From the IMG/VR virus record IMGVR_UViG_3300007541_000129, positions 1 through 29,250 of that record: 29,250 nucleotides of DNA; one strand, 5' to 3'. Of the stretch, positions 1-29,250 are shown in pieces. This stretch comes from a virus. The notes under the pieces are model-generated. The model had not been told where the DNA came from and made no database searches. It saw only the letters and a program-made list of their open reading frames with translations. The translations under genes were made by a program, and so were the position numbers. Every line of letters begins with the position of its first letter. Position 1 is the first letter of the stretch.

Positions 1-1
1 C

Positions 2-1042
2 CTATTGGGCGGTTCCGATACCAGTCACGATGGACCCAGCAGACTCACCAGCAGCTCGAGAGAACTCACCACCGCCGACGAATTCTCCGATTCGCGACTT
101 CTTTCTTTGCTCTAGTTCTCGCTTTGCCTTCTCGTTCAAACCAAACTGTTGAGCAATGAGTTCTTGATCGCTGATTGTTCCCTCACCGGGGAGCGCAGAG
201 CGAAGCTCGCCAAGCTTTCCAATTTCAGAGAATCCGGTTTCTGCTTCGGCAAGGGTGACGCCAGAACGGACCAGTTCTTCTGCCTGCTCGCGGCCGAGTC
301 TGATGTTACCCATAGTCTGGGCCCTACCCATGAACAATGCAGACTGTGCCTGACGCTTGTAATCTGCGGCAGTCAACAGTGGGCGTGCACGGTCAGGATC
401 AATAAAGTACGCCATGATGTCACCGTCGGTCAGGTTGTACTCGTCCCGGAGTTTCTGCTTTACGGTGGCGTCTGCGTCCTCTACGACCCGGTAGGCATCC
501 CGAAGCCTGTTATCAAGCTCAACTACAGCAACGTCACCACCAATCAACTTTTCAAAGTCGGCTGGATCGTCATAGAAGCCAGGGGGGAGACCATTCTTGG
601 CGAGAACATTTGAATAACTCTTTTCAAGTTCAATGTAGGTTGATGGAAGGAGTTCGCTGAGTCCAGCAGCCTTCCTCAATTCGTTGGCCCTGAACCTTTT
701 CTTGTAAGCGGGCTCCTCTTTTACGGAAAGCACAAGAGCGTCTGCATCAGTAAAGTCAACCTCTTGAGCTGTGTACTTGCTCCAGAGTGGGGTTTCAAGT
801 TCGCCCAACCCGTATTGCACCAAGATTGCGCGAAGGATTGCTTTTGCGTCTTCTCTTGGCTCAAACTGGTAGTCCTCGAGGTATCCGGTTTCAAGTTCGG
901 AAACCCGGTTCTCAAGGTCTACAACGTATGGATCCTTGCCATAATTGGGATCACCGGGGGAGCGGCCCCACTGGTCCGTGGTTGGGTTCAGTGGAGTTAC
1001 ATCAAACGGCTGGATTCTTCCGATGTCAAATGCGTCGCTCAT
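2..1042 (-). CDS. Putative virion structural protein (346 aa)
   Basis: The ATG at 1042 overlaps the upstream gene's TGA by 4 nt (ATGA); the stop is TAG at the very edge of the window. The protein is mostly helical and charged, without signal peptide or TM segment. The central region (about 65-235) has the pattern of a structural protein family I associate with actinobacteriophages: an LRAILVQYGL segment, AYKKRFRANELRKAAGL, then LPPGFYDDPADFEKLI and MAYFIDPDRARPLL. The C-terminus is Gly/Ala/Ser-rich. It is last in a run of six overlapping genes that begins with the portal, so a role in the virion (internal or connector protein) is likely. The precise role is unknown. Because the stop abuts the window end, I could not test whether sense codons follow it. 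Confidence 0.75.
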   Translation of the reverse strand: MSDAFDIGRIQPFDVTPLNPTTDQWGRSPGDPNYGKDPYVVDLENRVSELETGYLEDYQFEPREDAKAILRAILVQYGLGELETPLWSKYTAQEVDFTDADALVLSVKEEPAYKKRFRANELRKAAGLSELLPSTYIELEKSYSNVLAKNGLPPGFYDDPADFEKLIGGDVAVVELDNRLRDAYRVVEDADATVKQKLRDEYNLTDGDIMAYFIDPDRARPLLTAADYKRQAQSALFMGRAQTMGNIRLGREQAEELVRSGVTLAEAETGFSEIGKLGELRSALPGEGTISDQELIAQQFGLNEKAKRELEQRKKSRIGEFVGGGEFSRAAGESAGSIVTGIGTAQ

Positions 1043-1983
1043 TCAACAGCCCCAAATGCTTTTGCCAAGTTCATTGCCATTGACCTCGCGTCATTCTTTG
1101 CTTGCTTTGTGTACTTGTATCCGTACTTGTCATCACTTCGCAACAAAGTTTCCCACTCGGTCATACTCATCGGCCTGCCGTTTTGGGTTCCGAAAGCAGC
1201 AGCAAACTTGCTGTCATTCATGTCAATTGACTCTTCGCTCATTTCAAGAACCCTGGATGCGGCCTGGCGGTACGGCGCAAAGATGTCCTGCAGGGTCAGT
1301 CCAGCGTCAAGCTGTGGTGCTAGATGGAAGTATGCCGACTTTGCCGCAATCATCCCCTTTTTCCTGAACGAATCCTCGGACAGAACCTGACCGTTGTAAG
1401 CCTGGCCGGTAAGAACCGAGTAAACCTGGTCATCAAGATCAGAGGGGTTGTAGCCGTACGACTTGGCAAGATTCTTCAGAGCCATTGCATCGAGGCTGGA
1501 AACAATGTCAGCTTTTGTTTTCCTCGAAGTACCAAATGTTGAATAAATGTAGTTGTCGGCTACTACTCCGGTCATCCCGAACCGGGTCACGTCTCTGGCG
1601 ATCTTGTCCAGTTCCGAAATGGTCATGCCAAGGTCGCCGTATTTGGAGGCAATCTGCGCCCTAATTGACGCAATTGATGCAGCCCTTTCCGCTTCGGTAA
1701 GTGCGTCAAATTGCTTCGCCTTATCGGACGTTTGGTTCCAGTAGTTAGTTGCCTTGATCTTCCCGTCAAGAGCCATGATCCCGGCATCGGTATCAAGTGA
1801 GTAACTGTCGGGGTTCTTTGCTACATCGAGAATCAAGTCAACAAGGTCGTTGCCAAATACGCTTCGAGCCTCTGCTTCGCCAGCACCACCATCAACTATG
1901 CGGGCGTACTGCGGGAACTGGGAAACAAAGAAGGACTTCCAGTCTTGCTCTGGTGTTTCCTGCTTCTTCTTTTTTGTTGCCAT
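1039..1983 (-). CDS. Putative virion structural protein (314 aa)
   Basis: The ATG at 1983 overlaps a TAA (TAATG) that closes the in-frame extension of the preceding gene; GGTGG lies about 6 nt upstream. The N-terminus is Lys-rich (MATKKKKQ); the rest is helical and soluble. Residues about 75-140 contain YWNQTSDKAKQFDAL followed by a helical region with ISELDKIARDVTRFG. I associate this arrangement with minor virion proteins encoded near the portal in actinobacteriophages, but that is recall rather than a search. Its stop overlaps the next gene by 4 nt, which argues for co-translation with the 346-aa protein. Not a capsid or tape-measure protein by any motif I can see. Confidence 0.75.
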   Translation of the reverse strand: MATKKKKQETPEQDWKSFFVSQFPQYARIVDGGAGEAEARSVFGNDLVDLILDVAKNPDSYSLDTDAGIMALDGKIKATNYWNQTSDKAKQFDALTEAERAASIASIRAQIASKYGDLGMTISELDKIARDVTRFGMTGVVADNYIYSTFGTSRKTKADIVSSLDAMALKNLAKSYGYNPSDLDDQVYSVLTGQAYNGQVLSEDSFRKKGMIAAKSAYFHLAPQLDAGLTLQDIFAPYRQAASRVLEMSEESIDMNDSKFAAAFGTQNGRPMSMTEWETLLRSDDKYGYKYTKQAKNDARSMAMNLAKAFGAVE

Positions 1984-2069
1984 TACGAACCACCAAGCAG
2001 CGCGAAGATCCTATTGATTGCGCCGCCAACTTTGTATGCAGTCGCTTCGCCTGGAGCAATTGATTCGAC
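1983..2069 (-). other. In-frame 28-codon extension after an amber stop
   Basis: Directly after the TAG of the 271-aa ORF the same frame stays open for 28 sense codons (VESIAPGEATAYKVGGAI, then NRIFALLGGS). It closes with TAA at 1983-1985, which overlaps the next gene's ATG as TAATG. Every other junction in this gene cluster is a tight overlap, so an 86-nt gap here would be the exception. The stretch looks like the original C-terminus of the protein. It is cut off by a point mutation or base-call error, or made by TAG readthrough. Confidence 0.6.
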
Positions 2070-2885
2070 CTAACCCTTGGCTGCAACCGATAACGATGCA
2101 GGATCTTGCGTCTTCCCCATAGCGGCGGCACGCTCCTCTGCTTGGATTCGTTGAATTGCTGCTTGAATTTCTTTCTTTGTCAATGCTCTGCCGAGGTACC
2201 TAAATGATGCTTCGGTCAGTGCCTGCTCTGCGTCCTTGCTGGATACAACAGAGTATGAACGCCCGCCGCTCGTCCCCATGTTTCCGACCGCAATTGCCCC
2301 GCCGCTGACCATTCCGGCAATTGCTCGCCAGGTGCGGCCCATGCCAACAGAGAAATCAAACAGATCCTGAATGGCCCTCTTGTCTTCGTTGCGGAGACCA
2401 AAGCCCTTGATTGCACCATCTGATGGCTTGTCATCGCCGTAGTACCCAAGCCTCTGGGCGGTGCGCAGGAGAAGTGCTCTGTCTGCATCTGTCTGAAGGT
2501 TCCAGTACTCCGGACCAATGTCGTCTCCATTGTCGGAATAAGCCACTCTGGAGATGTTGTTTTTTTCATCAACCAGCGATGGGCCAACATAGGCAATCTG
2601 GTTGCTAAGCGCTGGCATTCCGGAAATTCTTTTGATTGAGCTTCCGGTAAACGTGGTCAGTTTGTCATTGTCTGCCCACTTGAGATTTTCTTGGGTGTTG
2701 TTGATGTATCTACTTGGATACGGGTAAACGTTTGTTCCGGCTGCCCCGGTCCTTGCCGACGAGGCAGGTGGGAACATCTTTGGATCTATTGTAAAATCAC
2801 CCGAGCCAGTGCCGGTTGACTCCGTATCTGGTGCTATGGAACTAGCCGTTTCTTCTAAATCACTTTGATTTTTTGGCCTTACCAT
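2070..2885 (-). CDS. Putative virion protein, amber-terminated (271 aa)
   Basis: The ATG at 2885 overlaps the stop of the giant upstream gene (ATGA), with GAGG just before it. The N-terminus (about 1-45) is acidic and Ser/Thr-rich and probably disordered. The middle contains YPYPSRYINNTQENLKWADNDK followed by a mixed alpha/beta region. The C-terminus has a helix with RYLGRALTKKEIQAAIQRIQAEER. I do not recognise a family. Position among portal-linked genes suggests a virion protein. The ORF ends at TAG (2070-2072), but the frame continues for 28 codons to a TAA that overlaps the next start, so the intended product is probably about 300 aa. TAG also ends several other genes here with no such extension. 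Confidence 0.75.
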   Translation of the reverse strand: MVRPKNQSDLEETASSIAPDTESTGTGSGDFTIDPKMFPPASSARTGAAGTNVYPYPSRYINNTQENLKWADNDKLTTFTGSSIKRISGMPALSNQIAYVGPSLVDEKNNISRVAYSDNGDDIGPEYWNLQTDADRALLLRTAQRLGYYGDDKPSDGAIKGFGLRNEDKRAIQDLFDFSVGMGRTWRAIAGMVSGGAIAVGNMGTSGGRSYSVVSSKDAEQALTEASFRYLGRALTKKEIQAAIQRIQAEERAAAMGKTQDPASLSVAAKG

Positions 2886-5800
2886 CAGTCCTCTACCTCT
2901 TGCGCCAGCACGCGTTGCCAGATTCTAGCAAATTCTGGACTTCTTTCGGAAAGGTCTTCTCCGAAGGTTCGCAGATGGGCTTTTGCGTATGACGCCCTTT
3001 GTGACTCAAGGCTTCTTACACCTAGACCAGCGTAGTAGTTGTTTCGCAACTCAAGGTATTTCTTGAGCGGAGATGTCAGGTTGTTGTCGGCAACCCTGGA
3101 GTCCTCGACAATTCTCTCCAGTTCTGCCATCTGGTTGGGAAACTCACCAACCGTAAACTCGGCAAACCTCGGGAATCCCGGGTACTCTTCATGCAACTGT
3201 GCTCTGTAGTTGTCAAGCAGGCGCCTCTGCATCTCGGTAAGATTTGCCCCAAACAGCTTGCGGGCGGCACGGTATCTTGCCGAACCAACTCGGCGCTGGG
3301 CCAGATCAATTAGTTCATCGTCGGTAAGACGGACTCTTTTGCCCTGCTGACGCTGGCGCTCATAAACGTCAAAGTTGAACTCGGACCCGGACGGAGCAAA
3401 GTATGAAGCAACCGTTGGGTACTCGTTCATAATGTCGCCATTGGCGAATTCCCACTCACCAAACTCACGGCTGGCCTCCAGGCCCTCAACTACCGTCTTG
3501 GTCTTCGAGCCGATGTATAGGGTCATCTCTTCACCGAAAACCTTTTGGAATCGCTGGATGGCCGTGTCGTAGTTTTCTTGCTGGAACTTTTCGAGAACCT
3601 TCGTCATTTCATCGACGTATACATCCATTTCAAGTTCTCCCTTTGACTCCACCTTGTATCCGACCTGTGGTGAGGTTGGCCCAATAAACTGCTGGATGAT
3701 TCTCATCAGAGAGATTGTTTGAGCTTCTTGCTTTGCCTTTGCTTTTAGGGCCCTGGTTCCCTCTTCCGTATTCAGATCAAAGTCACCGCTTGCAGATAGT
3801 GCCCTGAGAACCTCAACATAGGTTCTTGCAAATGTTGAGTTCATGTCGTCTTCGCGGTTGTAGGCCAATGAAGAGATCAGGTCGGCTGTCTTTGTAACCG
3901 TGCCAGGCAGCGGATTGAAAGATCCTGCGACTTCCTGTGCCGTTGAAGTCTTACCGTACGGCAAAACAACCTGCACGAGCTTGCTGGTGTCTGGAGTGTT
4001 TCTCAGAATAAACGACGCTGGTATTTGGGCTAATGGCCCAAGACCTGGCATCCAGCTAATTCCTTGGCTGAGCTGAGACACTGGCGCTTCTGCCAGTACT
4101 TCAGTGTCGTACAGATTCAGAACATTGCCAAGACCAAGTAGTGATGGGAACTGGAAGTACATTTGGTCTGACTGCGGGTCCTTGTAAAAGAACCCACGTC
4201 CGTCCTGATCTGGGTCTGCTTGGGTCAGACCGAAGGAGAACCTGTTGAACCTGGTAGCAATCGAAGGATCCTCGATCATCAGCGATGTCCATCGACCAAT
4301 GATTTCTCTCCACGCCGTGACAAACGGCATGGTGATTCGAAGAATGTCTTCCAGGTTCGACCTGGCAGAGGCGTCGTAAAGAAGTTCTTTTGTCTTCTGC
4401 AGAGCTACCAGTCGCGCATAGTCGTCGAGATCTTCGTACTTGACCTTGCCACCCTTGCCAGATTTTGCAATCTGCTGAATTCTTTGCGCGGTCTTCTTGT
4501 CTCCGATGTAATCGCCAATGTCGGTGTATCCACCACGCTTGGCGTCCGCCTCCAGCTTCTTCACCAACTTCTTTGCAGAGTTGGGATCAATCTGGTCCAG
4601 CCTCTGCGAGACTTCGTCATAGTAGAACTTGCGAAATACTGGGCTTCGCTCGGTTGTCTTTACCCACTTTTTTCCGTATAGCTCACTAAAGATCTTGTCC
4701 GTGAACTGGTCCAGACCCTCGCTGATACCCTCGAACAGCTTCCTGTCGGTGCCATCTTTTTCGTAGATTTCTTTTTGTACGTACTGTGGAAGCCCCTGGT
4801 TGGTGGACTTCTCGTACATAGGAGCCTTTTTGATTACCCTTCTTGCGTCCCTATCTCCGTAGTAGTTGAAGCTTCCGTTTGGGCGCGTGGTAACAGAGTT
4901 CCCCGTTGTCGGGATTACGACTATGTCGCTGCCGCTGATCCCAGAAATGATTGCCTCGTCTCCGTTCTGGAGACGGACTGCTTGACCAACCACGGGCTTT
5001 GGCGAACCGGACAACAACTTGACGCTGGAGGCAGGAACCGTCTGAATCTCGTCAAACTTTCCGACCCTGTCAAACGCCTGCATGAAGGCAATTTCACTCA
5101 GGTTGCCGGAGTTTGTTTCAACGTTTCCAACAACAATGGTCTTTATGTGGTTCCTGAGCCAGTCGTCTAGTTCGCCTTTTGACAGGGAGCGAAGATCGAT
5201 CGGTGGTCCAAACGCCTCAATCCCATCTACGCTCTTGAACGGAACACCACGTTTGTAAATGCCAACAAGGTCCTTGAACACGTCTGGTGTCTTGGCAAGT
5301 TTTACAGCTTCCTCTACGGCGTCATCAATGTCGCCGCCAAAAGCGATTGCCTGTGCAATGGATTTCTGCAAAGGATCTTTATGGGCAAGTCGAATTTGCT
5401 GGAGTATCCCGCGTGTCCAGGTCTCTTCGCCGTCCAGCTTTGAAACCGGCCTCCAGTTGTTGGTGGCCCTGAGGTGTGATCCAACCGTGTGCATGCCAAG
5501 ACCTTGCTGGCGCATGTTGAAGTTCAACAACTCAGCATGCTCTCGACGCAACTGCTGTGCATTGTCGTAGGCGATAAGGCTCTCACCAAGGATGGAGCGG
5601 TTCTTCATCGAAAACCCAGCACGCCTAAACGCACGATTCAGTTTGTTTGATTCTTTGGTCTCGGCAAGAACCAGTGCCATGTACTGGAATGGGTGGCTAA
5701 GCACTCCGGTCTGCGCGCCAAATGCCATGCGAAGCTGGGCGTCCATTGCGTTTCGCATTACGTATCCGATGGTTGCAAGGTTGAGCGGCTTCCAGATCCT

Positions 5801-7885
5801 GTTCTGCAGGTGATCCAAAAAAGTCAGATAACCGCGCTGTTCTCCACTAAACAGTTTTTTGTCGGAGACTTCGATCAATCCTTCTCGCTCATTCAACAAC
5901 TGTTGATAGCGAGCCTCTTGTGTTGGGTTTCGCTTTCTTCCAACAAGTTGACGAATTTCGTTTTGAACCTGCGCAAATCTCTGCTCGTCGACAATCGTCT
6001 CTACATCTTCGTAGAGCTTCCTCTTGGTAGTGAGGGCCATCGTTGGCTTCCGAATTGCCTTGGGAACGTTGTTTAGGGCGTCGGCAATGAAAGGGTTGTT
6101 CGTGAGCCTTCTGATTTCCCTGTAATCAGGAAGCGTCTGAACCCTGTCAAACAGTTCTGATAACTGCATCGGTCGCACGATGCCATGTGCTGCGGTTCCA
6201 ACCTCTGCTGCCTGCTTGATGAAATCGTTGTATACGGTTGGCGGAAGATGATTCTTCAACATCGTTCCATACAAACGCATGAACTTGTGGTCCGTCGGCA
6301 CGCCCGCTCTGTCAATCAAGGTGGAGCGGAGCTTCTCCATTGATTGCTTTGGCCTGCGGAGAATGTCATCTATGACCTCGTTGCGCACACCATTCTTTTT
6401 CAGAATGGTCGACACCGCCATTTCATAGATTTTGTAGGCGTCCTTTTGGTCATCGGCACTTGACTTGGCCAAAAAGTTCTTGCTTGCGGTTTCCAGGAAT
6501 GTGGAGATTTCGTCGTCGCTTGCGCCTGCGCCCTTCAAGGAAAGCGAGAAGTTGCGCATTGCCGCAGCTCTGTCATAGTCATCACCGTTGATAACGATCT
6601 CGCCCTCAGGAAGATTGGACAAAAGTCGCGAACGCTTCAGTGGGCTGCGCTTGAGAAGGTACCTTGCTGGCTGGCTGAAGCCCGGCCTAATGTCGTAGAT
6701 GTTTGTGCTGAGGGTATTCTTGCCAATTGCGTAGCCGTTTACCAGTGCATACTTGACCTTGTCGACGCTGTCCGCTTTCTGCAGGTCAAGAGCCTGCTCT
6801 GGGGTGATCTTGAAGTCGTACATTCGGTAGATGTTGTACAGACTTTTTTCTTGTGCGAGATCATTTACCACCTTGACGGCTGTCGTGTTGCTGTCCATGA
6901 AGCGATTCCACTTCTGCACGTCCAGGGACAGTCCAGTAAGAGACGACTGCAAGCCAGCTTGAGACCTCAAAGCCCGTCTATAAGCGACGGCATCGCTTTT
7001 ACTGACCAGTGGGACTATGCCCCTCGCCGAGGCAAGAGTGTCGGCAAAGTTTGCACCGGTGGTGGCAGCCACGGCACCAGCACGCGTTGCCCTGGAGAGA
7101 TCTCGCGCCCCCTTTACAATGAGCCTGTTGGGGTCTGGAGCGGTCAACTGTGTGATTAGGTCCAGCGTTCCGGACAAAACGTTGTACCAAAGACCCTCTT
7201 CAAGGCCAACTGTTACAGCTGCTCCACGGCCAATAGAGAATGCAGAACCGTTCTTTACCTCTCCTCTGAACTTGCGCGCAGCTTTAGCTTGCTCCTGCAC
7301 CAGCTCATCCGCCATGTAGAACCCGGAACCCTGGTCTCCCCAGTTTGCAGCAAGCTGATAAATACTGAATGACTCAGCGTATTCCTTGAAAAACTGTAGA
7401 TTTTCAGACTTAGTCTTTCCTGGGTTCAGCACAGCCGCGGCATTGTTTAGTGCTTCAGGAACGATCTGCCCAATTGCACCAGCCACACGTGCCACACCCT
7501 TGAGTCCCGAGTAGAAGGAACCAAGACTAAACAGCGATGTGCCCTCACCATTTGACTGAACGTTTGATTCCTGCGCCGGAATGTTAGGAACAACTGCGTA
7601 CTGGGACTTTTCTCGCTCCAGTTCCGGGACAACACCACGCCTGTCCACGATGTTGCGCCCAGAAAACTCCGCAATCTTGTCGATTGCCGCATCGCTGGCA
7701 AAACTTCGGGCAAGTGCAATTTGTGTTTGCGCAGCAATCCATGGCGCACGCTCGTTTATGTACGCAATTCGTTCCGCTACGCGTGGATCAGACTGTGAGG
7801 CAAGGCTCAACTGCCGATCTTTTAGGAGAGACTCCTTATTGAGTATCTCTCTGGACTGTTTGTCCAGACTTCGTTGCCAGTCCAT
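2885..7885 (-). CDS. Giant putative internal virion/ejection protein (1666 aa)
   Basis: I choose the ATG at 7885, which overlaps the preceding TGA (TGATG); an in-frame TTG sits one codon earlier. This is the largest gene in the window and directly follows the portal and a 128-aa gene. It is rich in helix, with many basic and acidic patches. Hydrophobic or amphipathic stretches occur around LTFLDHLQNRIWKPLNLA and ITMPFVTAWREIIGRWTSL. A short beta-rich insert (VVGQAVRLQNGDEAIISGI, about residues 955-975) looks like a small barrel. No Walker, transglycosylase or nuclease motif was evident. Size and position match the very large internal or DNA-ejection proteins of podovirus-like phages. A tape measure is less likely because there is no obvious long coiled coil. 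Function is inferred from context only. Confidence 0.7.
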   Translation of the reverse strand: MDWQRSLDKQSREILNKESLLKDRQLSLASQSDPRVAERIAYINERAPWIAAQTQIALARSFASDAAIDKIAEFSGRNIVDRRGVVPELEREKSQYAVVPNIPAQESNVQSNGEGTSLFSLGSFYSGLKGVARVAGAIGQIVPEALNNAAAVLNPGKTKSENLQFFKEYAESFSIYQLAANWGDQGSGFYMADELVQEQAKAARKFRGEVKNGSAFSIGRGAAVTVGLEEGLWYNVLSGTLDLITQLTAPDPNRLIVKGARDLSRATRAGAVAATTGANFADTLASARGIVPLVSKSDAVAYRRALRSQAGLQSSLTGLSLDVQKWNRFMDSNTTAVKVVNDLAQEKSLYNIYRMYDFKITPEQALDLQKADSVDKVKYALVNGYAIGKNTLSTNIYDIRPGFSQPARYLLKRSPLKRSRLLSNLPEGEIVINGDDYDRAAAMRNFSLSLKGAGASDDEISTFLETASKNFLAKSSADDQKDAYKIYEMAVSTILKKNGVRNEVIDDILRRPKQSMEKLRSTLIDRAGVPTDHKFMRLYGTMLKNHLPPTVYNDFIKQAAEVGTAAHGIVRPMQLSELFDRVQTLPDYREIRRLTNNPFIADALNNVPKAIRKPTMALTTKRKLYEDVETIVDEQRFAQVQNEIRQLVGRKRNPTQEARYQQLLNEREGLIEVSDKKLFSGEQRGYLTFLDHLQNRIWKPLNLATIGYVMRNAMDAQLRMAFGAQTGVLSHPFQYMALVLAETKESNKLNRAFRRAGFSMKNRSILGESLIAYDNAQQLRREHAELLNFNMRQQGLGMHTVGSHLRATNNWRPVSKLDGEETWTRGILQQIRLAHKDPLQKSIAQAIAFGGDIDDAVEEAVKLAKTPDVFKDLVGIYKRGVPFKSVDGIEAFGPPIDLRSLSKGELDDWLRNHIKTIVVGNVETNSGNLSEIAFMQAFDRVGKFDEIQTVPASSVKLLSGSPKPVVGQAVRLQNGDEAIISGISGSDIVVIPTTGNSVTTRPNGSFNYYGDRDARRVIKKAPMYEKSTNQGLPQYVQKEIYEKDGTDRKLFEGISEGLDQFTDKIFSELYGKKWVKTTERSPVFRKFYYDEVSQRLDQIDPNSAKKLVKKLEADAKRGGYTDIGDYIGDKKTAQRIQQIAKSGKGGKVKYEDLDDYARLVALQKTKELLYDASARSNLEDILRITMPFVTAWREIIGRWTSLMIEDPSIATRFNRFSFGLTQADPDQDGRGFFYKDPQSDQMYFQFPSLLGLGNVLNLYDTEVLAEAPVSQLSQGISWMPGLGPLAQIPASFILRNTPDTSKLVQVVLPYGKTSTAQEVAGSFNPLPGTVTKTADLISSLAYNREDDMNSTFARTYVEVLRALSASGDFDLNTEEGTRALKAKAKQEAQTISLMRIIQQFIGPTSPQVGYKVESKGELEMDVYVDEMTKVLEKFQQENYDTAIQRFQKVFGEEMTLYIGSKTKTVVEGLEASREFGEWEFANGDIMNEYPTVASYFAPSGSEFNFDVYERQRQQGKRVRLTDDELIDLAQRRVGSARYRAARKLFGANLTEMQRRLLDNYRAQLHEEYPGFPRFAEFTVGEFPNQMAELERIVEDSRVADNNLTSPLKKYLELRNNYYAGLGVRSLESQRASYAKAHLRTFGEDLSERSPEFARIWQRVLAQEVED

Positions 7886-8271
7886 CAAGCCCCATACTTG
7901 TCAAGAAGGTCGGCAATTCCACTATTTGGGTAGAACCGAGCAATGTTTTGCAGCTCGATAAGTGCTTCGTTTCTTGGGTTTGCAATGGGAATCCCAGCCT
8001 GCAGTGAAGACATTCCAGGACCAAAGTCAGCTCCGGCCGTAATTGGTTCATCTGGGCGCTGAGTTGGGGCAAGCAGATCCATTACTCTGCCGGGCTGTGG
8101 TCGATTTGGCTGTTGCTGAACCGACTCGCTGGGAGGAGCGGATGCCGGAACCTCACGCAATCCCCGCATAAGGCGTGCTGATTCCCCGTACTGGTTGGAT
8201 GGCGGAACTTTCGGAGTCATTGTCTGTCCGATTTTTGCCGCCTTGTTTTGAAGATCAGAACGAATAGCCAC
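7885..8271 (-). CDS. Small Pro-rich protein downstream of portal (128 aa)
   Basis: A strong Shine-Dalgarno (GGAGGATAAGC) precedes a GTG start at 8271, two nt after the portal's TAA. Residues about 18-75 are Pro/Gln/Ser-rich (PPSNQYGESARLM, then PPSESVQQQPNRPQPGR) and likely disordered. The C-terminus is a short helical region ending SGIADLLDKYGA. I do not recognise it. A scaffold or head-completion role is possible from its place between portal and giant virion gene, but it is short for a scaffold and this is guesswork. Confidence 0.65.
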   Translation of the reverse strand: MAIRSDLQNKAAKIGQTMTPKVPPSNQYGESARLMRGLREVPASAPPSESVQQQPNRPQPGRVMDLLAPTQRPDEPITAGADFGPGMSSLQAGIPIANPRNEALIELQNIARFYPNSGIADLLDKYGA

Positions 8272-8273
8272 GC

Positions 8274-10037
8274 TTATCCTCCAAGTTGTGCAAGAAGTGA
8301 CTCAAGGCCACCACCTGGTGCGGCCTCCATCGGCGACTGCGCGCCCATTCCAGGCATCGCAAGACCGGGCATTGCTTCAGGAGAGCCTGGAGCAACCATA
8401 GCAGCCTGCCTGTCTCTTGCTCGTTGATCGGTTCTCTTTACTGCCTCAAACAACGGGACATCGTTTTCTACTACAAGCTTGACCAAGTATGCCAGATCTT
8501 CTGGCTGGTACGGGCCGTTGGGGTCAACTGCCTGCTGCTGAATGGATGCAAGCAGCGCTGCCTCAACTCCCTCTTGGACGATCCTGTCATGCTCAAGATC
8601 TGGGTCGGCGATCAATGGGTCCGCTTCACGGGCGGATTCCTTGCTCATCAAACCGGTACCGAGTCTCTGGCCAAGGCCGACAATCAAACCGTTTACGTCA
8701 GACCCTGCAGCCGAGTATGTGACGTAGTGGAAGTCGTTGTCCCAAAGCTTGTTCGGGACGTAAAGCGACATGCCACCGGCGGAACGACCGGGGATGTAAA
8801 AGGACTTTTGGAATTGCCCCCAGTATCCGCGTTCGATGGCAATAGCAATCTTGTCTTCTTCAATAAGCGAAGCCTCAAAGATTGACTGTGCCTCTTGAAC
8901 CCTGTAGTCGATAGTTGCCGAAAGAATCGCGTCACCACGACGGCCGGTACGGATGTTGGTGCCAGACTCTCCACCGAACTCCGCAGGGATAGAACCCTCT
9001 AGGCGCTCTTGCCGCTCGAGACGATCAAGTGCAATGTCGGTCTTATAGCCGGGGTTGATCTGCTGTTGAGTGATGTCACCACCCTTGACCACACCAAGCT
9101 GTCCGGTCTTGCCGTCTGCAAGGGACAGGATTTCTGGGTTTTCTCCAGTGCGGGCAACTAGGTATTCGTCCGGGAAGATGCCGCGCTCGATGGCAATTTC
9201 GGTAAGCGCCTGAAGACGGGCACGCGTGTAGTACATCCCTAGCACGCCATCGAACTGTCCGCGTGGACGGTCAAGGGTAATTCGATTTGGCATGACAACA
9301 AGAGGAAGACCGGTACGATTCGGAATTGATTCGAGCAGGGTTGCGGAGTAATTGCCGTAACCAATGGTGTCCGTGTCAAAGGTGTCATCGTTTACCGCAG
9401 AGCCAGCAGCAACGAGCTGAATTGCCTCGGGAGAGACGTACTCGAGCATCACGTACTTTTGGTCCGGGTCGACCTTGCCCATTCCGAGCTGAGCCGCAAC
9501 CTGAGAACCATAGGTGCGCAAAAGCCAAGAAGCCGTAACGTAATACGCAAAGATGCAGTCGTACGGAACCGGATCGTCCGGATCTTCGACCGGGGCAGCG
9601 TATGTGTCAAGTGGGTTACGTACAGTCCACTGCGGCTGCATTGTCCGAAAGTTTGGCTTGATGATCACTGGGGACTGTGAATAAGCAAGAAGGTGACGGG
9701 CCCTGCGGCGCATCTTCTGCTGCATTCTGTTTCCGTCCCAGATGGCAAGCATTGCTTGTCGCTTTTGACGCGCCATCTGCTTTGCTTTTTCCTGGCCCTC
9801 TTTCACCGGAGGGAAGAAAGGACTTGGCATCGTTGATGCAACTCGCATTGACATTTGATCCAAACCCTGAACCAAAAGGTTGGCAACAGAAGACTTGGCG
9901 TTCTTGTCCAGCTCGTTCAATGGGACGATAACATCGCCGTTAGCAAGATCCCTAACGCGGCGCATCTGCTCCTTCAGCGGGCCAGCAGCCTTTCGCCTGG
10001 AGCTATAAAGCTCTACTATTTCCTCAGCGGAAAGCAT
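8274..10037 (-). CDS. Portal protein (587 aa)
   Basis: The portal forms the dodecameric ring at the unique capsid vertex through which DNA enters and leaves. Support: the gene follows the terminase after one gene. Its length (587 aa) is typical. The N-terminal region is helical and basic (KEQMRRVRDLANGDV). The middle has the order expected of a portal: LDTYAAPVEDPDDPVPYDCI, a PLVVMPNRITLDRPRGQFDG segment, then long helices with TEIAIERGIFPDEY and a C-terminal QxxxEA-like helical region. The C-terminus is Gly/Pro/Met-rich. I chose the ATG at 10037 because AGGGGTGA lies just upstream. A GTG at 10043 is in frame but has no good ribosome site. It overlaps or abuts the preceding gene's TGA. Confidence 0.85.
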   Translation of the reverse strand: MLSAEEIVELYSSRRKAAGPLKEQMRRVRDLANGDVIVPLNELDKNAKSSVANLLVQGLDQMSMRVASTMPSPFFPPVKEGQEKAKQMARQKRQAMLAIWDGNRMQQKMRRRARHLLAYSQSPVIIKPNFRTMQPQWTVRNPLDTYAAPVEDPDDPVPYDCIFAYYVTASWLLRTYGSQVAAQLGMGKVDPDQKYVMLEYVSPEAIQLVAAGSAVNDDTFDTDTIGYGNYSATLLESIPNRTGLPLVVMPNRITLDRPRGQFDGVLGMYYTRARLQALTEIAIERGIFPDEYLVARTGENPEILSLADGKTGQLGVVKGGDITQQQINPGYKTDIALDRLERQERLEGSIPAEFGGESGTNIRTGRRGDAILSATIDYRVQEAQSIFEASLIEEDKIAIAIERGYWGQFQKSFYIPGRSAGGMSLYVPNKLWDNDFHYVTYSAAGSDVNGLIVGLGQRLGTGLMSKESAREADPLIADPDLEHDRIVQEGVEAALLASIQQQAVDPNGPYQPEDLAYLVKLVVENDVPLFEAVKRTDQRARDRQAAMVAPGSPEAMPGLAMPGMGAQSPMEAAPGGGLESLLAQLGG

Positions 10038-10039
10038 TG

Positions 10040-11911
10040 TCACCCCTGGCGATTTGCTCGTGCGAAAACGATCCTGTTATAGAGCGCTTGTGTTTCTGGT
10101 CTTGCCCTGCGATAACGAGCCATCGTTTTTGCGTTCTTCATCACCGCACCAGCAGAACTTTTTTTCTGGGAGGAAACGGTTGACCGCAGTTCTTTGATGA
10201 TCTTTGCATTACGCTTCTCGAATGCAGCTCGCGTAACCTCGTCGGAATTGCGCAACAGTTCCTTGCCGCCACCAGAAATCCACTTGTCCAATTCCTTGGT
10301 GGTCTTGAACGTTGCCTCCTCGACCGTTCTAATGTTCTTTGGCTGCCCGCCGATTTTCACGTCGTAAGCTTTCTTCGCAGTAGACTTGCTTGTTTTTGCT
10401 GAGCCCTTCTTGGCAACATTCTTTGCAACAACGCGTGGCGCCGCTGCTTTCTTGGCAACAGTCTCAACGACTTCTTCTCCGCCTTCAGCAACAAACTGAG
10501 CCATAGCCTTGCTTTGGTTCTGAACCATTGCATTGATCACGTCAGAAGAAACCATTTCGAGATTGCTTCCAGACGACTTGGCCGTTGTCTCCAGGAATGT
10601 GCCGCTCATGCGAGGTCCGGTGTAAATCATTCCCTCAAACTTCGGAGCAGCTTCCTTCTTGACTGCAGCCGCCTTCTTTGCAACAGCCTTCTTGGCCGTT
10701 GCCTTCTTTGCAACCTTCTTTGCTGCAGCCTTGACTGGAGCAGGAGTTGCTTTGGTTACGGTCTTTTCAATTACTTGGGCTGCTGGCTTGGCGTCAACCT
10801 TTGCCGTCTTGGTCGCAGCTTTCTTGGAAGTTTTCTTTGCAGTTGTGGCAACAGCAGCAGCGCCACGACGACCACTCATTGCTACCTTTGGAAGCTTTGC
10901 GCCACCCGCCGCACCCTTGGCACCCTTAGCGGCACCCTTTGCACCGGCAGCAGCCCCCTTCGCCCCCTGGGCAGCGCCACGAATTCCGCCAGCCGTAGAA
11001 GCACGCGTCACCGGGGTTGGAGTAATGACCGTTGTGGTCTTCTTGGTCGTGCTCTTCGCAGTGTTTTTTGCGGCGGAGGTTGCGGCCGAAGTTGGCTTTG
11101 GGGCGGTAAAGCGAACGCCACCAAGTTCTCCTGGTTTGATCTTTACAACATCGTCGATCTTTGAAGCGGACCTACTTGTCAGCTTTGTAATTGAACTTGT
11201 TACCGCGCTCTTTCCACCAGCAGCAAGACCTTTGACGGCGCTTCCGGCAGCTGGTGTTCCAAGGATGCTGGCCACAACGGAGGCGGTGTTCACTATTGCC
11301 TCTACTGGGTTGGCTTCGCGTTGCTTCAACTTTGGATTGATTCGACCACCCGTCTGATTCCACAGTGGGTTGATAAAAGTTGCTTGAATACTTTCGCCTT
11401 CACGTGATGCAAAGTTCAAAGCCTTCGATCCACCGGCTTTCGCCCACTTCAACCAGTTGCTTGGGTTGGTTGCTGAGTCAAGTGTGCGCTGAATAGCGTC
11501 TGGTTTCCAAACTTTTGCCGGTGCTGCTGGAGTCTGTCCCCAACCCTGAACGGACTGACGACGCACAGACTGCATCTGACCGGTTGTCAGTCGTGGAGTT
11601 TGCGTTTGCCCAGTGGTGTTAGAACCCTTGCCCGACGTACCACCTTTGTTGGCCGCGGCCTTCTGCGCAGCAATGCGCTTGAGGTCTCCCTCGGTGTAAA
11701 AACCAGCACGTTGTACTCCTCCCGACTTGTACTTCTGCCGCAATGCTTTACGGTCAACAGGCTTGCCTGCCGCTTCCAGTTCTGCTGCACGCTTCTGAAC
11801 GTAAAAACGTGTGCGCGCTTCGGGCTTCTCGAGGTTCGGACGAGCTTGAACAAATTCACGACGTTCTTTTTCAAGTTGAATTTGTGCAGGTGTCTTCTTC
11901 TTCGATGCCAT
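10040..11911 (-). CDS. Lys/Ala-rich, histone H1-like protein (623 aa)
   Basis: The ATG at 11911 follows GGAGACTGA. Residues 1-80 are basic and helical. Residues about 152-220 form a domain also found in the 188-aa protein at 13902-14468 (shared motifs: ESxQATFxNP, REAxPxEA, NTAxxxASI). Residues about 300-420 are low-complexity: GAKGAA repeats, then KKxxxKKA repeats as in H1-like basic tails. The C-terminal part contains a compact region around KKAYDVKIGGQPKNIRT, then more basic helices. The composition argues for DNA or RNA binding, perhaps packaged with the genome. Low complexity makes homology calls unsafe. Position between terminase and portal is unusual for a protein of this type. Its antisense frames are long because of codon bias. 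Confidence 0.75.
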   Translation of the reverse strand: MASKKKTPAQIQLEKERREFVQARPNLEKPEARTRFYVQKRAAELEAAGKPVDRKALRQKYKSGGVQRAGFYTEGDLKRIAAQKAAANKGGTSGKGSNTTGQTQTPRLTTGQMQSVRRQSVQGWGQTPAAPAKVWKPDAIQRTLDSATNPSNWLKWAKAGGSKALNFASREGESIQATFINPLWNQTGGRINPKLKQREANPVEAIVNTASVVASILGTPAAGSAVKGLAAGGKSAVTSSITKLTSRSASKIDDVVKIKPGELGGVRFTAPKPTSAATSAAKNTAKSTTKKTTTVITPTPVTRASTAGGIRGAAQGAKGAAAGAKGAAKGAKGAAGGAKLPKVAMSGRRGAAAVATTAKKTSKKAATKTAKVDAKPAAQVIEKTVTKATPAPVKAAAKKVAKKATAKKAVAKKAAAVKKEAAPKFEGMIYTGPRMSGTFLETTAKSSGSNLEMVSSDVINAMVQNQSKAMAQFVAEGGEEVVETVAKKAAAPRVVAKNVAKKGSAKTSKSTAKKAYDVKIGGQPKNIRTVEEATFKTTKELDKWISGGGKELLRNSDEVTRAAFEKRNAKIIKELRSTVSSQKKSSAGAVMKNAKTMARYRRARPETQALYNRIVFARANRQG

Positions 11912-11948
11912 TCAGTCTCCAGTGCGCGCTAAATAAAAAAATAGCACA

Positions 11949-13895
11949 TTAGATCCACGAAGGGCGCCACATTCTTGGTGGTGACACTATAGGCCGTAGT
12001 TGTGGCATGTGCAACTCGGCAAACCAATGGGCCATTACAAGGTCGGTGCCGTTCTTTTTGTCCCTCGTCCATGAGCACATTTCGTCTACGAAGGCCAGCG
12101 TCTTCCAGTTCCCGCGCATGGTTGGGATCCGAACCTGTCCAGCTCTCCACAGTGGTGGCAGTAGGGCTTCCACGCCGAGATTCTCGTCGAACTTGTTTCG
12201 GCTGGTGGTGTGTGGAACCACGTTTACCCCGTGCAGGGCTTGCCACTTCCGCACGAAGTCGTGCGCTAATAGGAATCGCTGGGCGGCGTTGATCTCGACC
12301 ACCCAATGGGAGATTGGGTACCCGTACTCCCACGACCTGTTCTGCCAATCCTCCATGATTCCGGAGTACTCCCGGCTAGCGGTGTCAAATCCAAGCAGGT
12401 CTTCTGCGGTTAGCTTGATTCTTTCAAGGTCGACTAGGTACCGAAGATTGGTTTCCGGCTGGTATAGCCACCACTGGAGAGCCCAGAACATGGTGGGGCT
12501 AGGGTCAACCGATGCTATGGAGATGATTGGTGGGGTCAAACCTTCCGGCACCCACCCAGCGGTGCGGTCATTGTCGATACACCCTGGGTAAAGCACTCCG
12601 TCCGGACCGAGCCCACCGGTTGCCCACACGCGATTGATCAGGTAGTGGTCTTCTGCCAGGTCTTTCTGCTGGTAGACCACATCAAACTTGGACGGGGAGG
12701 AGTGCTTGATGTACGAAAGGTCCTTCCACGACAACCTGAATGGGTCCAAGAGGGGCCCGTCTGGCCAGGCTGGGGCATCTTGACGCCTGGAGGCTGGCCC
12801 GCTGTCCAGTTCATCGTAGTAAGCCTTGTAGATCAGGTGGTGATACTTCTGACTCTTGACCGGTTCTACCTCTTCGGAGACATCGGTCACGTCTTCACCG
12901 TCGTAGTCGTCCAATTCGTACGTAACTTTGGACAAACAGTGGGCATAAAGGTCACCAGGACCCAACCTTTGACCGATTACGGCCAGCATTCCACCCGGAT
13001 CGACGCGGGCTTCAGCCATTGAGTCCCACCGTTCCAGCAATTTGTCGCGAGCAACGGACTCTTTGGCGTTTTCTGGGGAAGCAACGTCGTCAAAAAGGCA
13101 CAAATCAGCACGATGACCGATGAATTCTGACTCGATTCCGTAGGCCGAGACGGTTGGTTCCTTGTTATCTAGACCGGAATTGTCCAATTGTTCAACGATG
13201 AACTCCTCGGCACGCCATAGAGCCCCAACATAGTTGGGGCGAAAGCGCCCATAATCGATGGAAAGGCATCGCTCCGCGTTGATGGCCAGTCCTCGGGCCA
13301 CCATTTCGGGGTCTGGCTTGATTGGCTGGGTGCGCTCGAGGGTTTCTCGGATGCGACGGGAGTACATCTTGGCCAGCGTCTGGCTGATTGAACCAATCAT
13401 CACACGGATGGCGCGGTTGCGGACGATACACCACACGGCCACATCGTGGAAGAGGGTGGACTTACCCACGCCAGGAGGGCAGTTGAGAACCATGAACTGC
13501 TTCTCTGGGTGCTCAAGCATGGCCACGATCTTGTAAGCAGCATCTACCTGCCAGGGAGACGGTACGCGCCCCAGGTAAACCTTACGGAAGTAATCGAAGT
13601 CTTCAAGCCCGCGCTGAGCCTCTGGGCACAAACGACCAGCGGGGATAACCGGAGGCATGTTGATCATCTCGACTCGGTCCTTGTCGACCTTGCCACGACC
13701 CTCCGACTTGATCCCTTGCAGCTGGGCCATCTTTAGATCGGCCTCTGTTTGCTTGGCCTTGTTGCGCCATTTGATGGCAGCGTTATAGGAGATGCCAGCT
13801 ATCCGGGCTGCTTCGCGGGTGGACACCCCAGACTGGAGAGCCTGCCAGAACCTTTCCCGGTCTTCTGCGGGAATGGCCCTTCTACCTTTTGACAT
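11949..13895 (-). CDS. terL: Terminase large subunit with N-terminal HTH (648 aa)
   Basis: This is the ATP-driven DNA packaging motor and headful/site nuclease. The Walker A is CPPGVGKST at 139-147, the Walker B LCLFDD at 265-270. The RNase H-like nuclease half starts at IASVDPSP with D464 as the likely first metal ligand, and VVEINAAQ (about 534-541) supplies a likely second acidic residue. Residues about 20-48 (GVSTREAARIAGISYNAAIK) form a helix-turn-helix of the kind usually found in a separate small terminase. I see no separate TerS in the window. ATG at 13895 has GGAGACTAAAACACA upstream. The 188-aa gene ends 6 nt before it. Confidence 0.93.
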   Translation of the reverse strand: MSKGRRAIPAEDRERFWQALQSGVSTREAARIAGISYNAAIKWRNKAKQTEADLKMAQLQGIKSEGRGKVDKDRVEMINMPPVIPAGRLCPEAQRGLEDFDYFRKVYLGRVPSPWQVDAAYKIVAMLEHPEKQFMVLNCPPGVGKSTLFHDVAVWCIVRNRAIRVMIGSISQTLAKMYSRRIRETLERTQPIKPDPEMVARGLAINAERCLSIDYGRFRPNYVGALWRAEEFIVEQLDNSGLDNKEPTVSAYGIESEFIGHRADLCLFDDVASPENAKESVARDKLLERWDSMAEARVDPGGMLAVIGQRLGPGDLYAHCLSKVTYELDDYDGEDVTDVSEEVEPVKSQKYHHLIYKAYYDELDSGPASRRQDAPAWPDGPLLDPFRLSWKDLSYIKHSSPSKFDVVYQQKDLAEDHYLINRVWATGGLGPDGVLYPGCIDNDRTAGWVPEGLTPPIISIASVDPSPTMFWALQWWLYQPETNLRYLVDLERIKLTAEDLLGFDTASREYSGIMEDWQNRSWEYGYPISHWVVEINAAQRFLLAHDFVRKWQALHGVNVVPHTTSRNKFDENLGVEALLPPLWRAGQVRIPTMRGNWKTLAFVDEMCSWTRDKKNGTDLVMAHWFAELHMPQLRPIVSPPRMWRPSWI

Positions 13896-13901
13896 TGTGT
13901 T

Positions 13902-14468
13902 TTAGTCTCCAAAAAGCTTACCGCGGGTAAGCCATTCGATCCTTTTCGCTTCTTTGTTGATTGCGTCCGTGAGCCCGGTTTGAGTCAGACGAAGATCATA
14001 GATCTCATCCTTGATCTTGTTGCGAGCTTTCTTGGCTGCCGGGTGCTGGCCATACCCAAACCACTTGTCGGCCTTGGCCTGCTTCAGGCGCTGGATGCTG
14101 TCCCATGCCATCCGATTGGTAGCCAGGCGCTCAAGGGAGCTGTTTGCTGCTTGAGACGCTCCAACTGCCGGTGATGTAATTTTGGCCGCACGCTTCGCAA
14201 TAGACGCGGACTTTGCCATTCCTCCAGTAACAATCGACGCAATCGCCGTAGCTGTATTGTTCAGCGCTTCCATTGGTCTGGCTTCCCTCAGGTTCGGCTT
14301 CTTGCCCACTGCTTTCCCGGCTAGGTTTATCCATGGATTCACAAATGTAGCAGCTTGAGACTCGAGTTCGCTATTGACCACATTGGCCGCCGTCTTGGCT
14401 GAATCCGCCAGGAAGGACTTGAAGTCCGACAGGTTGTCGTTCCAGTTGATTCCAGGCTTCTTTTTCAT
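13902..14468 (-). CDS. Small protein sharing a domain with the Lys-rich protein (188 aa)
   Basis: Unrecognised family. Residues about 16-85 align by eye with residues 152-220 of the 623-aa protein across the terminase gene: ES-QAATFVNPW, PNLREARPMEALNNTATAIASIVTG here against ES-IQATFINPLW, LKQREANPVEAIVNTA, SVVASILG there. The rest is basic and helical (IKDEIYDLRLTQTGLTDAIN). An in-frame TGA 4 codons upstream confines the start to the ATG at 14468 or later. The AAAGGAG at 14498-14504 lies 29 nt away and a five-codon ORF overlaps the start. Position immediately before the terminase suggests packaging or head assembly. A small-terminase substitute is conceivable but unproven. Confidence 0.7.
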   Translation of the reverse strand: MKKKPGINWNDNLSDFKSFLADSAKTAANVVNSELESQAATFVNPWINLAGKAVGKKPNLREARPMEALNNTATAIASIVTGGMAKSASIAKRAAKITSPAVGASQAANSSLERLATNRMAWDSIQRLKQAKADKWFGYGQHPAAKKARNKIKDEIYDLRLTQTGLTDAINKEAKRIEWLTRGKLFGD

Positions 14469-14504
14469 TAGTTGACATCATACATCTATGGTGTACACTC
14501 CTTT
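14468..14504 (-). promoter_or_regulatory. Shine-Dalgarno plus five-codon leader ORF
   Basis: On the minus strand AAAGGAG (14498-14504) is followed 12 nt later by ATG TAT GAT GTC AAC TAA (14468-14485). Its stop overlaps the ATG of the 188-aa gene as TAATG. The layout would let ribosomes load at the mini-ORF (MYDVN) and re-initiate on the gene. The 12-nt spacing is long, so direct use is uncertain. Confidence 0.4.
14472..14499 (+). promoter_or_regulatory. Plus-strand sigma70-like promoter for RNA 1
   Basis: A perfect TTGACA (14472-14477), 16 nt, then TACACT (14494-14499). It points away from the 188-aa gene into a 380-nt region with no plus-strand gene. Predicted start near 14506, where the sequence CACAA shared with RNA 2 begins. 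It overlaps the ribosome site and start region of the divergent minus-strand gene. Confidence 0.6.
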
Positions 14505-14505
14505 G

Positions 14506-14749
14506 CACAAACCACTAAGTCCTCCACGCTGGGAAGCAGTTGAGGCACGCATGGCCGTACTTCATTCGCACGAAGCGGGGCATTGAACACCAGGTAACTG
14601 GGGTAGACCTTCCTGTAATGGGAGGGAGCGACGTGAGGAACGTAACCTCAAATCATCAAGGTGTCGGCTAGAGAATGGCTACGGCGACCTGCTCTAAGGA
14701 GCGAACCGTGGGGGGAGCTCCATAACAGGCCAGGCCCCCAGCCAGGCCA
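14506..14749 (+). ncRNA. Structured noncoding RNA 1 (family unrecognised)
   Basis: This part of the 417-nt gap between minus-strand genes has no convincing ORF but a dense run of hairpins. Stem A is CCTC/GAGG (14521-14545) enclosing GCT-GGGA-AGC. Stem B is CTTC/GAAG (14560-14575) with TCGCA in the loop. Stem C is CCAG-GTAA-CTGG (14590-14601). The linker GGTAGACC follows. Stem D is CCTTCC/GGAGGG (14608-14626) with loop TGTAATG, then AGCGA. Next come GAGG/CCTC (14635-14649), GTCG/CGAC (14663-14688), GCTC-TAAG-GAGC (14691-14702) and TGGGGG/CCCCCA (14709-14740). The GNRA loops (GGGA, GTAA) appear only on the plus strand, which agrees with the upstream promoter. Loop TCGC (14566-14569) can pair with GCGA (14628-14631). 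Stems B-D and their linkers recur with compensatory changes in RNA 2. The 3' end is undefined. Confidence 0.7.
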
Positions 14750-14814
14750 CACACTCACATTTCTTTTCACACAAAGCACGGTTGTATTTGGCACAAATAC
14801 ACACATGTAGAGGT

Positions 14815-14845
14815 GGGGTATTACTACCCCCCGGGGTGGGGGTAG
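14815..14845. promoter_or_regulatory. Two mutually exclusive GC hairpins
   Basis: GGGGTA (14815-14820) pairs with TACCCC (14825-14830) around a 4-nt loop. The same C-tract also fits CTACCCCC (14824-14831) with GGGGGTAG (14838-14845) around a 6-nt loop. Only one can form at a time. No T-run follows on either strand, so this is not a standard intrinsic terminator. It lies 40 nt past the stop of the 90-aa gene and downstream of RNA 1, so it could end either transcript. Between 14750 and 14814 I see only a 6-bp hairpin (GTATTT/AAATAC, 14784-14800). Confidence 0.4.
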
Positions 14846-14885
14846 GGCAGGCAGACCCCTAGTTGGGATCCACCTGCCCCTTGCC

Positions 14886-15158
14886 TCACTTGGCTACTGG
14901 CTCTACTGCGTAGACCGTGTAGCCCATTGTGCCTTTGGCGTAGTCAGGCTCCACACTCTCCAGAGCCTCGCCTACCACCCTTTGCACTGAGGCTTGACCA
15001 TTCCACTTGAGAAGGCGAACAATGTCGCCATCCTCAACGGCTTGGCCTTCCCAGATCTTCGCGCCGAAGATCTTCGTGCCTTCTGGACTCTCGCCCAGAA
15101 CCTTCCAAGCACCTACCGCCTTTACGGTAAGGCTTGCCTTCGTTGGCTTAGTAGCCAT
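14886..15158 (-). CDS. Hypothetical small protein (90 aa)
   Basis: The frame is open from a GTG at 15221, but the ATG at 15158 is the better start because GAAGGGA lies about 10 nt upstream and the extra N-terminus is low-complexity. The product (MATKPTKASLTVKAVGAWKV onward) looks like a small beta-rich protein with alternating hydrophobic residues and one helix near QRVVGEALESVE. No family recognised. It is the last gene before the RNA 1 gap and has its own promoter-like repeat at 15209-15237, whose start point would be about 45 nt upstream of the ATG. Confidence 0.65.
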   Translation of the reverse strand: MATKPTKASLTVKAVGAWKVLGESPEGTKIFGAKIWEGQAVEDGDIVRLLKWNGQASVQRVVGEALESVEPDYAKGTMGYTVYAVEPVAK

Positions 15159-15204
15159 AGTTGCCCATCCCTTCGTTGTTGTTGTCGGCGGGCTTGCCGA
15201 CCCT

Positions 15205-15250
15205 CTCAACGATACAGACACCCCGACCGACTTGCAACCCCGACCCGACC
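15205..15250 (-). repeat. Intergenic repeat, copy 1
   Basis: Read on the minus strand this copy matches 18768-18814. Shared segments are CGGGGTTGC, AGTCGGTCGGGGT and GTA at fixed distances, with only a few substitutions and one indel. It includes the promoter-like element annotated separately. The rest of the 15159-15352 gap holds a CCCTT-GCGT-AAGGG hairpin and GCGGTA repeats (AGCGGTAGCGGTAGC on the plus strand) that resemble AGCGGAAGCGGTAGC near 18915. Confidence 0.6.
15209..15237 (-). promoter_or_regulatory. Promoter-like element upstream of the 90-aa gene
   Basis: Minus strand: TTGCAA (15232-15237), 17 nt, TATCGT (15209-15214). The same spacing and similar boxes occur in the repeat copy at 18772-18800 (TTGCTA, TAGCGT). 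They also appear at the plus-strand element in front of RNA 2 (TTGCAA, TATCTT). Each hexamer matches sigma70 consensus at about four positions. Confidence 0.5.
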
Positions 15251-15352
15251 CTATTACCTAGAGCACTTGCACCTAGTCGCATTGGGCATGGGGTCGCCGT
15301 TCGCAAACGCCCCTTGCGTAAGGGCATAGCAACAGCGGTAGCGGTAGCGGCG

Positions 15353-15604
15353 TTAGTCTCCCATCTCCTCTAGGGCATGGTGCAACTTGTTGATGTGCTC
15401 CTCTGCGCTATCGGTATAAGTGTCTAGGGCATTGACGACATTGGTCACGAACTCATGAGATGTAGCCATGAGATAGTCAAGCATTGCCTCTAGGTATTCA
15501 GGGTAGGTCATTATCTCGTCAGGCTCTACGGCATACTCAGCCATAGATGCTGTATTCACATAGTGGTTGTATTCGTCTTTCCATCTGTTGGGTATTGCGT
15601 TCAT
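15353..15604 (-). CDS. Hypothetical acidic helical protein (83 aa)
   Basis: The open frame reaches a TTG at 15670, but AAAGGAG sits 8 nt before the ATG at 15604, which I take as the start. The protein is small and acidic (MNAIPNRWKDEYNHYVNTAS onward), with helices containing YLEAMLDYLM and a C-terminal HINKLHHALEEMGD. No TM segment, no cysteine, no recognised family. It stands alone between two intergenic regions of about 190 nt, so it may have its own transcription unit. Confidence 0.65.
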   Translation of the reverse strand: MNAIPNRWKDEYNHYVNTASMAEYAVEPDEIMTYPEYLEAMLDYLMATSHEFVTNVVNALDTYTDSAEEHINKLHHALEEMGD

Positions 15605-15698
15605 GGTCTTTACTCCTTTAGGGGCGGAATGGGAAGCCTGCTGGGTCATTGGCTCTGGGGGTAGAACCAATGCCCAACAGGTGCTTCACCATCAAACT

Positions 15699-15727
15699 GT
15701 TTCTACTTATTGGCTATAAGCAGAAAC
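15699..15727 (-). other. 12-bp hairpin between 239-aa and 83-aa genes
   Basis: GTTTCT/AGAAAC (15699-15704 with 15722-15727) encloses CTTAT/ATAAG with a 5-nt loop. The position between the two stems is A/C on the plus strand but a G-U pair on the minus strand, so the stem is continuous only in the minus-strand transcript. It lies 68 nt past the 239-aa stop. No T-tract follows, so a processing or pausing site is as likely as a terminator. The rest of the 15605-15794 gap shows no gene. Confidence 0.4.
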
Positions 15728-15794
15728 ACCAGTATGGCTATTAGGTATAACAAGGGTTGTCGTAACCTAACTCCCTTCTGTGTTAGTGGGTAAA

Positions 15795-16514
15795 TCAGCC
15801 CAGCGAGTCAGGGTCTATGCCCCGCTCTCGCATCTTGTCTTTCATGCTCTGGACTACCTGCTTCATCAGGGCATCAAAGGCATCTGGGAAGTTGCGCTTT
15901 AGTTGCCTTGGCTGTTGAGCAGCAGTCACTAGGTGCTGGATCATCTCCATGTTGCCCTCACCGCCGAAGTCCTCTGGCTCTGGAATGGGTTGGTCATAGG
16001 TCGTATGGCGATACTCGCTCTTGCCATCTGCCGTAGTCCATTCATAGGCAAGATCGTTGGGCAATGAGATCGCTTTGAGCACAGAGCCGTCGTCGTTCAC
16101 GACCCTACACGCAAGAGCCATTGGATCTGCCCAACCATGCAACAGCATGACTGCCTCTTGTTCCTGAATGATCTCCAGCAACTTCTCCCTTGGGACTGGT
16201 GGCATGGCCAAAGAACACCTTGCTGCTTTGGCTTCACCCTCTTTCAGTTTCTGGAGAAGTTCCTCTACTGTCTCGGCGTTGGTAGTGCTTAGGTGCTTGG
16301 CATCTTTAGCAGCCTCAAGCGCTTCATCGCCATCGACATTGGCAACATAGAGCAATACCGAATCGGTACTGTCGCTGAACTCCTTGTCCAGTTCGGCAAA
16401 GAGCCCTTTGCTTACGATGCGAGCCTCATCATGCGACTCCTCTGTGAGTCTTGCATCCTCAGCCTCTACGATCTGACGGAGTTGATCCATCAGTTCCTTC
16501 TCGTTGTTGTCCAT
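15795..16514 (-). CDS. Third protein of the AAA-VWA operon (239 aa)
   Basis: The ATG at 16514 comes 2 nt after the VWA protein's TAG, so the three genes 18613-15795 form one operon. The N-terminal half is an acidic, probably coiled helical region (MDNNEKELMDQLRQIVEAED onward, then TVEELLQKLKEGEAKAA). The centre is a mixed alpha/beta domain with VMLLHGWADPMALACRVVND. The C-terminus is helical with MKQVVQSMKDKMRERGIDP. No recognised family. The context suggests a partner or client adaptor of the AAA-VWA pair. Confidence 0.75.
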   Translation of the reverse strand: MDNNEKELMDQLRQIVEAEDARLTEESHDEARIVSKGLFAELDKEFSDSTDSVLLYVANVDGDEALEAAKDAKHLSTTNAETVEELLQKLKEGEAKAARCSLAMPPVPREKLLEIIQEQEAVMLLHGWADPMALACRVVNDDGSVLKAISLPNDLAYEWTTADGKSEYRHTTYDQPIPEPEDFGGEGNMEMIQHLVTAAQQPRQLKRNFPDAFDALMKQVVQSMKDKMRERGIDPDSLG

Positions 16515-16516
16515 TG

Positions 16517-17848
16517 CTATTTCCTCCCCTGTAGTGATTTGAGTATTCGTACTGCTTGCTTTACATCCATTGCCTCGTGAATGTTGTGCCTACGGACTAG
16601 GTGCAAGCACTCATCCAGCAAGTTGTCTGAGCAATAGTCGTTTAGACCAGTTACCCGTTGGTCAGATACCCAAATGACTGGGTTCTTACTGCTTTGACGC
16701 AAGCCCAAGCCGTACTTGAGTGCTGGCGCATCACAGCCATTGCCACCTGGGAATGACGGCAAACGCCGTACACGCCTGCCCCTACGAGCAACGACCCAAG
16801 CGTTCGGGTATTCGTCGCTGGCATAGTTGCCCGTTGAGTAACAGAGCACAGTGCTACCAGCAGCGGAAGCCATGATCTCCTCCATGTCCTTCTCGGACAA
16901 GTGCATGGAACCAGAGCAGTCAAAGACCACTACCGCACCAAGAGCAGGTGACTTCTTGCCGAAGCAACGCCGTTGCTCATCGGTATAGAACCTGCTGATG
17001 TTACGGACAATCTTGCCTGTGTCTGAGTACCCAACCTTTCTGCCCATAAGACCAGAGTGTGTGATCTCTAGGTCAGGCTTCTCTACGAACAATGGATACC
17101 AACGATTGGACTCATAGCCCTTTGTTGGCTCACCGTTGCCGTAGTTCTGGGTCTTGGGCTTACGCCTGCCTTGCTCTTGATCTGCTTCTGCCATTGCCTT
17201 ACTTGCTTGCTCTGCGCCACGCTCTAGCACCTCAGCAAGGTACTTGTAGAACCACAGAGCACGGCGCTTGTAGTAAGCAGACTGTGAGTTGAGGCGAATG
17301 ACATCATGCAAGAAGCGGTATGAGGTCAATACATTCATGACATCCTCTTGCATAGTCCTTAGAGCAGACTGACGCTCTGGATCATCAACGCTAGCGAGTA
17401 GTTTGTCAAATGCGTCAGTGCCAATGTACTTTGCTGCTTCTAGCAACAACGACGGTGTTGGCTCTGGCTCTTTGAGCAACTGTGTGAGAATGTCCAACTG
17501 CACTGTGCCAACAGTAGGATCATCGCTATACACATACTCGTAAACGGTGAATGAAACTATGTGCTGAGCAGAAATGACTGCTGCTTCTGACACATTCCAC
17601 CTCTTGGCGTAGGTCTTTGTCTTTGGGAGAAAGAACCGTGCGTGCGTAAGAGCCACACGGCGCAACTTCCTAGACAGATAGCCCTCACCAATAGGGGCGT
17701 TGATGATGTGACTGCGCTTGGGCGTACCGAACTTGACGCTTACCCCGTTCAGATCAACAGCAGACGAGCCTTGCTCGTAAGTGTTGTGATCTAATAGGGG
17801 CCGTTTCGGTAGCGCCTCTGGCGTTACTAGGCGCTTGGGCGTAGACAT
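16517..17848 (-). CDS. VWA-domain protein, CobT-like (443 aa)
   Basis: The C-terminal third is a von Willebrand A domain: VVVFDCSGSM with the MIDAS residues D310, S312 and S314, and a later acidic residue in VIWVSDQRV (D396). The N-terminal 300 residues are helical and of unknown fold; Arg/Lys-rich stretches occur around 225-260. Stop/start spacing with the AAA gene is zero (TAAATG) and with the 239-aa gene 2 nt. AAA plus VWA pairs (MoxR/VWA, CobS/CobT, RavA/ViaA) act as ATP-driven chaperones or metal-insertion machines; the VWA subunit binds the client through the metal site. The client here is not visible. Cobalt chelation itself is unlikely since no corrin genes are present. Confidence 0.85.
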   Translation of the reverse strand: MSTPKRLVTPEALPKRPLLDHNTYEQGSSAVDLNGVSVKFGTPKRSHIINAPIGEGYLSRKLRRVALTHARFFLPKTKTYAKRWNVSEAAVISAQHIVSFTVYEYVYSDDPTVGTVQLDILTQLLKEPEPTPSLLLEAAKYIGTDAFDKLLASVDDPERQSALRTMQEDVMNVLTSYRFLHDVIRLNSQSAYYKRRALWFYKYLAEVLERGAEQASKAMAEADQEQGRRKPKTQNYGNGEPTKGYESNRWYPLFVEKPDLEITHSGLMGRKVGYSDTGKIVRNISRFYTDEQRRCFGKKSPALGAVVVFDCSGSMHLSEKDMEEIMASAAGSTVLCYSTGNYASDEYPNAWVVARRGRRVRRLPSFPGGNGCDAPALKYGLGLRQSSKNPVIWVSDQRVTGLNDYCSDNLLDECLHLVRRHNIHEAMDVKQAVRILKSLQGRK

Positions 17849-18613
17849 TTACACCTCCTCCATCTTTGCCAATGCCATTGCATCAACAACCTGCTCGGCA
17901 ATACGGGGCAAGCAGATCTCGGCGGAACGGCTGATGTCATTCGTGTTTGAGTAAGCACGAACAAACTCAACGAAGTTGCGCATTGAGTACCTGTCGCTAC
18001 CTGTCCTACGGCACATGGAATACGCCAAGTCCCTGATGTATTCGGGCAAGGACTGTACGGCTTCTGGGTGTGGCTCGTTGATCTCTACTTGCACAATGAG
18101 CCTGTCCTGAATCGCTCTAGCCAAGTCCTCTGGCTCTCCGTTCATTGTCGCTACGACGCTGAAGCCGTCAGCAGGCTTGATCACTTCGCCTGTTTCGGGG
18201 TGTTGCCAAGACGATGAAGCGTCTGTGTCAATGAGTGCCATGAGCCTTGACTCAATGTCGCCATTGACCCTGTCGATTTCGTCTACGACCAAACGACCAC
18301 CTGTTCTCCAAGCCTGAATGGCAACGCCCTCATGGAACTTGAGAGCCATCTGACCGTCAATGGCTGTTGGCTTGTAAACGCCAATGAGATCAGCGTCGGT
18401 CATCTCTTGGGTACAGACCAAGCGGTAAGTTGGCTTGCCGCTTGTGTGGTAGTTCATTGCGTAGAAGGTCTTACCTGTTCCGGGCAAACCGTGTAAGAGC
18501 ACTCGGTTTACGCCTGACTGCAAGGCAAAGTCTGCCTTCTCCCAAGCCGTCATTGGCTTGGTCTCTGGGGTAATGACCATGCGGTCACTGCCCGTTTCGG
18601 TTACGGTATCCAT
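17849..18613 (-). CDS. AAA+ ATPase, MoxR/CobS-like (254 aa)
   Basis: Walker A GLPGTGKT at 42-49, Walker B RLVVDEID at 107-114, sensor-1 VVATMN at 153-158, and AIQDRL (167-172) at the usual place of the arginine finger. The order, short length and paired VWA gene match the MoxR/CobS branch of AAA+ proteins. The ATG at 18613 is preceded by AAGGGAGATAAGCA. It heads the three-gene operon. A promoter-like repeat lies about 160 nt upstream, leaving a leader with two strong hairpins. The substrate is unknown. Phage relatives are often annotated CobS-like. Confidence 0.88.
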   Translation of the reverse strand: MDTVTETGSDRMVITPETKPMTAWEKADFALQSGVNRVLLHGLPGTGKTFYAMNYHTSGKPTYRLVCTQEMTDADLIGVYKPTAIDGQMALKFHEGVAIQAWRTGGRLVVDEIDRVNGDIESRLMALIDTDASSSWQHPETGEVIKPADGFSVVATMNGEPEDLARAIQDRLIVQVEINEPHPEAVQSLPEYIRDLAYSMCRRTGSDRYSMRNFVEFVRAYSNTNDISRSAEICLPRIAEQVVDAMALAKMEEV

Positions 18614-18654
18614 TGCTTATCTCCCTTGTTAGTTGTTACTGGTTTGGTTTGAGT

Positions 18655-18742
18655 GGCATACCGTTAGAACGGCAGTATGCCAGTGCCGTTTAGCCCAAGC
18701 GTCTAACTCACTTCGCTTACAGCCGAAGGGTATCGCTGTAAG
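18655..18742 (-). promoter_or_regulatory. Structured leader of the AAA-VWA operon
   Basis: The leader between promoter and ATG holds two stems. CTTACAGC/GCTGTAAG (18716-18723 with 18735-18742) has an 11-nt loop. GGCATA/TATGCC (18655-18660 with 18676-18681) encloses CCGT-TAGA-ACGG. Together they make a 5' leader of about 150 nt that could control translation or mRNA stability. I do not recognise a riboswitch class. Confidence 0.4.
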
Positions 18743-18767
18743 AGATCGCGACTCGGCGAAGGTCGGG

Positions 18768-18814
18768 TGCGACGCTACCCCGACCCCGACCGACTAGCAA
18801 CCCCGACCCCGACC
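18768..18814 (-). repeat. Intergenic repeat, copy 2
   Basis: This is the second copy of the element at 15205-15250. On the minus strand it has GGTCGGGGTCGGGGTTGC, then TAGTCGGTCGGGGTC. GGTCGGG units also flank it and can fold on themselves (GGTCGGG at 18761-18767 with CCCGACC on the other side). Confidence 0.6.
18772..18800 (-). promoter_or_regulatory. Promoter-like element upstream of the AAA-VWA operon
   Basis: Minus strand TTGCTA (18795-18800), 17 nt, TAGCGT (18772-18777), aligned base for base with the copy at 15209-15237. The -10 is a weak sigma70 match, so a modified polymerase or an activator such as the phage WhiB protein could be involved; that is speculation. Confidence 0.45.
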
Positions 18815-18872
18815 TATGCACTTAGGGCATAACACGAACAGGAACATCAGGGCATAAATGCGAAATCCCCAA

Positions 18873-18897
18873 GGACATAGCACCTTGGTGCTAGTCC
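18873..18897 (-). terminator. Possible terminator after the 180-aa gene
   Basis: GGAC/GTCC and TAGCACC/GGTGCTA form an 11-bp stem (18873-18897) with one bulged base and a tiny loop, about 40 nt past the 180-aa stop on the minus strand. It is followed by TTGGGGATTTCG, a poor T-tract. CCAAGG/CCTTGG (18869-18888) is a competing fold. The remaining bases to 18814 carry no gene. Confidence 0.4.
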
Positions 18898-18935
18898 CCG
18901 GGGGTCTCGTACGGAAGCGGAAGCGGTAGCTGGAG

Positions 18936-19478
18936 CTACCAGTTATAACAAGCTGTTGCTATTGCTCTCGTAAGTCTGTTGTCTGAACGGAATGATTCTG
19001 CTTTTGATTCACTCATTTCGTGTACCTCGTTGCCAAATCTTGCGATGACGTGAACTCCGGCAGAGGTGCACAGGCAAGTGATCTCTGTCGTTGTTCTGTC
19101 ATTGGACTCGGACGGCCTAACCCCTGTGTCGGTAGCGGAGGCGGAAGCCCAGCCCTCACACCTGATGATGATCCCGACAGAGCCGTCCTCCTTGCAACCA
19201 TGGATCATCTCTTCGTCCGTTAGCGCAATGTAGGGGTCAGGGTAGGTGCCGATGTGCTTCATGCCCATCATCGTGCCGTTGTCTGGCTGTTCCTCTGGTA
19301 GCACCATGGCCCACACTTCTGTGGTTCCCTCGAGCAGATCGCCACCCTGAGACAGCAGTTCTTTCTCTATCTCTTTGAAGTCTTCCATCTCGAGCTTCAG
19401 TCTGTCTTGTGTTGCGCTTACCGCAGCATCAAACAGAATCTTCTTTACCTCGTCCATAAGGTCTTCGTTGTTACTCAT
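18936..19478 (-). CDS. Hypothetical protein (180 aa)
   Basis: The ATG at 19478 overlaps the previous stop (ATGA), with AGGAGAG upstream. The N-terminus is acidic and helical (MSNNEDLMDEVKKILFDAAV). The middle is a beta-rich region with WAMVLPEEQ, GIIIRCEGWASASATDTG and TTEITCLCTSAGVHVIARFG. The alternating strands suggest a compact alpha/beta fold. No catalytic motif seen. Ends with TAG. Not recognised. Confidence 0.7.
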   Translation of the reverse strand: MSNNEDLMDEVKKILFDAAVSATQDRLKLEMEDFKEIEKELLSQGGDLLEGTTEVWAMVLPEEQPDNGTMMGMKHIGTYPDPYIALTDEEMIHGCKEDGSVGIIIRCEGWASASATDTGVRPSESNDRTTTEITCLCTSAGVHVIARFGNEVHEMSESKAESFRSDNRLTRAIATACYNW

Positions 19479-19684
19479 CAGCTCTCCTTCTTTGTTAGTT
19501 CCCGGTATCTGTAGGCAGCGTATTCCTTGCTCCTTGATACAGAATCTTCCGGAAGTATGTTTGCTATTCCGACGGCAAGATTCGCCACCATCGGCCTTAC
19601 GTGATCACCGCAGTTCAGTGCCAGTACCAGCACCTCAATCAGCAGGTTCTCCGCCTGTTCCTTTTCTTGTTTCGTCAACTGCAA
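19478..19684 (-). CDS. Hypothetical small helical protein (68 aa)
   Basis: The start is probably the TTG at 19684, with AAAGGGA 8 nt upstream; no ATG is available near the N-terminus. The protein has two helices (MQLTKQEKEQAENLLIEVLV and a second around VGIANILPEDSV). It overlaps the upstream zinc-ribbon gene by 50 nt and the next gene by 4 nt. Function unknown. Confidence 0.5.
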   Translation of the reverse strand: MQLTKQEKEQAENLLIEVLVLALNCGDHVRPMVANLAVGIANILPEDSVSRSKEYAAYRYRELTKKES

Positions 19685-19820
19685 CTTGGTTCCCTTTCTT
19701 TGTCTGCATGTCTACTTGACTGTGCTTGCCTGCATTGTTACAAGTCGGTGGTTCCGACAGCGCAACAAAAGTTATCAACTTTGCCCTACACGTTGGACAA
19801 ATCCATAGCTGTTTGTTCAT
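19635..19820 (-). CDS. Small zinc-ribbon-like protein (61 aa)
   Basis: The N-terminus carries CPTC (8-11) and a later PTCNNAGKH (25-33), a CxxC/CxxxxxH arrangement typical of small phage zinc-binding proteins. The rest is polar and Lys/Thr-rich. Start at ATG 19820, inside the end of the 142-aa gene (35-nt overlap); the ribosome site is weak. It overlaps the next gene by 50 nt in another frame, so one of the two may be shortened. The zinc motif favours this one as real. Confidence 0.55.
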   Translation of the reverse strand: MNKQLWICPTCRAKLITFVALSEPPTCNNAGKHSQVDMQTKKGNQVAVDETRKGTGGEPAD

Positions 19821-20214
19821 AGTCTTTGTATCCCGATCTGCATTGGCACTTCTTTACAACAGAGTATGTCTTGCCCTCCCATTCCTCGGTGTAAACCCAC
19901 CGCCCGATCCTCGGCGGATCCCCGTCGATAACCACGATACCGGTATCCCACCCGTCTCCGTTGCATCGGTGACAACTAACTTCGCGGACGCCCGCCCTCT
20001 GCATCTGGCGCACGATCTGCTTGACCCTGTTCAGCGTGGGGAATGTGATCTCCACCTGAATGAGGCTGAGCACTTTCTTTGCGTCTTCCTCGGACAGATC
20101 AATCAACACATCCTCTTGTCTCCATGCAGACTTGACTGTGTTGCGTGCGATGTTTGTCGTGGGGAAGTACCCACAGATCCTGTCAACGAACAGGTCGATG
20201 TTTTCTGGCCTCAT
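19786..20214 (-). CDS. Zinc-finger hypothetical protein (142 aa)
   Basis: Residues 1-90 are helical (MRPENIDLFVDRICGYFPTT onward). The second half contains CHRCNGDGWDTG and later KKCQCRSGY, a DnaJ-type CxxCxGxG half-site plus CxC that could bind one zinc. It probably contacts nucleic acid or protein. Starts at ATG 20214 within the end of the 63-aa gene and stops at TAG 19786. The context is a run of small overlapping regulatory-type genes after whiB. Confidence 0.7.
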   Translation of the reverse strand: MRPENIDLFVDRICGYFPTTNIARNTVKSAWRQEDVLIDLSEEDAKKVLSLIQVEITFPTLNRVKQIVRQMQRAGVREVSCHRCNGDGWDTGIVVIDGDPPRIGRWVYTEEWEGKTYSVVKKCQCRSGYKDYEQTAMDLSNV

Positions 20215-20374
20215 CTGCCTTCTCCCTTAGTCTCCTGAGTATCTCTTTATCTATTTCTACCAGTGCTTCGAACAGCTCTTGCTCTTCCATCTTGCCGACA
20301 TACACTCGTCTCAAGAACTTGGATGCAGAGCGAAGCGTTCTGTCGCTGATCACTTTTTGTTTTCCTTGCGCCAT
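20183..20374 (-). CDS. Hypothetical basic coiled protein (63 aa)
   Basis: ATG at 20374, with AGGATTCA just upstream, within the end of the WhiB gene (25-nt overlap). The protein is charged and helical throughout (MAQGKQKVISDRTLRSASKF, then EALVEIDKEILRRLREKADE), with heptad-like spacing suggesting a short coiled coil. No recognised family. Confidence 0.6.
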   Translation of the reverse strand: MAQGKQKVISDRTLRSASKFLRRVYVGKMEEQELFEALVEIDKEILRRLREKADEARKHRPVR

Positions 20375-20655
20375 TGAATCCTAATGTTCTTTCTCTCAAC
20401 TCCGGACAAGCCACCCCACACTCCGTGGTAGATGTCGTTGTCTAGTGCGAAGTCAAGACACTCTTGCTTTACAAGACACCTATTGCAGATGTCCTTTGCC
20501 ATTTTCAACTTGTCGTTCTCGCCCCTGTCCGGGAAGAACGTTGCACCCGGCAAACCGTTACATGCCGCATCGTCCATCCAGTCGAAGTGTTTGTTGATCA
20601 ACGACCAGTCGCTGAGTATCTCCATCCATAGCTCCCTTTTTTGTTGTTCATTCAT
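20350..20655 (-). CDS. whiB: WhiB-family Fe-S transcription regulator (101 aa)
   Basis: WhiB-like proteins bind a [4Fe-4S] cluster through four cysteines and act on the sigma factor region of RNA polymerase. All signature elements are present: C32, C57xxC60 and C66, followed by the GVWGGLSGVER turn (78-88) and a basic C-terminal tail (KNIRIQWRKENKK) for DNA. The length fits the family. Phage copies are known in actinobacteriophages and can alter host cell division or gene expression. ATG at 20655 follows GAGGG, right after the transglycosylase gene. This is the best indicator of an actinobacterial host. Confidence 0.93.
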   Translation of the reverse strand: MNEQQKRELWMEILSDWSLINKHFDWMDDAACNGLPGATFFPDRGENDKLKMAKDICNRCLVKQECLDFALDNDIYHGVWGGLSGVERKNIRIQWRKENKK

Positions 20656-20663
20656 TCAAGCCC

Positions 20664-21194
20664 TCACCCCTGGGGAAACCAGGGGCTCCAGCCTGCCACA
20701 TCAAATAGCAACTTTCCAGCTTTTAGATTTGTCAATGGATCCATCAGTGTCTGCTGATCACACACTCCCATCTGCTTGCATACAAGGCCGTGGTAATACT
20801 TGTGATCTTCCTTCCAATGGACACCGTTGATCTGCAGTAGACCAGTGTCCGACCTGTGATTCCATTCGGACACCCTGATCACATTGCAGTCCTTGTCTAC
20901 AACGTCACCTCCAGCCCGATACGGACATCCACCGGACTCTCTCAAGATAATGTGGGCAAGTTTCTTGTGTGTCTTGGGCGGCCAGCCAGCTTGAGTCGCC
21001 AGCTCCGGGAGCCAAGATACATCCCCATGTCGGAAGGTCGTTTGGGTCACGCTCCTCTTCTCCGGCTTCTTCAGAACCGCAGGGGGCGGTGAATAACTCC
21101 TGATTATTCCAGGAGCTTCTATCTGTTTCGCGTGCGCCATGACCGGCGAGCAAGCGATAATGGACACGGACAAAGCCCGTAGCAATAGCATCAT
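20664..21194 (-). CDS. Exported lysozyme-like transglycosylase (176 aa)
   Basis: I place the start at ATG 21194, with GGAGAGAG just upstream. A GTG at 21251 is in frame but would bury the signal peptide. The N-terminus (MLLLRALSVSIIACSPVMAHA) is a signal peptide with likely cleavage after AHA. Residues about 58-176 form a lysozyme-like fold: HIILRESGG with catalytic E86, DTGLLQINGVHW (116-127) and NLKAGKLLFDVAGWSPW. This is the pattern of soluble lytic transglycosylases and resuscitation-factor-like enzymes. It cuts peptidoglycan outside the membrane without a holin. It is separate from the endolysin cassette and next to whiB, so a role other than final lysis is possible (envelope remodelling, superinfection effects). 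Confidence 0.85.
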   Translation of the reverse strand: MMLLLRALSVSIIACSPVMAHAKQIEAPGIIRSYSPPPAVLKKPEKRSVTQTTFRHGDVSWLPELATQAGWPPKTHKKLAHIILRESGGCPYRAGGDVVDKDCNVIRVSEWNHRSDTGLLQINGVHWKEDHKYYHGLVCKQMGVCDQQTLMDPLTNLKAGKLLFDVAGWSPWFPQG

Positions 21195-21228
21195 TATCTC
21201 TCTCCATTCTACAACTCCCTTGAATTGC

Positions 21229-21681
21229 TTATTCTGTAAGGTTGAGAGCACTCATCATTTCTGAGAACTCAGATAGCAACATCAGCACTATACCGTCGGT
21301 TGTCCCGTCCGGCATGGCAACCATCACAAATGGACGATTGTCACCCAGCGCTTTTGCCGCATCGCTCTGTGCTTTCGCGTCTTTGAATCGTGTATGAATC
21401 GGACCGACTTGATTGCCCGCCTTGATCTCGGTACGAAAAACGCCACCCCAATTTTCTTCGTGACGGGTAAGATGACCACCCAGCCCAAGTTTCTTGCGGG
21501 CACGACGCGCTTTGGCATCGCCTTTAGATCGGTTACGTTTACCCCTAGCCGCAGGGTCGCCACAGTGTCGAACCCTACGCGCACCGTCACGACCTGGGCG
21601 CCCAAGGGTTCCGAACCTTGGACATCCATCGGCATTGCACTTGTCTTTGTTGCCTTCACATTCACCCTTCCTCTGATCCAT
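21229..21681 (-). CDS. Possible PD-(D/E)XK nuclease / resolvase-like protein (150 aa)
   Basis: The N-terminus has four cysteines (C8, C15, C20, C40), a plausible zinc site. Then comes a basic helix (RSKGDAKARRARKKLGL) and RHEENWGGVFRTEIKAG, in which E85-x-K87 fits the ExK half of a PD-(D/E)XK active site, with E75/E76 possibly completing it. The downstream part (KAQSDAAKALGDNRPFVMVAM, then DGTTDGIVLM) resembles a conserved actinobacteriophage protein next to recombination genes. A Holliday-junction resolvase role is an inference; the classical PD motif is not evident. ATG at 21681 lies inside the end of the 43-aa gene. Confidence 0.6.
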   Translation of the reverse strand: MDQRKGECEGNKDKCNADGCPRFGTLGRPGRDGARRVRHCGDPAARGKRNRSKGDAKARRARKKLGLGGHLTRHEENWGGVFRTEIKAGNQVGPIHTRFKDAKAQSDAAKALGDNRPFVMVAMPDGTTDGIVLMLLSEFSEMMSALNLTE

Positions 21682-21793
21682 CGACTGCTTCCTCGTATGC
21701 CTTGATGGCTTCGACCATCACTCTATGGTCCGACTCCATGGTTGCGTTGTACAGGCGCTCGGCAATTTCTTGCCAGTCAATTATGCGCCCCAT
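21662..21793 (-). CDS. Small acidic protein (43 aa)
   Basis: The ATG at 21793 overlaps the annealing protein's TGA (ATGA); TGA at 21662-21664. It encodes MGRIIDWQEIAERLYNATME, then SDHRVMVEAIKAYEEAVDGSEEG: two amphipathic helices, net acidic. The gap it fills would otherwise be the only space in this gene chain. Its 3' end overlaps the 150-aa gene by 20 nt. Function unknown; possible partner of the recombination proteins. Confidence 0.6.
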   Translation of the reverse strand: MGRIIDWQEIAERLYNATMESDHRVMVEAIKAYEEAVDGSEEG

Positions 21794-22467
21794 CAGTTCT
21801 GTTGCTCCTTGAACTTACTGATCAACATCGAAGCCTCACCCTTCGTGAGTTCATCAAGCTTGTTGATCAGACGACCAACGGTTGCACCGCAGAGGTCAAT
21901 CACATCTGACTGCGACGTAACCTCCATGCCACGAAGCACCGCACGAATCATGCCCAACTGCTTCGGCGAAGCTGGCTCGTCTGGGTTTTTGATTGACGGG
22001 GCCGTATCAACAACCTCACCACCAAACTGCTTGACCACGCTGTCAACTGCATCGGCAAGCATCTCGGGACTATCAGACTTGCTGTAGTTGTACGGCTTCT
22101 GAGCTGGAGCTGGACGTTCTGCTGGACGCTCGTTGTACCTGTTTACCTTCTCCATCTCCTGACGGCTAGGACGAGGTGCAGCTTTTGATTGGAATCCACA
22201 GTTGGCCAAACCACGGCCAATGGCTGACGTGTCTGCATTTTCCACGTGGGCAGTCTTATTGACTGGGCTAGAACCACGGACTTCTTCTGCGTATCCGGTG
22301 GCAACAGGGCGATCATCCTCACGGTTGAAATAAATCTCAGCCCTGATGACGACCTTGTTGTCGTCGTAGTGCACCATGCTTGTAAGGATGCGACCCTCGG
22401 GGTGCGCTTCCCAAAACTTGACAAGCCGTTCTTCGACTGTCTCGTAACTGTCTAGGTTGAATCCCAT
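21793..22467 (-). CDS. ERF/Rad52-like single-strand annealing protein (224 aa)
   Basis: The start is ATG 22467: it overlaps the exonuclease stop (TAATG) and AGGAGAAAG lies upstream. Upstream open codons to 22593 lack a ribosome site. Residues about 25-92 form a beta-strand region ending in ENADTSAIGRGLANCGF (76-92). This AETSAIGRALAxxG-type motif marks ERF-like annealing proteins of phages. A polar linker (95-150) leads to a C-terminal helical region (SPKQLGMIRAVLRGMEV) like those that contact SSB or the partner nuclease. With the preceding exonuclease it would make a Red-like pair for recombination and concatemer formation. Family assignment is by motif only. Confidence 0.75.
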   Translation of the reverse strand: MGFNLDSYETVEERLVKFWEAHPEGRILTSMVHYDDNKVVIRAEIYFNREDDRPVATGYAEEVRGSSPVNKTAHVENADTSAIGRGLANCGFQSKAAPRPSRQEMEKVNRYNERPAERPAPAQKPYNYSKSDSPEMLADAVDSVVKQFGGEVVDTAPSIKNPDEPASPKQLGMIRAVLRGMEVTSQSDVIDLCGATVGRLINKLDELTKGEASMLISKFKEQQN

Positions 22468-23408
22468 TACTTTCTCCTCTTCTTGATTTTCATTTGACGG
22501 TATTGGGTTGTCTTGCGGAACTTGGCAACAAGTGCTGGATGCGCTTGACCCAATGCCTTGGTGTCGAGCGAGTCCCGCTTCATCGTTTTCCAAGTGATTA
22601 CTTCCTCGCCACCATACAGGCCGACCTCGGCATCTTGCAACACGCTTCCGATTTGCGCGCTGAGTTTGCTCTCAATCTCCTCGAGGGTAGCGATCTGATC
22701 CTTCACCTCTTTCAGATGTTCAATCGTTTGAAGATCGAACTCATCGAGGTCAACGGACTTCGAGTGGGACTCCGGATACATTTCACCAATCTCGGCGAAT
22801 GTGGGTGTCGCGTTCTCTGGCATCAAACCATCGTCGATAGAAGACAAGAACAGTCTCACTTCATTCTTGTGAATCTCCATCTCGTCTGAGGTGATGAACT
22901 GGGTGTGCCGATGAAGCTCCATTGAGCCGTCGAAGATGACCCACTCAACGGCGGTAGAGCCTGCACAGATTGCTTGTTGTACTCCCTGCCAACGCCAATG
23001 ATCTGGAAGCTCTCCGTCCCAGCGCTTCTTGGTTGTCTTCACTTCGTACGGTGTGCCCTCTTCGTCAATGGCATCAAGGGTTGCGATCATCCTGCAAGTA
23101 CCCTCTTCGTAGCAATACATAACGTCTGGCGTTACAAGCTTCTTGTTCTCAAGATCACCAGCCCAGTCGATCAGCATCGGCTCCATGCGATTGCCACGTT
23201 CCATGTCCTTGTTGGAAGGCTTGGGAACTGGTGGGCTTTCCATGAGCAACTCTCCGGCCAATGCGGCTGAAGATGTGTACGGATGTGTGCCGTGAATTGC
23301 AGCGGCAACAGATGCAGAGACCCTTCGGTTCCCTTGCTTGTCTGCCCACCTAACCCGGAGCCATTCTTCGCTTCCGTGCTCCGGTTTTTCTATCGTGTAT
23401 CTGAACAT
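22467..23408 (-). CDS. YqaJ/lambda-type 5'-3' exonuclease (313 aa)
   Basis: Start at ATG 23408 with GGGAGG 7 nt upstream; the longer frame to 23546 has no such site. Motifs of the YqaJ/lambda exonuclease branch of PD-(D/E)XK nucleases are in order: ERGNRMEP with E76, MIATLDAI with D112, YEVKTT with E122 and K124, and WRWQGVQQA with Q141/Q144. The remaining C-terminus is helical and contains a coiled region (ETIEHLKEVKDQIATLEEIE-like). It resects double-stranded ends to give 3' overhangs for the annealing protein encoded next, with a 1-nt overlap. Confidence 0.88.
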   Translation of the reverse strand: MFRYTIEKPEHGSEEWLRVRWADKQGNRRVSASVAAAIHGTHPYTSSAALAGELLMESPPVPKPSNKDMERGNRMEPMLIDWAGDLENKKLVTPDVMYCYEEGTCRMIATLDAIDEEGTPYEVKTTKKRWDGELPDHWRWQGVQQAICAGSTAVEWVIFDGSMELHRHTQFITSDEMEIHKNEVRLFLSSIDDGLMPENATPTFAEIGEMYPESHSKSVDLDEFDLQTIEHLKEVKDQIATLEEIESKLSAQIGSVLQDAEVGLYGGEEVITWKTMKRDSLDTKALGQAHPALVAKFRKTTQYRQMKIKKRRK

Positions 23409-23431
23409 AATTGCCTCCCTTGGCAACCTAG

Positions 23432-23713
23432 TTACGGGGTGTCGCAGGGTACGGTATCGCCCCGATTCACGATTGACAACCTGCGAACCATCGAGGCTGG
23501 GATGTGCATTGGCGCTATCCCGTCGCCCTCGCTGATTGTCTGCCACACCGTAATGTGATCCTTCTTGGATCCAGGGTCACCGACCGGGACAAGGAATCCG
23601 ACGGTGCTAACCATCGCTTCTCCGTCATCTTGATACTCATCCATTGTCAGCCAGCCTGGATCCCCGGTGTGCGCATCTGCCCACTCAACAAGAACGATTG
23701 TCCTACTCGTCAT
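23432..23713 (-). CDS. Conserved phage hypothetical protein (93 aa)
   Basis: Start at ATG 23713 with AAGGTG about 8 nt upstream. The product is beta-rich: TIVLVEWADAHTGDPGWLTM, then VSTVGFLVPVGD, DHITVWQT and a final IPASMVRRLSIVN. This V-x-W-x-DA ... VGFLV ... VxQ ... IPxxMV pattern is common in small proteins of many phage genomes and has no known function. It sits between recombination genes. Confidence 0.7.
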   Translation of the reverse strand: MTSRTIVLVEWADAHTGDPGWLTMDEYQDDGEAMVSTVGFLVPVGDPGSKKDHITVWQTISEGDGIAPMHIPASMVRRLSIVNRGDTVPCDTP

Positions 23714-23763
23714 CCTCGACACCTTTGTCTCCACATTCCGGGTCGGCCGGGACGGGGGTCCGA

Positions 23764-23785
23764 CACACACATTTGTATGTGCGTG
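23764..23785 (-). other. Hairpin before the 93-aa gene
   Basis: CACACACAT (23764-23772) pairs with ATGTGCGTG (23777-23785) over 9 positions with a 4-nt loop. One mismatch on the plus strand becomes a G-U pair on the minus strand, so it is complete only in the minus transcript. CCCCCGTC occurs on both sides of it. It lies just past the 53-aa gene's TGA. Confidence 0.4.
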
Positions 23786-23797
23786 CGCCGACGGGGG

Positions 23798-23959
23798 TCA
23801 CTCTACCTCTTCGTAGTTCGCGTCCGACATCTTGAACAACCGCCCGTCTTTATCGAGGGCTACCCACGATGGGGCATCGGGATCGCACCCACACCCAGTA
23901 AGTCTTTCAGGGTTGTGGTGGACGAATGTGGAGCACTTCCGACACAGTATGGTTTTCAC
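23798..23959 (-). CDS. Small zinc-knuckle protein (53 aa)
   Basis: A GTG at 23959 overlaps the phosphoesterase stop as GTGA and opens 53 codons: CRKC at 6-9 and CGC at 23-25 give a CxxC...CxC zinc site, followed by WVALDKDGRLFKMSDANYEE. The cysteine pattern, the exact overlap and the filled gap support a real gene. It has no ATG. Function unknown. Confidence 0.65.
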   Translation of the reverse strand: MKTILCRKCSTFVHHNPERLTGCGCDPDAPSWVALDKDGRLFKMSDANYEEVE

Positions 23960-24966
23960 AGCCACACCGTGTATTCGGCAGTAACCCTCCCCTTGTCTGG
24001 GTCTACGAAATGAAGTCTCTGACTTGGTTGTCCCACTGCAGCAACAAACACTCGAGCGTATTCGTTATGCGATTCAGGACTACCGGATACGAACACTCGT
24101 CCAGCATTGGCCATAGTCAGGGTCATCGGTGTATGGAAGTGTCCCATGTACACATCCTGGAAGTCATCCACCACACCAGTAGCCCACGCGTTGCACTTGC
24201 GAAGAATGCCGAATGCTGGCACGTTGCCACCATACGAATTGATTTCGTCTCCGTGCACAAGGAGAGCCTTGTAGTTTCCGACCTGCACCATCTGGTGCCA
24301 GTCCTCTGACATTTGCCAGGTCACGTTTTTCAGATCAGTAGTTCTGTCTGCGGTGATCTTGTAGGCAACCCTGTCAATGTTGTCACCCCCGGGCATGTCA
24401 CCCCTGCGACCCAATCGACCATGGTTGCCGTATTCACATACGACATGAACCTTCTCGAAGTACTCAGAAAGAGTTCTTACCATCGACTCCATGATCTTTG
24501 ATACTTCGAACAGCTGCTCGAATAAGTGGGCTTCGATTTCGTAGGCTTGGCCCGGGAAGATCGAGACGCCTTCAACCATGTCGCCGCCAAACATGAGAAC
24601 ACATTCGCGTACTGGATGATGGTGCCGTTGGATTTCCGTAAGCTCTTTTACTTTTTTGGTGAACTCAAACATCCTGGTTGACAGGACACCAATGTCGTAG
24701 GACTGAGTCTTCTTGCCACACTGCCAATCGGTAGCGTGAACAAGAGCAACCTCTGCCTTGCCTTTTCTGGTGTCTTTCTTTGGCTGGTTGTACTTGTTGC
24801 CACCACCAACCGCAAGCGCAGCATCTTTTGCTGCCGAATAGACAGCGTCAATGATCCCTTGTGATTTGATCTTTGCGCGGAACTCAGCTTGCTGTGCAGT
24901 CTTTAGCGCCCTGCGAAGTTCTGCGAGTTCGCTTTCGTGTTGTGCGAGTTGCTCAAACTTATTCAT
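23956..24966 (-). CDS. Calcineurin-like metallophosphoesterase (336 aa)
   Basis: Residues 1-70 are a helical extension (MNKFEQLAQHESELAELRRA) that may be coiled. The catalytic domain has the five motif blocks in order: HATDWQ (H77, D80), FGGDMVEG (D129), GNHGR (181-184), VHGDE (H238) and MGHFH (H276, H278). The usual DxH of block 1 is replaced by DWQ, a variant seen in some phage members. Such phage enzymes are usually placed with the SbcD/Mre11 nuclease branch, here between an HTH-like gene and the exonuclease, which fits DNA processing. Phosphodiesterase on another substrate cannot be excluded. ATG 24966 overlaps the previous stop region. Confidence 0.85.
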   Translation of the reverse strand: MNKFEQLAQHESELAELRRALKTAQQAEFRAKIKSQGIIDAVYSAAKDAALAVGGGNKYNQPKKDTRKGKAEVALVHATDWQCGKKTQSYDIGVLSTRMFEFTKKVKELTEIQRHHHPVRECVLMFGGDMVEGVSIFPGQAYEIEAHLFEQLFEVSKIMESMVRTLSEYFEKVHVVCEYGNHGRLGRRGDMPGGDNIDRVAYKITADRTTDLKNVTWQMSEDWHQMVQVGNYKALLVHGDEINSYGGNVPAFGILRKCNAWATGVVDDFQDVYMGHFHTPMTLTMANAGRVFVSGSPESHNEYARVFVAAVGQPSQRLHFVDPDKGRVTAEYTVWL

Positions 24967-25165
24967 TGCGCATCCTTTGTATCGACATTGCTGACACGGT
25001 TACACCCAGGGTGCGAAGAGCTTTCTGAATTGCAGCCGAGCTGATCTCTTGGTTCTTCATTGCCTGTTCCCATTCTTTGAATGACTCGGGATCAAGACCT
25101 TGTTTGATTCTTTCCCTGACACCGACGACTTTCGTCTTGTTCAGGGCTTCACCGAACTTTGCCAT
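24959..25165 (-). CDS. Small HTH-like protein (68 aa)
   Basis: ATG 25165 follows AAGGAGAACAAA. The C-terminal half (ISSAAIQKALRTLGVTVSAM, then SIQRMRNE) has the layout of a helix-turn-helix, with a basic end. The N-terminal half is helical (MAKFGEALNKTKVVGVRERI). Small HTH-type genes next to a metallophosphoesterase recur in actinobacteriophages. A long hairpin sits in its 5' leader. DNA target unknown. Confidence 0.65.
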   Translation of the reverse strand: MAKFGEALNKTKVVGVRERIKQGLDPESFKEWEQAMKNQEISSAAIQKALRTLGVTVSAMSIQRMRNE

Positions 25166-25185
25166 TTTGTTCTCCTTCTTTAGGT

Positions 25186-25229
25186 GTGGGTTGGGATCCT
25201 AGAAGGGAGTAACAAAGATCCCAACCCAC
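25186..25229 (-). promoter_or_regulatory. 13-bp perfect hairpin before the HTH-like gene
   Basis: GTGGGTTGGGATC (25186-25198) pairs with GATCCCAACCCAC (25217-25229), loop 18 nt. It lies 20 nt upstream of the ATG. The minus-strand loop contains CCTTCT, which can pair with the AGAAGG of the ribosome site, so the loop could sequester translation. No T-run follows on the minus strand (ACACCTAAAG), so it is not a terminator there; an operator for a dimeric repressor is the other option. Confidence 0.5.
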
Positions 25230-25252
25230 GGAACAAAAAATTATCAGACAGG

Positions 25253-25281
25253 TTGCAACGGGTCAATCATTGGTGTATCTT
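25253..25281 (+). promoter_or_regulatory. Plus-strand promoter for RNA 2
   Basis: TTGCAA (25253-25258), 17 nt, TATCTT (25276-25281). The same hexamer and spacing occur in the minus-strand element at 15209-15237. The predicted start near 25288 coincides with the CACAA shared with RNA 1. Confidence 0.5.
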
Positions 25282-25288
25282 TTCCGAC

Positions 25289-25430
25289 CACAACCGAGAA
25301 GTTCCATGCGTGTGCCCCTGTCGCAGGGGGTGGGCGGTAAACAGGGAAACCTGGGTAGTCCGTGCTGTCATGGCACGGGGCGAAGAATTAGAAATGGGAG
25401 TCGGGCTGAGGCAACCCGACGGGGGACATT
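25289..25430 (+). ncRNA. Structured noncoding RNA 2 (paralogue of RNA 1)
   Basis: The 268-nt gap between two minus-strand genes holds CACAA at 25289, then a stem CCCC/GGGG (25315-25329) with TCGCA in the loop. Next is CAGG-GAAA-CCTG (25342-25353), GGTAGTCC, the stem CCGTGC/GCACGG (25360-25378) with loop TGTCATG, and GGCGA. The hairpin GTCGGG/CCCGAC (25400-25420) follows. Each element up to GGCGA has its counterpart in RNA 1 in the same order and spacing, with different stem bases but preserved pairing. The GAAA tetraloop again appears only on the plus strand. RNA 1 has an extra 5' hairpin and a longer 3' region. The 3' end here is not defined and may run into the antisense of the 67-aa gene. 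Confidence 0.7.
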
Positions 25431-25433
25431 CAG

Positions 25434-25637
25434 TTACTTTTGCTGGTCGTGGTCACGGATGTGGTTGTCTAACTTTTCTTCAATCCGTGTGTGTGATTTG
25501 TACAGAATCTTGAGCATGCCCATGACCACGTTGTGATCCGCCTGGTTTTCCTTGCGGAACTTTTGGATCAATGCAACCATGACCGTCCCAACAGCACTCA
25601 CAAACGCTGCAAGGATCAGTGCCCAACCAGCGTCCAT
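25434..25637 (-). CDS. Small one-TM protein of the lysis block (67 aa)
   Basis: I prefer ATG 25637, which starts just after the endolysin's TGA (TGAGATG). A GTG at 25655 is possible. One TM segment (WALILAAFVSAVGTVMVALI) near the N-terminus is followed by a charged cytoplasmic helix (KILYKSHTRIEEKLDNHIRD). This N-terminal TM plus coiled tail is common among actinobacteriophage holin-like or lysis-associated proteins. With two more membrane proteins before the endolysin, it may be a second holin or an accessory/antiholin. Confidence 0.7.
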   Translation of the reverse strand: MDAGWALILAAFVSAVGTVMVALIQKFRKENQADHNVVMGMLKILYKSHTRIEEKLDNHIRDHDQQK

Positions 25638-25638
25638 C

Positions 25639-26232
25639 TCAAGCTGGCTTCCCACACGCTGGGCAAACGGAGACCTGTTCTGGACTGTGTCCAGATTTTG
25701 ATTCCTTCCAAATCTTTACAGCTTCTGGAGTTTCGTCTCCAGCCACATAGCGCAAATGCCATGGTTCGCTTTGAAGCTCCCACGAGAATCCAAACTTGTG
25801 TGCGTTTGCAAGCAACCAATCGAGGCGCTTGCCGGACGCATTGGCAATGTCGACCGCGATCCCTAGGTTGTGGTTGCTGGTACCGGGCACAGCAAGTGGT
25901 GCCATCTTCGGCTTCAAATACCAAGCTTTACCTTTGTAGATCCGAGGCTTTTGTCTCGCCACCTTCTTATTCTTCGGGGTGGTCGTGTAACGCTGAAAGA
26001 ACCCGTACTCCTGCATCTCCAACGAACGATAAGTATCCGCTGTCGAGGTTGGACTCAGATCAATACCAGCAGCGTTAGCGGCCTCATCCATCGCTTCGTA
26101 TGCGTCAGCAGCACAATGATGCAACTTCCCTTTCTCAATGCTTTTCAGCAGATCAGGGGACAGTTGACCTGGTTTGGCGTTCCGCAGATGGGAACACAGT
26201 TTCACTTTGACAATCGGGTATGGCTTAGCCAT
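25639..26232 (-). CDS. Endolysin, M15/VanY D-Ala-D-Ala peptidase (197 aa)
   Basis: This would cut the stem peptide or cross-bridge of host peptidoglycan at lysis. The zinc peptidase motifs are complete: SNHNLGIAVD with H121 and D128, and SEPWH with E156 and H159. No signal peptide, so it needs the holins for release. The N-terminal 60 residues are a helical extension (LSPDLLKSIEKGKLHHCAAD). The C-terminus ends CPACGKPA, a single CxxC knuckle without a visible partner. ATG 26232 overlaps the preceding TAA (TAATG). Flanked by membrane proteins on both sides. Confidence 0.88.
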   Translation of the reverse strand: MAKPYPIVKVKLCSHLRNAKPGQLSPDLLKSIEKGKLHHCAADAYEAMDEAANAAGIDLSPTSTADTYRSLEMQEYGFFQRYTTTPKNKKVARQKPRIYKGKAWYLKPKMAPLAVPGTSNHNLGIAVDIANASGKRLDWLLANAHKFGFSWELQSEPWHLRYVAGDETPEAVKIWKESKSGHSPEQVSVCPACGKPA

Positions 26233-26459
26233 TACTTGGCCTTGCCGAAAGCCTCAGCGATCTCATCCTTGGTAAGGATTCCATCAGATGCCCATGCACG
26301 AAGAAGCGACTCTGTAACCTTTGCGGCTGCAACAATGCCAGCAATGGCTGCAGCCTTCCACAATTCGACATCAAGAACTGCGCCACCAGCAACGGCTGCG
26401 AGCGCGGAGGATCCAAAGACTGCGAGCACGCGGAGGATCAAGGTCTTGAGGGTTTGCAT
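26232..26459 (-). CDS. Holin-like protein (75 aa)
   Basis: Two hydrophobic segments (about 6-28: TLILRVLAVFGSSALAAVAG; 32-47: ELWKAAAIAGIVAAAKV) are followed by a helical tail (DGILTKDEIAEAFGKAK) typical of actinobacteriophage holins. It abuts the endolysin start. Forms membrane lesions that let the endolysin through. ATG 26459 comes one nt after the previous gene's TAA. Confidence 0.8.
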   Translation of the reverse strand: MQTLKTLILRVLAVFGSSALAAVAGGAVLDVELWKAAAIAGIVAAAKVTESLLRAWASDGILTKDEIAEAFGKAK

Positions 26460-26460
26460 T

Positions 26461-26622
26461 TTAGTCCTTTCGGGAAAGCGTTATGGCCGCATGTATTACC
26501 AATGTTACACCAGTAATCATTAGGGCTGAACGAAACGTGGGTCCGCTAAGGGTAATTAGCACTAAACCGGTACCCGCATACGTCCAACTGTTGTCCGCCA
26601 GGAAGTCAAATAGCTTTCTCAT
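26461..26622 (-). CDS. Two-TM miniprotein in the lysis block (53 aa)
   Basis: Found by translating the gap between surface-protein and holin genes. ATG 26622 overlaps the surface protein's TGA (ATGA); TAA at 26461-26463. Sequence MRKLFDFLADNSWTYAGTGL, then VLITLSGPTF, RSALMITGVT and LVIHAAITLSRKD: a basic start and two hydrophobic segments. This is a holin-like or antiholin-like plan. Exact overlaps on both sides and the coding content support it. Confidence 0.7.
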   Translation of the reverse strand: MRKLFDFLADNSWTYAGTGLVLITLSGPTFRSALMITGVTLVIHAAITLSRKD

Positions 26623-27650
26623 TTACGCCTTCTGATGTTACTAGGAGGGGGTGCAAACATAATTGCCACCGCAGTTACGGCAACAATCGTTCGCCTTTGG
26701 GCTACGGTTACGGTAGATCCAGCCGGGACATAGTCGTCATACTCCCCTGAGTAAATGTTTACCTGGCTCTCAAACTGCTCTTTCTCTTCTTCAGAAGCGT
26801 TTACAGATGGCTTATCCGGGGGTGCTGTGTCCCCCACGGGAGGGGCTGTTTCGACGCCAACAGGGGCCTCTACGCTCGTCTGAGGGGATTCTGCAACGGT
26901 GGTCGCTACCGGCTCGGTGGTCGTCGTGGGCGGGACAATGGTAGTGCCGACAGTAGTGCTGGTAACTGGTACCGTTGTCGTCGTCTCGGGAACAGAGGAG
27001 GTAGTCGTTGAAACTTCTGTCGTTGTTGTATCTGGCGGTGGGGGCGGCAATACTTCTACGGCTACGGTCGAGGAAGTGGTTGAGGTAGAAGATGTCGTCG
27101 TGGTTTCTAATACTGTGGTTGTCGATTGGACTGTCGTTGACGGCTCTACTGACGAGGTTGTTGTTGGAGTCGGCAATTCGCCAAACCAGGACAACGAGTC
27201 GAAGAGCCATAAATCCGAATCTGCCGGTATTGAGATTCTTTCTATGGCCATGTCCTCACTCGCCAAAAAAGAAACTGTGGCTTCACAGCAGGTACCGTCA
27301 ATGGGGTGTCCCACTGAACTGCCGTCGGTGTAGAAAACGGTTAGCTCGGTAGTTCCGTTCTTGGCTCCAGCGACGAACTGGAATCCTTGAACCGGAACGG
27401 GGAATTCGAACACGGTTGGTCCCTGAGTATTGAACATGCACAGGGAGGGACCTTCAGTCCCATACTGATTACTGTACGAATTACACCAGAAGGCTCCTTG
27501 GCCAAGCTGCACAGACAGATCGTAGGAGTCGTCATCAAAGTTTTCCGTGTATGTGTCGGCTGATGCTGGGGACGTAAAAGCTATTACTGCCGCTGGCAGA
27601 AAAACTAAGAGGCGACTAAATCGCGAAAACCGTGATGTGGCGGTTTTCAA
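26619..27650 (-). CDS. Phage-encoded surface protein with Thr-rich stalk (343 aa)
   Basis: An N-terminal signal peptide (about 1-31, cleavage near SASA|DT) is followed by a beta-rich domain (32-155) with cysteines C52, C66 and a CC pair near 120. This part resembles secreted adhesin or carbohydrate-binding-like domains. Residues about 157-265 are a mucin-like stalk of Thr/Ser/Pro/Val. A C-terminal TM segment (RRTIVAVTAVAIMFAPPP) and RRRK tail anchor it. Thus it should be displayed on the infected cell. Start is a TTG at 27650, inside the fibre gene (35-nt overlap), without a strong ribosome site; no ATG or GTG precedes the signal peptide. Similar stalks occur in secreted proteins of Acidimicrobiia. 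Function unknown; receptor masking or superinfection exclusion is a guess. Confidence 0.7.
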   Translation of the reverse strand: MKTATSRFSRFSRLLVFLPAAVIAFTSPASADTYTENFDDDSYDLSVQLGQGAFWCNSYSNQYGTEGPSLCMFNTQGPTVFEFPVPVQGFQFVAGAKNGTTELTVFYTDGSSVGHPIDGTCCEATVSFLASEDMAIERISIPADSDLWLFDSLSWFGELPTPTTTSSVEPSTTVQSTTTVLETTTTSSTSTTSSTVAVEVLPPPPPDTTTTEVSTTTSSVPETTTTVPVTSTTVGTTIVPPTTTTEPVATTVAESPQTSVEAPVGVETAPPVGDTAPPDKPSVNASEEEKEQFESQVNIYSGEYDDYVPAGSTVTVAQRRTIVAVTAVAIMFAPPPSNIRRRK

Positions 27651-28761
27651 AGCGGGCTGAACTGCTCGAGCATCGGTACTTCATGGTGAATGTATTCGAA
27701 CCAGCAGTGAGTCCAGACAGCTTGAACGTGGTGGACAGACTCACGTTTCCGGACGAAGAAACGAAGTCATCTCCGTTCAGGAACAGCGAGTAGTTGTTTG
27801 ATGCCGAAACTGTTGACGCCCCACTTACCTCCACCCCGGCATGGATCGTTTGGCCAGCGTCCGCGCCCTGACCGAGAATCGAACTGATCGTAATCAACAC
27901 CTCCGTCCCGGTATTTAGGGTGACAGACGGACCAGCTGTAGCAAGATTTGCATAGGTGGTAGATGACGTGTTTTCAGCGGTAAGAACGCTTGCTGAAGCA
28001 ACGGCACTGATGGCCGATGGGGCCGGAGATGCCCACTTGACACCAGCAGCTTCGGTTGAATCAGCTGTGAGAACCTGGCCGTTCGTTCCAACGGCAACAC
28101 GAGCAACGGTATCTGCAGCAGTAGCAGCAATAATGTCGCCCTTGGCATCAGCGATGGATGGCTGAATGGCGGCAGCCGCATCGAGCTTTGCGGCGGTCAC
28201 AGCTCCGTTAGCGATCTTGCTAACAGTCACAGCGTTGCTTGCGATCTTGGCTTCGGTTACGTTTCCGTCGAGGATCTTTGCCGTCGTGACTGCATCGTTC
28301 TCAATCCCGGCAGACGCAACCTGCGACCACCTGACACCATTGGTTGCGCTCGAGTCCGCAGAAAGAACGTAATCGTTAGTGCCAACCGGAAGTCGGTTGA
28401 TTGCCGAACCACTTGTGACCATAAGATCACCCTTTGTGGTCATCTTGGATGCGATCTCGTTTGCTTCGTCGGCGTCGTTAGCGGCAAACACTGGATAGAT
28501 GGTCGCGCCAGAAGAATGGCTGGATGCTGTCGTGTCGTCCTGGGCTCGTGTAATTGTGAGAATGCTTCCTGACCGGGTGGCCAAGCACTTTTCTTCGGAC
28601 GAAGTTCCCGGGTCGATGACCACATAGAAGGGGACGCCAGCAGACGACGGCCACCCCGTGGTTGCAGCAATCGTGCAACTGGTATCCGTCGTGTTGATAC
28701 CGGCAGTGAGCGTAGTCGCTACTGCGGAACCTGCGTATTGCCGTCTAGTAAACGCTGCCAT
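27616..28761 (-). CDS. Tail fibre protein (381 aa)
   Basis: The N-terminal domain (1-100) is a baseplate-attachment-like region (TRAQDDTTASSHSSGA), common in fibre proteins. Two repeats of the GDL/I...RLxVGTNxxVLxADS...GVxW type occur at about 110-145 and 198-233. Between them lies a run of AVTxxKI units (about 157-184) that would form a trimeric stalk. Residues about 240-381 are a beta-rich C-terminal head ending RHITVFAI, the likely receptor binder. ATG 28761. Ends at TAG, overlapping the surface-protein gene. Confidence 0.85.
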   Translation of the reverse strand: MAAFTRRQYAGSAVATTLTAGINTTDTSCTIAATTGWPSSAGVPFYVVIDPGTSSEEKCLATRSGSILTITRAQDDTTASSHSSGATIYPVFAANDADEANEIASKMTTKGDLMVTSGSAINRLPVGTNDYVLSADSSATNGVRWSQVASAGIENDAVTTAKILDGNVTEAKIASNAVTVSKIANGAVTAAKLDAAAAIQPSIADAKGDIIAATAADTVARVAVGTNGQVLTADSTEAAGVKWASPAPSAISAVASASVLTAENTSSTTYANLATAGPSVTLNTGTEVLITISSILGQGADAGQTIHAGVEVSGASTVSASNNYSLFLNGDDFVSSSGNVSLSTTFKLSGLTAGSNTFTMKYRCSSSSARFENRHITVFAI

Positions 28762-28769
28762 GGCTCAAT

Positions 28770-29250
28770 CTACCTTACACTACGCATAATAACGGTACAG
28801 GTTCCCTCCCAGTCCCACGGGTACTCGGACCAGTTTGACTTGATCGGGTTCCATCGGACATCCTCCACGACAACCGAATAGCTCGAGTTGCCCTCTTGGT
28901 AGGAGATAATTCTCGGGAACTCAACCAGGTCAGACAGGGCCTCAAGTTCGTCCTGCACGTTGAAGTAGTAGTCCACCCCATTGTCTGGTGTAATCACCTT
29001 GTGTAGCAGTACGGGCACAGAGAAAATCGTTGACCTAACTGGGGCCGCATAGGCTTTGGCCACCCATCTGGTAACAATCGGACCAGAAGTGCTATCGGTA
29101 CTTGATCGAGCAAGAGTTAGCCTGGCTTCTGCTTCAACCAAGCGATCCTCAAACCCATCGAGCGATGCCTCGAGATAGCCCTGCGAGTCCATTGTGCCGA
29201 GCGGCTCGAAGTCTCCGTCCGAGCCATCAGCCCCGACGTTTCCCGCAACG
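28770..29250 (-). CDS. Tail/fibre-associated protein, 5' end outside window
   Basis: An ATG at 29192 is available, but the frame stays open to the right edge and encodes VAGNVGADGSDGDFEPLGT before it. That Gly-rich GADGSDG stretch is typical of phage tail proteins, so the gene very likely starts beyond 29250. The visible part has a helical segment (ASLDGFEDRLVEAEARLTLA), then a beta-rich domain (PVRSTIFSVPVLLHKVITPD, SYSVVVEDVRWNPIK) ending WEGTCTVIMRSVR. It directly precedes the tail fibre (8-nt gap). Probably a fibre or baseplate protein. Confidence 0.7.
   Translation of the reverse strand, partial: VAGNVGADGSDGDFEPLGTMDSQGYLEASLDGFEDRLVEAEARLTLARSSTDSTSGPIVTRWVAKAYAAPVRSTIFSVPVLLHKVITPDNGVDYYFNVQDELEALSDLVEFPRIISYQEGNSSYSVVVEDVRWNPIKSNWSEYPWDWEGTCTVIMRSVR

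Follow-up and report, generated by a model that had tools for sequence, protein, structure and literature searches.

Two related structured RNAs, putatively non-coding, at operon boundaries of an uncultured tailed phage

Can two intergenic regions of one phage genome, 10.8 kb apart, be genes for related RNAs, and if so, what might such RNAs do? The question is raised by the virus record IMGVR_UViG_3300007541_000129 (IMG/VR), whose 29,250 bases we analyzed in full and refer to as the window. A preliminary description of this DNA had reported two regions, RNA 1 and RNA 2, with the same series of short stems, and had proposed that they are diverged paralogues under selection for structure, lie opposite to the genes and suggest a dedicated noncoding system. 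The window comes from a tailed phage encoding a T7-like large terminase (phrog_38), a portal protein (phrog_104), recombination exonucleases and a VanY-type endolysin. This phage looks lytic; its - strand carries nearly all of its genes, and no tRNA or tmRNA genes were found in the window (ARAGORN).

Two RNAs with a common core

On comparative grounds, RNA 1 and RNA 2 are two related non-coding RNA genes in one phage. The CACAA at which each is predicted to start lies 7 nt past the -10 box TACACT in RNA 1 and 8 nt past TATCTT in RNA 2, and the conserved spans cover about 213 nt and 142 nt, respectively. The elements of RNA 1 are:

14472..14499, +, promoter of RNA 1, TTGACA-16-TACACT; 10/12 in a sigma70 scan, with promoter-like sequence in the same place in homologues
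14506..14718, +, RNA 1, conserved span from CACAA to GGGGGGAGC; about 50 homologues upstream of the large terminase gene (TerL), 125 distinct sequences; exact 5' and 3' ends predicted
14521..14545, +, 5' hairpin A; from alignments of homologues and a tally
14554..14581, +, stem B with internal loop GUAC/GCGG; 8 pairs, 6 changed on both sides, 99.7% of cells paired
14566..14569, +, pseudoknot 5' strand UCGC in loop B; 100% of cells paired; U..A 86, C..G 19, mismatch 0
14590..14601, +, stem C with GNRA tetraloop; 100% paired, 2 pairs changed on both sides
14608..14626, +, stem D; 6/6 pairs changed on both sides, 97.8% paired
14628..14631, +, pseudoknot 3' strand GCGA; from the covariation tally
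14634..14650, +, stem E with conserved AACG loop; 4/4 pairs changed on both sides, 90.9% paired
14659..14690, +, hairpin F with nearly invariant AGGUGUCGGCUA..UGGCUACGGCGACCU; 12 pairs, 7 without variation, 98.4% paired
14691..14702, +, hairpin G (GCUC..GAGC); 4/4 pairs changed on both sides, 88.7% paired
14705..14718, +, tail ACCGUGGGGGGAGC; near-invariant columns

Those of RNA 2 are:

25253..25281, +, promoter of RNA 2, TTGCAA-17-TATCTT; kept in homologues
25289..25430, +, RNA 2, between genes 24959-25165 (-) and 25434-25655 (-); about 30 homologous loci upstream of an exonuclease gene; ends predicted
25305..25337, +, stem B with internal loop; 9 pairs, 5 changed on both sides, 96.5% paired
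25321..25324, +, pseudoknot 5' strand UCGC; C..GCG 19, U..GCA 3, broken 0
25342..25353, +, stem C with GNRA tetraloop; from the RNA 2 alignment and covariation tally
25360..25378, +, stem D; 7/7 pairs changed on both sides
25380..25383, +, pseudoknot 3' strand GCGA; from the covariation tally
25400..25420, +, 3' hairpin, followed by GGGGG; 7 pairs, 4 with double changes, 100% paired

The two RNAs share a core consisting of stem B with its internal loop, the GNRA stem, stem D and a pseudoknot between loop B and the bases just 3' of stem D, and they differ in their 3' domains. Stem B is CTTC/GAAG in RNA 1 and CCCC/GGGG in RNA 2, with TCGCA in the loop of each; the GNRA stem reads CCAG-GTAA-CTGG in RNA 1 and CAGG-GAAA-CCTG in RNA 2, with GGTAGACC and GGTAGTCC, respectively, next in line; and stem D is CCTTCC/GGAGGG, then AGCGA, in RNA 1 and CCGTGC/GCACGG, then GGCGA, in RNA 2. 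Hairpin A has a GGGAW loop in relatives, closed by GTC/GAC, GCT/AGC, GAT/ATC, ACG/CGT or ATT/AAT, and a GGGGGG run closes the conserved part of RNA 1. The stretch UGUCGGCU resembles part of 23S rRNA, at a level expected by chance for an 8-mer.

All elements listed in the preliminary description are present in both RNAs where it had placed them, and it was right about the core. The transcripts, though, appear larger than the region it had boxed, beyond which lie the 5' hairpin and conserved 3' domain of RNA 1 as well as RNA 2's own 3' hairpin and G-run.

Selection on structure

We assessed the proposed folds in alignments of 46 non-redundant RNA 1 sequences and 22 RNA 2 sequences, both of them based on sequence and not fitted to structure. 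RNAalifold found 41 pairs in RNA 1, 25 of which changed on both sides. With the pseudoknot added, double-sided changes were found in 26 pairs, and 97.2% of cells were paired, compared to 34-45% when the partners were slid. The covariation score was 0.486, against 0.05-0.09 for slid partners and 0.159 for shuffled alignments, and 0/500 shuffles reached this value, although shuffle statistics are inflated by kinship among the sequences, so that the slid controls and the count of pair types deserve more trust. For RNA 2, 17/25 pairs changed on both sides with a score of 0.460 (0.07-0.13 in controls), and 93.9% of cells were paired (43-52% in controls), figures in which the pseudoknot helix is undercounted because the alignment places three U-type sequences one column out of register. 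Stems thus covary in homologous phages, with scores far above the slid and shuffled controls, which rules out chance or artefact as the source of the fold.

The UCGC-GCGA pairing that had been noted as available in both RNAs covaries in both families. In RNA 1, U-U-G-C in loop B occurs with G-C-A 86 times and U-C-G-C with G-C-G 19 times, the two never being mixed; in RNA 2 there are 19 copies of the C type and 3 of the U type, again never mixed (six cases missed or misplaced by the regular expression were read by eye). Judged by these tallies, with C opposite G or U opposite A in every copy, UCGC x GCGA is a true pseudoknot. The + strand is fixed as the RNA strand by G-U pairs (e.g., U-G in stem B and hairpin F) and by the GNRA loops.

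Comparative evidence of this kind shows that selection acts on the + strand RNA structure of both, as the preliminary description had proposed, and supports their non-coding character. Folding energy alone was uninformative, with single-sequence z-scores of only -1.3 (RNA 1) and -0.7 (RNA 2). A further closing helix, CAUGG x CCGUG, pairing CGUG of the tail with CAUG at 14550-14553, was rejected, as it had zero double changes in the RNA 1 alignment.

Distribution and paralogy

A single DNA pattern led to a near relative, contig 3300035670_000597, which carries both RNAs (RNA 2 at 92% identity) and whose terminal 127-base repeat marks it as a complete circularised assembly. In 80 loci fetched by the terminase, an RNA 1 profile had about 50 matches, each of them located upstream of the terminase on the opposite strand, and 80 loci fetched by the exonuclease adjoining RNA 2 gave about 30 RNA 2 homologues, upstream of the exonuclease. 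The hairpin F pattern matched at least 119 viral contigs. Altogether, RNA 1 occurs in more than 100 uncultured viral contigs, and 125 distinct RNA 1 sequences were gathered.

The two families recognize each other. A profile made only from RNA 1 of other contigs picks up RNA 2 of the window (E=2.6e-6), and RNA 2 as a query retrieves the RNA 1 family (best E=7e-8). Since an RNA 1-only model, containing no RNA 2, still finds RNA 2, the two are by this measure paralogues, as had been proposed. A covariance model of the core (R1; 83 positions, trained on both families with both window copies included) has exactly two hits in the window, at 88.9 and 80.8 bits, followed by a next best of 8.5. Two copies are found in the source phage and its close clade, and just one, RNA 1, in most other near-complete genomes, so that the pair is not general among the relatives. 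Where both are present, they are ~11 kb apart with early genes between them. RNA 1 would be the ancestral, near-universal copy and RNA 2 a duplicate at a second operon boundary, confined to the source phage's clade. Of the few relatives lacking an R1 match, some (L042, L032, L077 group) have an RNA 1 that has diverged and differs in its middle part.

RNA 1 also occurs in a second phage group (L173, L166, L169, L235, L256, L270, L272) that has another terminase, SSB and WhiB, and is therefore not tied to one terminase. Yet another context is seen in L191 (62% GC). In L171, L190, L209, L218 and their kin, an extra folded 3' domain lies ~40-90 nt past the RNA 1 G-run; it consists of CCGC..GCGG and then AACGCCC..CGGUUGUU, and repeats the GGCUACG motif of hairpin F.

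Neither the window nor 13 homologous loci matched an Rfam 15 family, with relaxed searches yielding chance hits far below the curated threshold. No matches were found in 84,980 bacterial and archaeal genomes searched with an exact pattern only, and blast against 50,697 phage records returned no match to the RNAs and one chance-level 36-base match outside RNA 2.

The phages and their hosts

WhiB (PF02467) was found in 35/35 genomes or contigs tested and, among 14 control genomes, in Corynebacterium glutamicum only. Its presence in all those tested indicates that the hosts of the RNA-carrying phages are most likely Actinobacteria, of freshwater. In the source phage the WhiB gene is at 20386-20580 (-), in the early module. 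The replication enzymes searched for were DNA polymerase A and DnaB-type helicase, and neither was found (polymerase over cut-off) in any of 34 near-complete genomes with or near RNA 1. Replication should therefore lean on the host. A MoxR/CobS-like AAA ATPase adjoins a 443-residue protein (16517-18613, -), a pair retained throughout the clade; the 443-residue protein has a von Willebrand-like look by sequence, without a domain match.

Surroundings of RNA 1

RNA 1 precedes the terminase operon, always divergently and often 0.2-1.5 kb away, and opens a conserved intergenic block. Before the terminase, a small protein (13902-14468, -), not recognisable as a small terminase, resembles part of a 623-residue protein located after it (10040-11911, -), based on a match that the two have in common at one position in L186 and L226. 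The gene block that comes next downstream is on the RNA strand, starting ~0.5-1.2 kb away, in about half of the RNA 1 lineages and on the - strand in the others. The orientation opposite to the genes is thus correct for the source phage, a trait of its clade and not of all relatives. Since RNA 1 is kept with downstream genes on either strand it is not simply one gene's leader, and a plain cis-leader of downstream genes was rejected on this ground.

Many lineages have, downstream of RNA 1, a U-rich terminator-like tract, CCACnCAnAGY repeats, a promoter-like motif and a hairpin around GGCAGACCCC. In the source phage we found:

14796..14823, +, promoter-like motif AATACACACATGTAGAGGTGGGGTATTA downstream of RNA 1; sole match in the window, with related motifs downstream of RNA 1 elsewhere
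14845..14879, + (strand not certain in the source phage), conserved hairpin around GGCAGACCCCYAGTT; same motif in many lineages

In other lineages the downstream motif reads AAAAGAGTGAAAAC-17-TAATAC and lies ahead of + strand genes. Terminator-like structures downstream of RNA 1 were found in 10/54 lineages versus 7.7 in shuffles, showing no excess. We accordingly rejected the idea that RNA 1 ends in an intrinsic terminator in every lineage, although canonical ones are present in some.

The CCACnCAnAGY motif, which was chosen after inspection, occurs 34 times downstream of RNA 1 versus 0.83 in shuffles. Its direct repeats are iteron-like, in pairs mostly ~20-22 bp apart (L179, L187, L209, L234, L198, L070 and others). 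DnaA-like boxes were found in 6/52 distinct regions versus 0.54 expected, and are missing from most lineages, including the source phage. DnaA boxes that are perfect or nearly so (TTATCCACA, TTGTCCACA), a few of them forming inverted pairs, lie 30-100 bp past RNA 1 in L038, L039, L042, L250, L235, L178 and L187, and hairpin G itself holds TGTGGATAA in L037-L040, L020, L024 and L064. GC skew showed no consistent switch at RNA 1.

Surroundings of RNA 2

RNA 2 fills the space that separates the first early gene (24959-25165, -) from the late gene that comes last (25434-25655, -). Its flanking genes are both on the other strand and it has no gene of its own downstream. Its promoter stands back to back with the early operon, which begins with a leader hairpin:

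25186..25229, -, leader hairpin of the divergent early operon; the stem changes fully among relatives while pairing stays; z -2.9

The loop of this hairpin, UUACUCCCUUCU (of the constant UCCCUU type), can pair with the Shine-Dalgarno sequence AGAAGGAG just downstream, and the hairpin looks like a translation control element. The same loop is also complementary to GGGAGU of RNA 2. Both GGGAG and the leader loop are nearly invariant, so that their pairing shows no covariation, and it is lost in one relative (L132).

Possible functions

Whereas the structure is certain, its function is inferred. Our preferred reading, to which we give a probability of roughly 0.45, is that RNA 1 and RNA 2 are trans-acting early RNAs with a common binding core and different outputs. 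Host RNA polymerase would transcribe them from their sigma70-like promoters, probably early because such promoters need no phage factor. The RNAs would then act in trans, with the common core binding one partner, a protein machine of host or phage, and the distinct 3' domains giving each RNA its own output. For RNA 2, a suggested target is the leader hairpin with which the divergent early operon begins, with GGGAG pairing with the UCCCUU loop. Consistent with this reading are the covariation and pseudoknot, the RNAs' own conserved promoters, the leader-hairpin complementarity, the terminator-like U-rich tracts after RNA 1 in many lineages, the retention of RNA 1 ahead of genes on either strand, the position of RNA 2 between two genes of the other strand, and the presence of two copies in the source phage and one in most relatives. 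Against it, terminator-like structures show no excess over shuffles across all lineages, the pairing of GGGAG with the leader loop shows no covariation and is lost in L132, and RNA 1 borders an origin-like block, which is also compatible with action in cis on DNA. The dedicated noncoding system proposed earlier is a reasonable hypothesis.

That origin-like block underlies the main and strongest rival, which owes its weight to the repeats, the DnaA-like boxes and the missing replication genes, and which we hold to be possible if doubtful. RNA 1 would be part of a replication origin. Its transcript, folded and hybridised to the template close to the G-run, would either act as a primer for the host replisome or open the DNA for it, in the manner of the pre-primer RNA II of ColE1, and RNA 2 would serve as another origin or as a regulator derived from RNA 1. 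RNA 1 does point into a long intergenic block with many more CCACnCAnAGY repeats than shuffled sequence, its conserved part ends in GGGGGG, and the 34 near-complete genomes yielded neither DNA polymerase A nor DnaB-type helicase. However, the repeat motif was picked after looking, most lineages, the source phage among them, lack DnaA boxes, GC skew does not switch consistently, and one clade has a further folded domain past the G-run. Moreover, no such block lies behind RNA 2, which is left unexplained. A combined version, in which RNA 1 is a structured origin RNA recruiting the host replisome in a phage without its own polymerase or helicase and the RNA 2 paralogue tunes the origin or early operon in trans, we regard as unlikely.

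The remaining explanations fit the data less well. As cis-acting nascent RNAs, RNA 1 and RNA 2 could modify RNA polymerase and allow terminator read-through, a role suited by the start of RNA 1, which directly follows its promoter, and by the U-rich tracts and + strand genes that come after it in about half of the lineages; HK022 likewise has two similar RNAs, the put RNAs, which lie near early promoters (PMC9378689). This model is weakened because both RNAs are conserved in the source phage although neither has an RNA-strand gene downstream, and because they are two to three times longer than put with another fold, making it quite unlikely. The constant divergence of RNA 1 from the terminase operon, often at short distance, would be expected of a packaging RNA like the prohead RNA (pRNA) of phi29. 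In the second phage group, however, which has another terminase, SSB and WhiB genes separate it from the RNA, at a distance of 2.2-4.3 kb; this varying distance, together with RNA 2, which has no terminase beside it, weakens the packaging model, as does the absence of a match to the Rfam pRNA family, and we consider it very improbable. Finally, the intergenic position of the regions at both operon boundaries could reflect conservation of the DNA itself (operators, a pac site) with an incidental RNA fold. Compensatory changes on both sides of 26 pairs in RNA 1 and 17 in RNA 2, with slid and shuffled controls far lower, together with the covarying pseudoknot and the strand-specific G-U pairs, leave this barely credible and in practice refute it.

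Comparison with known systems

HK022 carries two similar structured put RNAs (putL, putR) near early promoters that host RNA polymerase reads (PMC9378689). Our phage likewise has two similar structured RNAs, here at operon boundaries. However, put RNAs are ~70 nt with two stem-loops and lead the early transcripts whose terminators they override, whereas the RNAs described here are 140-220 nt with a pseudoknotted core, and in the source phage they are followed by no gene on the RNA strand. GOLLD and ROOL are structured phage RNAs that were found, like ours, by covariation in uncultured sequence, their function being unknown (PMC12286853). They range from ~600 to >800 nt and are often near tRNA islands, whereas RNA 1 and RNA 2 span ~213 and 142 nt in a window lacking tRNA genes and have no Rfam match. 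The pRNA of phi29 has been described as unique to phi29-like phages (PMC11476376). It too is a small phage RNA, and RNA 1 lies beside the terminase operon, but no Rfam sequence or structure match was found, the distance to TerL varies and RNA 2 is far from the terminase. RNA 1, folded, with a G-run and pointing towards origin-like repeats, bears a circumstantial likeness to RNA II of ColE1. RNA II is a folded pre-primer transcript with a G-run, from a replicon without its own polymerase, where replication starts at the 3' end of the RNA and RNase H processes the R-loop; we found no sequence relation between the two and saw no antisense counterpart of RNA I.

The family is found in more than 100 uncultured phages, most likely of freshwater Actinobacteria, and in none of Rfam, the 84,980 prokaryote genomes (exact pattern) or isolated phages. 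As replication in these phages appears to proceed with no recognisable DNA polymerase A or DnaB helicase, the RNA may help to reveal how they exploit the host. RNA 1 and RNA 2 match no described family and form a new, strongly supported class of phage non-coding RNA with a covarying pseudoknot, whose novelty lies in the RNA family, while the mechanism may be of a known kind.
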